The notes below the pieces were generated by a model. The model did not search any database. It was given only the letters and a program-made list of their open reading frames with translations, and was not told where the DNA came from. Shown here one piece after another: positions 1 through 64,000 of a stretch of DNA of 64,000 bases (position 1 is its first letter; each line of letters opens with the position of its first letter). The position numbers and the translations under genes are program-made. Source of the stretch: Atopobium fossor DSM 15642 (lineage in GTDB: Bacteria > Actinomycetota > Coriobacteriia > Coriobacteriales > Atopobiaceae); assembly GCF_000483125.1 (NCBI RefSeq), contig NZ_AXXR01000003.1, positions 62,001 to 126,000 of the forward strand. The letters run 5' to 3'.

Positions 1-250
1 CAGGGTGTGTACGATGAGCAACACGGATACAGTCATCGCAATGAGCATCTCCACCATGAGGACAAACTAAACTTTGCGCGAGAGCTTGAGCTGCTAGTGT
101 TTTACCAGCTCCAGGTGCTCCTACAAACAAATACGCATGAGAAATACGCCCACTAGCAACAGCCGATGTCAAGAAACGCTTAACACGTGGCTGCGCTACA
201 ATCTGATTAAACGCAGGCACTTCTTGAATATGTTGCTCTCCCAAATCCAT
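1..250 (-). CDS. holB: DNA polymerase III delta' subunit, N-terminal part (cut by window edge)
   Basis: Clamp-loader ATPase-like subunit that helps load the beta sliding clamp. Only the first 83 residues are inside the window; the gene continues to the left of base 1. Visible is the segment SHAYLFVGAPGAGKTLAAQ with a Walker A-like P-loop, followed by a Cys/His cluster (CPHGGDAHCDDC) typical of the DnaX/HolB zinc module. The ATG at 248-250 follows the tmk stop codon after one base, so the two are translationally linked. DnaX (gamma/tau) shares these motifs, but the tmk-holB order favours HolB. Confidence 0.85.
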   Translation of the reverse strand, partial: MDLGEQHIQEVPAFNQIVAQPRVKRFLTSAVASGRISHAYLFVGAPGAGKTLAAQALAQSLVCPHGGDAHCDDCIRVAHRTHP

Positions 251-251
251 G

Positions 252-881
252 TTATGCACCTAGCTGAGGAACCAAATCAACCAATGCAGCGCAAATGCGC
301 TGATATACCTCGTCAGGAGTGCCCGACGCATTGATAATTTGTGCTCGATGAGGATTATCATGAGCTACTACCATATAGCCTTCACGAACCGCAGCTTGAA
401 AGTTTAAGCCCTCCGCTTCAAGACGATCGGTACCGCCCTTTGTTGCACGAGCAAAACCTTCGCGCGGATCCAAATCCAAGATAAGTGTTCTTGTAGGATC
501 TACACCACAACTGCCAAGCTTATTTGCCATAAGCACACGCGGAGCATCAATACCACGACCACCCGCTTGATAAGCATAGGTGGAATCATAAAAGCGATCA
601 CATAAAACCACAGTACCTGCAGCCAAAGCTGGCTCAACAACCTGTTTGACCATCTGAGCACGTGAAGCTTCATATAAAAGCAATTCACACTCGTCGCTCA
701 TCTCGGCATTATTGGTATCCAAGAGTACCGCACGAATGGCCTCAGAAATCTTTGTGCCACCAGGCTCACGCAGACAAATAACATCTACCCCAGCAGCCAT
801 CAACGCATTATACAAACGCTGAATCTGCGTAGTCTTACCGCAGCCATCAATACCCTCAAGGGTAATAAATACGCCCGCCAT
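252..881 (-). CDS. tmk: Thymidylate kinase
   Basis: Phosphorylates dTMP to dTDP in the cytoplasm, using ATP. The 209-residue protein has the family's usual length. It begins with FITLEGIDGCGKTTQ, carrying the P-loop GIDGCGKTT, followed by the dTMP-binding REPGGT motif near residue 39 and the DRFYDSTYAYQ segment near residue 95. Its ATG overlaps the topA stop codon by one base and its stop is one base from holB, so topA-tmk-holB is one operon. Nothing in the sequence looks defective. Confidence 0.96.
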   Translation of the reverse strand: MAGVFITLEGIDGCGKTTQIQRLYNALMAAGVDVICLREPGGTKISEAIRAVLLDTNNAEMSDECELLLYEASRAQMVKQVVEPALAAGTVVLCDRFYDSTYAYQAGGRGIDAPRVLMANKLGSCGVDPTRTLILDLDPREGFARATKGGTDRLEAEGLNFQAAVREGYMVVAHDNPHRAQIINASGTPDEVYQRICAALVDLVPQLGA

Positions 882-3439
882 TATGAAGACTTCTTTACAG
901 TACGAGTGGGTGTTTTCTTGGTTGCTGCTTTCTTGGTTGTTACTTTTCTAGTAGTTGCCTTCTTTGCTGTAGATTTTTTTACACCACGTCGTACGGTCTT
1001 TTCCTTGGAAGGACACTCGGGATTGGGACACAATTTCCAAGGACCACGAGCTGTTTGCACCTCTACCATAGGTGCACCGCAATCAGGGCAACGATCAGCT
1101 GTTGCGTGCAGCTCACCACGTGCGGGCAGAGGATAGCTTGTTTCACATTCTTCGTAATTGGTACAGCGAATAAAACGTTTACCAGTCTTCTCGGATTTAT
1201 GAGCAATGAGCTTACCCGAACGACCTTGCTCAGCACAAATATGACAAGTGCCTACCACAACATCAGGCTCTTGATTAGTGGAGCATGCAGGATTTACACA
1301 CACCTCAAATGCCTTACCCCTAAAGGGGCGACACTTGATACGGGGAGCCCCACACTCGGGACATACTGCCGCATCTCCCTCCAGAGCATCAATGCGCACA
1401 TTGGAAGGTACGGGGAAAGTAACATCACAGTCTGGCCAGCCCATACAACCAATAAAGTTACCGCGTGTCTTTGCAGAAGACTTAAGCACAAGATCTTTGC
1501 CACATTTAGGGCAGGTACCTACACGAGCATCCGCGGTTACGGCATCAGAAATGGATTCTCCCAAGTCCTCAGTATGCTCGATTAAACCCTCCATCATCTC
1601 AGCGAGAAGCGCACGCGAATGCGTAACAACGCTGTTTTGTGTATCGCTACCCTCAGCAACTTTGGTCATATCCTGCTCAAGCTGACTCGTCATCTCTGGA
1701 GAGGTAATATGTGGTGCATAGGTTTGCAAAGCATCAATAATAGCCATACCAAGTTGGCTGGGTTCTACAGGATCATTCTTGAGATACTTTACGGCATAAA
1801 GACGCTCAATCATGGATGCACGAGTAGACTTAGTGCCTAGACCCAAGCGCTCCATCTCTTGAATGAGCTTACCTTGGCTATAACGTGCAGGAGGTTCCGT
1901 TTGTTTTTGCACAAGCTCAACCTTCTTAATAGCAACGGTATCGCCCTTCTCAAGAGCAGGTAGTTGTTCATCTTTTTTTAGGCCAAAGGGATATATCGCA
2001 CGATAGCCTGCAACCTTTAAGACATCACCCGAAGCTTGAAACAACTCACCAGCACTATCAATCTTAAACTTAGTTCCTTCAATAACAGCAGGATCCATAA
2101 GTGTTGCCAAGAAACGCCGAGCAATCAAATTGTATAGTTTCCATTCTGCGGGCTGCAAATTATCTGGGTTAGCAGCGGCCGTAGGATAAATGGGCGGGTG
2201 GTCTGTGGTTTCTTGCTTACCGCGTGTAGGATGGAGTTTCTCGCCAGACAAAATGCTGTTGCAAACATCCTTATATGCAGCGACTCCCTTAAGTGTGGAA
2301 ACAACACCGCGCAAGTCCAGTGAGGAGGGGTACACCGTATTGTCTACGCGAGGATAGCTGATAAGACCATCCATGTACAAAGACTCTGCCAAGCGCATAG
2401 TACGTGCAGGGGAAATTCCTTCTGCCGCAGCTGCAGCCTGCAAAGATGTTGTATTAAAAGGAGCGGGTGGATTAGATTTACGCTCACGCTTGATCACATC
2501 AACTATCTTGGCAGAGGTGACACCATCACAAGCAGCAAAAGCCGCCTGAGCTGCAACACCATCTGTAAAGCGATTTTTAGCGTGAGCAATCTTAAACTCA
2601 TCATCACCAGAGGCTGCAATACCATTGATTACCCAATAGTCTTCTGGAATAAACGCCATTCGCTCACGCTCACGAGCCACCACCAAAGCCAATGTTGGCG
2701 TTTGTACACGACCTGCAGAACGCGTATTACCAAAGCCACTGCGCTTAGCAACGGTTAAATAGCGCGTAAGCACAGCACCCCAAATAAGATCAATATAACG
2801 ACGAGAATCACCTGCGTCTGCAAGGTCTTGATCAAGCTCAACTAAATTGCTAAACGCATGATCAATCTCGCGCTTAGTAAAAGCAGAGTAACGGGCACGA
2901 CTTACTGGAACATCAGGTGCAACTTCACGGATTTGGATAAGTGCATCCGAACCAATAAGTTCACCCTCACGGTCAAAGTCTGTACCGATGATGACAAAAT
3001 CTGCCTTCTTGGCAAGATTTTTAAGTGCACGAATAATTTCCTTCTCGGCAGGGAGCTTCTCTACGGGTGCCCATACCAAATAAGGCAAAGAGGCAATATT
3101 CCACGACTTAATAGAGATGCCATCCTCCATATAAGGACGACGTTTGGAAGCAAAGGGAGGTGTAGGAAGCGTTTTGGGAACATCGCAAGGAAGCGCTTCC
3201 CCATCTTCCGTTACACCAAACCAGCCACCACGTTTGCGATAGTGCATCTCTGGCGGAAAATTTGGCTCTAGGATATGTCCACGTAAACCAATGGTTACCC
3301 ACTCGTCACCTTCGTGTTCAAAGCGGTACACCGGCGTGTTATACACCTTGTCAGATTTGGGCTTACCCGTATCACACAATAGGCGTGCGATTTGCTGGGC
3401 TGCATCATTTTTTTCTGCAACTACAAGCTTCACTCGCAT
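881..3439 (-). CDS. topA: Type IA DNA topoisomerase I, archaeal-like
   Basis: Relaxes negative supercoils by single-strand passage. The 852-residue protein has a Toprim domain with the Mg-binding TDFDREGE at residues 153-160. The AGRVQTPTL segment lies at 242-250, and the catalytic tyrosine is probably Tyr362 in GLISYPRVDNT. About 200 C-terminal residues hold four Cys4 zinc ribbons (CPKC, CPEC, CHIC, CPDC pairs) and end in a Lys/Thr-rich tail. The N-terminus (KLVVAEKNDAAQQIA) and the DLIWGAVLTRYL motif look more like archaeal TopA than E. coli TopA. The gene lies 80 bp downstream of tatC; a short inverted repeat (ATACCC/GGGTAT, 3491-3510) is in the gap. Confidence 0.93.
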   Translation of the reverse strand: MRVKLVVAEKNDAAQQIARLLCDTGKPKSDKVYNTPVYRFEHEGDEWVTIGLRGHILEPNFPPEMHYRKRGGWFGVTEDGEALPCDVPKTLPTPPFASKRRPYMEDGISIKSWNIASLPYLVWAPVEKLPAEKEIIRALKNLAKKADFVIIGTDFDREGELIGSDALIQIREVAPDVPVSRARYSAFTKREIDHAFSNLVELDQDLADAGDSRRYIDLIWGAVLTRYLTVAKRSGFGNTRSAGRVQTPTLALVVARERERMAFIPEDYWVINGIAASGDDEFKIAHAKNRFTDGVAAQAAFAACDGVTSAKIVDVIKRERKSNPPAPFNTTSLQAAAAAEGISPARTMRLAESLYMDGLISYPRVDNTVYPSSLDLRGVVSTLKGVAAYKDVCNSILSGEKLHPTRGKQETTDHPPIYPTAAANPDNLQPAEWKLYNLIARRFLATLMDPAVIEGTKFKIDSAGELFQASGDVLKVAGYRAIYPFGLKKDEQLPALEKGDTVAIKKVELVQKQTEPPARYSQGKLIQEMERLGLGTKSTRASMIERLYAVKYLKNDPVEPSQLGMAIIDALQTYAPHITSPEMTSQLEQDMTKVAEGSDTQNSVVTHSRALLAEMMEGLIEHTEDLGESISDAVTADARVGTCPKCGKDLVLKSSAKTRGNFIGCMGWPDCDVTFPVPSNVRIDALEGDAAVCPECGAPRIKCRPFRGKAFEVCVNPACSTNQEPDVVVGTCHICAEQGRSGKLIAHKSEKTGKRFIRCTNYEECETSYPLPARGELHATADRCPDCGAPMVEVQTARGPWKLCPNPECPSKEKTVRRGVKKSTAKKATTRKVTTKKAATKKTPTRTVKKSS

Positions 3440-3519
3440 GCTCCTTTAAATCAATTAGTAAAAACAATAATCGCAAACAGTGCTATGAGCATACCCACAA
3501 AGGCGGGTATTCGTAAACA

Positions 3520-4296
3520 CTAGTTGCGATTAGCGTAGTCCTCACGTGTCCACCTTAGGGCCTGCTTGCCATCACGAATAACGATAACCTGGCGTGCTAC
3601 TGCCAAAGAAATCTCATACAAAGAAATGAGTGCAGCAAACATCAAAATCATAGTTACTGGTGAAGCATCAGGTGTAACAACTGCGGACACTGCCATAAGC
3701 CCTACGTAAATATACCGCCAAGCACCACGCATGGTGGCATATGGCACCACATGCAAGGCACTAAGATAAAACACCACAAGAGGTAACTCAAAGGCAATAC
3801 CAAAGCCAATCTCTAACAATGTAATCAAGCTGATATAATCCTCAGCTTGTGGAATTACTTTTGCGAAATCGATGGCTTGCTCATTGAGCCAGCCAAATGC
3901 GGCGGGTAGCGCTACAAAGTAACAAAAAACCATGCCCAAATAGAACAGCAGCACCATAGCTAACACCGTAGGAACAACCCATCTGCGCTCGTTAGGCTTA
4001 AGAGCTGGTAGAAAGAATGCCAGAATTTCCCAAATAACAATGGGTGTACACACGATAAGACCAGCATACATTGCTACCATAAAACGAATGGTAAAACCAC
4101 CTAAAGCGGTAAGTACTGCGAGCTGTCCACCAGGAATATAGTCACGTATGGGGTCAAGAATAACGTCAATAAGGATTGGCGTTGCTTCATATATCACAAG
4201 CGCAGCAATGATAAGGGAAACAACGATAATAGTAAGACGACGACGAAGCTCTCCTAAGTGATCGAGCAACGGCATACGAGCTGGTCCGATAGGCAT
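3520..4296 (-). CDS. tatC: Sec-independent protein translocase TatC
   Basis: Core membrane receptor of the twin-arginine translocase, which exports folded proteins. The 258-residue protein starts with the conserved MPLLDHLGELRRRL element and has about six hydrophobic segments, including the LPALKPNERRW loop, the usual TatC plan. It follows tatA after 25 bp. The start could also be the internal ATG at residue 8 (MPLLDH); no strong ribosome-binding site decides between them. The C-terminus has a short basic tail. Confidence 0.95.
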   Translation of the reverse strand: MPIGPARMPLLDHLGELRRRLTIIVVSLIIAALVIYEATPILIDVILDPIRDYIPGGQLAVLTALGGFTIRFMVAMYAGLIVCTPIVIWEILAFFLPALKPNERRWVVPTVLAMVLLFYLGMVFCYFVALPAAFGWLNEQAIDFAKVIPQAEDYISLITLLEIGFGIAFELPLVVFYLSALHVVPYATMRGAWRYIYVGLMAVSAVVTPDASPVTMILMFAALISLYEISLAVARQVIVIRDGKQALRWTREDYANRN

Positions 4297-4321
4297 AATG
4301 TAACAGGGATGAGGCTTGCGC

Positions 4322-4843
4322 CTACTCGTCCCCCTCCTCCTTTACAGAATCGCTTGCATCTTTCTTTGCAGCAACTACTGCAGGAGCTGCGGTGGTAGTA
4401 AGACCATAGAGAGAAGCAGCACTTGTGGAAATCTCGGGCTCAGGGTCTGGTTCAGAAGTGGGTGCTGGTGCGGGCTCGGGCTTGGAAGAGGCTTCTTCCT
4501 GGGACATAACGTCTTCTTCAGAAGATGAAACTTCCGCGGTTTTCTCGGCAGCAGCTTCTGCAGCAAGACGAGCTTTCTTTTGAGCAAAAGTTTCCTTCTT
4601 GCTCACGTCAATGTCTGCATCAAGCTCATCCTCAATGGAGGAACTCATATCTGCATCTGCACCTTTGCTAATGGGATCGATAATCTCAGACTGAACAACC
4701 TTAGTTACACCGTCTTGTGCCGTCCTAAACTGACGAAGAGCACGACCGATGGTTTTACCCATACCAGGTAACTTATCTGGTCCAAACATCAAGAAGCCAA
4801 AGAGCAAAATGAGTACAAGCTCTGTCTCTCCAATACCAAACAC
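4322..4843 (-). CDS. tatA: Twin-arginine translocase subunit TatA/TatB
   Basis: Pore-forming or scaffold subunit of the Tat translocase. One N-terminal transmembrane helix (ETELVLILLFGFLMF) leads through the FGPDKLPGMG hinge into an amphipathic helix. A long acidic, Ala/Ser/Glu-rich C-terminal region of about 110 residues follows, which is more TatB-like in length. It is the only TatA/B gene here, so it may serve both roles. The start is the GTG at 4841-4843, supported by AGGAGG seven to eight bases upstream. It lies between the STAS gene and tatC. Confidence 0.9.
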   Translation of the reverse strand: MFGIGETELVLILLFGFLMFGPDKLPGMGKTIGRALRQFRTAQDGVTKVVQSEIIDPISKGADADMSSSIEDELDADIDVSKKETFAQKKARLAAEAAAEKTAEVSSSEEDVMSQEEASSKPEPAPAPTSEPDPEPEISTSAASLYGLTTTAAPAVVAAKKDASDSVKEEGDE

Positions 4844-4853
4844 TAGGTGCCTC

Positions 4854-5168
4854 CTAGTCCAGCACTACATTGAGCTCGGAATCTACCCCAAGCAAGGAAA
4901 GTACGCGAGCGACATTTTTCTGGGGGTGAATAACAGACAGTATGCCGTTTTGTTCGGCTGCCTTGTGAGCTACACCAACCAATACACCAATACCGGTAGA
5001 ATCTATATAGCTTACCTCGGAAAGATCAACAATAATCTGAGCAGGTTTTGACTCCAATGCAGCAAAAAGCGCGTTACGAAGCTCGTCTGCACAGGAAACG
5101 TCTACTTCGCCACTTACCATAAGGGTAATGCCAGTTGCAGTAGTTTGTGTTGTAACTAAAAGGTCCAT
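4854..5168 (-). CDS. STAS-domain anti-sigma factor antagonist-like protein
   Basis: Small cytoplasmic STAS protein of the SpoIIAA/RsbV type, which in known systems binds an anti-sigma kinase and is controlled by serine phosphorylation. The 104 residues form one STAS domain with the signature VSYIDSTGIGVL; the Ser of DST is the expected phosphorylation site. I chose the ATG at 5168 because AAAGGA precedes it. No anti-sigma kinase or sigma factor gene is adjacent; the neighbours are a TPR protein and tatA, so the partner is unknown. Confidence 0.85.
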   Translation of the reverse strand: MDLLVTTQTTATGITLMVSGEVDVSCADELRNALFAALESKPAQIIVDLSEVSYIDSTGIGVLVGVAHKAAEQNGILSVIHPQKNVARVLSLLGVDSELNVVLD

Positions 5169-5208
5169 AGTGTGTCCTTTCAAACTTGCTTACGTAAGCT
5201 TATGAGAC

Positions 5209-5961
5209 TTATCGAGAAGAACCACCCAAAAGGCTCTGCAAGCTTTGACCAGTAGAATTTGAATTGGTATTTGTTGCATCAGAAGAGGTGCCTTCCATGC
5301 TAGCAAGCTGGTTTTGTGCAAAAGATTTTGCGCCATAGGCATCGTCCGCATCTACAGAAATGGCGGAATTATATGCCTCCTTGGCCTTCTCGGTATTATT
5401 AGTAGTCTGATACATCAAGCCTAGGTAGGCCCAAGCAGGACCATAATCTTTACCAGCGCCTGCGGTGTACTTCTCCATGGATGCAAGTGCCGCATCCGTA
5501 TCTCCCGAATAGTACTGTGCCATGGTGCGGCGTACGTAAACATCTGCAGAATCATTAAGTGCAAGGTATTTATCATAGGCGTCCATTGACTGCTTATATA
5601 AATCATTTACATGAGCTTTGCCTGCATCATCCGAAGCAAAAGATGTAGCAGTACCTGCCCAAGCCATGTAACTATTTCCCAAATTGAGAAGGGCAGCAAG
5701 ATCGTTGCTATCAGAAGCAAGGGTAGTTTTGTACTCCTCAACCAGCTTGCCGTATCTCTCGTCCACATCAGACATGGATGTAATAGCAGCATCTGTGTTT
5801 ACAGCAGATTGCGCAGACGAAGCAGCGCCCTTTTGTGCAGTAGCCATAAAGATGGACGATAATGAAGGCAACAAAATGGACAAGACCATCAGAACCGCAA
5901 GGATAGCAACAACGACAACGGTAAACCGTTCGCGTGCTGTTTTATGCTTCTTTTTTGCCAT
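5209..5961 (-). CDS. Membrane-anchored tetratricopeptide repeat protein
   Basis: About 250 residues. A basic N-terminus (MAKKKHKTARERF) is followed by one transmembrane helix at about residues 14-40, then a region with TPR helices: LAALLNLGNSYMAWA, ADVYVRRTMAQYYSGDTDAAL and YGPAWAYLGLMYQTTNNTEKAKEAYNSAI. The tail is Ser/Asn/Gly-rich. The topology suggests an outward-facing TPR domain, probably a scaffold for envelope proteins. It is first in the STAS-tat-topA block. The ATG at 5961 with AAGGAT upstream is preferred. The specific function is unknown. Confidence 0.75.
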   Translation of the reverse strand: MAKKKHKTARERFTVVVVAILAVLMVLSILLPSLSSIFMATAQKGAASSAQSAVNTDAAITSMSDVDERYGKLVEEYKTTLASDSNDLAALLNLGNSYMAWAGTATSFASDDAGKAHVNDLYKQSMDAYDKYLALNDSADVYVRRTMAQYYSGDTDAALASMEKYTAGAGKDYGPAWAYLGLMYQTTNNTEKAKEAYNSAISVDADDAYGAKSFAQNQLASMEGTSSDATNTNSNSTGQSLQSLLGGSSR

Positions 5962-6051
5962 AACCAATCCTTCGTGGACTCAGATTTTTTCTTATACCTA
6001 TAGCACTATATATAAAGTGACAGCTTTTTATTTTACAGAAGTCTTTCTAAG

Positions 6052-7341
6052 CTACGACTGACGGTGTTGTTTTTCCAAACGAGCGGCAATGTATTTAACA
6101 CAGACGATAAAAACATCCAGTGCTTGATCTAATTCCTCCATGGAAGGAAATGTAGGAGCAATGCGAATATTAGTATCACGTGGATCTTTACCGTAGGGCC
6201 AGGTAGCGCCAGCACTTGTTAACTTTACTCCCAGCTGAGCAGCAAGGGCAACAATGGCTTTTGCAGAACCTTCGGGACCATCAAAGCTTACAAAATAGCC
6301 TCCCTTGGGGTGGGTCCACCGTGCAATATCCAGTGCAGATAAGCTCTTTTCTAACTTAGAAAACACCAGATTGAAGCGCGGTCCCACAAGAGCAGCATGT
6401 TTTTTCATGTGCTCGGCAACGTGCTGAGCATCTTGCAAGAAGCGCACATGTGCCAGTTGAACCATCTTATTGGGGCAAACACGATGAAAAGAAAAGGCTG
6501 TCGCAAGCTGAGCAATATCTTCATCAGAAGCTGCAACCCAAGACATACCCGCACCAGGAATAGTAATCTTTGATGTAGAGGCAAACTCATATACCAAGTT
6601 TGTTGTACCCGCTTGCTCCAGTGCATCAAAGATGTTGAGAAGTTCGTCTGCAGGTTCCTCTAAATCATGTACACAATAGGCATTGTCCCAATAAATCCTA
6701 AAGTCTGGTGCTGCAGGCTTAAGCCTTGCAAAGCGACGAACCACCTCATCAGAATAGGTAATACCTGTGGGATTAGCATACTTGGGCACACACCAAATAC
6801 CCTTAACAGATGAGTCCGTTTCCACCAGACGACAGACCTCATCCATATTAGGTCCGTCTTTAGTTAGTTCCACAGCTACATTTTGAATACCAAAAGAAGC
6901 TGTGAGTGCAAAGTGACGATCGTACCCTGGGCTGGGACACAAAAACTTTATGGTCCCCTGTTTGTACCAAGGCTCACTACCACCAATGCCTCGAGTAAAA
7001 GCGTTTTCTATGGTGTCGTACATGATATGTAAGCTGGAAGAATCCTCTACTAACACATTGTTTGGGTTAACATTCAAAAGCTCTGCTGCCAGCTGTCGTG
7101 CTGAAGGCAATCCTTCCGGACAACCATAATTTGCAGCATCCACGCCCTTATCGATAAAGTCCACAGAGGACGAAAGTACATCCACAAGAGGACGGGACAA
7201 ATTGACCTGGTCAGAATTAGGCTTACCGCGCGCCATATCCAATGCCAAATTCATGCTACGAAATTCAGAAACCTGCTGTTCGAGTTGGAAAAGTTCCTGA
7301 TCCAGCTGCTCGTTAGTAAGCGACTGATAATAATTTGACAC
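6052..7341 (-). CDS. Aspartate aminotransferase-like PLP enzyme
   Basis: Fold-type I PLP aminotransferase of the Corynebacterium AspB-like group (Pfam Asp_aminotransf); probably converts aspartate and 2-oxoglutarate to oxaloacetate and glutamate. Key elements are the N-terminal ALDMARGKPN motif, YGCPEGLPSARQLAAELL, the VPKYANPTGITYS region, and the probable PLP lysine in FASTSKITIPGAG. A longer reading frame extends upstream to 7398. The GTG at 7339-7341, with GGAG five bases before it, gives MSNYYQSLTNEQ, a more usual N-terminus of 429 residues. It is probably the first gene of a monocistronic unit. Confidence 0.85.
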   Translation of the reverse strand: MSNYYQSLTNEQLDQELFQLEQQVSEFRSMNLALDMARGKPNSDQVNLSRPLVDVLSSSVDFIDKGVDAANYGCPEGLPSARQLAAELLNVNPNNVLVEDSSSLHIMYDTIENAFTRGIGGSEPWYKQGTIKFLCPSPGYDRHFALTASFGIQNVAVELTKDGPNMDEVCRLVETDSSVKGIWCVPKYANPTGITYSDEVVRRFARLKPAAPDFRIYWDNAYCVHDLEEPADELLNIFDALEQAGTTNLVYEFASTSKITIPGAGMSWVAASDEDIAQLATAFSFHRVCPNKMVQLAHVRFLQDAQHVAEHMKKHAALVGPRFNLVFSKLEKSLSALDIARWTHPKGGYFVSFDGPEGSAKAIVALAAQLGVKLTSAGATWPYGKDPRDTNIRIAPTFPSMEELDQALDVFIVCVKYIAARLEKQHRQS

Positions 7342-7455
7342 GACCGCTCCAAACACTATCCAAACGCCAATGTAATGTGCATTCTTACTATCCCACAAAT
7401 GTCAGGCCATATTGGGTACTATGCCTATATTCATATGAGTGATGTAAGGAGTTGC

Positions 7456-7701
7456 ATGAATACACAAGCGGAAGAATATGGAGAACTTCAGCGTTTGGTT
7501 GATGAACTATATGCAACTGATGAGATAGTTTCCCATATAGACATAGTGGTCCGTGCCGAGATGAACGACTTATCTAACGAGCTTATGGAGGTTGTTGAGC
7601 TGGTGCCTACGGGCAACTATTATCGCGCGCGCTTGTGCGACCAGCTCAACTCAATTATTACCGCCCATGGCTGGGGCTACGTATACGGAACAGTAAGCTA
7701 A
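7456..7701 (+). CDS. Small hypothetical protein, 81 aa
   Basis: I do not recognise this family. The ATG at 7456 has AAGGAG at good spacing, which supports real translation. The protein is acidic and mostly helical in appearance (EEYGELQRLVDELYATDEIV), with a C-terminal AHGWGYVYGTV segment, no membrane helix and no Cys. It is divergent from the aminotransferase gene and convergent with nhaA. A weak -10 (TACTAT) lies about 40 bp upstream. It may be a lineage-specific small cytoplasmic protein. Confidence 0.6.
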   Translation: MNTQAEEYGELQRLVDELYATDEIVSHIDIVVRAEMNDLSNELMEVVELVPTGNYYRARLCDQLNSIITAHGWGYVYGTVS

Positions 7702-7724
7702 AAAGCTATACCTCAACAAGATTG

Positions 7725-9137
7725 CTACTGAGCCTCATCTTCTGTACCTAGTGCTTTGTGCACGATGGCATCGTGTGCGCGAACAAACACTATTCCAATA
7801 ACACCAGCAACTACGCTGCCTAACAAAATGGCACATTTTGCTGCCAATACTTCCTCCGCGTGAGGAAATGCCATACCAGCAATGAGGATGGACATAGTAA
7901 AGCCCATACCACCCATAACTCCTACCGCAATAACCTGATCCCAGCTTACGTGTTTGGGCAATTTTGAGAAGCCCAACTTAACAAGCACCCAGGTAACCAA
8001 AATGATGCCCAAAGGCTTACCCAGCACGGCACCAAAGAATGCACCAAGAGCAACGTGATCCGCTAAAATAGCACCAAAATCTGCACCAACCAAGCGAACC
8101 TGTGCGTTGACAAAGGCAAACAGCGGCAAGACAATAAAGTTAACGGGCACAGAAATCTCATGTTCCACACGAACCAGTGGCGGTGTAACGTGATGTAGTA
8201 CGTGCTCGACCTTCTCGGCATTTTTAGTAAAGCTATGCTGACCCAACACGTGAGACTCGTCATCGTACACATCATCCAACTTACGAGCCTGACCATTAAG
8301 CCAATCACGCAAGGCACTCAGGCGAATGTCAGACTTTGCAGGCAAGAAAAACGCCAAGATAACGCCAGCTAGAGTGGCATGGATACCAGACTTATACATA
8401 CAAGCCCACAGCAATAGACCTACAATAATATAAGGTTTAACTGTATAAATACGTGCACGATTAAGACCCCACAAGATGAGAATTGCAACGCCTGCAGCCG
8501 CCATCCAAAAGATGGAAGGACTGTGCCCATAAAACAAGGCAATAACTACAATGGCCAAAATATCATCTGCAATGGCAAGCGTTTGGAAAAACACCTTGGT
8601 CTCTGCAGCGATTTTATCGCCCAGAAGTGACATGACTCCTAGAGCAAAAGCAATATCTGTAGCAATGGGTATGGCCCAACCATGCTGCTGCCCACCCCAA
8701 TTAAATGCCAAGAATATAAGAGCCGGAATTGCTACGCCACCCACGGCAGCCAACATAGGAAGTGCTGCCTGACGAGGACGGCGAAGTTCACCCACGGTTA
8801 CCTCATACTTAAGCTCAATGCCTACGAGCAAGAAGAAAATAGCCATGAGAAAGTCATTCACAAACGCTTCGATAGACATGGTCAAAACAAAGTGACCAAA
8901 CTTGACGCCAATTTGTGTCATAAAAATATGGTGCAAAGGCTCGAACAAAAACGAATTAGCAACCATAACAGCAAGCAGAGCGGCAAAAACCATAACCGCT
9001 GCAGCAATAGTGCTATCCGATGTAAATTTACTTATTTGAGAGCTACGTGCAAGACGTCTTACAACAGCAGGCTCTCTAATAATGGTCGAACGCTTTGGCA
9101 TATCATGCTTAGCGAGATTGCCAGAACGATTGGCCAT
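7725..9137 (-). CDS. nhaA: Na+/H+ antiporter NhaA
   Basis: Electrogenic Na+/H+ exchanger of the inner membrane, used for pH and sodium homeostasis. It is about 470 residues and carries the two NhaA signatures: IPIATDIAFALGVMSLLG (Asp of the TDIAFAL motif) and LAIADDILAIVVIALFY with the paired Asp of the ion site. A hydrophilic insertion of roughly 60 residues (around HVLGQHSFTKNAEKVEHVLHH) lies between the two membrane halves. The ATG at 9137 has AAAGGAG upstream; a longer frame reaching 9272 has no such support and would add a non-family extension. Confidence 0.94.
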   Translation of the reverse strand: MANRSGNLAKHDMPKRSTIIREPAVVRRLARSSQISKFTSDSTIAAAVMVFAALLAVMVANSFLFEPLHHIFMTQIGVKFGHFVLTMSIEAFVNDFLMAIFFLLVGIELKYEVTVGELRRPRQAALPMLAAVGGVAIPALIFLAFNWGGQQHGWAIPIATDIAFALGVMSLLGDKIAAETKVFFQTLAIADDILAIVVIALFYGHSPSIFWMAAAGVAILILWGLNRARIYTVKPYIIVGLLLWACMYKSGIHATLAGVILAFFLPAKSDIRLSALRDWLNGQARKLDDVYDDESHVLGQHSFTKNAEKVEHVLHHVTPPLVRVEHEISVPVNFIVLPLFAFVNAQVRLVGADFGAILADHVALGAFFGAVLGKPLGIILVTWVLVKLGFSKLPKHVSWDQVIAVGVMGGMGFTMSILIAGMAFPHAEEVLAAKCAILLGSVVAGVIGIVFVRAHDAIVHKALGTEDEAQ

Positions 9138-9298
9138 AGATACTCCTTTATGATTGTAGATAAAAAGTTTCAATAAAAAATATACCCGCTCATATGAACG
9201 ATTACATATTGACGTTATGCTGAAGTAGAAATCCTTCACAAGAATGGGTAGCCTATACTTTAAGCAAAGCACGGGTGTATATGCTGGAAAGGACTTTT

Positions 9299-10168
9299 AT
9301 GAGCAGCCAGCGAATTGCAATTCTTACCGATTCTGGCACCGATACCGGCGCCGAATTTGCACGCGAGCATAACGTACAAATTGTCCCTCTTACCATTAGT
9401 TATTCTGATGGAAGTTCATTTGAGTCCACCATTAACATTACGTCAGCGGATGTCATTGCGCGCTTTAATGAGGAAATTCCCAAAACGTCCCTACCTAGTC
9501 CAGATAGTATTTTGACAGCATTATATAAGGCTAGAGATGGCGGCTGCACGCAAGCAATTTTCGTGACCATCTCCAGTGGTTTGTCCTCTACCAATCACAC
9601 CGTGCAACTCATTGCTTCGCAGGTGAGCAACTTTACGGTACATGTTATTGATACCAAGAACATTGGTTTGGGCGCAGGCATGGTTGTCCAAGCTGCTGCC
9701 CTGCTTGCCGAGAAAGGCTTAGAGTTTAACGAGATTATTGCCAAATGCGAGCAACTTGTAAACGATACACGTCTATGGTTTTGCACCAAGACCCTATCCT
9801 ACCTGCGCAAAGGTGGACGCATTTCTGAAGCCACTTATCGTTTAGGCACGATGCTCAACATCAAGCCTGTTATCACCTGCAACTCAGACGGCATGTACGC
9901 CCCTGTTAAAAAAGCACGTGGCTTTGAGAAAGCCATTGAAGAAGAACTCAAATTTGTAGAGAAGCACGCCACGAACTTCCCGCACGTTGCTGTAGGTATT
10001 TGCGTTTCCAACTCTGCAGAAATTGCTTCTTATCTTGAATCAGAAATCAAAAAGCGCATTACCAACCTTACTCGTATTGTTTTTTCTCCTGCAACGCCAG
10101 AGCTGTTAGTCCATACAGGGCCTGACCTAGTTGGCCTATGCGTGCAGCCAGATATTTTGATTTCATAA
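9299..10168 (+). CDS. DegV family fatty-acid-binding protein
   Basis: DegV-fold lipid-binding protein. In Firmicutes, relatives (FakB) present fatty acids to a kinase; whether that holds here is not shown. About 289 residues start RIAILTDSGTDTGAEFA, the usual DegV opening, with the conserved TISSGLSSTNHT motif near residue 92. The LSYLRKGGRISEATYRLGTMLNIKPV segment is characteristic of the family. The ATG at 9299 with AAAGGA is preferred over an in-frame start 24 bp earlier. No fakA-like kinase is present in the window. Confidence 0.9.
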   Translation: MSSQRIAILTDSGTDTGAEFAREHNVQIVPLTISYSDGSSFESTINITSADVIARFNEEIPKTSLPSPDSILTALYKARDGGCTQAIFVTISSGLSSTNHTVQLIASQVSNFTVHVIDTKNIGLGAGMVVQAAALLAEKGLEFNEIIAKCEQLVNDTRLWFCTKTLSYLRKGGRISEATYRLGTMLNIKPVITCNSDGMYAPVKKARGFEKAIEEELKFVEKHATNFPHVAVGICVSNSAEIASYLESEIKKRITNLTRIVFSPATPELLVHTGPDLVGLCVQPDILIS

Positions 10169-10183
10169 AAAGTTTTGTAAAAA

Positions 10184-10891
10184 CTACAAGCGGGCCGCCA
10201 ACTGAGCTGCTACCAACATAACAACCTTGGCACTTTGATGTGCTGCGATCTTCTCAAAGACGGGGTATTCTATCTGCTTTGAGTCATCTGCTTTGTCAGA
10301 AATAGCACGAATGATGACAAAGGGCACGTCATTCAGCCAGCACGCCTGAGCAATGGAGGCTCCTTCCATCTCGCAACAAAGCGCATCAAACGTATCTTTG
10401 ATGCGTGTTTTGGTAGCATCATCTGCGATGAATTGATCTCCAGAAGCAACGCGGCCTTCAAACACCGCGTATTTCTCGTGAGCCTGAGTAATGGCCGCGC
10501 GCACCACCGCACGCAGATCCTCGTCTGCAAAAAATGATGCCACACCCAAACCAGGTACTTCACCTGCAGCATAGCCAAAAATAGTAGCATCTACGTCATG
10601 ATGGATTGCGTCGGTAGAAACCACAATGTCCAAAATATCAATGCGATTATCCAACGAGCCAGCCGCACCAGAATTAATAACGTGTGTCACACCAAAGCGA
10701 TTGACTAAATTTTGCACGCACACCGCAGCATTAATCTTGCCAATGCCGCAACGAACTACCACAGCGGGACAGTCCTCAAGCGTACCTTCTACGTAATCCA
10801 TGTGTGCATAGGTAGTGGTTGTTGCATTGCGCATACACTCCTTGAGCAGTGCGGCTTCCACATCCATAGCACAAATTATTCCAAGCTTCAT
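10184..10891 (-). CDS. mtnN: 5'-methylthioadenosine/S-adenosylhomocysteine nucleosidase
   Basis: Cleaves the glycosidic bond of MTA, SAH and 5'-deoxyadenosine, recycling methionine and removing methylation inhibitors. The 235-residue length is normal. It opens GIICAMDVEAALL, contains INSGAAGSLD (ribose/phosphate pocket) and ASGDQFIAD. The catalytic acid sits in the VPFVIIRAISDKAD segment, with the CCEMEGASIAQ motif before it. It is two bases from the stop of pcrA and is co-transcribed with it. Confidence 0.95.
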   Translation of the reverse strand: MKLGIICAMDVEAALLKECMRNATTTTYAHMDYVEGTLEDCPAVVVRCGIGKINAAVCVQNLVNRFGVTHVINSGAAGSLDNRIDILDIVVSTDAIHHDVDATIFGYAAGEVPGLGVASFFADEDLRAVVRAAITQAHEKYAVFEGRVASGDQFIADDATKTRIKDTFDALCCEMEGASIAQACWLNDVPFVIIRAISDKADDSKQIEYPVFEKIAAHQSAKVVMLVAAQLAARL

Positions 10892-10893
10892 GA

Positions 10894-13491
10894 CTATCCC
10901 TCCACCTTAACAATAGGTGCAAAACCCTTCATGAGCTTCTTCTTTTTCCCAGTACGGCTAAAGACAACCTCAATGGTATCGGCATCCACCGCACTTACCA
11001 CACCAGGTCCAAAGGTCTTATGAGAGACGCTATCCCCTACAGCAAAGCTTTGCGAACTCGTGCGCTCTATACGAGCAGAGCTGCGTGTCTCACGAGAAGC
11101 CCTTGAATCTTCTGCCGAGAAATTCTTCGCAGAAGCATCGCTGGCAAAATCTGCAAAACTAGAGCCTCTGCCAGCATTTTTACGAGAACCTAAGTTGGAT
11201 GAACGCGTAGCAGAACCAAACACACGACCGCCATACATATCAGAACCCTGCCCAGAACCATAAGTTCCACGACGATCTCCACGCTTTTCCCAACCTACTC
11301 CTGCAAAACCAGACGAACCCACGCCAACATTGGTAATATGCTCTTCTGGAATCTCGTTAAGGAAGCGGCTGCGTGGATTTGCTTGTGTAGAACCATAGGT
11401 GCGACGAGTAAGCGCATAGGTAAGATACAGGCGACACTCTGCACGCGTGATGGCAACATAAGCCAAACGGCGCTCTTCCTCTAAAGACGCCGGATCTGCA
11501 TCGTAGGCCGTGTGTGGGAAGATACCATCTTCCATACCTGCAACAAAAACTACGGGAAATTCCAAACCCTTAGCTGAATGAATGGTCATCATGGTAATTG
11601 CGCTGGTAGAACCCGCAAGTGAGTCAAGATCGCTACGCAGGGCAAGCCACTCAATAAGAGCAGGAAGCTTTTCTGCTGCGACGGGAGGACGTAAGTTGGT
11701 TGCCGTAGCCGGAACTACAGCAGCTTGGGCGCTAGCAACATCTGCTTCATCAGCACTTATAGCACCAGCCTCTTTGAGTTGCTCGATAGACTCCAGTGTT
11801 TCTGCTGCATCTTCATGGTCCTCGTCAAATTCTGCTGCAACACCAAAGAATTCCTGCACGTTTTCTATACGGCCACGCGCCTCCATAGTATTCTCGGTCT
11901 CATAGGCGCGAATAATACCGCTCTTCTCGACAATAGCCTCTACAACATCCGCCAAGTCTCCCGAAATATGACGACAAGACTCAATAACGTTGGTGAACTC
12001 AGCCAGTGCATTGCGTACCTTGGTAGACAACAGGTCTACCTCGGCCACACAAGCCTGAGCTGCGCTAAAGAAGGAAATGCCCTCTGACGCAGCAAAGCTG
12101 GCAATCTTGTTGATGGATGTGGTGCCAATACCTCGACGCGGCGTATTGATAACACGACGAGCTGCCACGTCATCATCAGGGTTAACCACAAGCTTAAGAT
12201 ATGCCATGACGTCACGAATTTCCTGACGGTCAAAAAAGCGCGTGCCACCCACGATTTTGTAGGGAACCCCCGCACGCAAGAACATATCTTCCAAAATACG
12301 GGACTGTGCGTTAGTGCGATAAAACACCGCAATGTCATCGTAGCTGGTGCCCTTATCGTGAACTTTATCGATCTCCGAACCTATCCAACGACCCTCATCG
12401 CGCTCATCTGCCGCTTGATATATATGTACTTTGTCTCCATCACCACGCGAGGTAAACAAGTGCTTAGACTTACGGCGTGAGTTGTTAGAAACCACTGCAT
12501 TTGCTGCTGCTAAAATATGTCCCGTTGAACGGTAATTCTCTTCCAGCTTGACCACCCGAGCGTCTGGATAGTCCTTCTCAAAATCCAAGATATTTTGAAT
12601 ATCCGCACCACGCCAAGAATAAATAGATTGATCGTCGTCACCAACAACCATTAAATTACGCGTACGCGCCGCCAATACATTAGTGATTTTGTACTGTACG
12701 TGATTGGTATCTTGATACTCATCTACAGAAATCTGTATAAAACGGCGCTGATACTTTTCTAGTACATCAGGGTGTTTAGACAACAGTTCATATGCATTAA
12801 CAAGAAGATCATCAAAGTCCATAGCATTTGCGCGCATCAAGCGACGCTGAAGTTCACTATAAACTTGTGCACTCTTACATGCCAAAGGACTTTCTGCTTC
12901 ATCACTCATCTGATCTGGCGTAATCATGGCATTTTTGGCAGTAGAAATCTGTGCACGAATAGCATTGAGTGGAAACGATTTTGGCTCAATATCTAAATCA
13001 TTCATAATAGCTTTGACTAGACGCTTTGAGTCATCGTCATCATAGATGGTAAAGTTTGGCTGAAAACCTAAGCGCTCTGCGTCCTCACGCAATATACGCA
13101 CACACATCGCGTGGAAAGTACACACCCACATGCCACGTGTGCCGCCAGGAAGCAAGGCATTCAGACGTTCGCGCATCTCTGCAGCGGCCTTATTGGTAAA
13201 GGTAATAGCAAGGATTTGCCACGGACGTACGCCTTGATTGGCAATCATATGCGCAATACGATACGTCAGCACACGCGTTTTGCCTGAGCCTGCACCCGCA
13301 AGCACCAATAACGGACCAGAGGTACATTTCGCAGCTGCACGCTGCGCCTCATTAAGACTGGCAAGATCAATGCCAGGTACAGTAGTTGGCATACTAGGTG
13401 CCACACCATGAGTTGAGACAGACCTTGTATGAGGTTGCTCACGTGTTTCAAAAGTTGCAAAAGAGAATAAAGAATCTTGCTCGTTAGACAT
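10894..13491 (-). CDS. pcrA: ATP-dependent DNA helicase PcrA/UvrD
   Basis: Superfamily 1A 3'-5' helicase for repair and replication restart. The 865-residue protein has Q motif LNEAQRAAA, Walker A AGAGSGKTR near residue 67, SVDEYQDTN (motif II), VGDDDQSIYSWRGAD (motif III), KLEENYRST (motif IV), TIHSAKGLEFPVVFV (motif V) and VAITRAECRLYLTYA (motif VI). The C-terminus has a linker and a Tudor-like tail (VGDSVSHKTFGPGVV), as in PcrA. GGAG precedes the ATG. mtnN follows after two bases. Confidence 0.95.
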   Translation of the reverse strand: MSNEQDSLFSFATFETREQPHTRSVSTHGVAPSMPTTVPGIDLASLNEAQRAAAKCTSGPLLVLAGAGSGKTRVLTYRIAHMIANQGVRPWQILAITFTNKAAAEMRERLNALLPGGTRGMWVCTFHAMCVRILREDAERLGFQPNFTIYDDDDSKRLVKAIMNDLDIEPKSFPLNAIRAQISTAKNAMITPDQMSDEAESPLACKSAQVYSELQRRLMRANAMDFDDLLVNAYELLSKHPDVLEKYQRRFIQISVDEYQDTNHVQYKITNVLAARTRNLMVVGDDDQSIYSWRGADIQNILDFEKDYPDARVVKLEENYRSTGHILAAANAVVSNNSRRKSKHLFTSRGDGDKVHIYQAADERDEGRWIGSEIDKVHDKGTSYDDIAVFYRTNAQSRILEDMFLRAGVPYKIVGGTRFFDRQEIRDVMAYLKLVVNPDDDVAARRVINTPRRGIGTTSINKIASFAASEGISFFSAAQACVAEVDLLSTKVRNALAEFTNVIESCRHISGDLADVVEAIVEKSGIIRAYETENTMEARGRIENVQEFFGVAAEFDEDHEDAAETLESIEQLKEAGAISADEADVASAQAAVVPATATNLRPPVAAEKLPALIEWLALRSDLDSLAGSTSAITMMTIHSAKGLEFPVVFVAGMEDGIFPHTAYDADPASLEEERRLAYVAITRAECRLYLTYALTRRTYGSTQANPRSRFLNEIPEEHITNVGVGSSGFAGVGWEKRGDRRGTYGSGQGSDMYGGRVFGSATRSSNLGSRKNAGRGSSFADFASDASAKNFSAEDSRASRETRSSARIERTSSQSFAVGDSVSHKTFGPGVVSAVDADTIEVVFSRTGKKKKLMKGFAPIVKVEG

Positions 13492-13662
13492 ATATGCTCC
13501 GCAAAAATCAAATCTGACTGCACATCAAAGTGTCATTTTGTTTTACGGATTAAGTCTAACGGTGCGCTCGGACATTTTTTCTCTAAGAAAGCTAATTCGC
13601 ACGATAGCCAAAGCTCAACTGGGTAAATAAGTTCATAAAGCACGCTGTGATACAAAGTTGAA

Positions 13663-14850
13663 ATGGATAGCATGTTGGAACAATGGATTATGAGCCACCT
13701 GGCTCCCAATGCAACCGACCTTAACAACCCCAAAGATCGCCGTATATACGGTGCTGCAGCCTCAATTGCCGGCATTGGTTTTAATGCAGTGCTGTTTGTA
13801 TGTAAGGCGCTCGTTGGGCTACTTTCTGGCTCGGTTTCCATTTTTGCGGATGCTGTTAACAATCTTTCCGATGCAGGCGGCAACATTATTTCGTTGTTTG
13901 GTTTTAAATTAGCAGCTAAACCAGCAGATATTGAGCACCCTTATGGTCATGGTCGCTACGAGTATCTAAGCGGACTGATTGTTGCTGTTATTGTTATGGT
14001 CATTGGCGTAGAACTCTTTAAAACTTCATTTGAAAAAATTATAAGTCCTGCTCCTGTAAGCTTTGGTATTCCCGCAGCTCTTGTGCTAGTTATATCTATT
14101 TTGATGAAGTTTTACATGGCTTCATTCAACCAATCTGTTGGCGAGAAAATCAATTCTGGAGCACTCATTGCTGCTTCTGTAGATGCACGCAATGACGTTA
14201 TTACCACCTCTGCCGTTTTGATGGCTAATCTCTTATCAGTGCTCATTGGCTTTAACTTTGATGGATGGGCTGGTTTTGCAGTAGCTCTGTACATTATTTA
14301 TAGTGGCTTTGGCCTCATAAAAGACACTATTGATCCACTGTTAGGTTCTGCGCCCGACCCCACATTTGTTACGTATATTCATAATGCCATCATGAGCTAC
14401 GATGGCGTACTAGGCACCCATGACTTAATGGTCCATAACTATGGTCCCGGCCGTGTATTTATTAGTGCTCACGTGGAGATGGCTGCGGAGCTCGACCCCC
14501 TGCAAAGCCATGACACCATAGACAATATTGAACAACGCTTCCTAGAAGAGGGCATCGTATGCGTACTGCATTACGACCCAATTGTGACGAACGATCCCAA
14601 CCTAGATGATATGCGCAATTGGATTGCTCGCCGCGTACGCTCCATTGACCCCCGTTTGACCATCCATGACCTGCGCTGTGTTCCTGGTCCCACACATACC
14701 AACATCATTTTTGACTGCGTGCGGCCCATTAATCTGCCCATGACCGATGATGAACTCAAAACTGCCATTGACCGTATGGTTAGCAAACAGTACCCACAGG
14801 CAATTTGCAAAATTACCATTGATCAAAATTTCTTAAGCATCGAAATCTAA
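13663..14850 (+). CDS. Cation diffusion facilitator (CDF) family metal exporter
   Basis: Proton-coupled exporter of divalent metals such as Zn, Mn or Fe. The 395 residues contain SIFADAVNNLSDAGGN and HPYGHGRYEY, the two CDF metal-site signatures. A second-half site follows (SVDARNDV), and then a cytoplasmic C-terminal dimerisation domain with GTHDLMVHNYGPG. The tail is longer than in the smallest CDFs. There are two possible starts (13663 and 13672) and no strong ribosome-binding site. The substrate cannot be read from the sequence. It is divergent from pcrA. Confidence 0.88.
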   Translation: MDSMLEQWIMSHLAPNATDLNNPKDRRIYGAAASIAGIGFNAVLFVCKALVGLLSGSVSIFADAVNNLSDAGGNIISLFGFKLAAKPADIEHPYGHGRYEYLSGLIVAVIVMVIGVELFKTSFEKIISPAPVSFGIPAALVLVISILMKFYMASFNQSVGEKINSGALIAASVDARNDVITTSAVLMANLLSVLIGFNFDGWAGFAVALYIIYSGFGLIKDTIDPLLGSAPDPTFVTYIHNAIMSYDGVLGTHDLMVHNYGPGRVFISAHVEMAAELDPLQSHDTIDNIEQRFLEEGIVCVLHYDPIVTNDPNLDDMRNWIARRVRSIDPRLTIHDLRCVPGPTHTNIIFDCVRPINLPMTDDELKTAIDRMVSKQYPQAICKITIDQNFLSIEI

Positions 14851-14889
14851 GTTTTACCTGTACAAAAGCATAATATAGGAAGGTTTTTC

Positions 14890-16701
14890 ATGTCTCAACG
14901 CTCTACCGCACAGCTTGATAAAGCTGTTGTACACCGTACTCTCTGGCGCTTTTGGCAAGTAACCAAACTTAAACCAGGTGCTGCTTTTTTAGCTGTCTTT
15001 ACTTCTGTTGCCTATGTCACGCTCTTAACCTATGTAAATACTTGGGTTATGAGTCTTATTGTAGACCGCGTTCAAAAATCTCCTGTTCCCGCAGATCAAG
15101 TATGGCAGGTATTTGGTGGTTATGTACTTGCCTTGCTTGCGGTTAATGCCATAGGACAAGCATGCTCCAAACTGCAAGACTATGCCGTATACAAACTAGA
15201 GATTAATGGAGACTATCAGCTATCCCGTTTATGTTTTGATACGCTTTCTAACCAGTCTATGACCTTCCACACCGGTCGTTTTGGTGGATCGTTAGTCTCG
15301 CAAACCACACGTTTTATGGGTGGCTATTCCGCCCTGGTAGACGTTGTGGTGTACTCGCTTATTCCTACCATTGCTTCCGTTATAGCCACCATTGTTATAC
15401 TGGCTCCCATAGTTCCTTCCTTTGTGGTGGTGCTAGCCCTCATGCTCGTGGTTTATGTGATTGTTGCTACCCGCATGTACCAGCGCATAGTGCCTTTATC
15501 CGTAGAAACATCCGCCGCCCAAAATAAACTTTCCGGCGTGCTCTCTGATGCAGTAACCAACATTTTGGCTGTTAAGACCTGCGGTCGAGAAGACTTTGAA
15601 AAGCAACTCTTCAATGAAGCAGACACTCAAGCCATGAGTGCTGCAAACCGCTCCATGCGCGCCATGATGCAACGTGGTTTTACTACCAGCGGTCTTATTA
15701 CCCTCATCATGCTTATTACATCAATTTTTGTAGCAGGTGGTAACGCATGGTTTGGTATTTCCGCAGGTACATTAGTCATGATTTTCACCTACACCTACCA
15801 ACTATCCATGCGATTTAATTACATCAATTCCATGATGCAACGCATTAACCGCGCCATTGGTGATGCTGCCGAGATGACCAAAATTCTTGACGAGCCACGT
15901 CTTGTAGAAGATGACCCTGATGCAAAGCCGTTGGTAGTAACCAACGGTGCCATCGACTTTGACCACCTGAGATTTGCCTACCTTGATGCCACTAAGGACG
16001 ATAAGGTTTTTGAGGATCTTACGTTGCACATTCCTGCAGGACAACGTGTTGGCTTAGTCGGTCGTTCTGGTTCAGGTAAAACTACGCTTACCAAGCTTTT
16101 GCTCCGCCTGTCCGATGTGCAAGATGGACATATTTATGTAGACGGTCAGGCCATAAGCCATGCTACGCAACAGAGTTTACGCAGGCAGATTGCTTATGTA
16201 CCCCAAGAGGCTTTGCTGTTCCATCGCTCCATTAAGGATAATATTTCCTATGGCCGTCCCGATGCATCGGACGAGCAAATCCGCGAGGCTGCACGCCAAG
16301 CAAATGCACTTGAATTTATAGACCGTTTGCCCGCCGGTATGGACACCATGGTTGGCGAGCGCGGCGTTAAACTTTCTGGAGGACAGCGTCAGCGCATTGC
16401 CATTGCTCGCGCGATTTTAACTGATGCACCCATTCTGGTTTTAGATGAAGCAACCTCTGCCTTGGACTCCGAAAGCGAGGCGCTGGTACAAGATGCACTA
16501 GAAAACCTCATGAAGGGCCGTACCACTCTTGTAGTTGCCCATCGCTTATCCACTGTCGCTTCTTTGGATCGTATTGTTGTGCTCTCCGATGGCAAGATTG
16601 TAGAGGACGGCACCCATACCCAACTTGCAGAAGCCGATGGTGAATACTCCAAACTATGGAACCGCCAAACTGGTGCATTCTTAGATACTGATGACAAGTA
16701 A
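14890..16701 (+). CDS. ABC transporter, fused permease-ATPase exporter
   Basis: Half-transporter of the multidrug/lipid exporter class, working as a dimer in the inner membrane. The 603 residues comprise a six-helix transmembrane domain (about 30-320) and an ATPase domain with Walker A GRSGSGKTT near 391, signature LSGGQRQR near 496, Walker [13 protein letters not shown] and the H-loop VAHRLST. GGAAGG lies eight bases before the ATG. It stands alone rather than with a partner half-transporter, so it is probably a homodimer. The substrate is not identifiable. Confidence 0.9.
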   Translation: MSQRSTAQLDKAVVHRTLWRFWQVTKLKPGAAFLAVFTSVAYVTLLTYVNTWVMSLIVDRVQKSPVPADQVWQVFGGYVLALLAVNAIGQACSKLQDYAVYKLEINGDYQLSRLCFDTLSNQSMTFHTGRFGGSLVSQTTRFMGGYSALVDVVVYSLIPTIASVIATIVILAPIVPSFVVVLALMLVVYVIVATRMYQRIVPLSVETSAAQNKLSGVLSDAVTNILAVKTCGREDFEKQLFNEADTQAMSAANRSMRAMMQRGFTTSGLITLIMLITSIFVAGGNAWFGISAGTLVMIFTYTYQLSMRFNYINSMMQRINRAIGDAAEMTKILDEPRLVEDDPDAKPLVVTNGAIDFDHLRFAYLDATKDDKVFEDLTLHIPAGQRVGLVGRSGSGKTTLTKLLLRLSDVQDGHIYVDGQAISHATQQSLRRQIAYVPQEALLFHRSIKDNISYGRPDASDEQIREAARQANALEFIDRLPAGMDTMVGERGVKLSGGQRQRIAIARAILTDAPILVLDEATSALDSESEALVQDALENLMKGRTTLVVAHRLSTVASLDRIVVLSDGKIVEDGTHTQLAEADGEYSKLWNRQTGAFLDTDDK

Positions 16702-16821
16702 GCGTTAATTGTTTTGAGCTGTTTGGAGCTATTTGACATGCTAGAATTTAATAAGAAAAACCTGTGATAATGTAGTTTCTAACAGCCCAACATCCACTTA
16801 CCCATCTTTTCTTTCTCCCGC

Positions 16822-16855
16822 GTCTTCTCATTATTAATATTAATAATGAGAAGAC
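16822..16855. repeat. 34-bp perfect palindrome in the leader of the toxin-antitoxin operon
   Basis: Perfect inverted repeat with no loop; each 17-base arm reads GTCTTCTCATTATTAAT towards the centre at 16838/16839. It ends 24 bp before the antitoxin ATG and lacks a following T-run, so it is not a standard terminator. An extended -10 (TGTGATAAT, 16763-16771) lies upstream. The central 22 bp recur exactly at 37192-37227. It is probably an operator for the antitoxin dimer. Confidence 0.85.
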
Positions 16856-16879
16856 AACTTCCAAAGATAGGTAAAGAAG

Positions 16880-17152
16880 ATGGCAATTGCAGCAGGTACA
16901 ATTACCAAAACAGGTCAGGTTACCATTCCTAAATCCATTAGAGAAATTTTGGGTGTAGACATCTCAGACCAGATTGCCTTTCTTAGCGATGGCAAACGCG
17001 TAGAACTTATTGCTGTACCAAAAAATCCTTTATCGCTCAAATCAAAAGAAGAGTTTCGTAAGGAAGTCGAACTTGCGGAACTTCAAAAGGTACAAGGAAG
17101 GTTCACGGTACTTGGTGGACCCGAGAACAGAGTGGCTCAAGTATCATGTTAA
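16880..17152 (+). CDS. AbrB/MazE-family antitoxin
   Basis: DNA-binding antitoxin half of a type II toxin-antitoxin pair. The first 45 residues form a SpoVT/AbrB swapped-hairpin domain (GTITKTGQVTIPKSIREILGV). The remaining 45 or so form a charged helical tail (KSKEEFRKEVELAEL) that would wrap the toxin. The toxin ATG lies inside its last codons, a 7-bp overlap that couples translation. The 34-bp palindrome just upstream is the likely autoregulatory operator, an inference from position. Confidence 0.85.
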   Translation: MAIAAGTITKTGQVTIPKSIREILGVDISDQIAFLSDGKRVELIAVPKNPLSLKSKEEFRKEVELAELQKVQGRFTVLGGPENRVAQVSC

Positions 17153-17478
17153 ATACCATCCTGGTATCCGACCAATTTAGGGAAAACTATCATACTGCTT
17201 ACGGATACACCCTACAGTACTTTGGTGCAGAGGAAGCAGAATACTTTGATCGATGCGTTCACACCGCAATCAATAGAATTAGATCGATGGCATACGTTGG
17301 AACCCTAATCATAAAACCTGCTGGGCAAAATCATATGACTAATCCACGCTGCATTAATGCAGGCAACTACATTATTGTCTATGAAGCAAATATTAAGCAT
17401 AGGGAAATTCTGCTTATAAGCATGTTCCAAGCCACTAAAGGATGGCGTCAGAAGATTGACTCCTATTACTATGATTAA
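17146..17478 (+). CDS. RelE/ParE-like toxin of a type II toxin-antitoxin system
   Basis: 110-residue basic protein overlapping the antitoxin gene by 7 bp. Size, position and the C-terminal strand pattern (RCINAGNYIIVYEANIKHREILLISMFQATKG) fit a RelE/ParE-fold toxin, which would act as an mRNA endonuclease or gyrase poison. The exact target cannot be told from the sequence. AbrB-type antitoxins are more often paired with MazF-like or VapC-like toxins; this combination with a RelE-fold is also known but makes the family call moderate. Confidence 0.75.
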   Translation: MLNTILVSDQFRENYHTAYGYTLQYFGAEEAEYFDRCVHTAINRIRSMAYVGTLIIKPAGQNHMTNPRCINAGNYIIVYEANIKHREILLISMFQATKGWRQKIDSYYYD

Positions 17479-17525
17479 CAGCATGTTTTGTATTTTTGGA
17501 TTTTGGATCTTTGATTTTTAAACAG

Positions 17526-18158
17526 CTATAATGCCTTCTCAAAAAGCAAAAGAGGCGTCTCACCAGAAGATTCGTAATACACGCTTAGTGTGTCCACACA
17601 TTCAAAACCATGACGCTCATATAACGTGCAAGCGGCAACATTCCCTTTAACAACTGCAAGACGGATTGCCTTTTTACCCCAATCACAACTCATACAATGA
17701 GCTGCGCGCATCATGGCATCTCCAACTCCAAGACCACGGAACTCAGGTAAAACTGCAAGCATGTGAATAGATGCTACTTCATCCTCATGTAGTTGTTGCT
17801 TCCAAGAAGCCTGCGCATAGTCTGAATCATCCATACTATCTAGTCCAAAGGCACCTGCAAGCACAATGCCACTTGGAGTATCTACCTGTGCTATGAAAAA
17901 CTCTTCAACAGCAATGCGCTTCTCAAAATCAGTCTTATTGGGATAGATACCTAAAATCCACCCAGCTGCATTAGCAACCTCATTAGAAGCTGCATGGGTA
18001 GGGGTATTACCATTCGTACTGATAGCTGCAGTAAGCGGCAGCTCGCAATCAGCTCCACAAACCCTTGCATAAAGTTGCCAGATAGCCGGAAGGTCCTTTT
18101 TCTGGGCGGGTATTACATGTATCCGTTTGAAGGTATTCTTGGAAGCTTTCTGTACCAT
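17526..18158 (-). CDS. GNAT family N-acetyltransferase
   Basis: Acetyl-CoA-dependent acetyltransferase, substrate unknown. The 210 residues carry the acetyl-CoA motif MLAVLPEFRGLGVGDAMMRAA (about residues 130-150) and a downstream CTLYERHGFECVDT segment, the usual GNAT motif B. It lies 6 bp from the dCMP deaminase gene upstream on the same strand and probably shares its transcript. The N-terminal 70 residues are less conserved. Confidence 0.85.
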   Translation of the reverse strand: MVQKASKNTFKRIHVIPAQKKDLPAIWQLYARVCGADCELPLTAAISTNGNTPTHAASNEVANAAGWILGIYPNKTDFEKRIAVEEFFIAQVDTPSGIVLAGAFGLDSMDDSDYAQASWKQQLHEDEVASIHMLAVLPEFRGLGVGDAMMRAAHCMSCDWGKKAIRLAVVKGNVAACTLYERHGFECVDTLSVYYESSGETPLLLFEKAL

Positions 18159-18164
18159 ATGCTA

Positions 18165-18635
18165 TCAATCGCTTACAGCAACTTGCCTAAAACCAATACC
18201 ACAACTCTCCAGAACTCGGCGAGAAATAAGGTTATCGGTTGTACCTTTATACTTATCAGACAAATACACAACCTCGCCAATACCTGCTTGAGCCAACATC
18301 TTGGCACATTCATGACAAGGGAATAATGTCACATATACGGTGGCACCTTGCATGTCTTTAAGATTGCCACGGTAATTCAAAATGGCGTTTGCCTCAGCAT
18401 GAATCACATAACTGTGCTTATCATCCAAGGGATCACTGGAATCACCCCAAGGAAACTCGTCATCAGAGATTGCAGAAGGTGTACCGTTATATCCCACAGA
18501 CAAAATACGATGGTGCACATCTGCAATACATGCACCAACCTGTGTGCGTGGGTCTTTTGAGCGCATGGACGCCGCCATAGCAACCCTCATAAAGAACTCG
18601 TCCCAGCTAATAACGTCATTGCGTTTATCTGGCAT
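18165..18635 (-). CDS. comEB: dCMP deaminase family protein
   Basis: Zinc-dependent deaminase converting dCMP to dUMP for thymidylate synthesis. The 156 residues contain the zinc/catalytic motif HAEANAIL and the second motif PCHECAKML, plus the conserved VGYNGTPSAISD loop. Length matches ComEB-type enzymes. GGGAGA lies upstream of the ATG. It is first in a two-gene unit with the GNAT gene. Confidence 0.92.
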   Translation of the reverse strand: MPDKRNDVISWDEFFMRVAMAASMRSKDPRTQVGACIADVHHRILSVGYNGTPSAISDDEFPWGDSSDPLDDKHSYVIHAEANAILNYRGNLKDMQGATVYVTLFPCHECAKMLAQAGIGEVVYLSDKYKGTTDNLISRRVLESCGIGFRQVAVSD

Positions 18636-18832
18636 GTGACTCTCCCATGCTCTTCTGGCAAACCCCTATAGGCCCGCTTCACCAGTAGAATCTTTTGAGC
18701 AAGCATAGCATTTTGCTCATTTGTCTGGCACAACTTTATACTTATCTTGCATTGAGTATTTTTCTCAAATTGATTGAATGCAGGATATGTGTTGTTAGTT
18801 TTCTCAAAATTATGATTTGTCAGGAGGTGCAA

Positions 18833-19429
18833 ATGATTGTCATTAAACCAAGCATCAACGACATAAAAGCATATCAACGCGGGCAGCTACCAAAAAACGC
18901 AATTAAGCTAGATACTCCACCTTCAATTGATGAGCTGACAAAACAAGCAAGCCCTATAGCAGCAATTTTGTGTGCTTTTTTATGCATGACAATGTTTATC
19001 AAAACAATTGTTAGCCACACGATGGTGGTATCCATCTTGGCAGTTATAAGTGGCTTCATAGCTGGATTTGTTTTGCTGATTGTACACGAATGGCTTCATG
19101 CTATTGTTTATCCAAAAGCTGCCAAGGTTACAATAGGAAAACTAAAGGGCAAGATGATGTTTGTTGCCCTAGCCTCACATCCCCTAACAAGAAGACGCTT
19201 TATTCTTATGAGTTTATTGCCCTTTATACTTGGCCTCGTACCTCTTATTATTTTTGTTATTACCCCAGCAGAGCAGCAGGTACTCAATGGCATTATGTTT
19301 GGAATGGCAGGTATGGGTATAGTTTCACCATATCTTGACGTTTACAACGTGATTACTGTACTAAAGCAAGCGCATAAAAAGGATAAGATTATGTTCTATG
19401 AGGATGATATATATAAAATTCCTTCATAG
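18833..19429 (+). CDS. DUF3267-type putative zincin membrane peptidase
   Basis: Integral membrane protein of about 198 residues with four or more hydrophobic helices. Between helices 2 and 3 sits HEWLHAIVYP, an HExxH zinc-metalloprotease motif of the DUF3267 family. Peptidase activity is inferred from this motif only. The ATG at 18833 has a strong AGGAGG; a longer frame back to 18695 lacks support. It stands alone between divergent comEB and the zur operon, and its substrate is unknown. Confidence 0.75.
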   Translation: MIVIKPSINDIKAYQRGQLPKNAIKLDTPPSIDELTKQASPIAAILCAFLCMTMFIKTIVSHTMVVSILAVISGFIAGFVLLIVHEWLHAIVYPKAAKVTIGKLKGKMMFVALASHPLTRRRFILMSLLPFILGLVPLIIFVITPAEQQVLNGIMFGMAGMGIVSPYLDVYNVITVLKQAHKKDKIMFYEDDIYKIPS

Positions 19430-19514
19430 GCATGTGGATAGCTTATTCAAATGCAAGAACAGCCAACTCTTTTCAAACTTGCTGATATTGCTATGGAATA
19501 AGCTAAAGACTTTA

Positions 19515-19571
19515 TTGACATCCTAGCTCTTTGTCCTAGTATGAATTTGGTTTTCGATTTCATATTGAAAA
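19515..19571 (+). promoter_or_regulatory. Promoter and probable Zur operator of the zur-znuACB operon
   Basis: TTGACA (19515-19520), a 16-bp spacer and TAGTAT (19537-19542) make a good sigma-70 promoter. The inverted repeat TTTTCGAT-N5-ATTGAAAA (19551-19571, one mismatch) covers the start site. The same element, including the flanking AATTTGG on its left, occurs before the second zinc operon at 46221-46241. Because the -10 covers 19541, the start codon at 19589 is preferred for the regulator. Confidence 0.8.
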
Positions 19572-19588
19572 CGAGAAAGGTTACGGCT

Positions 19589-19999
19589 ATGCCACAGCGA
19601 GGCTCATACAAAACCCGTCAGCGTGAAGATATTCTCGCTTGCCTGAGCAACAATACTCAGCGTTACCTTACGGTAGACGGTGTGCACGAAGCTCTACGCA
19701 CGGCAGGTAGCGAGATTGGTCGCACTACGGTATATCGCAACCTTGAGCATCTTGTTGCAGAACACGAGCTCCTTAAAGCCATTTCTCCTAAGGGCGAGGC
19801 CTTGTACCGTCTATCTCCTGAGCAAAGTGCAGCGCAGCTTGTTTGCTTGGAATGCGGTAGGGCGTTTCCCCTAGACTGCCACATGGTTGATGATTTTACC
19901 TCGCACATTAAGGCTCATCATGGTTTTAAGGTTGACGCACACAAGACTGTTTTGTATGGCACCTGTCCCGACTGCCTTTCTCAACAAGCCAATCACTAG
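19589..19999 (+). CDS. zur: Fur-family transcriptional regulator, probable Zur
   Basis: 136-residue winged-helix repressor of the Fur superfamily. The DNA-binding half (GRTTVYRNLEHLVAEHELL) precedes a dimerisation half with two CxxC pairs (CLECG and CPDC) for structural zinc, and a His-rich HIKAHHGFKVDAH region. It is the first gene of the zinc-uptake operon, 15 bp before znuA. The operator it would bind overlaps its own start site and recurs before the other zinc operon. Assignment as Zur rather than Fur or PerR is inferred from this context. Confidence 0.82.
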   Translation: MPQRGSYKTRQREDILACLSNNTQRYLTVDGVHEALRTAGSEIGRTTVYRNLEHLVAEHELLKAISPKGEALYRLSPEQSAAQLVCLECGRAFPLDCHMVDDFTSHIKAHHGFKVDAHKTVLYGTCPDCLSQQANH

Positions 20000-20014
20000 G
20001 ATTTGGAGAAAAAC

Positions 20015-21067
20015 ATGAACAGGAACATGAGCCGCGCCGACTTTTTGCGTTTGAGTGGAGCTACTGCATTTGTAGTTGCCCCCACTCTGCTAGGACTTTC
20101 CGGCTGCAATAAACCTGCTACTAACGGTGCAGCAGACAGCTCTAAGCTACAGGTACTAGCAAGTTTTTATCCCATGGCAGATTTTGCCAAGAAAATTGGT
20201 GGCGATAAAATCGAGGTCAAGAACCTTGTCCCCGCTGGCACCGAGCCTCACGATTGGGAGCCTTCTACTGCGGACATGGTAAACTTTTCCAACGCCAAAC
20301 TGCTTGTTTACAACGGAGCAGGCATGGAGCACTGGGTTGATGACACCCTTAAGAGTTTGGGTGACGGTGCCCCTACTGCACTTGCCGCATCTGATGGCAT
20401 CACACTGCTAGAGGCTGCCAAGACAGATCCTGAGCACGAGCATGAGGATCATGATCACGAACATGAACATGAGCACGAAGAACATGAACATGACGAGAAA
20501 ACCGAAGAACATGAGCACGAACACGAGCACGATCATGACCATGGTGCCTATGATCCTCATGTTTGGCTTGATCCCCAAAACGCTAAGGCAGAAATGAAAA
20601 ACATCATGGATGCCCTTATCAAACTTGACCCCAATAACAAGGATACTTACAGCGCAAACTTTGCTAAGTGGGAAGTTGAGTGTGATGTCCTAGATAGCGA
20701 GTTTTCTGAGCAGTTGGTCAGCGTTTCTCAGCGAACTGTCGTAGTTTCTCACGCTGCTTTTGGGTACCTTTGTAACAAGTACGGTCTGACCCAGTACTCC
20801 ATTGGGGATATCGATGCCGAAGCAGAGCCTGATGCAAAGCGTATGGCAGAGATTGCAGATTACGTTAAGAAAAACAACGTAACGACCATCTTTAGTGAAG
20901 AGCTGGTAAGTCCCAAGGTAGCTCAGGCAATTGCCCAAGAAGCTGGCGCAAAGATGGAAGAACTCAACCCCCTAGAAGGCTTGAGTGATGAAGAAATTGC
21001 TGCTGGTGAAGACTACTTCTCAGTTATGCGTTCTAATTTGAAGAAACTGGTAGGTGCTCTTTCGTGA
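20015..21067 (+). CDS. znuA: Zinc ABC transporter substrate-binding lipoprotein (His-rich)
   Basis: Cluster A-I metal-binding lipoprotein that captures zinc outside the membrane. A signal peptide ends in the lipobox LSGC near residue 30. Ligands are His in GTEPHDWEP, His in YDPHVWLDP, His in VSHAAFGYLC, and an Asp or Glu in DIDAEAEPD; three His ligands mark the zinc type. A loop at about residues 140-180 holds more than 15 His in HEHEHD-like repeats, a zinc-gathering feature. The ATG at 20015 with GGAG six bases before is chosen. It overlaps the ATPase gene by 4 bp. Confidence 0.92.
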   Translation: MNRNMSRADFLRLSGATAFVVAPTLLGLSGCNKPATNGAADSSKLQVLASFYPMADFAKKIGGDKIEVKNLVPAGTEPHDWEPSTADMVNFSNAKLLVYNGAGMEHWVDDTLKSLGDGAPTALAASDGITLLEAAKTDPEHEHEDHDHEHEHEHEEHEHDEKTEEHEHEHEHDHDHGAYDPHVWLDPQNAKAEMKNIMDALIKLDPNNKDTYSANFAKWEVECDVLDSEFSEQLVSVSQRTVVVSHAAFGYLCNKYGLTQYSIGDIDAEAEPDAKRMAEIADYVKKNNVTTIFSEELVSPKVAQAIAQEAGAKMEELNPLEGLSDEEIAAGEDYFSVMRSNLKKLVGALS

Positions 21068-21780
21068 TAGACGACCCACGCGGCGAATATAGTACTGTAG
21101 CTGCGTCGCCCTTATCGCTAGCTCATGTGAGTGTGCGTCTGGGCAAAAAACAGATACTGTCTGACGTATCTCTCGAGCTTGGCTGGGGAGATACGTTAGT
21201 TTTGCTTGGTGCTAATGGTGCTGGCAAATCTACGCTTATCAAAACCGCTATTGGCGAGCTTGTCCCCCATGAAGGCACTGCCAAGCTCTTTGGCTTTAAC
21301 GCCACGCGTTTTGAAGACTGGAATCGTATTGGCTATGTCCAACAGCTTCCGCCCACCAGCGCGGTACGTTTTCCTGCCACTTCTTTGGAGCTGGTGCAGT
21401 CAAGCTGTATAGGCATTCGAGGTGGTAAAGTACGTCGCGCACGTGCATTGGAAACTCTTAAACAGGTTGGCATGCAGGACTATGCTCAGCAGATTATTGG
21501 CAGCTTATCTGGAGGCCAGCTACAGCGTGTGCGTTTAGCAGCATCCCTTGCATCAAAACCCGATCTTCTTATTTTGGATGAACCCACCACAGGCATTGAC
21601 CAAAAAAGTACCTGCGACTTCTTTGAACTTATCAACACCATTAAGCAACAACGTGTGCTATCAGTTTTGCTCGTAACGCATGATCAAGATGCGATTGACC
21701 TTGCAGGCGGCACCATTTTATCCCTTGAAGATGGCTGTTTATGCACGCCTAACGCTTTGCTCTCTAGGCAGGAGGCCTAA
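21064..21780 (+). CDS. znuC: Zinc ABC transporter ATP-binding protein
   Basis: Cytoplasmic ATPase driving zinc import. The 238 residues have Walker A GANGAGKST, signature LSGGQLQRV, Walker B DLLILDEPTTGID and an H-loop LLVTHDQ. It starts at a GTG overlapping the znuA stop by 4 bp and runs to one base before the permease ATG, so expression is tightly coupled. Length is slightly short for ZnuC but normal for the AdcC/MntA-type subfamily. Confidence 0.93.
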   Translation: MIDDPRGEYSTVAASPLSLAHVSVRLGKKQILSDVSLELGWGDTLVLLGANGAGKSTLIKTAIGELVPHEGTAKLFGFNATRFEDWNRIGYVQQLPPTSAVRFPATSLELVQSSCIGIRGGKVRRARALETLKQVGMQDYAQQIIGSLSGGQLQRVRLAASLASKPDLLILDEPTTGIDQKSTCDFFELINTIKQQRVLSVLLVTHDQDAIDLAGGTILSLEDGCLCTPNALLSRQEA

Positions 21781-22596
21781 ATGTTAGCGTACGCTTTTAT
21801 GCAACGCAGTCTTATCATTGGCCTGCTGTTGGGTATTACTCTGCCTCTTATTGGTGTAACCGTTGTACTGCGCAGACTTTCTATGGTAGGCGATGCGCTC
21901 TCCCACACTTCTCTTGCTGGTGTAGCCGCCGGCCTTATTGGCGGCATTAACCCTGTATTTGGCGCAGCAGCTGCATGTTTGGCTGGTGCATTTTGTATTG
22001 AGGCCATTCGTACACGCTTTAAGGAGCAGTCCGAACTAGCGGTTGCCGTAGTTCTTGCTGCAGGCATTGGCTTAGCGGGTGTACTTTCTGGCTTTGTGCC
22101 CAATGCTGCAAACTTCAGCGCATTTTTGTTTGGTAGCATTCTTACGGTCTCTAACGAGGAAACCTTATTTGTGGTTGGCATTGCCGCAATAGCTGTGGTG
22201 TTTTGTATTGCGGCACGTCGCTCATTATTTTTACTTGCGTATGACGAAACCCAAGCACGTATTTCCGGCGTTAACCTACCCGCTATGAATGCTGCATTTG
22301 TTGCAATAACCGCTCTTATAGTTGCCGTAGCTTCGCGCACAGTTGGCTCACTCATGGTTTCTTCCATGATGGTGGTTCCCGTTGCATGCGCACTCCAGTT
22401 AGCCAAAAGTTGGAAGACCACCTGCATTGTTGCTTGCAGCGTAGGTGTTGTATCCACTCTAACTGGTCTTACTATTTCCTTCTACCTTGGTCTCAAACCT
22501 GGCGGCACCATCGTATTGCTTTCTGTAGCAATCTTGGTGATTATCTTTGCTATACGCTCACTTTTATTTAGGTTTTCTCACCAAGCACAATACTAA
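21781..22596 (+). CDS. znuB: Zinc ABC transporter permease
   Basis: Integral membrane subunit of the ABC-3 family, 271 residues with eight or nine hydrophobic helices. The opening MLAYAFMQRSLIIG and the LSMVGDALSHTSLAGVAAGL coupling motif are typical. It follows the ATPase without a gap and is the last gene of the zur-znu operon. Its stop is one base from the stop of the convergent copA, and I see no terminator between them. Confidence 0.93.
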   Translation: MLAYAFMQRSLIIGLLLGITLPLIGVTVVLRRLSMVGDALSHTSLAGVAAGLIGGINPVFGAAAACLAGAFCIEAIRTRFKEQSELAVAVVLAAGIGLAGVLSGFVPNAANFSAFLFGSILTVSNEETLFVVGIAAIAVVFCIAARRSLFLLAYDETQARISGVNLPAMNAAFVAITALIVAVASRTVGSLMVSSMMVVPVACALQLAKSWKTTCIVACSVGVVSTLTGLTISFYLGLKPGGTIVLLSVAILVIIFAIRSLLFRFSHQAQY

Positions 22597-22597
22597 T

Positions 22598-25258
22598 CTA
22601 CACAATGCTGGTTACCTTGTAGCCAGCATCTTCAACAGCCTTCATAAGCTTGGCGTCAGATACCAATAGCCCAGCATCAAGCGTTGCGGTCTTATCGTCA
22701 AGAGAAACCACAACGTTCTTTACGCCATGCACACCCTCAAGGGCTTCTGTTACGTGTGCTGCGCAATGCTGACACATCATGCCATCAATAGAAAGAGTCT
22801 TGCTTGCCATAGGAGAATTTCCCTTCTCTTGAACCTCATAAGAGGCATTACTCGTCACTTTAACGTTTGGCTTCCAGCCAAACAAACGTAACGCATTGGT
22901 TACTACAAACACGGACGAGAAACCCATGGCCAGAGCGCCAATCATAGGATTGAGCGTAATGCCAAAGGGTACCAGCACGCCCATTGCTACAGGAATACAA
23001 ATAATGTTATAGAACAAAGCCCAAAATAGGTTCTGGCGGATGTTTGTCATGGTGGCACGAGACAGCTCTATGGCCGTTGCCACATCTGCAGGATTGGAAT
23101 GCATAAGCACTATATCGGCAGAGTTAATAGCAACATCTGTACCTGCACCAATAGCAATGCCCACATCTGCTCGCGCCAATGCAGGAGCATCATTGATGCC
23201 ATCACCTACCATAGCAACTCTTTTGCCCGATTGCTGAAGCTCGCGAATCTTGTGCTCCTTCTGATTGGGAAGCACACTGGCGATAACCTCATCCACACCA
23301 ACAGATTGTGCAACCACGCGGGCAGTCTTTTCCTGATCACCCGTAAGCATAATGGCACGTAATCCTAGGTTATGAAGGTGATTAATCGCCTGAATAGACT
23401 GTGACTTTATGGCATCGCTCACTGCAATCATGCCCAGTGCACGACCATCTACGCTAAAGAACAGCGATGTTGCGCCCTGCTCCATACTTTGATTTGCTTT
23501 ATCAAGAAGAGCTGTAATGTCCACACCGTTGGCCTGCATATGACGTGCATTGCCAGCATGAACTAATTTGTCGCCTATATGAGCAGTCAAGCCAGCACCT
23601 GCTATCTGTGTAAAGTCTTGTACCTCAGCATTACCACATCGCGAGCCATTACCAAAAGATGCCAGTTCATCAAGCTTCTTGGTAGCATACGCAACAATAG
23701 CGCCTGCTAAAGGATGCTCGGATTTTGATTCTATAGCCAAGGCATAATCCAACAGTTCGGATTCGGTTGTATCATCAGCAAGAACTACAGAGCTCACACT
23801 TGGTTTACCCTCGGTAATAGTACCTGTTTTATCAAACACCACGACATCCAGAGTACCCGCAGTCTCCAGAGCCTCGGCACCCTTGATGAGAATACCAAAC
23901 TTGGCACCACGTCCTGTACCCACCATAATCGCAGTTGGTGTAGCCAGACCCAAAGCACAAGGACAAGAAATTACCAGGACAGACACGGCATAATTAAGCG
24001 CTGTTGCTATGTCACCTGGAGCAAACACAACTAACCATGTCACAAAGGTAAGTGCCGCAATGACCATAACTACCGGCACAAATACACCAGCAATACTGTC
24101 TGCCACACGCTGAATAGGCGCCTTAGTATTAGTAGCTTCGTCCACCAAACGGATGATACCTGCAAGCGCTGTGTCTTCTCCAACAGCATCAGCACGCATA
24201 GTAAACCATCCAGCTTTGGAAATTGTGGCGCCAATTACCTGCTCCCCAACCTTTTTAGTTACAGGAATGGACTCGCCCGTAATGGCAGACTCGTCCAGCA
24301 CGCCCAAACCATCCACAATAGTGCCATCTACTGGCACCGACTCACCCGTACGCACCACAAGCACGTCACCTACTACCACCTGGCTGGTGGGAATGGTAGC
24401 TTCTGCACCATTACGTACAACGGTCGCAGTCTTAGGTGCAAGGTCCATAAGTGAAGAAATAGCAGTGGTAGTTTTGCCTTTAGCACGAGCCTCAAAAAAC
24501 TTACCTAGTGTAATCAAGGTCAAAATCATGCCAGCAGAATCAAAATATAGTTTGTGCGCTGCCTCCAGAACCAGATAGGTATCGCTCCAACCATAGCCCC
24601 ACATAATCTGGAACAAACTTATTACACTATAGACATATGATGCTGCCGAACCCAATGCAATAAGAGCATCCATGTTGGGCGCTCTATGGAATAAAGATTT
24701 AAAACCCATAACAAAATACTCGCGATTAACCAATAAAACCGGTGTAGCAAGCACAAGTTGTAGCAACGCACGCACGCCAGCACCCTGCGTAGCACTCATA
24801 TCAAACGGTAGGGGCCATCCAAACATAGGACCCATAGCCACATAAAACAAAGGTATCGAGAAAACCAATGACCAGATAAGCTGCTTGCGCTTATGATCAA
24901 TAGCTTTCTGCGCGTTTACTGCAGGGTCCACAGTTGCCGTAACCTCTGCACTACTAGCTGCTGCCTTTGCGTCAACAGCTGCTATACCGCTACTCATGTG
25001 ACGTGGCATTGCACCATAGCCGGCCTTATCGACAGCTTGTATAATATTTTGCACGGTTTGTGGGTTACCATCGTAGGTAACTTCCATCGAATTTTTGAGT
25101 AAATTAACGCTTGCGTGAGTTACACCATCAACAGCACCAGACACTTTTTGCACACGCGCCTGACATGCCGCACAAGTCATACCCTCAATATCAAACACCT
25201 CAACAACCTGGCCATTTTGAGCAACCTGGCTAACCTGAGATTCATGTTGTGCACTCAT
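22598..25258 (-). CDS. copA: Copper-exporting P-type ATPase with N- and C-terminal HMA domains
   Basis: P1B-type ATPase that pumps Cu(I) out of the cytoplasm. The 886 residues run in order: N-terminal heavy-metal domain with GMTCAAC (Cys29, Cys32), membrane helices, SCPCAL transport motif near 430, phosphorylation site DKTGT near 475, and MVGDGINDAPAL. A last hydrophobic pair is followed by a second metal domain with GMMCQHC near 824. A C-terminal HMA is unusual; most CopA proteins have them only at the N-terminus. csoR lies just upstream, 9 bp away, so the two form one operon. Confidence 0.94.
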   Translation of the reverse strand: MSAQHESQVSQVAQNGQVVEVFDIEGMTCAACQARVQKVSGAVDGVTHASVNLLKNSMEVTYDGNPQTVQNIIQAVDKAGYGAMPRHMSSGIAAVDAKAAASSAEVTATVDPAVNAQKAIDHKRKQLIWSLVFSIPLFYVAMGPMFGWPLPFDMSATQGAGVRALLQLVLATPVLLVNREYFVMGFKSLFHRAPNMDALIALGSAASYVYSVISLFQIMWGYGWSDTYLVLEAAHKLYFDSAGMILTLITLGKFFEARAKGKTTTAISSLMDLAPKTATVVRNGAEATIPTSQVVVGDVLVVRTGESVPVDGTIVDGLGVLDESAITGESIPVTKKVGEQVIGATISKAGWFTMRADAVGEDTALAGIIRLVDEATNTKAPIQRVADSIAGVFVPVVMVIAALTFVTWLVVFAPGDIATALNYAVSVLVISCPCALGLATPTAIMVGTGRGAKFGILIKGAEALETAGTLDVVVFDKTGTITEGKPSVSSVVLADDTTESELLDYALAIESKSEHPLAGAIVAYATKKLDELASFGNGSRCGNAEVQDFTQIAGAGLTAHIGDKLVHAGNARHMQANGVDITALLDKANQSMEQGATSLFFSVDGRALGMIAVSDAIKSQSIQAINHLHNLGLRAIMLTGDQEKTARVVAQSVGVDEVIASVLPNQKEHKIRELQQSGKRVAMVGDGINDAPALARADVGIAIGAGTDVAINSADIVLMHSNPADVATAIELSRATMTNIRQNLFWALFYNIICIPVAMGVLVPFGITLNPMIGALAMGFSSVFVVTNALRLFGWKPNVKVTSNASYEVQEKGNSPMASKTLSIDGMMCQHCAAHVTEALEGVHGVKNVVVSLDDKTATLDAGLLVSDAKLMKAVEDAGYKVTSIV

Positions 25259-25267
25259 AGTACTTCC

Positions 25268-25567
25268 TTACGAGAACTTCTTAAGAAGATCTACAACCTC
25301 CGAAATAACTTTGGTATTACCTTGCTGGACTTCCTCAATAACACAGCTTTGTAAATGGTCTTCTAGCACCATGCGCGATACCGCTTTAACCGCACTTTGT
25401 GCTGCTGCCAGTTGTGTAAGAACATCTCCGCAATACCGATCTTCCTCCACCATTTGCTTTACACCGTTAAGCTGTCCAATTGCACGATTAAGACGCGTTG
25501 TTACATCTTTTACCAGCTGTTCAGAGCGTGGCGTATGCTTCTTGTGGCACTGTGGATGTTTGTCCAT
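25268..25567 (-). CDS. csoR: Copper-sensing transcriptional repressor CsoR
   Basis: Small all-helical DUF156 repressor that releases DNA on binding Cu(I). The 99 residues contain RLNRAIGQLNGVKQMVEEDRYCGDVLTQLAAAQ, and the copper triad appears as Cys in RYCGD and His/Cys in DHLQSC. The N-terminus is rich in His and Cys. I chose the ATG at 25567, preceded by AAAGGA. A copper-type operator lies between it and the promoter (25582-25599). It heads the csoR-copA operon. Confidence 0.92.
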   Translation of the reverse strand: MDKHPQCHKKHTPRSEQLVKDVTTRLNRAIGQLNGVKQMVEEDRYCGDVLTQLAAAQSAVKAVSRMVLEDHLQSCVIEEVQQGNTKVISEVVDLLKKFS

Positions 25568-25581
25568 ATTTGTTCCTTTAT

Positions 25582-25599
25582 ATACCCTATGGGGGTTTA
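25582..25599 (-). promoter_or_regulatory. Probable CsoR operator
   Basis: A G/C-run element reading ACCCCCATAGGGT on the minus strand lies 14 bp or more before the csoR start codon, inside an A/T-rich leader. Opposed C- and G-runs of this kind are typical of CsoR sites. A -10-like TATAGT lies about 20 bp upstream. Confidence 0.65.
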
Positions 25600-25658
25600 T
25601 TAACTTGACACTACTATACCCAGGAGAGGTATCCCTAAACAAAAAATCTCAACAAGAA

Positions 25659-27041
25659 TTAGATGGGAAAACGTACCTCAAAAACAGTACCTTGAGGAAC
25701 ATTGGTATCTACAACAATTTGTGCACTATGCAGTTGGGCAATATGCTTAACAATTGCAAGACCAAGTCCAGTACCACCGGTATCGCGCGAAGAACTCTTA
25801 TCCACACGATAAAAGCGTTCAAACACTTTTTCATGCAACTCTGGAGGGATACCTATGCCAGTATCTGCCACGCGTAAACAAGCCTGTTGTTTGTCATTGG
25901 TGTATGCACAAACCGTTACACTTCCACCTTCAACGTTATAGCGAACACCATTTTCTATGAGGTTAAGCACAAGCTCAGAAATCAGACGTGCATTACCTTT
26001 TATAGTCACTGCTGAGTTGCAAACATCATCGTCTGATATATCCACTACGAGTTTGACATTACGACGCTGCGCCTCAACGCTTACGCGTCCAGCGGTCTCG
26101 TTAGCAATGCGCGCAAGCGAAACAACTTCAGAAAAATCAACGGACAGCACACTTGAATCTTCTAGATGAGAAAGCGCCAGTAAGTCATCCACAATTTCAC
26201 GCATACGACCAGTTTCATCATGAATAAGCCGTGCAAAATGCGGTACATCTTCCGGAAGAGCCAGTCCTCCCGCAATGAGTTCGGCATAGCCCGAAATAAC
26301 GGTAAGTGGTGTTTTAAGTTCATGTGAAGCATTAGAAGTAAAGCGGCGGCGATCTGCATCCTTCTCGGAAAGACGAATTTGCTGCTCTTCAATACGTCCT
26401 AAAAGTGGACGGAGCTCCTTTGGCGCCTGTGTGGTGCTGGGATGATCTAGGTTAATACCATCGAGCTTACGCACAAAGCTACGCGCTACCAAGCGCCCCG
26501 CAATAATTGAGGCAATAATCGCTGCTATGAGCATAACCACCAAAAATGGGAGCGTTCTTAAAAACACACCCCAAATATTGGATTGTGCAATGCCAACGCG
26601 CAGCACCATGTCATTATCCAGAAGAACAGCTCGGTAAATGGTCTCCTCACCCAGTGTATCTGAGCGACGCATGCTCGAACCCTGCCCCGTTACAAGAGCG
26701 TGCTTGACCTCTGGTCTATTTGCATGATTGGTAAGGGTAGAAGCAGGAGCAAGACTGTCGTATACCACCGTTCCATCATGTTGAATGAATGTCACACGTA
26801 CATATGCAGGAGTAATCTTAAGTTGATCCTTGATAACAGCAACGTCATCACCATCAGAACCATTCACAGCTGCTGCCAGCGCTTCTGTGCGCATAAGTAC
26901 TTCTGCATCGGTTTGTGAATCTATAAAAGAATAGGTGGCAAACGAGAGCACCACGGCTGCTATAAGCACAATAACGCTTACGACAAGAGCAATGCTCATG
27001 GCAATGTTATGAGCTACACTTTTTTCTCGAATTGTTCTCAC
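25659..27041 (-). CDS. phoR: Sensor histidine kinase, PhoR-like
   Basis: Membrane sensor of phosphate limitation that phosphorylates its response regulator. The 460 residues comprise a transmembrane helix near 15-40, an extracytoplasmic loop of about 130 residues, a second helix near 170-195, a HAMP-like linker, the HisKA box NASHELKTPLTV and ATPase motifs NLIENGVRYN, DTGIGIP and GGTGLGLAI. It is six bases from the end of the response-regulator gene. The long extracellular domain differs from short-loop PhoR proteins of proteobacteria. Confidence 0.88.
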   Translation of the reverse strand: MRTIREKSVAHNIAMSIALVVSVIVLIAAVVLSFATYSFIDSQTDAEVLMRTEALAAAVNGSDGDDVAVIKDQLKITPAYVRVTFIQHDGTVVYDSLAPASTLTNHANRPEVKHALVTGQGSSMRRSDTLGEETIYRAVLLDNDMVLRVGIAQSNIWGVFLRTLPFLVVMLIAAIIASIIAGRLVARSFVRKLDGINLDHPSTTQAPKELRPLLGRIEEQQIRLSEKDADRRRFTSNASHELKTPLTVISGYAELIAGGLALPEDVPHFARLIHDETGRMREIVDDLLALSHLEDSSVLSVDFSEVVSLARIANETAGRVSVEAQRRNVKLVVDISDDDVCNSAVTIKGNARLISELVLNLIENGVRYNVEGGSVTVCAYTNDKQQACLRVADTGIGIPPELHEKVFERFYRVDKSSSRDTGGTGLGLAIVKHIAQLHSAQIVVDTNVPQGTVFEVRFPI

Positions 27042-27047
27042 AAAAAA

Positions 27048-27746
27048 TTACCGCCCCTGCGCACGATAGCCAACACCATGAACCGTTTCTATACATTCAG
27101 CAGCGGTTGGATCAATGTCGGCAATTTTTTTGCGAAGTGTCAGAATATGGGCGTCAACCGTACGAGTTTCATAACCATCGCGATAGCCCCATACATGCTC
27201 AAGCATCTGCGTGCGCGTAAGGACATATCCGCGCTTCTCTAACAAATAGCGTAAAAGTTCAAATTCTTTGTGTGTGAGACGTACTTCTTTACCAGCAACG
27301 CAAACTTCATACCGCTCTGGATCAAGTTTGATGCTCCCAAGTTCTAAGAATTGAGCCTTGGTACGTGCGTGACGGCGCGCACGCTCGTCTCGACGCAGCA
27401 AGGCTCCCACACGTGAAACAAGTTCCATCATGCCAAAGGGCTTTGTAAGATAGTCATCTGCACCAGCATCAAGCCCTTTGACCTTATCGTACTCAGTACT
27501 TTTAGCCGTAAGCATCATCACGGGAATATCTTGTGTAGCTTGATCTGCTCGCACATGCTTAAGAACGCTCACACCATCCTCTTCGGGGAGCATAACATCC
27601 AAAAGGATAAGATTGGGAATGGTGGTTTTTAGAGCTTCATACAGCTCTGTTGCACGAGAAAAACCACGAACTTCATGCCCGGTGCGTTCAAGCGCATACA
27701 ATGCCAAATCACGTATTTGCTGATCATCTTCAAGATAGAAAATCAT
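27048..27746 (-). CDS. phoP: OmpR-family response regulator, PhoP/PhoB-like
   Basis: 232-residue transcription factor with a receiver domain (acidic pocket LEDD, phosphoacceptor Asp in LILLDVMLPEEDG, Lys in DDYLTKPF) and a C-terminal winged helix (RLTHKEFELLRYLLEKRGYVLTR). It lies between phoU and the kinase gene. By position it controls the pst operon through the 11-bp-phased repeats at 31939-31977; that link is inferred. Confidence 0.9.
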   Translation of the reverse strand: MIFYLEDDQQIRDLALYALERTGHEVRGFSRATELYEALKTTIPNLILLDVMLPEEDGVSVLKHVRADQATQDIPVMMLTAKSTEYDKVKGLDAGADDYLTKPFGMMELVSRVGALLRRDERARRHARTKAQFLELGSIKLDPERYEVCVAGKEVRLTHKEFELLRYLLEKRGYVLTRTQMLEHVWGYRDGYETRTVDAHILTLRKKIADIDPTAAECIETVHGVGYRAQGR

Positions 27747-27761
27747 ACAAAAATGGTCCTA

Positions 27762-28415
27762 TCAAATGCGTTTTTCCTTATAAATTCCCTCTAATTTATA
27801 TTCTAACCAGTTACAGATATTTTTTGAATGGTCACCAATGCGTTCAAAGTATTTTGCAATCATAAGCGCATCAACCAACATGGGAACAGGTCCTTTTTGG
27901 CAGCGAATCTCTGTAACGATCTTCTCACGAGCATTTTTAAAAGAGTCATTTACTTTTTGATCGTGTGCCACAACTAAACGTGCTTTAGTGAGGTCATCTT
28001 CTGCATAGGCTTCCATTGCGGCATGCACCATATGTTGAGAACGTCGTCCAAGAGCCACCATACTGTCTTTTAGCCCCTGAGCAGGTGCCCATGAATCTGC
28101 CCTGACTATCTCGGCAATGTTGGCTGCCTGATCGCCAATACGTTCCATGTCACCAGCAATTTTAAGCACAGCAGAGACATGGCGTAAATCTGATGCAACG
28201 GGTTGCTGCATCAAGAGCAGCTTAAGGCATAAAGATTCTATTTCGCGCTCTTGTCTATCAATGTCATCATCGCCCTCAATAACACGTTCGAGAATATCTT
28301 CACGAGGGTCTTCCAACATATCTACACTTTGCGTAACAGCATCTTCAATTGACGTACCCATTACCAGCGTTTGCGCATCAAGCATTTCGAGCTGTGCATT
28401 AAATCTGTTCCTCAT
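27762..28415 (-). CDS. phoU: Phosphate transport system regulator PhoU
   Basis: Helical-bundle metal-binding protein that links the Pst transporter to the PhoR kinase and keeps it inactive when phosphate is plentiful. The 217 residues contain two PhoU repeats, with DDIDRQEREIESLCLKLL and DRMERIGDQAAN-like motifs (MERIGDQAANIAE, YFERIGDHSKNI). It is 5 bp from pstB and 15 bp from phoP, inside one operon. Confidence 0.95.
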   Translation of the reverse strand: MRNRFNAQLEMLDAQTLVMGTSIEDAVTQSVDMLEDPREDILERVIEGDDDIDRQEREIESLCLKLLLMQQPVASDLRHVSAVLKIAGDMERIGDQAANIAEIVRADSWAPAQGLKDSMVALGRRSQHMVHAAMEAYAEDDLTKARLVVAHDQKVNDSFKNAREKIVTEIRCQKGPVPMLVDALMIAKYFERIGDHSKNICNWLEYKLEGIYKEKRI

Positions 28416-28420
28416 GCAAT

Positions 28421-29185
28421 CTACCCAAACCTTCCTGAGATGTAATCTTCAGTACGCTTATCTTGCGGATGACTAAATAGCTCGTGAGTACCAGAAAACT
28501 CAACCATGTTACCCAAGAGAAAAAATGCACATCTATCTGAAATACGGGCCGCTTGTTGCATATTATGAGTGACCATAACAACGGTGTAATCACGCTTAAG
28601 TTCCTGACTCAAATCCTCAATCTTACCCGTAGAAATTGGATCCAAAGCACTTGTTGCCTCATCTAACAGCAAGACTTCGGGCTCAACAGCAAGGGCACGT
28701 GCAATGCATAAGCGCTGTTGTTGACCACCAGAAAGACCAAGCGCACTTTTGTGCAAACGATCTTTAAGCTCATCCCAAATAGCAGCTTTCTTGAGGGATT
28801 TCTCGATAATTTCTTCGAGCTGGTGGTGGTTACGAATGCCATGTGTTCGAGGGCCATACGCAACGTTATCAAAAACGCTCATAGGGAATGGATTTGGTTT
28901 TTGGAAAACCATTCCTACACGCCGGCGAAGCAGATTTACATCACAGTTGCGTGCATACATATCTTGATCATCAAGCGTGACCTTACCTTCAATGCGACAA
29001 CCTTCAACTAAATCATTCATGCGATTAAAGGTTCTGAGCAAAGTTGATTTACCACAACCCGATGGTCCAATAAAAGCCGTAATTTTATTTGAAGGAATAG
29101 ACATGCTAACGTCATGCAACGCCTGGAAATTCCCGTAATACAAATTTAGATTCTGAACACCAATTTTTTGAGTAAGCCCCAACAC
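28421..29185 (-). CDS. pstB: Phosphate ABC transporter ATP-binding protein
   Basis: ATPase of the high-affinity phosphate importer. The 254 residues carry Walker [10 protein letters not shown], the PstB-specific [10 protein letters not shown] segment, signature [16 protein letters not shown] and Walker [15 protein letters not shown]. Length is normal. It lies 41 bp after pstA. Confidence 0.96.
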
Positions 29186-29226
29186 GACCCCTCCTTTTCC
29201 ATAGCCATGGATTGCATACAGATGTT

Positions 29227-30081
29227 TTACCTATGTTCTTTTGCGATTCTTCGTGCTACAAAAGCTGCCAAGCCATTTACCAAAAATGCCAGCATCAGCA
29301 AAATCACTGCAGTTGCATACGCTGCATCAAGATGCATGCCTTCGCTTGAGGTGACATACATATGTACTGCCATAGTACGTGCAGATCCAAATACATTGGA
29401 AGGAATCTGAGCAATCGTACCAGCTGTAAAGATTAATGCCGCAGATTCACCAATAATGCGGCCGATTGACAGGATAACGCCCCCCAAAATACCCGCAATA
29501 GCACTGGGCAACACTACCGAGAAAACCGTGCGCAAGCGGCCTGCTCCCAAACCAAAACTACCTTCGCGATACGAGTCAGGAACCGCAAGCAAAGCCTCTT
29601 CTGTTGTACGCATAATAGTTGGCAAAACCATGATAGAAAGCGTCATGCAACCCGAAAGCAAGGAAAGACCCCAGCGTAAAAAGGTAACGAAGAACAACAT
29701 ACCAAACAGTCCATAAACAATTGAAGGAATGCCTGTGAGGGTTTCCGCGGCGATGCGCACTATACGAACAAATCTATTGCCACGTGTGGTGTACTCAACC
29801 AAAAAAATAGCGGCCATGACACCTAAGGGCACCGCAATGACAAGCGTAAGCACTACAGCCAGCAGTGTATTGATAAGCGCGGGAACCATCGAGGTATTCT
29901 CGGATGTATACGCCCAAGCAAACATACCTGGCTTGATACTTGGGATACCTTTCACAAGTATGTATCCCACGATGGTTACGATGGTGGCAATACAAAAAAG
30001 CGCTGCTATGCGAACCAAAGCACCAAGCACATATGAAGATACTTTACGGCAAGGCGTTTTACCCATCTCTACAGAACTCAT
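29227..30081 (-). CDS. pstA: Phosphate ABC transporter permease PstA
   Basis: Inner-membrane subunit of the phosphate importer, 284 residues with six hydrophobic helices. The ABC permease loop appears as [40 protein letters not shown], where the EAA-type motif contacts PstB. The ATG overlaps the pstC stop (ATGA). It precedes pstB. Confidence 0.94.
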
Positions 30082-30947
30082 GCAGCACTCCTCGCCTTAA
30101 GAGCCGTAACCGTCAAATTGATAAGCAAGACAAAGACAAACAACACGACAGCTGTTGCGATAAGAGCTTCACGGTGTAGGTCGGCCGCATAGCCCATTTC
30201 CAGGACAACATTTGCGGTAAGCGTACGGACACCCCGCAGCATATTTGTTGGAATAATGGGCTGATTTCCTGCAATCATTACCACTGCCATGGTCTCGCCA
30301 ATGGCACGCCCTATGCCAAGCGTAATTGCAGCCAGCACACCCGAAGAAGCCGCAGGTAAAATGGTGCGGAATACGGCACGCTCATGATCTGCGCCAAGAG
30401 CACGTGCCCCCTCATAATAGCTATCTGGAACCGAATCCATTGCAGTCTTTGAAACCGAGACAATAGTGGGCAGCACCATAATTCCTAAAATAATACTGGC
30501 AGTAAGAAGACTCATACCTTGAACATGGAAGATGCTTCTAATAAGGGGAACCAATACCATCAAACCAAAGAAACCAAAGACAACAGAAGGAATTCCAGCC
30601 AGCAAATCAATGCCACGCGAAAGAACCTTTGCAATACTAGGCTTTGCAAACCTCGAAAGATATGCCGCAGTAAAAATGCCCAAAGGAACACCAATGATAA
30701 GTGCCCCAATTGTTACATACACACTTCCTAGAATCATAGGGAAGATGCCGTATATCTCCGATGAAGGTCTCCAAATCCTGCCAAGTAAAAACTTGGCAGG
30801 ACCAATAGTGCCAATGGCAGGTACACCACCTGCAAAAAGGAAAACACAAATCAGAATGACCGCAAGAATAGAAAGAGCAGCAGCCAGAGTAAACAGCACC
30901 TTCGCAACAAATTCCAAAGCATCATGTGCTTTTGAAAGGTTGCGCAT
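30078..30947 (-). CDS. pstC: Phosphate ABC transporter permease PstC
   Basis: Inner-membrane partner of PstA, about 289 residues with six helices. The EAA loop reads KTAMDSVPDSYYEGARALGADHERAVFRTILPAAS. The start is uncertain: the ATG at 30947 gives a usual N-terminus (MRNLSKAHDA), but the strongest GGAGG is 13 bases before it. An in-frame TTG at 30971 would overlap pstS. Gene order pstS-C-A-B is the classical one. Confidence 0.93.
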   Translation of the reverse strand: MRNLSKAHDALEFVAKVLFTLAAALSILAVILICVFLFAGGVPAIGTIGPAKFLLGRIWRPSSEIYGIFPMILGSVYVTIGALIIGVPLGIFTAAYLSRFAKPSIAKVLSRGIDLLAGIPSVVFGFFGLMVLVPLIRSIFHVQGMSLLTASIILGIMVLPTIVSVSKTAMDSVPDSYYEGARALGADHERAVFRTILPAASSGVLAAITLGIGRAIGETMAVVMIAGNQPIIPTNMLRGVRTLTANVVLEMGYAADLHREALIATAVVLFVFVLLINLTVTALKARSAA

Positions 30948-30952
30948 AGTAC

Positions 30953-31867
30953 TTATGCCACCTCCGACCAATCAGCGATTTCGCCCAAATAGATAGATCG
31001 AATCTGATCAGCCTTAAGACCAGAGAGGGCATTATCCTTATTGACAATTACTGCAATACCGTCCATAGCAATGCTCGTTGAAGAAACACCCTTTGCTTTC
31101 TCGGAATCCTTAAGTTCACGAGAAGCCATACCCAAGTCACACACGCCATCAATAGCACCCTGAACACCAGTGGATGAATCAGACTGCTGGACCTCAACAG
31201 ATACGCCGGGGTTAAGCTTTTGATATGCTTCTGCGAGTTTTTCCATAACGGGAGTTACCGAAGAAGAACCGGCAACCGTAATCTTGCCACTGATGTTGGA
31301 TGCAGTATACGCACTTTGATTATCTACAGCAGCAACATAGCCATTATCTTCGACAATCTTTTGTCCCTCCGAGGAAAGAATAAAGGCAAGAAAATCTTTT
31401 GCATTGTCACTGAGCTCAGAACCAGTAACAACGTTAAAGGGACGCGCTATTTTATAAGAACCATCCTTAACGGAGGTAGCAGTAGGTTCTACCCCATCAA
31501 CTGCAATGGCTTTTACGCTATCATCCAATGAGCCAAGAGAAATATATCCAATAGCGGCCTTATCGCCAGCAACCGTAGTCATAACAGTTGCAGTAGAGTT
31601 ACTTACAACAGCGCTTGATGTAGTAGCGTCATTGCCCTCTTTGTCTTCAATTTTAAGAAGCTCGATAAAAGCCCCGCGAGTTCCCGAACCATCCTCACGA
31701 GAAATTACAGAGATTGCACCAGTTGCGCCTGTAGATGAGCCTGTCTCAGCAGGTTGAGAAGAACCACAGGCGCTCAATCCAACCAAAGCAACCACACAAA
31801 GAGCAGCTGCTACCGTGCAGAAAAATCCACGTACCCGTAAGGTGCCTTGCATGAGCTTTTGTAACAT
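30953..31867 (-). CDS. pstS: Phosphate-binding lipoprotein PstS, circularly permuted
   Basis: Extracytoplasmic phosphate receptor of the Pst importer, about 304 residues with a signal peptide and lipobox LSAC near residue 34. The order of segments is rotated relative to classical PstS. The block VISREDGSGTRGAF through GYISLGSLDDSV and RPFNVVTGSELS, normally the second half, comes first. ITVAGSSSVTPVMEKLAEAYQ through SRELKDSEKAKG and the terminal LGEIADWSEV, normally the first half, come last. The protein ends where a classical PstS would be mid-domain. All phosphate-site segments are present. I recall streptococcal PstS with this same order. Confidence 0.93.
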   Translation of the reverse strand: MLQKLMQGTLRVRGFFCTVAAALCVVALVGLSACGSSQPAETGSSTGATGAISVISREDGSGTRGAFIELLKIEDKEGNDATTSSAVVSNSTATVMTTVAGDKAAIGYISLGSLDDSVKAIAVDGVEPTATSVKDGSYKIARPFNVVTGSELSDNAKDFLAFILSSEGQKIVEDNGYVAAVDNQSAYTASNISGKITVAGSSSVTPVMEKLAEAYQKLNPGVSVEVQQSDSSTGVQGAIDGVCDLGMASRELKDSEKAKGVSSTSIAMDGIAVIVNKDNALSGLKADQIRSIYLGEIADWSEVA

Positions 31868-31895
31868 ATGCGAACCACTTCCTTTTTTGTTTTCA

Positions 31896-31920
31896 TGTTG
31901 AACGGTACGGACGTTCAACA
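31896..31920. repeat. 9-7-9 perfect inverted repeat in the pstS leader
   Basis: TGTTGAACG-N7-CGTTCAACA lies about 30 bp before the pstS start codon, between the Pho box and the ribosome-binding site. It could be a second regulator site or form a hairpin in the mRNA leader. No T-run follows on the pstS strand. Confidence 0.7.
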
Positions 31921-31938
31921 AAAACAATAGAAGTCGCA

Positions 31939-31977
31939 TGTCAAAGGCAGGTTTTTAAAATGTCAAATATTTGTAAA
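31939..31977 (-). promoter_or_regulatory. Pho box: three direct repeats in 11-bp phase
   Basis: On the minus strand TTTACA (31972-31977), TTGACA (31961-31966) and TTGACA (31939-31944) start at intervals of 11 and 22 bp. This is the phasing of PhoP-type TT(A/T)ACA boxes, with one slot degenerate. They lie upstream of pstS and are the likely target of the phoP product. Confidence 0.7.
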
Positions 31978-32021
31978 GCTCCGTATAATAAAACGCGCAT
32001 CTCCAAAAGCAAGTATGCCTC

Positions 32022-32291
32022 TTAGTGTGGAAAAATAGCCAACACACAATCAATAATGCCCATGAGAATAAAGAGTAGTGAGAGCAACTTGCTGTTTTTC
32101 TTGGGATTGATGATGAACTCTGTAATTCCAAACGCAACAAAACACATGCCCATGGTCATCTGGCTCATGCGATAATTGTACGCATTAAAAGTCAGGGCAA
32201 ATAAGTTGTAGCCAATCATAATAAGTATGCAAGCAAACTCAATAGAGGTACCTACGGGATGCGCCATAAAGCGCGCTTTTAAACGTTTCAT
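32022..32291 (-). CDS. Small membrane protein, 89 aa
   Basis: I do not recognise this family. Three predicted helices: VGTSIEFACILIMIGYNLFALTF, a Met-rich MSQMTMGMCFVAFGITEFII and LLSLLFILMGIIDCVLAIF. The N-terminus is basic. Its ATG overlaps the stop of the next upstream gene (ATGA), so the two are coupled. It lies just upstream of the pst locus on the same strand, but the Pho box separates them. Confidence 0.65.
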   Translation of the reverse strand: MKRLKARFMAHPVGTSIEFACILIMIGYNLFALTFNAYNYRMSQMTMGMCFVAFGITEFIINPKKNSKLLSLLFILMGIIDCVLAIFPH

Positions 32292-32599
32292 ACAGACATC
32301 ACCATAAAAATCACCGCGTGAGCAATCAAAATAATGCCCAATACCACACCCAAGATACATCTGAATCTGCCAAGGTTATCCAGCTTTTCAAAATTAAAGC
32401 GTGCATCATTAACCGTATATGCAATAAAATACGCACCCACTAAAACCTGTAGTAAGCGTACGGGCCAACCCTTAAATTGGTAGCTCGCTAAAACCCAAGC
32501 AAGCATCAAAACTGTACCAATTCCAAGCGTCACACGCTTATATTTAAGATCTTGTGCGTACTCATCACGAAACTTTTGGTCTCTAACAACCTTCTTCAT
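32288..32599 (-). CDS. Small membrane protein, 103 aa
   Basis: Unrecognised. A charged N-terminus (MKKVVRDQKFRDEYAQDLKYKR) leads into three hydrophobic segments: VTLGIGTVLMLAWVLASY, LLQVLVGAYFIAYTV and FRCILGVVLGIILIAHAVIFM. GGATG precedes the ATG at 32599. It overlaps the 89-aa partner by 4 bp and is first of the pair. The two may form a complex, an inference from coupling. Confidence 0.65.
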   Translation of the reverse strand: MKKVVRDQKFRDEYAQDLKYKRVTLGIGTVLMLAWVLASYQFKGWPVRLLQVLVGAYFIAYTVNDARFNFEKLDNLGRFRCILGVVLGIILIAHAVIFMVMSV

Positions 32600-32830
32600 G
32601 CAACATCCTTTATGCCCCGCAAGGCTTAAATCATCCAAATGATGCTCCTAATCATAATGGATTGAGCTCCTCCATACACCGTCTGTCTTTTGCTAAGAAG
32701 TCCAATGGAGTAAGCGCTGGATTATCGGTGCAAAAAGCCAAGACCACATAACCATGCAGTCTCGGCAAAGAATGTTAATCTGGATAATCTTGCTTGGGTT
32801 TCTCGCCCAGGGTAGCAAGCTTATTACACC

Positions 32831-33400
32831 TTAACGGATAACCTTTACACGCGTTCCATCATCTGCAGGCTTAGCATCGGGAGGGGTAACAATACCGCCA
32901 AACACCATCTGTGCCACCAGCTTAAAGCCCTCGGGGATATCAAACAGTTCTGCAATCTTTTGATCAATAACGGGATTGTAGTGCTGCAAGTTTGCACCAA
33001 TACCCTGCTCTGCAAAAGCAGACCAAATATTAGACTGAAGCATACCGTTTGCCTGGTTAGCCCAGATAGGGAAATTTGCAGCATAGGGAGCAAATTGCTC
33101 CTGCATTGTCTTTACCTTGTTCTCGTCAATGTAAAACAAGACACTACCAGCACCGCCCTTAAAACCATCAATCTTCTCACGAGCAACCTTACCATCAAAA
33201 GCATCATAGATAGCATCCCAGAGCTCATCCTGCTTTTTGCCCATTACCACAAAGGCCTGAGCGCTCTTCATATTAAAGGCATCGGGAGTCAGCGCGGTAG
33301 CACGCTTAACAATGTTGATAACCTCCTCATCAGAGATAGGAAGCTGCTTATTAAGAGCATACACCGTACGGCGCTTCTCAAGAGCATCAAACAAAGACAT
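32831..33400 (-). CDS. Nitroreductase family protein (Frm2/HBN1-like)
   Basis: FMN-dependent oxidoreductase of 189 residues. The N-terminal RRTVYALNKQLPISDEEVINIVKRA and the NMKSAQAFVVMG segment match the FMN-binding part. The FDIPEGFKLVAQMVFG ending is characteristic of the short Frm2-type subgroup, linked in yeast to lipid or nitroaromatic response. The physiological substrate is unknown. It stands alone, divergent from the 3-hydroxyacyl-CoA dehydrogenase gene. Confidence 0.85.
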   Translation of the reverse strand: MSLFDALEKRRTVYALNKQLPISDEEVINIVKRATALTPDAFNMKSAQAFVVMGKKQDELWDAIYDAFDGKVAREKIDGFKGGAGSVLFYIDENKVKTMQEQFAPYAANFPIWANQANGMLQSNIWSAFAEQGIGANLQHYNPVIDQKIAELFDIPEGFKLVAQMVFGGIVTPPDAKPADDGTRVKVIR

Positions 33401-33615
33401 GGTTGGATCCTTCCTTATAGAGCCGAGGAAACTTTGCCTCAGTCCGCATTCTTTTGTGATTATTCTAGGTATCCCCCTTTAAATTTGGTTGTATACAATC
33501 TTTTTTTTGAGAATTGCGAAATATCTGTTTTGAAACGCATATTGTGGGCAGAAGGGCTGTAGTTCCAACATACACAACGCGCATCCCGCGCGTTTTATAA
33601 GAAAGAAGGTTTGTC

Positions 33616-34551
33616 ATGAGCTTTAAGAAGGTTACGGTAGCAGGCGGCGGCGTTTTGGGCAGCCAGATTGCATTCCAAACTGCATTTAAGGGTTTTGACA
33701 CCACAGTATGGCTACGTTCTGAGGATTCTATTAAGCGTGCTCAGCCTAAGTTTGATCGCCTGCGCGATATTTACTTGGGTATTCTTGAAGATGCAAAGAC
33801 TAATGAAAATATCGCCTGGCCCGCAAGCTGGGGTGTAAAGCCTGATGCTAATGGCATTGATGCTCTTAAGGAGCAGGTGCTCAAGGCATACAACGGCCTT
33901 AAGCTCACCACCAGCTACGAAGAGGCTGCAAATGTAGACTTTGTTATTGAATCTATTGCAGAAGATCCCGCGCAAAAGACCGCATTTTATCAGGAGCTTG
34001 CAAAGTACCTCCCCGAGCGCACCGTTGTAGCAACTAACTCCTCTACCATGCTTCCTAGCACTTTTGCTCAGGCTACTGGTCGCCCTGAGAAATACTTGGC
34101 CTTGCACTTTGCAAACGAGATTTGGGCTCACAACACTGGCGAGGTCATGGGTCATGCTGGCACAGAGCAAAAGTATTACGATATGGTTGTAGAATTTGCA
34201 GATCAAATTGGCATGGTTCCCCTACAACTCCACAAGGAGCAGCCAGGATACATCCTCAATTCTATGCTCGTTCCCTTCCTTAACTCCAGTCTCGCGCTTT
34301 GGGCTAACGATGTCTCTGATCCAGAGACTATCGATAAAACCTGGATGCTTGGCACAGGTGCCCCCGCTGGTCCTTTCCGCATCCTAGACATTGTTGGTTT
34401 GACCACTGCTTACAACATCAATGTCATGCAGCCTGACGCATCAGATCCCACTTCTTTGCATGCAAAAATTGCTGCAAAGCTTAAAGCCAAGATTGATGCT
34501 GGTGAGCTTGGCATTAATGCAGGCAAGGGCTTTTACAACTACAGCAAGTAA
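33616..34551 (+). CDS. 3-hydroxyacyl-CoA dehydrogenase family protein
   Basis: NAD-dependent oxidation of a 3-hydroxyacyl-CoA, or the reverse reaction. The 311 residues open KVTVAGGGVLGSQIAFQTAFKG, a Rossmann GxGxxG-type motif with GGGVLG. NSSTMLPS, the HFANEIW segment at the catalytic His and a C-terminal NAGKGFYNY follow. Length is typical of 3-hydroxybutyryl-CoA dehydrogenases. No other butyrate-pathway gene lies nearby, so its role is unclear. A Rho-independent terminator follows at 34597-34630. Confidence 0.88.
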   Translation: MSFKKVTVAGGGVLGSQIAFQTAFKGFDTTVWLRSEDSIKRAQPKFDRLRDIYLGILEDAKTNENIAWPASWGVKPDANGIDALKEQVLKAYNGLKLTTSYEEAANVDFVIESIAEDPAQKTAFYQELAKYLPERTVVATNSSTMLPSTFAQATGRPEKYLALHFANEIWAHNTGEVMGHAGTEQKYYDMVVEFADQIGMVPLQLHKEQPGYILNSMLVPFLNSSLALWANDVSDPETIDKTWMLGTGAPAGPFRILDIVGLTTAYNINVMQPDASDPTSLHAKIAAKLKAKIDAGELGINAGKGFYNYSK

Positions 34552-34596
34552 GACCATGTAAGTTTTCGAGTTTTCTTGTCAATAAACCTTTTACGA

Positions 34597-34630
34597 GAAG
34601 GGCCTCCTTTTATGAGGAGGTCCTTCTTTG
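34597..34630 (+). terminator. Rho-independent terminator of the hydroxyacyl-CoA dehydrogenase gene
   Basis: GAAGGGCCTCCT (34597-34608) pairs with AGGAGGTCCTTC (34615-34626) around a 6-base loop, with one G-T pair. A short T-rich stretch follows. It lies 45 bp after the stop codon. Confidence 0.8.
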
Positions 34631-34666
34631 ATTCGCATAAATTTTTATGAAATACTACGTCAACTT

Positions 34667-35998
34667 TTAATGCTTTTTACCTGCAGCAACGCTATACATC
34701 CAGCCAAGCAAAAAGGTTACAACCGAAGGAATAAGCCAAGCCAAGCTAAGCTTTGCCAAAGGAAGCACATCAAACACAATCCACGTCTTTGGAGCAAAAC
34801 CGTTTCTTATAGCTACAGAAGCACTAATAATGATACACACTGCCACAGTAAGCCTCCATGCAAGTGCAGTAGCAGGCTTAATCCCACCAGCAAGTCCCAT
34901 TATCATCAGAATAATTGTAACGGGGTACAAGGCAGAAAGCACTGGTACCGAATATGCCAAAATAGCGTCAAGACCAAAGTTAGCAAATGCAGCAGAAACT
35001 AAAACAGTAATAATTGTGAGCTGCTTATAACTTAGATGCTCCCCTACCTCCGTAGTAACAAAGTATTCGGAAATAGAACTAACAAGACCAACGCACACAT
35101 TAAGACAGGCAATTAAAAAGATTGCCGCCACCAATACAGACCCAGCAACTCCATACTGCATATTGGCTGCAGAAGAAATAATATCCGCACCATTTACAGT
35201 AGCACCAACTAAAGGACCGGTGGTTAAACCAATAAAACCCATGCCGATGTATACCGCTGCCATAATAATGCCAGCAACAATACCAGAGTAAATCACCTGA
35301 CCAGAAATAGCGTTAGGATCTTCCAGCCCTAGAGACTTAATATTTAATGCAACTACTACACCAAAGGCAAGAGTGCCCAGCATATCCATAGTTTCATAGC
35401 CGCGAATAAAGCCTGTTGCTGCTGGATTAGAAGCATAGGCGGCCACCTGAGTGAGCTCTGGAGTGGCAGGTGGAAACATGAGCGTTTTACCTACAAGCAA
35501 CGTAATAAGAACAATAAGAGCGGGACCAGAAAACGTACCCATAAGTTTATTGAGCATAGTAGGTCGCATTGCCAGTGCAAAAGCTGCCGCAAAAAATGCA
35601 AGCGTAAAAAGCACCTGTGCAAGGGCTACGCCATCCTGAGAAAGGTCCAATAACGGCAATAACATCCTAAAAGACGTAGAGGCTGTACGGGGTATTGCCA
35701 AAAACGGACCAATTGATAAATAAACAAGTGCCATAAACACTTTGGAAAATACCGGATGAATCAGATTGCCCAATTGCGCTGCAGAACCAATCTTTGCAAC
35801 AGCAGCGATGGTCAAAATAGGCAATCCAACTGCAGAAACAATAAATCCAGCTAAAGCAGGAATTGCAGCAGTACCAGCTTGAGCGCCAACCATAGGAGCA
35901 AGAATAAGATTGCCAGCACCGAAGAGCATCGAGAAAAGGGTAATGCCAACTACGATGGAGTTTTTTGTACTTAAGCGCATGGCAGTCTGCTCTTGCAT
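34667..35998 (-). CDS. brnQ: Branched-chain amino acid transporter BrnQ/LivII
   Basis: Sodium-coupled symporter for Leu, Ile and Val. The 443 residues hold about 12 membrane helices; the start (TKNSIVVGITLFSMLFGAGNLILAP) is the family signature and FLAIPRTASTSF follows. AAAGGAAG precedes the ATG. The gene is alone, converging on the hydroxyacyl-CoA dehydrogenase gene with 115 bp between stops. Confidence 0.92.
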   Translation of the reverse strand: MQEQTAMRLSTKNSIVVGITLFSMLFGAGNLILAPMVGAQAGTAAIPALAGFIVSAVGLPILTIAAVAKIGSAAQLGNLIHPVFSKVFMALVYLSIGPFLAIPRTASTSFRMLLPLLDLSQDGVALAQVLFTLAFFAAAFALAMRPTMLNKLMGTFSGPALIVLITLLVGKTLMFPPATPELTQVAAYASNPAATGFIRGYETMDMLGTLAFGVVVALNIKSLGLEDPNAISGQVIYSGIVAGIIMAAVYIGMGFIGLTTGPLVGATVNGADIISSAANMQYGVAGSVLVAAIFLIACLNVCVGLVSSISEYFVTTEVGEHLSYKQLTIITVLVSAAFANFGLDAILAYSVPVLSALYPVTIILMIMGLAGGIKPATALAWRLTVAVCIIISASVAIRNGFAPKTWIVFDVLPLAKLSLAWLIPSVVTFLLGWMYSVAAGKKH

Positions 35999-36075
35999 GG
36001 GCTTCCTTTGTTCGTTTGGATAATAATTATCCTACGTTATCAAAAAAAGCCCTGTAGCACACTGCGAAGAAACAA

Positions 36076-36555
36076 TTATTTATCCTGATGTTTTCTATAC
36101 TCTTCAAGCTGCTCCACATAGGTACCACCCTGCTTTTTAAATGCAGCATTGATCACTATGGTATGCATTGCCAAGATGAGTAGGTAGAGAATTACAAACG
36201 TAACCCATGCGGCAATATTAGTAACAGGCAGCCACATACCAAACCATGCACAACCAAAGAGCACCACAAAATAGCTCAGACCAAAGCCTAAGATACGTAG
36301 CGTGTAGTGTAATGAAGCCAGAATCTTGGTATCGTAGTCAAACCAAAATTCTTGCAAAATTCCTCCGGCAACTCCTGCAACAATAATGCTTGCTATGAGG
36401 TTGTTATGCAAAAAGGATCCTTTCATAACATAATCCAGAAGCACCCCCACCACAAGCATGACAACAGCTAGAACGCATCCCTGTGCTGCACCGCGCAACA
36501 TACGAGTAAAAGCATTGTTTTTTTCGTGAGAAGATTCTGCAAAATAGAAACCCAT
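36076..36555 (-). CDS. DUF3021 family membrane protein
   Basis: 159-residue protein with four hydrophobic helices (VLAVVMLVVGVLLDYV, LIASIIVAGVAGGIL, LRILGFGLSYFVVLFGCAWF, AAWVTFVILYLLILAMHTIV) and a charged C-terminal tail. DUF3021 proteins are typically paired with a LytTR regulator, as here: the LytTR gene ends 10 bp upstream. It may hold the regulator at the membrane; that is inferred from other pairs. Confidence 0.85.
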   Translation of the reverse strand: MGFYFAESSHEKNNAFTRMLRGAAQGCVLAVVMLVVGVLLDYVMKGSFLHNNLIASIIVAGVAGGILQEFWFDYDTKILASLHYTLRILGFGLSYFVVLFGCAWFGMWLPVTNIAAWVTFVILYLLILAMHTIVINAAFKKQGGTYVEQLEEYRKHQDK

Positions 36556-36565
36556 AGCACTCTCC

Positions 36566-37018
36566 TTACTTCCATGAAGCTAGTTTTTGTTTAATGACGC
36601 TTGCATATGTCCGTGATACCAACACAGTGGTATCGCCCTGTAGCTCAAGCACCATACGACCATTGAGCTCTGGCCTAATACCAACCACAGCATCAAAATT
36701 AACAATAAGCTGCTTTGAAATACGGATGAACTCTGTGCCTCCTAGGGCATTCTCTAGAGCAAACAAACGCTGAGCGCTTTCAAAAACGCGTCCATCCATA
36801 CAATGAATAAGTGCTCCTGGCTCATGGGCCTCTATAAATGCCACCTGTGCAAATGGAAGCACCTTCCGTACAGTTCCTGAACCTTCATATGCAATAAACT
36901 TACCTTCACTAACCCGCAAAAGCTCAAGCAAGCGTGGTAGACGAGGATTGTCTGGATCTACTACCAGATGTACTTCAATACCCTCAAAACCGCGCTTCTC
37001 GTCAATAAAAATTCGCAT
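36566..37018 (-). CDS. LytTR-domain DNA-binding protein
   Basis: 150-residue regulator with no receiver domain. The N-terminal 50 residues are variable; the rest is a LytTR domain (KVLPFAQVAFIEAHEPGALIHC, FIRISKQLIVNFDAVVGIRPELNGRMVLEL). It binds DNA through beta strands. A 36-bp palindrome lies about 175 bp upstream (37192-37227). Proteins of this stand-alone type often autoregulate with a DUF3021 partner, which is the next gene. Confidence 0.88.
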   Translation of the reverse strand: MRIFIDEKRGFEGIEVHLVVDPDNPRLPRLLELLRVSEGKFIAYEGSGTVRKVLPFAQVAFIEAHEPGALIHCMDGRVFESAQRLFALENALGGTEFIRISKQLIVNFDAVVGIRPELNGRMVLELQGDTTVLVSRTYASVIKQKLASWK

Positions 37019-37191
37019 TACTCTATCCCTCTCTTCGATGGCTCAAGTATACAAAGCGCGCGTTCATCTACCCTCAACAGACAGCCAAGATGCAATCATT
37101 GCCAACTCAGTTGCACCATAACCCTTTTTTATGCTGTTTGGATGCACATAGAGTTGGATGAAGAGCACTGGATAAAATGCTGTAGCTGTTG

Positions 37192-37227
37192 CCTCTAGTC
37201 ATTATTAATATTAATAATGACTAGAGG
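37192..37227. repeat. 36-bp perfect palindrome sharing its core with the toxin-antitoxin palindrome
   Basis: Perfect loop-free inverted repeat; each 18-base arm reads CCTCTAGTCATTATTAAT towards the centre at 37209/37210. Its central 22 bp are identical to those of 16822-16855, but the outer arms differ and are still self-complementary. It sits between the end of the PTS operon and the LytTR gene. The rest of 37019-37364 holds only the terminator at 37243-37280. Confidence 0.85.
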
Positions 37228-37242
37228 GTAATCGAGCTATAT

Positions 37243-37280
37243 AAAAATAGAACCCAGCTCACATGTGAACTGGGTTCTAT
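37243..37280 (-). terminator. Rho-independent terminator of the fructose PTS operon
   Basis: On the minus strand ATAGAACCCAG pairs with CTGGGTTCTAT, with an inner TCACATGTGA that extends the stem, followed by a five-T run (37243-37247). It lies about 85 bp after the EIIBC stop codon. Confidence 0.85.
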
Positions 37281-37364
37281 TGCTCCTAGTATTTTATCTA
37301 TTCAAAAGAAGCAACGATTGGTTAGTTAGACAGCTTGTAAAGCACAACTTTTGCGGGCGGAAGC

Positions 37365-38882
37365 TTAGTCAATAACTTTATTGCCATTCTTGATGTACTG
37401 GTTACGCTTAAAGAGCAAGAACAACAAGCCACCAACGATGGTACCAGCCAGTATTGCTACAACCCACATCAGGCCGCCGTCAACAACAGGCAATACCAAG
37501 AAGCCACCGTGAGGCGCTGGATCATGTACACCAAAGAAGATGGTGAGAATGGCACCAATGGAAGAACCAAGCATCATGATGGGCATAACTGGCCAAATAT
37601 TCTTGGTCATGAAAGGAATAGCGCCCTCGGTAATGTGGGTGCAGCCCAAGATGAAGTTAACCAAGCCAGCATCGTGATCTTCCTGAGTAAAGTACTTCTT
37701 ACCCAGAAGAACAGCAAAGGTAGTAATCAGCGGAGGAACAATGCAAGCAGCAGAAACCGCAGCCATGAAGTTAGTACCAAAGTTATAGGTAGAGGTACCA
37801 ACACCAGTAGCTAGAGCCTCGGTAAGCATTGCAGTACCGGTTACGTAAGCAGCCTTGTTAACAGGACCACCCATGTCAAATGCACACATGCAGCCAATAG
37901 CAAGGCCCAATACGATAGGACCGGAAGCAGAAAGACCCTTAAGGAAGTCCATCATTGCAGTATTAATTGCTGCCATGGGACCGGAAATGCCAAGCATTAC
38001 TAGGCCAACAATAAAGGCAGAGCACAAAGGATAGAGGAACATTGCCTTAAGACCGTTGAGGTTCTCGGGAAGCTTAGCAAAGACCTTCTCCAAAAGCAAA
38101 ATGGTATAACCGGCCAAGAAACCACCAATAATGCCACCCAAGAAACCAAAGCCTACGCCAGCGCCACCGGCATCAATAAGACCTGTATCTGGGGATACGG
38201 GAAGACCTTGAATTGCAATCATGCCTGCCAAAAAGCCAGGTACTAATGCAGGACGCTTACCAATGGACTCTGCAATATAAGCAGAAAGCACGGGAACCAT
38301 AAGGCCCATGCAAATACCACCAATGGTCTTAAGCAATGCAGCAAAGGCATTGTAGTCTGCAGCAGTAGAATCAAATGAGGTAATACCCCAGAGGAACGAA
38401 ATAGCAGTAAGTACACCACCAGCAACAACAAATACCAGCATGTGACTTACGCCGTTCATAAGGTGCTTGTAAATCTGGTGACCTATAGACTCATTTGCAG
38501 GAGCAGCAGACTGGGCACCAGAATTTGCAACTTCAGTGGTCATCTCGCCAGAAGCCTGAGCAGCCAAAGCTTGCTCGATAAGAGCCTCGGCATCCTCCTT
38601 CTTAATTGCTTTGCTAACACCTACGGAAACCATAGGCTTGCCAGCAAAACGCTCGGCATTAACGTCCTTATCGGCAGCAACAACTACAGCCTTGGCAGCC
38701 TTGATCTGGGCTGGCGTGACCTCGTTCTCGATGCCTACTTGACCGTGAGTCTCTACCTTAATGGTAAGACCCTTGGCAGCTGCAGCATCCTCCAGCGCCT
38801 TCTTGGCCATAAAGGTGTGTGCAATGCCCGTTGGACAACCGGTAGCTGCGATGATGTCGTAGACCTGTGTGTCTTCAGCCAT
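37365..38882 (-). CDS. fruA: PTS fructose-type transporter, fused EIIB-EIIC
   Basis: Phosphotransferase-system permease that imports and phosphorylates a fructose-type sugar. About 505 residues: an EIIB domain with the phosphocysteine in IIAATGCPTGIAHTFMA near residue 15, a linker at about 105-125, then a multi-helix EIIC domain (HMLVFVVAGGVLTAISFLWG, FLAGYTILLLEKVFAKLP). No EIIA domain is fused and none is encoded in the window, so phosphate must come from elsewhere. The ATG at 38882 with GGAGG is chosen. It is last in an operon with the kinase and aldolase. Confidence 0.9.
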   Translation of the reverse strand: MAEDTQVYDIIAATGCPTGIAHTFMAKKALEDAAAAKGLTIKVETHGQVGIENEVTPAQIKAAKAVVVAADKDVNAERFAGKPMVSVGVSKAIKKEDAEALIEQALAAQASGEMTTEVANSGAQSAAPANESIGHQIYKHLMNGVSHMLVFVVAGGVLTAISFLWGITSFDSTAADYNAFAALLKTIGGICMGLMVPVLSAYIAESIGKRPALVPGFLAGMIAIQGLPVSPDTGLIDAGGAGVGFGFLGGIIGGFLAGYTILLLEKVFAKLPENLNGLKAMFLYPLCSAFIVGLVMLGISGPMAAINTAMMDFLKGLSASGPIVLGLAIGCMCAFDMGGPVNKAAYVTGTAMLTEALATGVGTSTYNFGTNFMAAVSAACIVPPLITTFAVLLGKKYFTQEDHDAGLVNFILGCTHITEGAIPFMTKNIWPVMPIMMLGSSIGAILTIFFGVHDPAPHGGFLVLPVVDGGLMWVVAILAGTIVGGLLFLLFKRNQYIKNGNKVID

Positions 38883-38946
38883 GTGCAACTCCTCCCTTCT
38901 TGTGTGCTCTATGGCACATCCCCCTTTGCGCTTACGCGCGATTACC

Positions 38947-39864
38947 CTACTTTATCTGTGAGACTTCAATTTGTTTGGACAGCACGTCCACTAAAGCAAA
39001 GTCTCCCAAACCAGCACTCATAGCAACATTGGCACCCGTTGCCATAGCACGAGATAAAGCACGTTTGACCTCACTACGGCTGTCTTTCCAAACAGACAAA
39101 AAACTCGCAAGGGTTGCGTCACCCGCGCAAGCCGTAGAAAGAACATCAACCTTGGCAGCTGTAGCGTGATATACCTGCTGCCCATCATAAAAATATGCGC
39201 CTTCTCCACCCAGTGTAAGCAAAATATTTTTTGCACCACGTTCATGCAATATATGTAATGCGTTGATAATGTCCCGCTCAGAGCGAACATCCACACCAAA
39301 AATATCTGCTACTTCTTCGTCATTTGGCTTAATGAGCAAAGGCTTGCGTTCCACCAAATGAGCCAAACATGGATGGGAAATATCCAGTACAAACTCCGCA
39401 CCCTTTGCCTGTGCCACATCAATGAGCTCATCGTAATAGCTAGGGTTCATATGGGGAGATAAGCTGCCAGAAATAACCAAGCAATCCAAATCTTTCAAGC
39501 TATCAATAAGGTCGAGCATTTGTAGCTGAGCTTCTCGGCTTACTGGTGCACCAGCATTTACCTGCTTGTATTCCTTATTACCCACGGTGAGAAATACGTT
39601 CAGACGCGTAATGCCCTCAATCCACACTGGTTTGACGGGGCAAATCTTAGAGGCGCCATCCACAATGTAGTTACCGGTAAAGCCACCAAAGAAACCAAGG
39701 ATTTGGGAATCAACGCCATACTGTGCCAAGGTAAAAGACACATTTAAACCTTTACCATTAGGTGTATACACGGCATCCCGTGTGCGATTGACCTTATCAA
39801 AACGCAGCTCATCGCTCGTGATATTCATATCCACTGCAGGATTAGTTGTGAGGGTGTAAATCAT
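38947..39864 (-). CDS. fruK: PfkB-family sugar-phosphate kinase, probable 1-phosphofructokinase
   Basis: Converts fructose 1-phosphate, or a related sugar phosphate, to the bisphosphate. The 305 residues start IYTLTTNPAVDMN, then NGKGLNVSFTLAQYG and the LTLGGEGAYF motif. The catalytic motif, usually GAGD, reads CAGD (LSTACAGDATLASFL); the catalytic Asp is kept but the first Gly is Cys. The neighbours are the aldolase (21 bp upstream) and EIIBC. A tagatose-phosphate kinase is the main alternative. Confidence 0.85.
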   Translation of the reverse strand: MIYTLTTNPAVDMNITSDELRFDKVNRTRDAVYTPNGKGLNVSFTLAQYGVDSQILGFFGGFTGNYIVDGASKICPVKPVWIEGITRLNVFLTVGNKEYKQVNAGAPVSREAQLQMLDLIDSLKDLDCLVISGSLSPHMNPSYYDELIDVAQAKGAEFVLDISHPCLAHLVERKPLLIKPNDEEVADIFGVDVRSERDIINALHILHERGAKNILLTLGGEGAYFYDGQQVYHATAAKVDVLSTACAGDATLASFLSVWKDSRSEVKRALSRAMATGANVAMSAGLGDFALVDVLSKQIEVSQIK

Positions 39865-39885
39865 TACCTACTCCCATACCTGCTC

Positions 39886-40737
39886 TTATGCACGATTGGC
39901 AGAACCAAGGTTATCCATGTGATCTTCAACAACCTTCTGGATATTTGCCATGCCAAAAGTTGCAGGCTTCTTAGGATCAAAGCAATCCGGGTTAGCAGCC
40001 ATATACTCCATAAAGCCAGCCATAAACGCCTGGCGTAATTCGGTTGCATAGTTAACCTTACAAATACCGTTTTGAATTGCCTCTGCTACCTGTTCATCAG
40101 GCACCCCAGAAGTTCCATGCAATACCAAAGGAATATCCAAGCACGAACGAAGCTTCTTAAGAACACTCTGTTCAATATGGGGAATGCCCTTATAAACGCC
40201 GTGTGCAGTACCTACACCAACAGCCAACGAAGTGCAGCCTGTACGCTCTACAAACTCTACTGCTTCATCGGGATCGGTATAGGGATTCTCTCCTTCTACC
40301 GCAGGACCATCATCCTCTTTACCGCCCACCTTACCAAGTTCTGCCTCTACTGGCAGATCAATTGCATGGGCAACCTTAGTAACAGATGAGGTAAGCGCAA
40401 TGTTATCCTCAAACGCAACATGTGATCCATCAATCATAACGGAGGTATAACCTGCACGGATTGCCTGTATGCAGCGGTCAAAACCATCACCATGATCCAA
40501 GTGTAAAGCTACGGGCACACTTGCATTTTTTGCAGCCGTACGTACCATGGAAGCAAAATGATCCAAACCCGCATACTTTAGCGTACCAGGGGTAGTTTGC
40601 ATAATCACAGGTGATTTTTTAACCTCAGCAGCACGAATAACAGCCATCACAAACTCGAGGTTCTCTACATTAAAAGCGCCAACTGCATAGTGCTGTGTCT
40701 GTGCATCCAACAACATTTCCCTAGTACTTACGAGCAT
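39886..40737 (-). CDS. fba: Class II fructose/tagatose-bisphosphate aldolase
   Basis: Zinc-dependent aldolase cleaving the bisphosphate to triose phosphates. About 283 residues with HLDHGDGF (substrate/zinc site), EAELGKVGGKED, a VLHGTSG loop and KVNYATELRQAF. The last motif is closer to tagatose-type GatY/KbaY aldolases than to classical FbaA, so the substrate is not settled. The ATG at 40737 with AAGGAAA is used; a longer frame to 40809 lacks support. It is first in the operon. Confidence 0.85.
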   Translation of the reverse strand: MLVSTREMLLDAQTQHYAVGAFNVENLEFVMAVIRAAEVKKSPVIMQTTPGTLKYAGLDHFASMVRTAAKNASVPVALHLDHGDGFDRCIQAIRAGYTSVMIDGSHVAFEDNIALTSSVTKVAHAIDLPVEAELGKVGGKEDDGPAVEGENPYTDPDEAVEFVERTGCTSLAVGVGTAHGVYKGIPHIEQSVLKKLRSCLDIPLVLHGTSGVPDEQVAEAIQNGICKVNYATELRQAFMAGFMEYMAANPDCFDPKKPATFGMANIQKVVEDHMDNLGSANRA

Positions 40738-41153
40738 TGCAGGGTTTCCTTCCCACTTGTTCTGTCTTGTCCTGAGCACTTCTGGCACAAGACCTCTGTA
40801 GTTCTTCACAATTACATGCAGTACTACATGGACAAACAGATCTTGTTTTACGATAGAAAACTTTCCTTTAGAGCTTGTTTTTATCCATAAAACAAATGTG
40901 CTGTTAGGTATATTTTACGCGCTTTTTTAGCATAGTTCTCATGCTATTTATATCTATTTACCTGCAAATAATTTAAGATTACAGACATTCAATCATGCTT
41001 CTCTTATCTTTTGTTTACGTTTTGTTTTGATGTGCACCGTTTATCGATAAAAGCAAGAAAAAACAAGTTGAACTGTTATCATTATTTTAGAACAACGCTT
41101 CATAGTTTCTACACGTTTTATACACATTTAAGTATACTGCTAAGAAGATCCTG
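40738..41153. promoter_or_regulatory. Divergent regulatory region between the PTS operon and deoR gene
   Basis: 416 bp, A/T-rich, no gene. It holds an exact inverted repeat TTGTTTT-N7-AAAACAA (40875-40895), a 12-bp palindrome TTTATCGATAAA (41040-41051) and repeated TTGTTT motifs around 41010-41030. These are candidate operators for the DeoR regulator, placed by position only. Confidence 0.6.
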
Positions 41154-42008
41154 ATGACTATAAAACCCTCCTCCTCTACAACACTACCCCCACTTAGTTC
41201 CGTCAGTTCAGCCACCCAAACTGACAATGTCATTACTGGCTTTGTGGAAGCACGTCGTGCCCGCATTATGGATTTGTTAGACCGCGAGGGCTCGGTTCAA
41301 GTCAATCAACTTGCAGAATTGTTTGGTGTTTCTCGCGTCACCGTACGCAATGATTTAGATGTATTAGGGAGGGACGGCCGTTTACGACGCACTCACGGTG
41401 GTGCTATTGCCCTTGCGCGCACTGTTACCGTTTCTTTGCAAGACCAGCGTGTTAACCTCAATGCAGAAGGCAAGCGGGCTATTGCGCAAGCAGCAGCAAA
41501 GCTGGTTTCCAACAACACATCAATTTTGGTAGATTCAGGCACCACAGCTGTTGAATTTGTAAGAACTTTAGCAGGCAAAACAGGTATTACGCTTATCACT
41601 AATGACTTTACCATTGCAGACTTGGTTGACCGCTCTATGCCCGCTATGGACGTTATTGTTTTGGGTGGCAAACTACGTAAGGGGCACCGCTACTCGAGCG
41701 GCTGGCTTTCCTTGCAAATGCTCGAATCTCTACATCCTGATATTGCTTTTGTATGTCCCACTGCATTTGTGCCAAGGCGTGGCCTTATGACCAACAATCA
41801 AGAAATGGCAGAGCTCAAAGGTGCTTTTATGACCTGTGCACAAAAAACCTGCGTGCTTATAGATTCCAGTAAAATTAGCGCACAGGGTTTGATTAAATTT
41901 GCCAGCCCTCAAGAAGCAGATCTTATTATTTGTGAGAAGGATCCCAAACAGCAGCTAACCGAATCTTTGGAAGGCAGTACTACACAGCTTATTATTGCTC
42001 AGTCTTAG
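41154..42008 (+). CDS. DeoR-family transcriptional regulator
   Basis: 284-residue sugar-phosphate-responsive repressor. After a Ser/Thr-rich N-terminal extension of about 25 residues comes a DeoR helix-turn-helix (ARRARIMDLLDREGSVQVNQLAELFGVSRVTVRNDLDVL), then the sensor domain with ILVDSGTTAVEF and ITNDFTIADL. It is divergent from the PTS operon and probably represses it (FruR/LacR-like role). Its 3' end overlaps the convergent esterase gene by 17 bp. Confidence 0.88.
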   Translation: MTIKPSSSTTLPPLSSVSSATQTDNVITGFVEARRARIMDLLDREGSVQVNQLAELFGVSRVTVRNDLDVLGRDGRLRRTHGGAIALARTVTVSLQDQRVNLNAEGKRAIAQAAAKLVSNNTSILVDSGTTAVEFVRTLAGKTGITLITNDFTIADLVDRSMPAMDVIVLGGKLRKGHRYSSGWLSLQMLESLHPDIAFVCPTAFVPRRGLMTNNQEMAELKGAFMTCAQKTCVLIDSSKISAQGLIKFASPQEADLIICEKDPKQQLTESLEGSTTQLIIAQS

Positions 42009-42726
42009 TTTGTACTTCTTGAAGCAGCCATGTAATACCTTTTGCAAGGCGCAACCATTCGTCAGTAAAGCGACCACCTAAATTGAGTTCAAACGTACAG
42101 ACAGCCCCCTGCTTTTTAAAATGAGAAGACAAAGCAACTGCTAACTGTTCTGACTGGCTTAGAAGTGGATGGCGCGTTTTTGATTCTCGACTTCCTAAAG
42201 AAAGATATTCGATTTTAGGATATTTTGTCTTGAGCATACTCTGCGTTACTGCAAAATCAAAAAAGCCTGGAAACCACAACGAACCCGAACTGCTTACCCC
42301 ACCAGAAAATACGTCAGTCTCAAACTGAGCCCAAAGTGCAAACAAGCCTGCCAAAGAATACCCGGCAAGATAACAAGGCGGCAGCGTATCTTTTTTTGTA
42401 AATCCTAGTTGTGTAAACACAGCAGGCAAAGCTTGTCTCACGATAAAATCTAGATGCTTGGGTCCATACCCTGCAAAACCTCCATCATGCTTCATGACAG
42501 AATCAGACTGCCAAGGTGACAAATCATTGTTCCAGTCAAAGCCAGAAATCACTAACAAGTTAAATGGTTTGCAGTCCAATTCCTGACACTGTACAAAAAG
42601 CTCCGAAGCACTGGGATTCCTAGCATTGAGTACTATAAGTGGAAGGTAGACATCCAATGAATCATGTCTATACAGTGTGGCGGTTTTGCCCGACCTGGAC
42701 GCAATTGTTAAGGTAACGGGATTCAT
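41992..42726 (-). CDS. Alpha/beta-hydrolase, esterase-like
   Basis: 244-residue hydrolase with the nucleophile elbow GYSLAG and VSSSGSLWFPG after it, resembling putative esterases of the esterase-D type. The C-terminus has LNLGGRFTDEWLRLAKGI, where the catalytic His is expected; no clear His is visible there, so the triad is incomplete or elsewhere. It overlaps the cobW stop by 4 bp (ATGA), so it is coupled to cobW. The substrate is unknown. Confidence 0.7.
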   Translation of the reverse strand: MNPVTLTIASRSGKTATLYRHDSLDVYLPLIVLNARNPSASELFVQCQELDCKPFNLLVISGFDWNNDLSPWQSDSVMKHDGGFAGYGPKHLDFIVRQALPAVFTQLGFTKKDTLPPCYLAGYSLAGLFALWAQFETDVFSGGVSSSGSLWFPGFFDFAVTQSMLKTKYPKIEYLSLGSRESKTRHPLLSQSEQLAVALSSHFKKQGAVCTFELNLGGRFTDEWLRLAKGITWLLQEVQTKTEQ

Positions 42727-43799
42727 GAATGCTCGTACCCATCGTGGCAGTCATCATGCCCATGTTCATGCTCTCCATGTTCATGCTCGCCATGTTTATG
42801 TTCACCAGGCTCATGGTGGTGGTGATGGCCCTTAATCTCTGCATGCTCACGCTGCAACACTGGTACAAAGAACTCTCGCAGCGCATGACGGTTAAGATGC
42901 CGACCAATAAAAACGGCACGAATATCTTCTTCATCAATAGAATCTTCCGCACCGGTAAGAGCCCATGAACGATCAACCACATCAAAACGAACAAGCTGAT
43001 TTCCACACTTTACAACGCCTTTTGCACGAGAGATTTGGCCAAATGCTCCGCACGCCAAAGCGTCAACAATCCAAATAAGATGCGAAGGAGTGGGTAGTGC
43101 TACATACTTAAGTGCTAACGTCTCCAGCTCATCGACCTCATCGCTCGTATCAGATAGTATTACACTTTTAGCAGCATCCTGCGTTAGATTACCAGCAGCT
43201 GTTTTCTTAGCAGGCATACTAAGCAGCGAGGCCCACCACTCATCTGGAAGTGCATCCCAAGGCTCGCATACAAGTGCAGCAGAAGTATTAGCTTTGTGCA
43301 CTATATCATTCACTCGAGCAGCAGCCTCATCTGACGTACCATGGGCAACCTTGGAACACACAATTGTAGAAGCAGCTGCAACTTGATTATCAAACACGCT
43401 TGGCTGTACTAAACGCTGATGCTCGCAATTAAGCACATCAACCACGGTAACAGATGGCAATAAACGAATGTGTTCATATGTTACCTTGGATAAATTTTCT
43501 AGCACACTGCCTAGTCGCGCAATGCCGGTAGGCTCAACCACCAAGTAATCAGGATCAAACGTATTGGCAATGGTGAGCACAGAAGAAGCAAAGTCCTGCT
43601 TGCCCGAGCAACAAATGCAATTCTCGGTAGACTCCCATACCTCTAGCTCGGAAGAATTCCGTAGTTGTTGTGCATCTATATCTGCCTGGCCAATCTCGTT
43701 TTCATACACCACAAAATCGCGACCCGTACGACGCGCCAACTCACGAATAAACGTAGTTTTACCTGCACCTAAAAAGCCAGAGACAATCAAGATATCCAT
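42723..43799 (-). CDS. CobW/COG0523 G3E-family GTPase with His-rich tail
   Basis: Metal-handling GTPase, probably a zinc or cobalt chaperone. About 358 residues: ILIVSGFLGAGKTTF (Walker A), the metal motif NCICCSG (CxCC), VVEPTGIARLG, and a C-terminal CobW_C domain ending HHHHHEPGEHKHGEHEHGEH-like repeats. The tail may store zinc. The ATG at 43799 with TGGAG is chosen. A strong terminator lies between it and the upstream adh gene, so it needs its own promoter or read-through. Confidence 0.85.
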   Translation of the reverse strand: MDILIVSGFLGAGKTTFIRELARRTGRDFVVYENEIGQADIDAQQLRNSSELEVWESTENCICCSGKQDFASSVLTIANTFDPDYLVVEPTGIARLGSVLENLSKVTYEHIRLLPSVTVVDVLNCEHQRLVQPSVFDNQVAAASTIVCSKVAHGTSDEAAARVNDIVHKANTSAALVCEPWDALPDEWWASLLSMPAKKTAAGNLTQDAAKSVILSDTSDEVDELETLALKYVALPTPSHLIWIVDALACGAFGQISRAKGVVKCGNQLVRFDVVDRSWALTGAEDSIDEEDIRAVFIGRHLNRHALREFFVPVLQREHAEIKGHHHHHEPGEHKHGEHEHGEHEHGHDDCHDGYEHS

Positions 43800-43808
43800 T
43801 ACCACTCC

Positions 43809-43842
43809 AAAAACAGGGCCGTCGAGAAACCCGACGACCCTG
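43809..43842 (-). terminator. Rho-independent terminator after the alcohol dehydrogenase gene
   Basis: On the minus strand CAGGGTCGTCG pairs with CGACGGCCCTG, one mismatch, followed by a T5 run (43809-43813). It separates adh from cobW. Confidence 0.8.
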
Positions 43843-43892
43843 CAACGTGTATCTACACCACACAACAAGCGTGCGGCCAAAGCAAGCCGACG

Positions 43893-44951
43893 TTAGTCAA
43901 TAACAACAACGGGCTTAATAAGATCTGCGGGCTTATCGCGCATGAGGAACAGTGCTTCCTCTACGTGATCCCAGCCATGGAATACATGGGTTACCTCAGG
44001 ATGTAGGTCAAGACGACCAGCCTCTACTAGGCTTGATAGCTTCTCCATGCGCAGGCGACCGCCAGGCATGAGGCCACCGCGAATATCCTTGTGACCCATA
44101 CCAACGCCCCACTCAACGCGAGGAATGGTTACAAAATCACCAGAGCCCAGGTAGTTAACATTACCAATCTTGCCACCAGGCTTAAGAGCCTTAACGGCCT
44201 CTTCAAAGGTCTCTACACCGCCACCAGCTACACAAATGCGGTCTACACCCTTGCCATTGGTCATCTCTAGGACCTGATCAGCAATGGGACCATTCTTGTA
44301 AGAGATAAAGTCAGTAGCACCATAGCCCTTTGCAGCCTCAACACATACAGGACGAGTACCAACGGCAATAATGCGAGAAGCACCATGAAGTGCCGCACCA
44401 GCGACACTCATCAAACCTACAGGTCCAATACCAATTACCAAGACAGTATCACCAAACTGAACATCAGCAAGCTCTACTGCATGGAAGCCTGTGGGAACCA
44501 TATCAGACAAAATACAGGCATCTGCAGGATCCATACCCTCAGGCATATGTGCCAAGTTACCATCTGCATCATTTACATGGAAGAACTCAGAGAACACGCC
44601 ATCTTTGAAGTTGGAGAACTTCCAGCCAGCAAGCATGCCACCAGAGTGCATGGAATAGCCAGCCTGAGCCTCAAGAGAGTTCCAGTCAGGAGTAATTGCA
44701 GGCACCAGTACGCGATCGCCAGGCTTGAAGTCCTTAACACACTCGCCAACCTCTACAACCTCGGCAGAGCACTCGTGACCCAAAATCATATTGTGACGGT
44801 CACCAATAGCGCCTTCCCACAGGGTATGTACGTCAGATGTACAAATAGCAATAGCAAGTGGCTTACAAATGGCATCCAAAGGACCGCAGGTTGGACGCTC
44901 TTTCTCAATCCAGCCAGACTCGCCAATCTTGAGCATTGCGTAACCCTTCAT
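43893..44951 (-). CDS. adh: NADP-dependent secondary alcohol dehydrogenase, zinc type
   Basis: Medium-chain dehydrogenase/reductase oxidising or reducing secondary alcohols and ketones. The 352 residues match the Clostridium/Thermoanaerobacter isopropanol dehydrogenase pattern. The catalytic zinc ligands appear in AICTSDVHT (Cys) and ILGHECSAE (His, Glu) and a later Asp in ILSDMVPTGFHAVELA. The Rossmann motif GIGPVGLMSVAGAAL precedes GTRPVCVEAAK, the NADP-preferring loop. GGAAGGG precedes the ATG. The expected structural-zinc lobe cysteines are absent, as in that enzyme group. Confidence 0.9.
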   Translation of the reverse strand: MKGYAMLKIGESGWIEKERPTCGPLDAICKPLAIAICTSDVHTLWEGAIGDRHNMILGHECSAEVVEVGECVKDFKPGDRVLVPAITPDWNSLEAQAGYSMHSGGMLAGWKFSNFKDGVFSEFFHVNDADGNLAHMPEGMDPADACILSDMVPTGFHAVELADVQFGDTVLVIGIGPVGLMSVAGAALHGASRIIAVGTRPVCVEAAKGYGATDFISYKNGPIADQVLEMTNGKGVDRICVAGGGVETFEEAVKALKPGGKIGNVNYLGSGDFVTIPRVEWGVGMGHKDIRGGLMPGGRLRMEKLSSLVEAGRLDLHPEVTHVFHGWDHVEEALFLMRDKPADLIKPVVVID

Positions 44952-44963
44952 AAAAACCCCTTC

Positions 44964-44979
44964 CTGTAGAAATCTACAG
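44964..44979. repeat. 16-bp inverted repeat upstream of adh
   Basis: CTGTAGA-N2-TCTACAG lies 12 bp before the adh start codon, close to the ribosome-binding site. It is a candidate operator or a small leader hairpin; nothing more can be said. The rest of the 278 bp to AIM24 holds only the hairpin at 45134-45173. Confidence 0.5.
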
Positions 44980-45133
44980 AGTATATGAAACCGCTTTCTT
45001 TGCGGAATCCTTACTATTTACACGCATAATATGGAAGATATATTCAGCATACCTAATATTATTTTGAATGTGTACTATTGCATTTTAAGAAATTTTTTGA
45101 TTTCAAATCCTCATGGCATTCTGTATAAGAAAC

Positions 45134-45173
45134 TACCCCAAAGTCACAACAACCTCACTGCAACTTTGGGGTA
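45134..45173 (-). terminator. Hairpin, probable terminator of the AIM24 gene
   Basis: TACCCCAAAGT (45134-45144) pairs exactly with ACTTTGGGGTA (45163-45173) around an 18-base loop. On the minus strand a weak T-rich stretch follows. It lies about 55 bp after the AIM24 stop codon. Confidence 0.6.
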
Positions 45174-45229
45174 TCTTGCACGTGCAATACGTGTCAAATC
45201 TCACATGTTACACAGAACTTCTCGATAGC

Positions 45230-46081
45230 TTACTCGCTGTGCGTAGCAGCAAACAGACTGCTTGTTGGAGCAACAGGACTCATCAAAACCTTACCCGTAC
45301 CACGGAATACATTGACCAGACCCTCCTGGTTAATGGCCGAGCCAAGCAAGCTCTTGCTGGAACGCTCCACCGTAAACTGCAAACCAGCAGACCACATAAC
45401 AGCCATGTTGCCATCAATCTTGAGGGTGTCGTTGTTAAGCTCAACTTCTATGAGCTCGCTCATGGGAACGTTAGCCTCTAGCGCCACAACACCGTTGCCG
45501 GAAAGCGAAAGATTAAATAAGCCCTCGCCGCCTGCAAGTGCAGAGGACAGATTGGAACGCGCTACAACAGAATGCTGCACGCTACCATCGCATGCCAAGA
45601 ACATGCCATCTTCAATAACCATGCCGCCAGGCCAACTGCTTACATCTTGCAAAATAATGTACTTGTAGGTAGGTTCCAGAACCAGTTTACCTATGCCGGA
45701 ATACTCAGGCTTTATGGCAGATTCATTAGTAACAGCGCCACGCAAGGCTTTACCAAAGAAGTCACCTGCACTTTTAATGCCCGTCTCACTCTCAACATTA
45801 CCAGCAACCCATTGCATAGCACCCGCCTGCAATACCGCTGGCACAGAGCCATCCAAATCAATAATGACCTGACGACGACGGACATCCATCTTGGACATAA
45901 AGTACTCGGTTACTGCATTGTCTGGCCCAACTGAGCGGTCACGTGTGTACTCAAGCACACTAAAACGGCCAAGTTTTGCCACTACACTGCGCTCTTCATT
46001 TTCTAGGCGAGAAACGCTAAAAGACGAAGCTCCGCCGGAGTTGGGTGAAGTGCCCCCCGTAACGCCATCAAAAAAAGCCAT
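45230..46081 (-). CDS. AIM24 family protein
   Basis: 283-residue protein of the AIM24/TerD-like beta-rich family, named for a yeast mitochondrial protein; function in bacteria unknown. Visible are the segments RRRQVIIDLDGSVPAVLQAGAMQWVAGN and IVVIEDGMFLACDGSV-like strands, with the usual GGEGLFNLSLSGNGVVALEA. The start is the ATG at 46081 with GGAGG. It is divergent from the second zinc operon, 196 bp away. Confidence 0.85.
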   Translation of the reverse strand: MAFFDGVTGGTSPNSGGASSFSVSRLENEERSVVAKLGRFSVLEYTRDRSVGPDNAVTEYFMSKMDVRRRQVIIDLDGSVPAVLQAGAMQWVAGNVESETGIKSAGDFFGKALRGAVTNESAIKPEYSGIGKLVLEPTYKYIILQDVSSWPGGMVIEDGMFLACDGSVQHSVVARSNLSSALAGGEGLFNLSLSGNGVVALEANVPMSELIEVELNNDTLKIDGNMAVMWSAGLQFTVERSSKSLLGSAINQEGLVNVFRGTGKVLMSPVAPTSSLFAATHSE

Positions 46082-46220
46082 AATTCCTCCATTCAACTGC
46101 GCAAACGAAGCGTTGCGCCTTTTCAGAATTATACCTTAAGTCAAATATTTTGTAACTCTTTTATAGAGTATCTTGCAGAATTGTTAGCTTATGTTAACTT
46201 GTTATACAAAACTAATTTGG

Positions 46221-46241
46221 TTTTCAATTTCAAATTGAAAA
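46221..46241. promoter_or_regulatory. Probable Zur operator of the second zinc operon
   Basis: Exact inverted repeat TTTTCAAT-N5-ATTGAAAA, preceded by AATTTGG. It matches the element at 19551-19571 over both arms but for one base, including the spacer pattern TTCA(A/T). It lies 37 bp before the GTG of the binding-protein gene. A weaker promoter, TTGTTA (46181) and TATACA (46203), is upstream. Confidence 0.82.
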
Positions 46242-46277
46242 AGAGATTGAAAACCAGCTAAACCCTAAGGAGGTACC

Positions 46278-47222
46278 GTGCGTAAGGGTATTACTAAACT
46301 ATTACTGGCTGTCCTCGTAGCCAGTATGATTGCCATGCCTCTTGCAGCATGCAGCAATAAAAATGGTACTGATGGCATGTCTACAACTGGTGCAGGCACT
46401 AAAAAAACGGTTTACACCACGTTCTTTCCTGTATACGACCTCACCAAGCGCATTGTTGGGGACAAGATGGACGTCAAGATGATTATTAAGGGCAACCAGG
46501 AACCTCACGATTTTGAGCTCCAGGCAGCCGATATGGCAGAAATCACCAAGGCGGACCTCATCGTATACAACGGTGCTGGCATGGAGTCTTTTATCGACGA
46601 TCTTAAGGCTTCCGCCAAGGATGACGACAAGTTCTTGGATTTATCTCAAGGCTTAACCTTGCTGCAAAGCAAGGATGCTGCCGTAGATGACCACTCCAGT
46701 GTTAACCCACATACTTGGCTTTCTATTAAAAACGCCCAGATAGAACTTGACACGCTTTACAACAAATTCTCGGCAATAGACCCCGAAAATGCAGACTATT
46801 ACAAGCAAAACTATGAAAAAGCCTCTGCAGAATTTAAAGAGTTGGACAAGAAATTTGAGGACACGCTGTCCAAGGTTTCTAGTTCCGAGAAGTACTTTGT
46901 AGTTTCACACGCAGCTTTTAACTATCTTGCTAATGATTATGGCCTTAAGCAGGTTGCTGTTACGGGTATCTCCCCCGAAGACGAGCCTTCCGCAGCCCAG
47001 CTTGCAACCATTGCTGATTTTGTAAAGCAGCACAACATTAGCACCATTTTCTTTGAAGGTAAGGCTACCCCTAAGGTTGCCGAGACGTTAGCAAAGAACA
47101 CAGGCACCAAAACGGCAACTATATACACTATGGAAAGCCTCACTGAAGAAGAACAGCAGATGGGCTACCTCAAGCTTATGGAACACAACTTGGACGAGTT
47201 GGTGAAATCCTTCAGTGAGTAA
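46278..47222 (+). CDS. adcA: Zinc ABC transporter substrate-binding lipoprotein, second copy
   Basis: Cluster A-I metal receptor of 314 residues, with a lipoprotein signal ending LAAC near residue 25. Ligand motifs: EPHDFELQ, NPHTWLS, VSHAAFNYLA, GISPEDEP; the third His marks a zinc type. There is only a short loop where the first copy has its His-rich run. It starts at GTG with AAGGAGG. It overlaps the ATPase gene by 8 bp and heads an operon ending in a Pht-like protein. Confidence 0.92.
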   Translation: MRKGITKLLLAVLVASMIAMPLAACSNKNGTDGMSTTGAGTKKTVYTTFFPVYDLTKRIVGDKMDVKMIIKGNQEPHDFELQAADMAEITKADLIVYNGAGMESFIDDLKASAKDDDKFLDLSQGLTLLQSKDAAVDDHSSVNPHTWLSIKNAQIELDTLYNKFSAIDPENADYYKQNYEKASAEFKELDKKFEDTLSKVSSSEKYFVVSHAAFNYLANDYGLKQVAVTGISPEDEPSAAQLATIADFVKQHNISTIFFEGKATPKVAETLAKNTGTKTATIYTMESLTEEEQQMGYLKLMEHNLDELVKSFSE

Positions 47223-47871
47223 GGTGTTAGACATATCAAACGTCTGTTTTGCTTACGAAGATGAGCCTGTTCTTATGGGCGTTACGCTTAGTGTAGAGCA
47301 GTCTCAATTTGTAGCACTTGTTGGAGAGAATGGCGCAGGTAAGTCAACCCTTATGAACCTCATTTTGGGAAATCTCAAGCCCAGCGCAGGAGAAATCCGT
47401 CTATTTGGTGATGTGCGCACTACCAACAATCACTACAACGACATTGCCTATGTCTCGCAATATTCGATTTTAGGATATAAGCATTTTCCAACAACCATTG
47501 AAGAAGTAGTTCGCATACACCTCAAGCACCTTAAAAAAGAGGTGTGCGTAGATCAACTTCTTGCCACTGTCCGTTTAGAAGCGCATGTACACAAGAAGCT
47601 TAATCAGCTTTCCGGTGGTCAACTACAGCGCATTGGGTTGCTGTTAGCACTCATTAAGGACGCCAAGCTTATCTTGCTGGATGAACCCACTTCGGGAATT
47701 GATAAGAAATTCTCGGCAGAGTTATATCAAATCCTGCGAGAACTATGTGATCAGGGTAAAACCGTTGTTATTATCACACATCACTTATCAGAAGCCCGCG
47801 ATTTTGTTGATAAGACCATCTGCTTAGAGGATGGCTGTTGCTGCGAGCTAGAGCATGCTCAATGGAGGTGA
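47215..47871 (+). CDS. adcC: Zinc ABC transporter ATP-binding protein, second copy
   Basis: 218-residue ATPase with Walker A GENGAGKST, signature LSGGQLQRIG, Walker B AKLILLDEPTSGIDK and ITHHLSEA. The start is a GTG overlapping the binding-protein stop by 8 bp; the permease ATG follows 6 bp after its stop. It resembles znuC of the first operon in layout. Confidence 0.92.
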   Translation: MSKVLDISNVCFAYEDEPVLMGVTLSVEQSQFVALVGENGAGKSTLMNLILGNLKPSAGEIRLFGDVRTTNNHYNDIAYVSQYSILGYKHFPTTIEEVVRIHLKHLKKEVCVDQLLATVRLEAHVHKKLNQLSGGQLQRIGLLLALIKDAKLILLDEPTSGIDKKFSAELYQILRELCDQGKTVVIITHHLSEARDFVDKTICLEDGCCCELEHAQWR

Positions 47872-47877
47872 GCGCTC

Positions 47878-48663
47878 ATGTTTGAGTATGAATTTATGCA
47901 GCGCGCCTTTATTGTAGGCAGTATTTTAGCTGGTATCCTACCGTGCATTGGCTTGCCCATCTTGCTTAAGCGTCTATCTATGATGGGAGATACTCTTTCT
48001 CATGCTTCTTTGGCGGGTGTAGCAATTGGCCTATGCTTTGGTTTTAATCCCTTGCTGGGATCGGTGGTAGCTTGCATTGTGGCTGGTCTTTCCATCGAAA
48101 TCATTAGTGCACGTCTTAAGGCCTATCAGGAGATTTCTACCGTTATTGTATTAGCGGCATCCATTGGCTTGGCAGGTATTTTTACCAGCCTGGCTGGGAA
48201 TAGCAACTCTATTAGTTCCTATCTTTTTGGCTCCATCGTAACCATTGGGGATTTGGAATTTTACCTGGTTATTGCCGTGGCGGCTCTTGTTGTTAGCACC
48301 TACAAGATACTGTACAACCGCTTGTACCTCAGTGTGTTTGATCCACAGTCTGCACCCCTTTTGGGCATCAATACCAAACTGTTGAGCTTTGTGTTCTCAT
48401 TTTTGGTTGCTATCACCATCTCCATTGCAGCCAAAACTATTGGTTCGTTGATTGTCTCGTCCCTGTTGGTTGTACCTGTTATCAGTGCTATGCAGTTTAG
48501 CAAGACCTACCGCTCCACCTTAGGCATATCCATGCTTTTATCGGTGTTGGCAGTATATGCAGGCTTGTACATCTCGTACATCTACAACCTACGACCTGGC
48601 GCGGTTATTGTGCTTTTATCTGTAGGTATTTTGATTGTTTCGCTCATCTGTAAACGTAAGTAA
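47878..48663 (+). CDS. adcB: Zinc ABC transporter permease, second copy
   Basis: 261-residue ABC-3 permease opening FEYEFMQRAFIVGS with the coupling motif LSMMGDTLSHASLAGVAIGL, about eight helices. It follows the ATPase by 6 bp. The Pht-like gene follows after 37 bp, with its own AAGGAG, probably on the same transcript. Confidence 0.92.
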   Translation: MFEYEFMQRAFIVGSILAGILPCIGLPILLKRLSMMGDTLSHASLAGVAIGLCFGFNPLLGSVVACIVAGLSIEIISARLKAYQEISTVIVLAASIGLAGIFTSLAGNSNSISSYLFGSIVTIGDLEFYLVIAVAALVVSTYKILYNRLYLSVFDPQSAPLLGINTKLLSFVFSFLVAITISIAAKTIGSLIVSSLLVVPVISAMQFSKTYRSTLGISMLLSVLAVYAGLYISYIYNLRPGAVIVLLSVGILIVSLICKRK

Positions 48664-48700
48664 TAAAGGCGCTTAGGCGCTATATAGATAAGGAGTTAGC

Positions 48701-50668
48701 ATGATTAGTAAGACTGGGGCAGTTGTAGCTGGCTTGCTTGCTGTGTCGTTGGGTGTTGGTGGATTTACACTTGCCAATCAACCTAAACAACAAACAGTAA
48801 CTCATACTTCCACTGCTATTACAACCACGCCCTTCCAGCAAAAACAGGGCAATTATGCTGCAGACACTACAACTCAGGTACTCATTGATGCCCCTGCTGT
48901 ATCATCCGATGAGATTGTAAAAATCATTAAGCACGGAGACCACTGGCACGTATTTACCAAGGACGGCCGTGAGATTATTACTTACTCTGATCCAACAAAG
49001 GCTGGAAGTGTTGCCAATCTTAAGAATACCGCTAGGGTGCTAGAAGGAGATTCACTCAAGCGTCTTGATCCCAATACCGTAGTGCGTCTGCTTAAGCATG
49101 ACAACCACTGGCACATTATTACTGCTGGCGGTGCTGAGTTTATAACTTATGAAGATCCTCGCCCCTACTACCCCAATGCTGCTGTTGGTGAGTATGTAGG
49201 CAACCATGGTGATCGTCGCAACTATGGCGGTAGCGGCAACGGAAATGGCAACACCTATCAGGCTGGTCACCAGACCAATCAAGGTGGTCAAGGTGGCAGC
49301 TCTTCCAATCAGGGTGGAAGCCTTCCCGGTAACCCAGGATTACATACCGTACGTGTGGTAAATCTTGATGAGCTACGTCGCTTGCCCATTACTAAGATTT
49401 TGCGTCACGACGACCATTGGCACTGCTACACCGCAGATAACACCGAGTACATTACCAAGGATGATCCTACTGGCGTATTCCCCGGCATTGTAATTGGTGA
49501 ATATCACGGTAACCATGGTGACCATGGTGATCACAGTAAGCCTCAACCTCCTCGAGGTCCCATCGTCCAAGATCCCAATGATCCCAAGCGCGTGATTGGC
49601 ATTGAGCATCACGAGAATCACTGGCACCTGCATCATGCAGACGGTACCGAGTCAATTACCTATGAAGATCCTTCTGCTTTATATCCTGATATCAAGATTG
49701 AAGAGTACGATCCCAACCATGGTCACAAATTCGATCCTCTTGATCAGAGTGAGAAATTCTCGTATGACGAGGTAAAACCCAAGTTGATAGTGGATATTAA
49801 AACCATCACCTATGGCAATCTGATTCACGCCAATGGCTTTGACCGTAACCGCAATGCCTTTGTTATTCCTCACCACGATCACTACCACTATATAACCTTG
49901 GAGACCATCATCCAGGGTTGCAAGGACAGCTACTTTGCCAGTGCTTTTGGTAATGCTTCCGCTCGTGATGTTGTTGCAACCATTAAATACTTGATTGCTA
50001 ATCCTGAGGCACGTCCTAAAGGTGAGAATGGCTGGGGCTCAGATTCTTCTATAGGCAAAACTCCTTCACCAGATGCAGGCGGTAACACGGATAACCAAAA
50101 TGGCTCTGACGATGACCATGAGCACCCTGCCAAGAAAGCAACACGCATTATTGCCGCAGCTAAAAACATTTGGTTGGTCTACTACGAGGATGGTACCACC
50201 GAGGAATTTACCTACGACCCCTCTTATAAATGGCCTGGTATACAAGTAGAAAAACCTCAAAGCAACAAGCCTAATGGCAACATGACTCAAGAAGAAATCA
50301 TTGCCAAGTGGTCAAAGATTTATGGCATGACGCGCGATGAGTTTGAAGAAGCTTACCTCAATCTTCCCTATATTCCTATAGAAGACATCCAATTTAATAT
50401 GGATGGTACCGTAATTGTGTATGGCAAGAAATACCAGTTTAAACCTGTTGCTGAGCAGCCCGAGAAGCCCGCAGAGACAGACTCAAAATCAGATACTAAT
50501 GTGGATACGAATACCGATACAGACTCCGCAGACAGTGATATGGATGAAATTGACAAGACAGATCAGGTAGACCAGATTGACGAGCCTGACAACACCAATC
50601 ACGCAGATGTCAATACCAATACAGACACCAGTACGGATGCTAGCGCAGAAAGCGCTGGTACAGAGTAG
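48701..50668 (+). CDS. Histidine-triad (Pht-like) surface protein, 655 aa
   Basis: Exported zinc-associated protein with an N-terminal signal or anchor (AGLLAVSLGVGGFTLA). Five HxxHxH sites occur: KHGDHWH (about residue 77), KHDNHWH (132), RHDDHWH (235), HHENHWH (305) and PHHDHYH (393). Each of the first four is followed by a T/I-T-Y-x-DP strand and three by an NHGD/NHGH motif. A sixth copy near residue 490 (AAAKNIWLVYYEDGTTEEFTYDP) keeps the frame but has lost every His. The C-terminal 70 residues are Asp/Thr/Asn-rich. There is no LPXTG. Pneumococcal Pht proteins scavenge zinc beside AdcA/Lmb; the operon here supports the same role. Confidence 0.88.
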   Translation: MISKTGAVVAGLLAVSLGVGGFTLANQPKQQTVTHTSTAITTTPFQQKQGNYAADTTTQVLIDAPAVSSDEIVKIIKHGDHWHVFTKDGREIITYSDPTKAGSVANLKNTARVLEGDSLKRLDPNTVVRLLKHDNHWHIITAGGAEFITYEDPRPYYPNAAVGEYVGNHGDRRNYGGSGNGNGNTYQAGHQTNQGGQGGSSSNQGGSLPGNPGLHTVRVVNLDELRRLPITKILRHDDHWHCYTADNTEYITKDDPTGVFPGIVIGEYHGNHGDHGDHSKPQPPRGPIVQDPNDPKRVIGIEHHENHWHLHHADGTESITYEDPSALYPDIKIEEYDPNHGHKFDPLDQSEKFSYDEVKPKLIVDIKTITYGNLIHANGFDRNRNAFVIPHHDHYHYITLETIIQGCKDSYFASAFGNASARDVVATIKYLIANPEARPKGENGWGSDSSIGKTPSPDAGGNTDNQNGSDDDHEHPAKKATRIIAAAKNIWLVYYEDGTTEEFTYDPSYKWPGIQVEKPQSNKPNGNMTQEEIIAKWSKIYGMTRDEFEEAYLNLPYIPIEDIQFNMDGTVIVYGKKYQFKPVAEQPEKPAETDSKSDTNVDTNTDTDSADSDMDEIDKTDQVDQIDEPDNTNHADVNTNTDTSTDASAESAGTE

Positions 50669-50707
50669 CGTTTGAGTAGTTCAGGCGTCAAAAAGCCCTC
50701 TCTTTGC

Positions 50708-50751
50708 AACGCCCGCGCAGTTGGATTTATTCAGCTACGCGGGCGTTTTTG
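50708..50751 (+). terminator. Rho-independent terminator of the second zinc operon
   Basis: AACGCCCGCG (50708-50717) pairs exactly with CGCGGGCGTT (50738-50747), followed by a T-run. It lies about 40 bp after the Pht-like stop codon. Confidence 0.9.
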
Positions 50752-50774
50752 TCTATTTGTTTGAGGTCGTTTGG

Positions 50775-51188
50775 TTACTTTAACATTGCTTGCTTCTTTG
50801 ATCTCTTATGTGCAATCACTAGTGCAATGTATCTAATGAATAGCGTCAAAACAAGTATGGGGGCAAGTACCAGCATGCCTGTAAGTAGACCTACTAAAAA
50901 CTCTCTATCTTCCTGTAAAACAGAAGCAATAATCGTACCAACAACTAAAAGCACTATCCATATGAGCGCATATGAAGCGGTAGGGACAAACACGCTTTTG
51001 ATAAGCGAAGGTTTTGCAAGTATCTTTGGTGCATTGGCAACTTGCTGCTGACGTAATAATTCTTCAATCTGCTGGTCACTCATGCTATTGGGATGTTGCA
51101 TCTGTTGAGCACGAGCAACAAGCAAGGTACGCACTCTTAGAAAATCAACCTCATCAGCAACGGCATACTCATGTTTATTTTGTATCAT
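50775..51188 (-). CDS. Hypothetical membrane protein
   Basis: About 137 residues; family not recognised. A hydrophilic N-terminal half (EVDFLRVRTLLVARAQQMQHPNSMSDQQIEELLRQQQ) is followed by two membrane helices (VFVPTASYALIWIVLLVVGTIIA and FLVGLLTGMLVLAPILVLTLFIRYIALV) and a basic tail. The start is uncertain: the ATG at 51188 or a GTG at 51221 that would overlap the ArsC-like gene. It follows that gene in the same direction. Confidence 0.55.
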   Translation of the reverse strand: MIQNKHEYAVADEVDFLRVRTLLVARAQQMQHPNSMSDQQIEELLRQQQVANAPKILAKPSLIKSVFVPTASYALIWIVLLVVGTIIASVLQEDREFLVGLLTGMLVLAPILVLTLFIRYIALVIAHKRSKKQAMLK

Positions 51189-51199
51189 GACGCCACGTG

Positions 51200-51550
51200 C
51201 TATAAGAGCTTTTCTTCCCACTCGGACTCTTTAAAGCCAACCAAAATGGTGTTACCTTCAACAATAATTGGTCTTTTTACCAACATACCATCGGTAGCAA
51301 GAAGCTCATACTGCTGATCTTCTGACATGGTAGGAAGTTTTTCCTTGAGGTTCAAAGACTTATAGAGAAGACCGCTGGTATTGAAAAACCTTTTAAGAGG
51401 CAGACCACTTTTTGCATGCCATTCTTTAAGCTCAGCCGCTGTAGGATTTTGTTCCTTGATGTGCCTATCCTCATATGAAACAGCATGCTCATCAAGCCAG
51501 TTCTTGGCACGCTTACAGGTGGTGCATTTGGGATATTCAACAAACAGCAT
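51200..51550 (-). CDS. ArsC/Spx-family protein
   Basis: 116-residue thioredoxin-fold protein. The CTTC motif near residue 9 (YPKCTTCKRAKNWL) and the KRPIIVEGNTILVGFKESEW ending place it in the ArsC/Spx/YffB superfamily. Arsenate reductase, Spx-like RNA polymerase binding and simple thiol roles cannot be told apart here. No arsenic genes are adjacent. The TetR gene is 9 bp upstream. Confidence 0.85.
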   Translation of the reverse strand: MLFVEYPKCTTCKRAKNWLDEHAVSYEDRHIKEQNPTAAELKEWHAKSGLPLKRFFNTSGLLYKSLNLKEKLPTMSEDQQYELLATDGMLVKRPIIVEGNTILVGFKESEWEEKLL

Positions 51551-51559
51551 AACTACTCC

Positions 51560-52255
51560 TTAGGGCATAACTGCTTCGTAACCAGAATGGAAGAACTTTA
51601 CCAGTACGCGCATGGAAGCAAGCCCCTTCTTGAAGTCGGGTTCAAACTTAAACACAGTAAACAAGGTATTGAAGTACGAGATGGCAAAAACTTTGGATAG
51701 AGCAGGCGATAGTTCATCTACATTGATTGTATCGGCAGATTGCTCTTGAGAATGAGCTTTATGAGAGGCTTTATTTCTGGAATTTAGGTACGCTACCTTA
51801 GCCTTGTCCTCAATGTCTGCAAGCTCAGAAATAAAGTCTTGCCAACTGGTGCCTTCGGGGCTTTCCAACAGCAACAACAAAGCGTCACGATTGTCATACA
51901 TTACTTGGGCAAGCTGTTCAATAAATACCTGTTCCATTTCATACATAGTATCTAATGTTCGATCCTCTTCAGGTAAATCCAAGAATCGCTCTTGAGCAGC
52001 ATCATATAAAGAGAGTAACTGGTTTGCAACGGGAGTAATAATCGCATCGAAAAGCTCCCCTTTACCAGGGAAGTACCCGTAAATAGCGCCCGTAGTAAGT
52101 CCTGCACTTGCAGCTATGGCGCGCATGGAAGACTTCTCATAGCCATGGGTAGAAAATTCCTGTAGCGCAGTTTGAATAATATGCTCGCGCGAGGCAGTAC
52201 CTTTATTGGTGAGTGAAGTCTTTGAAGCCGAATTGGCTACATGCTGACGTGGCAC
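51560..52255 (-). CDS. TetR-family transcriptional regulator
   Basis: About 231 residues. The helix-turn-helix region reads TRLI-like REHIIQTALQEFSTHGYEKSSMRAIAASAGLTTGAIYGYFPGKGELFDAI; the rest is a helical ligand domain. I chose a GTG at 52253-52255, which has AGGAGGGGG upstream, over the longer frame to 52285. It probably heads a unit with the ArsC-like gene (9 bp). Confidence 0.88.
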   Translation of the reverse strand: MPRQHVANSASKTSLTNKGTASREHIIQTALQEFSTHGYEKSSMRAIAASAGLTTGAIYGYFPGKGELFDAIITPVANQLLSLYDAAQERFLDLPEEDRTLDTMYEMEQVFIEQLAQVMYDNRDALLLLLESPEGTSWQDFISELADIEDKAKVAYLNSRNKASHKAHSQEQSADTINVDELSPALSKVFAISYFNTLFTVFKFEPDFKKGLASMRVLVKFFHSGYEAVMP

Positions 52256-52339
52256 AATAATCCCCCTCCTTGTTAACTTGAGCATAAGTGTACCCCGATT
52301 TGGAATATGAAAGTACGCTCATATATGTCAAGGTTACAA

Positions 52340-52370
52340 AAAAATAGGTGTGCAGTTACGGCACACCTAT
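52340..52370 (-). terminator. Rho-independent terminator of the long XRE gene
   Basis: ATAGGTGTGC (52344-52353) pairs exactly with GCACACCTAT (52361-52370), 7-base loop. On the minus strand a run of about seven T follows (52338-52344). Confidence 0.88.
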
Positions 52371-52415
52371 CAAAAAGGATAAATTTTCTGAATATTTTCT
52401 GTAAGAGTATGATCT

Positions 52416-53471
52416 TTACTTGTTAAGAGTAGTAAATTTCTGAACAAACGTACTTACGACGGGGTACAAAATACCAGCAACTGCCCATATAATCCATGTT
52501 TTATCCCACCTGTTTGTAGTAAAGCTGGCAATCAAATAGATAGCTAGAACCACAGGCCAATACATTTTAGGAAGCCAAGATGTGCGAGAAGCCATGAGCT
52601 TCTCGGTAGGATCATACTTTCCCTCTTGGAGTAGCTTCTTAAAACTATCCATTTCAATATCAGATTTTACTAATAAAAATACCCCGATTGCGATTATAAA
52701 AAGCATCACAGAGACTGAAATATCTAAGCCCAGTAAATCTGTCATATACACATGCAAAAACAAGGGAACGAGAGACAAAATGCATAGCACTACACCTATG
52801 ATCATCAGCAAATGATTAACTGGATTATGTGCCTCCTGCTTGCGACGGACAACTGCCTCTACGCCATACTGCAAGGTAAGCACTTCTTTGGAAAGGTATT
52901 CAAAGCGCGAAAGTTTGGATTCCTGAGCAATAAACAGAGCTACGCCCACGGCAACCATACAAAACAACACAGTCATACCAATAGCCATAGCCTGCTCTTC
53001 GCCTAGATAGTTATGCTCCATCATGGTCGAAGTGGCTAGAAGAATCACTGGGCTTGCTGCACATAAAAACGCTCCAAAAGCAGTACGGTTAGACAACTTT
53101 TGCGTGGTTTCTAAAAATGCGTTAGCTTCGTCTAGTGTTACCACGTGAGCAGGCTTATTATCAGCGGTGCCAGAAAGAGCTTCCATAACAGAGTGGGCCG
53201 TAGGAACATCTACCTGTGCTGCAACTGTATCCTGCGTATTTCCAACAACGCACACAGACGCTACAGGCTCATCCAACTCATCGCGCAGTAGATAATCTGT
53301 AGAGACATCAAAGAGCTTAGCCAACGCCATAATCTTTTGAATATCCGGAATCGAAGTGCTTGACTCCCACTTACTCACCGATTGGCGCGACACACCAAGC
53401 TCGTGCGCCAACTCTTCCTGCGACCAACCCACGCGCTTACGCAGGCTCATTATCTTCTCGCCTAAAATCAT
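52416..53471 (-). CDS. XRE-family regulator with C-terminal membrane domain
   Basis: About 351 residues. The N-terminus is a Cro/CI-type helix-turn-helix (KIMSLRKRVGWSQEELAHELGVSRQSVSKWESSTSIPDIQK). The C-terminal half has about five hydrophobic helices (AFGAFLCAASPVILLATS, AMAIGMTVLFCMVAVGVALFI, HLLMIIGVVLCILSLVPLFL), so it is a membrane-bound transcription regulator. It starts at 53471 with AGGAG. Its signal is unknown. Confidence 0.85.
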   Translation of the reverse strand: MILGEKIMSLRKRVGWSQEELAHELGVSRQSVSKWESSTSIPDIQKIMALAKLFDVSTDYLLRDELDEPVASVCVVGNTQDTVAAQVDVPTAHSVMEALSGTADNKPAHVVTLDEANAFLETTQKLSNRTAFGAFLCAASPVILLATSTMMEHNYLGEEQAMAIGMTVLFCMVAVGVALFIAQESKLSRFEYLSKEVLTLQYGVEAVVRRKQEAHNPVNHLLMIIGVVLCILSLVPLFLHVYMTDLLGLDISVSVMLFIIAIGVFLLVKSDIEMDSFKKLLQEGKYDPTEKLMASRTSWLPKMYWPVVLAIYLIASFTTNRWDKTWIIWAVAGILYPVVSTFVQKFTTLNK

Positions 53472-53748
53472 ACTGTCTCCTTTGCTTGCATTCATTTTAG
53501 TTGATAAGAAGACCATATGAATGTAAGTGGTTGCATACTACCAACTTGTGTTGGAATTTTGTCAACCAGCGATTGCAAGGGTCTTTGAACTGGGAAAATG
53601 CTAACCATTCAAAGAGAAAATCAGAGTCATCCATCATGCAGCAAACCTGTTTTTGTGCCTCAAGTGTCTGTTGTAAGTGTTTTTTGTAGTAGGTTTGATT
53701 CTGACTAATGGCTATTATGCAAATCAATAGACGATACTCAAAAAAATT

Positions 53749-53796
53749 TGTCATATATAGTTGACATTTAGATTTGTATGTCATATATTTCTGACA
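53749..53796 (+). promoter_or_regulatory. Promoter with twin operators for the small XRE regulator
   Basis: TGTCA-N8-TGACA occurs twice, 53749-53766 and 53779-53796, 30 bp apart (about three helix turns). A sigma-70 promoter overlaps them: -35 TTGACA (53761-53766) inside the first copy, 17-bp spacer, -10 TATATT (53784-53789) inside the second. The rest of the 389-bp gap 53472-53860 holds nothing else I can support. Confidence 0.8.
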
Positions 53797-53860
53797 CACA
53801 GGATAGCAATGGCCATGTTATCCCGCGTGCACACCATGTAAACAACTACCAAGGACTCTT

Positions 53861-54064
53861 ATGGATGGAGTAAAGAACGAACGCTTAAAAGAAGCTCGCA
53901 AGCAGGCTGGTTTCTCGCAAGCGCAGTTAGCAAAAGCTGTGGGAGTAACAAGGCAAACTATTTGTTTTATTGAATCCGGCAGTTATAATCCCACGCTCAA
54001 TCTTTGTATGAATATCTGCAAAACTCTAGGTAAAACTCTAGATGATCTATTTTGGGAAGTATAA
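53861..54064 (+). CDS. Small XRE-family transcriptional regulator, 67 aa
   Basis: A stand-alone Cro/CI-type helix-turn-helix of the YozG-like group (RLKEARKQAGFSQAQLAKAVGVTRQTICFIESGSYNPTLNLCMNI) with a short tail (LDDLFWEV). The two operators on its own -35 and -10 suggest tight autorepression. A membrane-protein gene follows, starting 2 bp after its stop. Confidence 0.9.
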   Translation: MDGVKNERLKEARKQAGFSQAQLAKAVGVTRQTICFIESGSYNPTLNLCMNICKTLGKTLDDLFWEV

Positions 54065-54066
54065 GT

Positions 54067-54609
54067 ATGAATACTCGTTTTAAGCTATTTTCGCATAAGC
54101 AAAGAGATGAACGTATAAGTGCTCAACTCGGAGATATATATAAAACTGGATTTTATATTTTGGCTTTAGGCATCTTATTTGATATCTACACACGCTTTAA
54201 TTACCTAGCACAAAGTCAGCCATCCAATGTAAGTGGCATACTAGGGCAAAGTCCACTTGAATCTACTTTTTTGTTTGTAGCAATTGCCGTTGTAGTATGC
54301 ATGAAAGCTCGACGCAAAATTGTAAGTGACGATCTTCGCTATACCGAAGCACGCTCATTTTTGCAAACTGGTCGGATTGGAAGTGCAGTTGCATTATCTG
54401 CTTTGATTACCTCGGCTGCAGTTGGCGGACGGTTGTATAGTGAAGTAACCAAGCTTGGCTGGGCACATATTACCTGGGCTGGTGATATTGCAATGTTTGT
54501 TTTTATGCTTGGTATGTTTAGCTGTTTCTTCATACTTGCTGAGTATGGTATTTGGCGTAGCTATCGCAACCATGAAGATTGTTTAGCTGCTCTGGATGAC
54601 GAGGACTAA
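54067..54609 (+). CDS. Small four-helix membrane protein (DUF6773-like)
   Basis: About 180 residues; usual partner of YozG-like XRE regulators. Hydrophobic segments: FYILALGILFDIYTRF, STFLFVAIAVVVCM, GSAVALSALITSAAVG, ITWAGDIAMFVFMLGMFSCFFILAEYG. It has a basic N-terminus and an acidic end (CLAALDDED). ATG at 54067 with GGAAG. Function unknown; the pairing with the regulator is the best clue. Confidence 0.75.
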   Translation: MNTRFKLFSHKQRDERISAQLGDIYKTGFYILALGILFDIYTRFNYLAQSQPSNVSGILGQSPLESTFLFVAIAVVVCMKARRKIVSDDLRYTEARSFLQTGRIGSAVALSALITSAAVGGRLYSEVTKLGWAHITWAGDIAMFVFMLGMFSCFFILAEYGIWRSYRNHEDCLAALDDED

Positions 54610-54709
54610 TCTATCTAATCAGCTTAACCGGCACAGACAACAAGTAGGAGGAATTTCTCAAATAAAAATTTCTAATGAATATATCTTTAATGAACAAGGA
54701 GACAAACAT

Positions 54710-55930
54710 TTGAAACTTGCAGTTATTGGTGGAGGTGCAGCAGGGTTCTTTTTGGCAATTAACGCCAAAGAGCAGTGCCCTAAGCTTGAAGTTACCATTT
54801 TTGAGCAGCGCAACAAAGTACTCTCTAAATTGGAAGTTTCTGGTGGTGGGCGCTGCAACTGTACCAATACGTTTGCTCAGGTAACTGACCTTAAGCAGGT
54901 ATATCCCCGAGGTGCCGGACTTCTCAAAAGGCTGTTTAAGCAGTTTGGTCCACAAGATGCTTATGCTTGGTTTGAAGCTCATGGAGTACCCCTTGTGGCA
55001 CAGCCAGACCAACGCGTCTTTCCAAAAGCTCAAACGAGCCATGCAATCATAAACTGTTTTACGCAAACTGCACAGCAGCTTGGAGTGCGTATTGTACTTA
55101 ATCAGCGTATCAACCATCCAGAAGCATTGCTGCGTTGCAATGGCGGAGCATTTGATTTTGTTGCGGTAACTATTGGTGGTACACCCAACAAAGAAGGTTG
55201 TGTTCCTAGTTTATTTACCTTTACTGTAACAGACGTAACACTGCACAAGCTTGCTGGTACCTCCACTTCCCAAGCGCTTCTTAGCATTCCAGGAACAAAA
55301 TTTATAGCGGATGGAGCGCTGCTTGTTACGCATACAGGATTGAGCGGCCCTGCAACACTCAAACTGTCAAGTTATGCCGCGCGCCATTTGGCAGACTGTA
55401 GCTATCAATCTCCGCTACACATTAATTGGGTGGGCGAGAAAAACATGGAACTTGTGCGTCACCAACTCATGCACATTCTTGATCAAAACGCTCGTAAACA
55501 AGTACGTAATGTAGCTCCTTTTGGTTTATCGGCAAAACTTTGGGCGTATTTGCTGGAACGCACTCAAACTAATGTGCAACAGGGCAGCACACAGAATAAA
55601 AATGATACGTCTCCAAGTCCAAACCTTATAGAGAAGCGCTGCAATGAGCTCTCTAAAAAAGATATTAATCGCCTAGTAAATATACTTACTTCGGACTGTT
55701 ATCACATTTCTGGACGTACCAGCTATAAAGAAGAATTTGTAACTTGTGGCGGCATAGCTTTAGACACCATACATAACGTCACACTCGAATCAAAGGAAAC
55801 TCCTGGCTTATATTATGCAGGTGAGGTATTGGATATAGATGGCATTACGGGTGGATTTAACTTTACTGCCGCATGGTCTACTGCCTATGCTGTGGCAGTT
55901 GCCATAAGCGCTAACCTTACCAAAGAGTAA
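54710..55930 (+). CDS. HI0933/BaiN-family FAD-dependent oxidoreductase
   Basis: About 406 residues. KLAVIGGGAAGFFLAINA at the start is a dinucleotide-binding motif, followed by SKLEVSGGGRCNCTN, the family signature, and DGALLVTHTGLSGPATLKLS. It ends DIDGITGGFNFTAAWSTAYA. The start is a TTG at 54710 with AAGGAG at eight bases; an upstream in-frame ATG at 54596 would overlap the previous gene and add an unrelated extension. The substrate is unknown; family members reduce flavin-linked or bile-acid substrates. Confidence 0.85.
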   Translation: MKLAVIGGGAAGFFLAINAKEQCPKLEVTIFEQRNKVLSKLEVSGGGRCNCTNTFAQVTDLKQVYPRGAGLLKRLFKQFGPQDAYAWFEAHGVPLVAQPDQRVFPKAQTSHAIINCFTQTAQQLGVRIVLNQRINHPEALLRCNGGAFDFVAVTIGGTPNKEGCVPSLFTFTVTDVTLHKLAGTSTSQALLSIPGTKFIADGALLVTHTGLSGPATLKLSSYAARHLADCSYQSPLHINWVGEKNMELVRHQLMHILDQNARKQVRNVAPFGLSAKLWAYLLERTQTNVQQGSTQNKNDTSPSPNLIEKRCNELSKKDINRLVNILTSDCYHISGRTSYKEEFVTCGGIALDTIHNVTLESKETPGLYYAGEVLDIDGITGGFNFTAAWSTAYAVAVAISANLTKE

Positions 55931-55986
55931 GCCAACCGCAGGTAAAGCCTACGATAGAATACAAACAACAAACGAAAGGCTTACCT

Positions 55987-57123
55987 GTGAATCTGAGTGA
56001 CCACATAACTGTTTTTCTTATAACAACACTCCCCCTACTGGTTACATTAGGGCTTTTTGTATTGCAATGGCACAAGGAGCGTCGAACCTTATGGATCTCT
56101 ATTAAGCTCTTTGCGTGCTTAATAAGCGTGGGAATCTTATTTGCAGGCATCATGGTGCAATTTCCAGAAGACTCTGATGCAGCATTTTTTGGACTTATCC
56201 TCTTTGTCCTTGTAGTAGTAATGCTCTCGTTATCCCCTATAGCCATTATTGCCACAGCACTTACTACAAGCATTCAGCTTATTCGCAAGGAAGGTTTGCG
56301 CCCACATAACCTTCTTTCTTTTGGCGCTGGCATTCTTGCTATTGTGTATTTGGTAGTGTGGCCTCTTATGTCTCCCACCAAACATGCAACAGAGAATCTT
56401 GCAATCTGGGCATTGACGCTTATATATGTGCTTATTTCTACTGCTCTGGCTTTTGTTTCATTACTTCTTATTTTGTACGTAGTAGCAAGTTGGCTTAATC
56501 TTATTCCTCAAACCCGTAAGCAGTACACACATATTGTTGTACTGGGTGCTGGGCTCATTGATGGTCGTACGGTAACGCCTCTTTTAGCTAAACGCATAGA
56601 TGCTGGTATTGCAGCGTGGCATAAAAATCCTGGCAGTAAACTTGTTATGTCTGGCGGGCAAGGCTCAGATGAACTGGTTCCAGAAGCACAAGCCATGTAT
56701 GAATATGCTATTGATAAAGGTATCCCTGCTCATGCTCTTGTACAAGAGCGTAATTCGCGCAACACGCAAGAAAATCTTCAATTCTCGTTTAAGCTTATCA
56801 ATGCTGATGTTAGGCATAATGCTCCAAACAACAACGACACTACTAGCAGTAGCGCCCCAACTGTGTTGATAGTTTCCGACAACTACCACGTATATCGTGC
56901 TTTGCTATTAGCCAAAAATATGGGTTTGAGCTGCGATGGTCGTGGATCAAAAACGCGTTTGTACTTTTATATCAATGCCATGGTCCGCGAGTTTGTTGCC
57001 TTCCTCGTTATTTGGAAGCAATCGTTTATAAAAGCACTACTGATATTGTGGGGCATTCTTCTATTTTGGTTCATACCAACCTTATTGACGGTTCTTGCCA
57101 AAATGGTTGCTGGGATACAATAA
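55987..57123 (+). CDS. YdcF/DUF218-family envelope protein
   Basis: 378 residues, GTG start with AAAGG upstream. Four or five membrane helices fill the first 170 residues. The DUF218 domain follows: VVLGAGLIDGRTVTPLLAKRIDAG, KLVMSGGQGSDELVPEAQAM, ERNSRNTQENLQFS and LIVSDNYHVYRALLLAK. Another helix closes the C-terminus. Related proteins (SanA, ElyC) affect envelope integrity, so an envelope role is probable. Confidence 0.85.
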   Translation: MNLSDHITVFLITTLPLLVTLGLFVLQWHKERRTLWISIKLFACLISVGILFAGIMVQFPEDSDAAFFGLILFVLVVVMLSLSPIAIIATALTTSIQLIRKEGLRPHNLLSFGAGILAIVYLVVWPLMSPTKHATENLAIWALTLIYVLISTALAFVSLLLILYVVASWLNLIPQTRKQYTHIVVLGAGLIDGRTVTPLLAKRIDAGIAAWHKNPGSKLVMSGGQGSDELVPEAQAMYEYAIDKGIPAHALVQERNSRNTQENLQFSFKLINADVRHNAPNNNDTTSSSAPTVLIVSDNYHVYRALLLAKNMGLSCDGRGSKTRLYFYINAMVREFVAFLVIWKQSFIKALLILWGILLFWFIPTLLTVLAKMVAGIQ

Positions 57124-57248
57124 CGATTATTTGATAAAACAGCTGTTCCAGGCCATCATCCAAGATCACCATATCTAGCAAGAAAAGAAATTTAAAATTT
57201 TTTCATTGCCGTGTATAGATTCGTTTCTTCTGGCAACATACTAACTAG

Positions 57249-57263
57249 TAACGATTATCGTTA
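57249..57263. promoter_or_regulatory. Fur/PerR-type 7-1-7 box of the perR-dps operon
   Basis: TAACGAT-N1-ATCGTTA is an exact 7-1-7 inverted repeat, 16 bp before the regulator's ATG. 7-1-7 is the usual geometry of Fur and PerR sites. A second partial copy of its left half (TAACGATTAT) ends the previous gene at 57121-57130. Confidence 0.82.
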
Positions 57264-57279
57264 TTGATAAGAGGATACG

Positions 57280-57720
57280 ATGAGAACGAGTAAGCAACGC
57301 GAAGCAATCCGCGCCTATATGAAAGATCGCCACGACCATCCCACCGCAGATCAGGTTTACACGGCTCTGCGCGAGGAGTTTCCCAACATTAGTTTGGGTA
57401 CGGTGTATCGCAATTTGATGCAGCTGGTAGAACGAGGTGAGCTATTGCAGGTGGATACAGGAGATAACATTTCCAGATTTGATTGTCTCACTAACCAACA
57501 CGCTCATTTTAGGTGCACTCATTGCGGAAGGGTTTTTGATCTAGAGAATCCGGAGTCAACTCACATGTCCTTTACTGCCAATGCAGCAAAAGTTGGACAA
57601 GTACACAGCTTTTCTCTGTACTTTACCGGATTGTGTTTGGATTGTTTAAGTCAATCATCTGCTGCAGATGGCAGTGCTTCTCGCGCAGAAACTCACTCAA
57701 ACCTATCCATACATCAATAA
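57280..57720 (+). CDS. perR: Fur-family regulator, probable PerR
   Basis: 146-residue Fur-superfamily repressor: TSKQREAIRAYMKDRHDHPTADQVYTALREEFPNISLGTVYRNLMQLVERGELL (DNA-binding), then CTHCGRVFDL and CLDCLSQ (two CxxC zinc pairs). The metal site includes RFDCLTNQHAHFRC. Its neighbour dps is the classical peroxide-stress partner, 34 bp downstream. An iron role (Fur) is the alternative; the dps pairing favours PerR. Confidence 0.85.
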   Translation: MRTSKQREAIRAYMKDRHDHPTADQVYTALREEFPNISLGTVYRNLMQLVERGELLQVDTGDNISRFDCLTNQHAHFRCTHCGRVFDLENPESTHMSFTANAAKVGQVHSFSLYFTGLCLDCLSQSSAADGSASRAETHSNLSIHQ

Positions 57721-57754
57721 CCTTAACCACAATCCTATTTCCAAGGAGGAAATT

Positions 57755-58186
57755 ATGCTTAACGATAAGCTCAATGTTTTGTTGTCCAACTTTGTTGTAG
57801 AGGCTCACAAGCTTCAAAACGCTCACTGGTATGTAAAGGGTTCTTCTTTCTTTACTGCACATGCACAGCTAGAAACCTTGTACAACCAAACTTTTGATCA
57901 AATTGATGAGCTTGCAGAGCTCATCTTGCAAAACGGTGGCAAGCCTTTTGGTTCTCTCAAGAAGTTTGTTGCTTCTTCCACACTCGAAGAGTACCCCGAT
58001 GACTTTAAGTCTCCCGAGAATATCTTTGACGCTGCAAAGCGTGACTTTGAGTCTTTGCGTGAATTGGCCCTTCAAATTAAGAAGGATGCGGATTCTGAAG
58101 ATAACTTCCTGATTTCTGCTGCAATGGACGAGCAAAATGCTGCTCTTTCCAAGCTTATTTGGATGATCGGCCAGTCTCAGATGTAA
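57755..58186 (+). CDS. dps: Dps-family DNA-binding miniferritin
   Basis: 143-residue Dps/bacterioferritin-like protein that oxidises and stores iron and limits peroxide damage. LQNAHWYVKGSSFFTAHAQLETLYNQTFDQIDELAELI holds the ferroxidase ligands (His, Asp and Glu of adjacent subunits). ATG at 57755 with AAGGAGG; a longer frame back to 57668 is unsupported. Cotranscribed with perR. A terminator follows at 58263-58295. Confidence 0.94.
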   Translation: MLNDKLNVLLSNFVVEAHKLQNAHWYVKGSSFFTAHAQLETLYNQTFDQIDELAELILQNGGKPFGSLKKFVASSTLEEYPDDFKSPENIFDAAKRDFESLRELALQIKKDADSEDNFLISAAMDEQNAALSKLIWMIGQSQM

Positions 58187-58262
58187 GTCTATGGGCTCTA
58201 TAGCCTATGCCTATTTGCGTTACCTAACCTTCATGCCATCAAACACATAAGCAAACGCACAA

Positions 58263-58295
58263 GGGTGCTGGATATACGTCCAGCACCCTATTTTT
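58263..58295 (+). terminator. Rho-independent terminator of perR-dps
   Basis: GGGTGCTGGA (58263-58272) pairs exactly with TCCAGCACCC (58279-58288), then a T-run. Its right arm overlaps the stop codon of the convergent permease gene. Confidence 0.9.
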
Positions 58296-59169
58296 GTTGC
58301 TCTACCTGCATGTGTACACGCACACCACGAGAACCAAACACTGCTGCTAGCGCAAACAACGTGCCCAACACTACACCAATCATACCGCCGGAAGAGGCAT
58401 CCAACACGTAGCTTGCACAGATACCTAACACTGTTGCCAAAGCTGCAATGGCAGGAGACAACCACAGCATTTTCCAGAAATTATCGGTAAGCATGCGCGC
58501 CGTAGCCCCTGGTGTAACCAACATAGCAACAGACAGAATAATGCCTACTGCCTGCAGCGACACCACCACCGTAATAGCAAGTGCCACCAACAGAATACAG
58601 CTCAGTACCCGTGGAGACTTTCCCAAAGCCTGTGCGTGCATGGGATCAAAGGTAAACAGTGCAAGGTCTCGACGCAGTACAACTACCACCACCAAAACAG
58701 CGCTGCCCAATACCAGCACCTGCCACATATCTGGAGGAGTAACGCCCAGCAGATTGCCAAACAAAATGTGCGAGAGACTTGTTTGACTAGGAACTTTAGA
58801 AATAAGTACCGTGCCTAATGAGAAAAGCGTAGTAAAGACAATACCCATGGACGTGTCTGAGCTAATAACATTACTTTGCCGCACCAGACCAATAAGCGCC
58901 ACCGCAATGAGCGCAGCCACCACTGCACCAACCGCATAAGGTAACTGCAATATATAGGAAATAACAACACCAGGCAAAACCGCATGGGAAATTGCATCAC
59001 CCATGAGTGACCAACCAACATGAATAACAAAGCAGCTAATTACACCGCAAACGAGTGCCGTTGCCATGCCCGTTATAAGAGCGCGCTGCATAAAGGCAAA
59101 ACTCAAAATATCAAGCAAAGGTATTTGAGTAACGTCAACGGGCTGTGCAGCCAATAGACTAAGCGCCAC
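58288..59169 (-). CDS. mntB: Manganese-type ABC transporter permease
   Basis: ABC-3 family permease, 293 residues with about eight helices. FMQRALITGMATALVCGVI and GWSLMGDAISHAVLPGVVISY are the typical start and coupling motif. It is the last gene of the binding-protein/ATPase/permease operon and abuts the ATPase stop. The metal is inferred as Mn (or Fe) from the binding protein. Confidence 0.92.
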   Translation of the reverse strand: MALSLLAAQPVDVTQIPLLDILSFAFMQRALITGMATALVCGVISCFVIHVGWSLMGDAISHAVLPGVVISYILQLPYAVGAVVAALIAVALIGLVRQSNVISSDTSMGIVFTTLFSLGTVLISKVPSQTSLSHILFGNLLGVTPPDMWQVLVLGSAVLVVVVVLRRDLALFTFDPMHAQALGKSPRVLSCILLVALAITVVVSLQAVGIILSVAMLVTPGATARMLTDNFWKMLWLSPAIAALATVLGICASYVLDASSGGMIGVVLGTLFALAAVFGSRGVRVHMQVEQQK

Positions 59170-59916
59170 CTACATCACCAACCTTTGCGCTTTAGATATA
59201 TCCACTTCAAACGCCTGAGCCACACGCTCGGGTTGCAGGGCTTGGTGAGAAGGACCTTGATACACTAAGGTATGGTTTAGCAAGATGGCCTGATCAAAAG
59301 ACTCGGTTACCATCTGTAAATCATGCACAGCACACAATACCGTTACTTCTTGGTGAGCCATATCTTGAATGAGGGATACCAATGCTGCCTCAGAGTTTTT
59401 ATCGACACCCGCAAAAGGCTCGTCTAGCAGCATAAACTGTGCGTGCTGCGCTAAACCACGAGCAATAAAAACGCGCTTAGCTTGGCCTCCAGAAAGTGCA
59501 GAAATGGGTCTGTTAGAAAACTCACTCATACCAACGCGCTCAAGTGCTAATTCCACAGCAAGCTTATCTTCTTTGGAGGGACGAGAAAACAAATTTAGCT
59601 TGCCATAACGCCCCATCATAACCACGTCACTCACACGCAGAGGAAAATCTTCTGCCATGGCATCTCGCTGGGCAACATAGCCAACAAGCCCCTGCTTGCG
59701 GGCTTGACTTGAATTCAAACCCGCAAAACAGATGGTTCCTGCCTGAGGGCGCAGCATGCCCATAAGAGCTTTGAGTAGCGTGGACTTACCTGCACCATTT
59801 GCGCCTACCAACGCACATAAGCTACCTGGCTCCAACATAAAACTCACGTTACTAATAGCGGGCGTGGGCGTATGAGGATAACTTACCGTCAGCCCGCTAA
59901 CCTCAAGCATGTTCAT
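59170..59916 (-). CDS. mntC: Manganese-type ABC transporter ATP-binding protein
   Basis: 248-residue ATPase with Walker A GANGAGKST, signature LSGGQAKRVFIARGLA, Walker B MLLDEPFAGVDK and the H-loop CAVHD. The LVGYVAQRDAMAEDFPLRVSDVVMMGRYG segment matches Mn/Fe-type importers. Gap to the binding-protein gene 5 bp; permease follows at once. Confidence 0.92.
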   Translation of the reverse strand: MNMLEVSGLTVSYPHTPTPAISNVSFMLEPGSLCALVGANGAGKSTLLKALMGMLRPQAGTICFAGLNSSQARKQGLVGYVAQRDAMAEDFPLRVSDVVMMGRYGKLNLFSRPSKEDKLAVELALERVGMSEFSNRPISALSGGQAKRVFIARGLAQHAQFMLLDEPFAGVDKNSEAALVSLIQDMAHQEVTVLCAVHDLQMVTESFDQAILLNHTLVYQGPSHQALQPERVAQAFEVDISKAQRLVM

Positions 59917-59921
59917 AGGAT

Positions 59922-60932
59922 TTATTTCTGAGTGGTAAGACCATCAACAATGACGCGAGCGTCATGACGCAGCAGTTCAAGATAACTGGGAACTACGCCG
60001 TCCTTCTCGGAAAGGGAATCTACGTACAACGCGTGTTTGTCATCGGGGTTAAACTTGGCGCCCGTCTCATCTGCTACCTGCTGCATAGCTTTAGGATTAA
60101 CCGTGGTCTCACAAAAAACGGTGGGGACAGACTTTTCCTTAACCTGTTTAATGACGTTGGCAATCTGCTGAGGAGTACCCTCATCCTCTGCATTTACTGG
60201 CCAAAGGTATACCTCATTAAGACCGGCATCACGGCAGAGGTACGAGAAGGCACCTTCGCAAGAAACCAACGTGCGATGATCCTCAGGCAAACCTGCAAGA
60301 CCAGCCTGCATTTCCTCGCCTACCTGGCGAATTTGAGCCTTGTACTTCTCGCCATTTGCCTTGTAATCCTCTGCATGAGCAGGATCAAGATCACTAAATG
60401 CAGCCACAATATTATCTACGTAGATTTCTGCATTCTTGGGAGACATCCACGCATGAGGATTTGCATTACCGGCGTACTCGCCTTCGGCAATGTTCATGAC
60501 CTCAACGCCTTCAGAAAGGTTTGCGCGTTTAGCTGGAGAATCTGCCATGAACTTCTCAAACCAGCGCTCCAGACCAAGACCGTTTTCTAATACCAAGCTA
60601 GCACCCTGAGCACGCTTAATGTCATCGGGTGTGGGTTCATAGTCGTGAATCTCTGCACCTGGCTTAGTAATGCACTGAACATCTAGGTGGTCTCCCGCAA
60701 CATTTTGTGCCATATCCTGCAGCACAGTAAATGTGGTTAGGACAATGGGCTTTTTATCTGTCATGGCTGCATCAGTAGACATTTTGGGCTTTGCATCTGT
60801 ACATCCAGATAGCAGAAGCACTGCTATAAAGGCTGTAACAATAGCGGTAAAAGCTGGTAAAGCTGCGCGCAAGAGCATACGTGCAGCAGGCACAGCAGAA
60901 GCCTGACAGTCTGAAGTATGTGTATGAACCAT
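59922..60932 (-). CDS. mntA: Manganese/iron ABC transporter substrate-binding lipoprotein
   Basis: 336 residues with a lipoprotein signal ending LLLSGC near residue 44. Ligand motifs: EIHDYEPT (His), NPHAWMSP (His), VSCEGAFSYLC (Glu), VNAEDEGTP (Asp). A Glu in place of the third His is the PsaA/SitA pattern for Mn(II), unlike the two zinc copies in this window. Two 24-bp direct repeats sit on its promoter. First gene of a three-gene operon. Confidence 0.9.
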   Translation of the reverse strand: MVHTHTSDCQASAVPAARMLLRAALPAFTAIVTAFIAVLLLSGCTDAKPKMSTDAAMTDKKPIVLTTFTVLQDMAQNVAGDHLDVQCITKPGAEIHDYEPTPDDIKRAQGASLVLENGLGLERWFEKFMADSPAKRANLSEGVEVMNIAEGEYAGNANPHAWMSPKNAEIYVDNIVAAFSDLDPAHAEDYKANGEKYKAQIRQVGEEMQAGLAGLPEDHRTLVSCEGAFSYLCRDAGLNEVYLWPVNAEDEGTPQQIANVIKQVKEKSVPTVFCETTVNPKAMQQVADETGAKFNPDDKHALYVDSLSEKDGVVPSYLELLRHDARVIVDGLTTQK

Positions 60933-61029
60933 ATCCGTACTTTCCTCTTTCCGGGTTCTTGTGCGCCCAAGCTTTTCTTAAGAGTTTTGATAGTGAAGGT
61001 TTAAATTCCTCTCTTGAATGGCTTACTCT

Positions 61030-61100
61030 ATAAGTTAGCTAAGGCTTACTTTTTTATTAGAGAGCATCATACTGCAATAAGTTAGCTAAGGCAAACTTTT
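61030..61100 (-). promoter_or_regulatory. mnt promoter with two 24-bp direct repeats
   Basis: ATAAGTTAGCTAAGGC-WW-ACTTTT occurs at 61030-61053 and 61077-61100. On the minus strand a promoter fits: TTGCCT (61089-61094), 17-bp spacer, TATGAT (61066-61071). The second repeat covers the -35; the first lies just past the start site. The inner TTAGCTAA is palindromic. This is probably a DtxR/MntR-family operator; no such regulator gene is in the window. Confidence 0.75.
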
Positions 61101-61125
61101 ATTTTCAAAATAGTCAAAATAGCTA

Positions 61126-61155
61126 TTGACCCTTACTAAACGTCAGGCCTTATAA
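61126..61155 (+). promoter_or_regulatory. MerR-type promoter with long spacer
   Basis: TTGACC (61126-61131) and TTATAA (61150-61155) are separated by 18 bp, or 19 bp to TATAAA. MerR-family targets usually have such over-long spacers. An imperfect inverted repeat CCTTAC/GTCAGG lies within it. It precedes the TipAS gene. Confidence 0.65.
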
Positions 61156-61177
61156 ATAGTAGTGAAAGGAGGTGCCC

Positions 61178-61915
61178 ATGTATCACATCAAACAAGCAGC
61201 CCAGCTTGCGCACGTATCAGTTAGGACCTTGCACTACTACGACCATATTGGTCTTCTCGTTCCACACAAGGCAAGTAATGGATACCGCTATTACACCGAT
61301 GAAGACCTGGATACCCTGCAAACCGTTTTGTACTTCAAGTATTTAGGTTTTCCGCTTACTACTATTGGGGAGCTTTTAGAACAATCCAAAGACGACCGCT
61401 TGCCATTGCTTGAGCAGCAACTTGAATTGCTTGAGTCTGAACAAGTACAGCTCAACGATCTTATTAACACACTCCGCACAACAATTCAATCTATAAAGGA
61501 GGGCATTCCCATGACCGCTCAAAACAAATTTAAAGGATTTACCTGGGATGATGGTAAAGAGTATGAAGCAGAAGCGCGTAAGCTTTACGGCGATGAGCTT
61601 ATTGATGAGTCGCTAAGTAAGCAACAAGGTAAAGAGGAGCAGGCTACTGTAGACTTTAACCGCGTGTTTCAGCAGCTTGCACTCAATAAAGACGCTGGCC
61701 TTGCTCCTGATGCGCCACAAAATCAGAAGTTGGCTCATGATTTGTTAGACAACATTCGTCGCTATGGCTTTGACTGTAGTGTTGAGGTATTTGGTTATAT
61801 TGGCGCTGGATACTCAGCCAATCCCGAGTTCCATAAAAACATTGATCAGTTTGGAGAAGGAACTGCGGTTTATACCAGCAGCGTTATCAACGCGTTTGTT
61901 GAGAAAAACAAGTAG
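61178..61915 (+). CDS. MerR-family regulator with TipAS ligand domain
   Basis: 245-residue TipA-like activator. The N-terminal HTH (IKQAAQLAHVSVRTLHYYDHIGLLVP) leads through a coiled-coil (LLEQQLELLESEQVQLNDLINTLRTTIQ) into a helical TipAS domain (EYEAEARKLYGDELIDES, YIGAGYSANPEFHKNIDQFGEG). TipAS domains bind thiopeptide-like antibiotics. ATG at 61178 with AAAGGAGG. No drug-export gene is beside it. Confidence 0.88.
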   Translation: MYHIKQAAQLAHVSVRTLHYYDHIGLLVPHKASNGYRYYTDEDLDTLQTVLYFKYLGFPLTTIGELLEQSKDDRLPLLEQQLELLESEQVQLNDLINTLRTTIQSIKEGIPMTAQNKFKGFTWDDGKEYEAEARKLYGDELIDESLSKQQGKEEQATVDFNRVFQQLALNKDAGLAPDAPQNQKLAHDLLDNIRRYGFDCSVEVFGYIGAGYSANPEFHKNIDQFGEGTAVYTSSVINAFVEKNK

Positions 61916-62074
61916 TTTTACTCTCATTTCATCGTGCGTGATGTTTGGACTTCTTTCAGGTTATACCACTGTTATTTTTAAGATATACATCTGCTGATAA
62001 TAGGCGTATACTAATTAAACTGCATTTTATTATGCGTGGTATTGATAGCTCTTCACTAATGAAGGAAGCGAGCG

Positions 62075-64000
62075 ATGAAGCACTTATCAAAGTATTTGTT
62101 GCGTGTGGCAATGTGCACGGCAATCCTTTTGGCTGCCCTGCCTCTTGTTGCACTTGCAGCAGATCCAACCTCTCCTACCAGCTTTCCCCACAATGTAACC
62201 TTTAAAACGGCATCTGGTGATGTACCTGTTAGCTTTGCTACCGCAGATGAAGCCATTTCTGACTCGACCAACAGGGGTGTTGGCTGGGAAAGTGGCGGTG
62301 CCCTGGATAAAAAGTACTTCTTAGGATGGAGTCCTTCTGCCAACTATGAAACTACTGACGGCGCTAAGCTGTATTATGCTCAGGAAAAGGCTTCTGAGCT
62401 CGTTAAGGATGATGTAACAGAGCTGTACCCTGTCTTTATAAGCAGGCTTGGTGTAACTGGCTATCTTAATGGCAATGTTACACACATTAATTTGAATAAG
62501 TCAGATCAGGATACGGTTCCAGGCTCAGTCATAAATACCGAGCTTGATACCAATCCAACTGATCATGATATTAACTTGTATTTTGATGAGAGCCGCAATA
62601 GCTACGAGCTTTCTTTAGAATCAAGCTTTGATATGAATAAGATTATTGCTCACTGGCTGTATACCGGCAACGGATCAACCATCATGACCAATACTCAGTC
62701 TGATCAGGGTAGCTCTGCAAAGCGTGCTGGCTACACCCATGTTGACTTGAATATCACTATTCCTGATGAAGTTGAAGTTCCTGAAGAACTCAAGCTCACC
62801 TTTACCGGCTATTTTTTCCAGCCCTATATGGCACTCGACACCACCTCAAGGGATAAATTTGAAATAGCAGAGGTAAGTGGTGCAGAAAAATGGAATATTA
62901 CTTCACTGGTAAGTGATACAAATCCTTCAACGTCGTTTACCATTAAGAACCCTGCTAAGTCTAGGAACATAACCGTAAGGACCATCCTGAGGACTAACTC
63001 TGCCTATGGCGGAAAGAAAATCTTGGGCGTAAGCGGACATGACGTTGAAAATGAAAATATGCGTCTGGTTGCTGAGTCTCCATTGACCATTTCTAAAGAT
63101 AAAGCCTTGGAGTTGGTCGGCAATTCTCAAAAGGCAACTATTTCTGGACGAGTTGACGGTTATGTCAAAATGCCAACGTTCTATTTCTTGGATTTGTCGC
63201 AATCTATTCCCGCTATTGAGGCAAAAACTCCTGTTTCTATTTCTTTTAGTCCCGTACTCGTAAAGTTTGATAAAAACACAGCAGGCCTGGGAGATAGTAG
63301 CGAGCAGAACCTTGGAACTTCTCGCGTAGCATATAACGGTGCATTGAATACTGACTCATTCAATACCGGAACAAAACCAACTGCTACCGTACTTGGCGAT
63401 GCCCTTGCAGATAACCCCGCTCCATTTGATGCTGCAGCAGGACTTACGTATCAGTTTGAGGGCTGGAATACCAAGCCAGATGGAACCGGTAATACTTTTA
63501 CCGAGAACAGCATTGTTCGCGAGCCGATTACTGTTTATGCCATCTATAAGGCAAATGCTTTGACTATGAACGAAGCTCCTCAATTGGTAGTAACCGACAA
63601 AAGCATTACTCAAGGTGAAGAGCTGGATGTAAAGAGCCTTATTGTATCTGCTACAGATACTGAGGACGGCGATTTGAAGAATGCTGTCCAGGTTGTCAGT
63701 GATGGCGGCTTTAATAAGGATGTTGTAGGCGAGTATACGGTTACGTTTAAGGTAACCGACACCCAGGGTGCAAGCGCAACTAAGACAGCAAAGATTACCG
63801 TAGCTGCCAAGCCAGCCCCTCAGCCAAATACACCCAACAACCCAACGCCTGGCAATCCAATTCCTGGTACCAAGAAACCTGCTCCTAGCTCAAAGACCGT
63901 CAAGCCTGCAAAAACAGCTATTCCCGCAACAGGTGACACCACCAATACAGGATTGTATGTTGCATTGCTTGGACTATCTGCCATGGGATTTTTGGGAGCA
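62075..64000 (+). CDS. LPXTG-type cell-wall-anchored surface protein (3' end cut)
   Basis: Open to the window end; 642 residues visible. A signal peptide (about 1-29, ending LPLVALA) is followed by a large beta-rich region with no recognised domain. A Listeria/InlB-type repeat around FEGWNTKPDGTGNTF (about 440-490) and a DUF5011/Ig-like domain (ITQGEELDVKSLIVSATDTEDGDLKNAV, about 497-580) come next. A Pro-rich spacer ends in the sortase motif IPATGD near 616. The membrane helix has begun and the last few residues and stop lie beyond base 64000. AAGGAAG precedes the ATG. It was readable only as an open frame because it has no stop in the window. Confidence 0.85.
   Translation, partial: MKHLSKYLLRVAMCTAILLAALPLVALAADPTSPTSFPHNVTFKTASGDVPVSFATADEAISDSTNRGVGWESGGALDKKYFLGWSPSANYETTDGAKLYYAQEKASELVKDDVTELYPVFISRLGVTGYLNGNVTHINLNKSDQDTVPGSVINTELDTNPTDHDINLYFDESRNSYELSLESSFDMNKIIAHWLYTGNGSTIMTNTQSDQGSSAKRAGYTHVDLNITIPDEVEVPEELKLTFTGYFFQPYMALDTTSRDKFEIAEVSGAEKWNITSLVSDTNPSTSFTIKNPAKSRNITVRTILRTNSAYGGKKILGVSGHDVENENMRLVAESPLTISKDKALELVGNSQKATISGRVDGYVKMPTFYFLDLSQSIPAIEAKTPVSISFSPVLVKFDKNTAGLGDSSEQNLGTSRVAYNGALNTDSFNTGTKPTATVLGDALADNPAPFDAAAGLTYQFEGWNTKPDGTGNTFTENSIVREPITVYAIYKANALTMNEAPQLVVTDKSITQGEELDVKSLIVSATDTEDGDLKNAVQVVSDGGFNKDVVGEYTVTFKVTDTQGASATKTAKITVAAKPAPQPNTPNNPTPGNPIPGTKKPAPSSKTVKPAKTAIPATGDTTNTGLYVALLGLSAMGFLGA

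Follow-up and report, generated by a model that had tools for sequence, protein, structure and literature searches.

Two perfect palindromes of Atopobium fossor, one directly upstream of a toxin-antitoxin (TA) pair and one beside a LytTR-domain gene, have the same centre but different outer arms, and the question is whether the shared sequence is a binding site of the antitoxin or a small repeat that keeps its hairpin pairing while its arms diverge. An earlier note on the window (the whole 64,000-nucleotide stretch analysed here) put these forward as alternatives. Its description of the pair survives a sequence check: both palindromes are perfect, their central 22 bp (TCATTATTAATATTAATAATGA, at 16828-16849 and 37199-37220) are identical, and the arms, GTCTTC/GAAGAC at 16822 and CCTCTAG/CTAGAGG at 37192, differ, yet each pair is self-complementary. 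The note also took two chance matches to be unlikely, and indeed the window holds 2 exact cores, compared with 0.00 expected from 100 dinucleotide shuffles. The pair (Table 1) is part of a dispersed family, a larger finding than the note stated.

Table 1. Palindromes and neighbouring features at the two loci of the window.
Feature	Coordinates	Strand	Remarks
34-bp perfect palindrome, putative extended TA operator	16822..16855	.	Tag (C)GTC, variable mirrored segment TTC and the common 22-bp core
Candidate operator core TATTA-N4-TAATA	16832..16845	.	2 exact in window, 0.09 expected
AbrB/MazE-type antitoxin	16880..17152	+	Start 24 bp past the palindrome; PF04014 31.3 bits (cut-off 24.7), TIGR01439 29.1 (cut-off 28.3)
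ParE/RelE-like toxin	17146..17478	+	Overlaps the antitoxin gene; PF05016 20 bits (cut-off 23); alignment A4
Gene called DUF3021 by the earlier note	36076..36555	-	No Pfam match at E <= 0.01
LytTR-domain gene	36566..37018	-	PF04397, E 2.3e-17; 173 bp separate its start codon from the solo copy
36-bp perfect palindrome of the same family (solo copy)	37192..37227	.	Tag CCTC; no antitoxin adjoining
Candidate operator core of the solo copy	37203..37216	.	2 exact in window, 0.09 expected
Hairpin with T-run, read as terminator of the PTS gene	37240..37277	-	Read from the sequence; solo palindrome just beyond

The antitoxin carries an AbrB/MazE DNA-binding domain that scores above both the Pfam and the NCBIfam cut-offs, and the toxin homologue adjoining a related antitoxin in locus L162 exceeds the PF05016 cut-off of 23 with 33.4 bits. 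The structure models, each built from a single sequence, are poor (pLDDT 64.3 for the toxin and 48.6 for the other), and the fold search with the toxin model yields weak ParE-type matches, none at E <= 0.001. PADLOC gives no match for the TA pair, and a sequence search of the PDB with the antitoxin returns weak matches alone (best E 0.063).

The genome of Atopobium fossor (1,653,508 bases in 4 contigs) contains 8 exact copies of the 22-bp core which, with a copy carrying 1 mismatch (L009) and a variant palindrome with 3 mismatches (L011), bring the total to 10. A decayed, weak additional copy was picked up by covariance model at C1:450107 (E 0.149); another sequence within 3 mismatches (L010) reads as coding, looks like a chance match and was left out of the alignments. 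Two covariance models were used, R1 comprising 11 copies and R2 comprising 20 copies from two species, Atopobium fossor and A. minutum. R1 detects about ten places in each of these genomes (G000 and G002, respectively) and weak ones in G031 and G043, i.e. in 4 of the 140 genomes of the family. R2 finds 10 sites and the weak decayed one in Atopobium fossor, 11 copies in A. minutum and none in the third genome of the genus (G001). Across the order, under the stricter filters applied to large sets, R2 matches 2 of the 395 genomes at E <= 0.001 and none of the other 393, although, having been built from the copies of the two Atopobium species, it is biased towards them. The two species belong to the same genus, and the ABC transporter of Atopobium fossor shares 89% identity with its A. 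minutum counterpart; an apparently low GC content in one sampled stretch of A. minutum reflects masked N, not biology.

Among the GTDB genome contigs, a set from which the organism's own or very near records are possibly absent, the exact 22-bp core has no match. Two viral contigs, both of about 30% GC, contain it (L107 and L108), probably by chance, and no antitoxin of this family occurs in the parts of them that were examined. Each of these contigs (L107:1828-2505 and L108:383-1060) also contains a 40-bp perfect palindrome centred on TTAATATTAA, with the same 22-bp core 640 bp further. The literature covered, which takes in few subscription journals, contains nothing on antitoxin operators dispersed through a genome, nor on palindromes of Atopobium.

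The copies are built on a common plan: a tag (TGTC, CGTC or CCTC), a variable mirrored segment, the presumptive operator half-sites around an NWWT spacer, and the mirror image, so that the common core reads TTATTA-N4-TAATAA. In the 20 aligned copies from the two species, the tag belongs to this set of three in 18 left arms and all 20 right arms, 18 copies retain both half-sites, TTATTA and TAATAA, unchanged, and the 4-base spacer follows the pattern A/G/C-W-W-T throughout. The spacer is ATAT in 9 of 10 Atopobium fossor copies versus 3 of 10 in A. minutum; the looser spacers of the latter are consistent with a lost binding constraint but prove nothing. At least 15 perfect pairs extend outward from the loop in 9 of the 10 Atopobium fossor copies, and the first two stem pairs are A-T in all 10, compared with 1 of 10 in A. 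minutum.

The segment between tag and half-site varies from copy to copy, and the variation is mirrored in the opposite arm. Covariation counts, inflated by the kinship of the copies, give 61 two-sided cells, compared with 29.4 +/- 4.1 in shuffles and at most 17 in slid controls, and a covariation score of 0.381, compared with 0.156 in shuffles (reached by 0 of 500). Two of the five measures are no higher than in shuffles, namely pairs with two-sided change (11 versus 9.9; 133 of 500) and further pair types (26 versus 28.1; 439 of 500). Some copies carry what look like template-switch scars: L246, outside the 20-copy alignment, has lost six central bases, the spacer included, and is still a perfect palindrome, and a half-arm is duplicated beside L127. 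Together with the dispersed copies in two species, the arm covariation supports one alternative of the earlier note, a small palindromic element that keeps its pairing while its arms diverge.

The other alternative, an operator, was assessed at 30 antitoxin loci of the order, comprising 15 close homologues, 14 distant ones and a partial locus (L281); 12 further antitoxin matches in the order lie outside this sample. The inner repeat TATTA-N4-TAATA is exact upstream of 8 of the 15 close homologues, that of Atopobium fossor included (7 of 14 without it), is present with at most one mismatch in 11 and at most two in 13, and is missing in two (L272 and L277). The partial locus, a sixteenth, also has the exact repeat, the start of its gene being uncertain. 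None of the 14 distant homologues has the exact repeat and 4 have it within 2 mismatches; they often show CATTG/CAATG-type repeats instead. As a control, 2006 ORFs of 100 amino acids or longer, called mechanically in 80 related loci and many of them possibly spurious, were screened over the 80 bases upstream: none has the exact repeat and one has it with at most 1 mismatch.

Since 8 of 15 close homologues, but none of the 2006 control ORFs, have the exact core upstream, the most fitting reading of the palindrome at 16822-16855 is that of an extended operator belonging to the antitoxin itself, and its position and conservation make the core the likely operator type of this AbrB/MazE antitoxin subfamily. 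The binding site predicted by the earlier note for the AbrB-type antitoxin is thereby supported at the sequence level, the same inverted repeat recurring upstream of homologous antitoxins in other genera; and as the dispersed element carries the putative operator, both alternatives of the note would be true.

The 14-mer TATTAATATTAATA is present in 4 of the 140 family genomes. In two of these, from two other genera (G031 and G043), the sole genomic occurrences lie inside perfect palindromes of about 30 bp, two tandem copies in G043, which stand 40-41 bp before homologous antitoxin genes as their presumptive operators and have the outer CCTC/GAGG seen in some Atopobium copies. In G043 (L157:2700-4650), the palindrome and the antitoxin-toxin module are tandemly duplicated at a distance of about 1 kb, and the first toxin copy is interrupted at an N. 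In G031 (L158:2720-3050), the palindrome accompanies an antitoxin gene, no homologous toxin was found, and the locus adjoins a YefM/RelE-like pair and short repeats; tRNA-Pro and ispE are nearby.

Copies have been gained and lost at syntenic places between Atopobium fossor and A. minutum, as the comparison of related genomes suggested by the earlier note reveals. Three of the 10 Atopobium fossor sites (L006, L007 and L011) are occupied by a palindrome in A. minutum too, four are empty there (L001, L005, L008 and L009), and L002 lies outside the synteny mapping. At the place of L003, A. minutum (L216, G002:C3 near 1232 kb) has the half palindrome GTC-N4-CGTTATTA with a different gene following it, a further scar and possibly a rearrangement breakpoint at the palindrome centre. 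At the TA locus itself (L004), the palindrome, the TA pair and the acetyltransferase gene are missing together from the corresponding A. minutum stretch. Conversely, besides the 3 sites common to both species, 6 of the 11 A. minutum sites map to copy-free places of Atopobium fossor (L117, L122, L124, L125, L156 and L154, the last adjoining a rearrangement), and L115 and L246 are outside the mapping.

At the shared sites, the changes are again mirrored. GTCATG has become GTCGTG in L006/L129 with its mirror changed too, GTC has become CTC with its mirror in L011/L133, where the outer stem is also longer, and most of the variable segment has changed in both arms of L007/L132, a pair that could also represent independent arrivals at a tRNA-side hotspot. 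An AbrB/MazE antitoxin was not detected in A. minutum (nothing at E <= 0.001; best PF04014 match E 0.529, below the cut-off; none among the antitoxin matches of the order). As it has 11 copies all the same, their maintenance does not require the antitoxin: recent loss of the antitoxin, another keeper of the copies or mutation bias alone would account for them.

These observations are probably, although by no means securely, accounted for if the palindrome at 16822 is both the operator of the antitoxin and one copy of the dispersed family. The 14-bp inverted repeat TATTA-N4-TAATA would have grown into the perfect 34-bp palindrome, and the antitoxin, alone or with the toxin, would bind the core and repress its own operon, as the conserved position suggests. 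It would probably bind the nine other intact copies of Atopobium fossor as well, and these would act mainly as decoys rather than switches of nearby genes. The arms are proposed to change yet stay self-complementary through the copying of one arm from the other within a hairpin or cruciform at replication. Homogenisation by such template switching fits the mirrored extensions, the central loss in L246 and the half-arm duplication beside L127. Points against this account are the copies kept by A. minutum despite its lack of a detected antitoxin, the two close homologues without the repeat and its absence in exact form from the distant ones, the two covariation measures at shuffle level, the absence of a Y1 transposase as mobilising enzyme from the genus genomes, and the lack of TA remnants beside the solo copies.

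The order of events may have been the reverse: the family would have begun as independent REP-like hairpins, and a TA module inserted into one copy, which now serves as its operator. This origin is unlikely but has points in its favour: the persistence of the copies in A. minutum without the antitoxin, the joint absence of palindrome, TA pair and acetyltransferase gene from the syntenic stretch, and tags equal to those named for CGTC-tagged REPs in PMC3733652. Against it, the inner repeat also precedes related antitoxin genes in other genera where no dispersed copies were found, so the operator appears to be the wider and probably older form.

A true regulon, in which the antitoxin would act in trans on the LytTR locus and further neighbours of the copies, is quite improbable. 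The identity of the core in 8 of 10 copies despite differing arms suggests a constraint on it, and L001 precedes a start codon by 24 bp, the same distance as at the TA locus. However, L001 is the only place where this distance is repeated, and the gaps holding the 17 distinct sites of both genomes, by mechanical ORF calls (classes uncertain for L002, L011 and L156; L246 and the decayed copy left out), comprise 13 co-directional, 4 convergent and no divergent ones, which does not look like a promoter regulon. Across both genomes, the copies occupy no consistent promoter position.

At the LytTR locus, the domain label of the earlier note is sound and its DUF3021 label found no backing in Pfam (Table 1). 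The trans control that it envisaged there is not supported: the solo palindrome lies past what reads as the PTS terminator, and the syntenic A. minutum locus keeps the LytTR side and has no palindrome. Three other copies are likewise missing from their syntenic places. Two paralogous fructose-type PTS genes, one at L001 and one at 36076-38888 of the window, each have a palindrome copy shortly downstream. Elsewhere in the window, 46278-50668 holds genes of a zinc/manganese-type ABC transporter and, after them, one for a protein whose repeated motifs are histidine-triad-like (HGDHWH-like) and which presumably resembles the streptococcal histidine-triad proteins.

Still less probable is a role as chromosome-organising sites, in which palindromes near the origin would be recognised by a nucleoid or segregation protein. 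All 10 intact copies of Atopobium fossor do lie within about 40% of a replichore of the origin inferred from skew (post hoc p ~1e-4, contig order taken from synteny), but in A. minutum 7 of 11 are within 350 kb (p 0.086), the decayed Atopobium fossor copy is far from the origin, and gain and loss at syntenic places are frequent. Equally little probability can be assigned to an RNA element, such as an attenuator or terminator hairpin, or to mere accident through mutation driven by hairpins: the strong two-sided covariation speaks for this reading, but no T-run follows the hairpins, Rfam finds just two nearby tRNAs at the ten sites, and the constant half-sites match the putative antitoxin operator. 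The solo palindromes were also considered as relics of lost TA modules, an idea set aside on finding no TA remnants at E <= 0.1 with eight queries beside 21 loci without a known TA, even if the orphan antitoxin and palindrome of G031, near the same tRNA/ispE region as the L007 copy, leave it some room.

To our knowledge, the origin of dispersed bacterial palindromic repeats is usually not known. With the 16822 palindrome read as both operator and family member, a repeat family can be tied to a defined, predicted protein-binding site, and the repeats persist in a close relative that lacks the protein. Their origin, the homogenisation of their arms and any decoy effect can thus be tested directly. 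The family also carries a warning: copies of a TA operator elsewhere than at the TA locus are not necessarily a sign that neighbouring genes are regulated.

Among known repeats, the Atopobium family most invites comparison with the CGTC-tagged REPs, which PMC3733652 describes as short extragenic palindromes with heterogeneous complementary stems and a 4-base loop, no dedicated transposase being known, and whose terminal CGTC is frequently replaced by TGTC or CCTC; the five phyla named for the CGTC repeats in the passages covered do not include Actinobacteria. The REP loop of 4-5 bases is matched by the 4-base spacer of the 20 aligned copies, and A-T as the first two stem pairs, another REP trait, occurs in all 10 Atopobium fossor copies but in a single aligned copy of A. 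minutum. In contrast, the REP tag as described there is unpaired and confined to one end, whereas the Atopobium tags are paired and occupy both ends; the REP stem is 8-9 bp, whereas that of Atopobium is longer, with just 10-11 copies per genome and a core that matches a TA operator; and the unpaired CCA tail of the REPs is lacking in Atopobium alignment A2. Because of these differences in tag, stem and tail, the family resembles the CGTC-REPs but is not classified with them.

The same three tag variants and the lack of a known transposase nevertheless hint that some CGTC-REPs elsewhere may descend from TA operators. In this speculative and improbable extension of the operator reading, TA operators would become dispersed, tagged, REP-like repeats that persist after loss of the TA module, as in A. 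minutum, and soak up the antitoxin for as long as the module is there. The GTAG REPs mobilised by RAYTs are likewise small dispersed extragenic hairpins, but the Atopobium family has no GTAG tag; mobility of the REP/RAYT kind is rejected on the absence of the Y1 (IS200-like) transposase (PF01797) from all three genomes of the genus, compared with its presence in 5 of 14 control genomes.

Two further comparisons concern the proposed mechanism. Template switching within short inverted repeats is described in PMC8604942, where, as suggested here, an arm is rewritten from its partner and imperfect inverted repeats become perfect; the case reported there concerns coding genes of yeast, whereas in Atopobium the process would act on a dispersed family around a conserved core. 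The AbrB/MazE operators of E. coli mazEF and M. tuberculosis mazEF6 (PMC9477884) are similar in being AT-rich sites, bound by the antitoxin, upstream of its own operon, and that of E. coli mazEF is palindromic. The putative operator of Atopobium fossor differs from these in being a perfect 34-bp palindrome with near copies at nine other intact sites and, as an operator, would be a variant of the AbrB/MazE kind.
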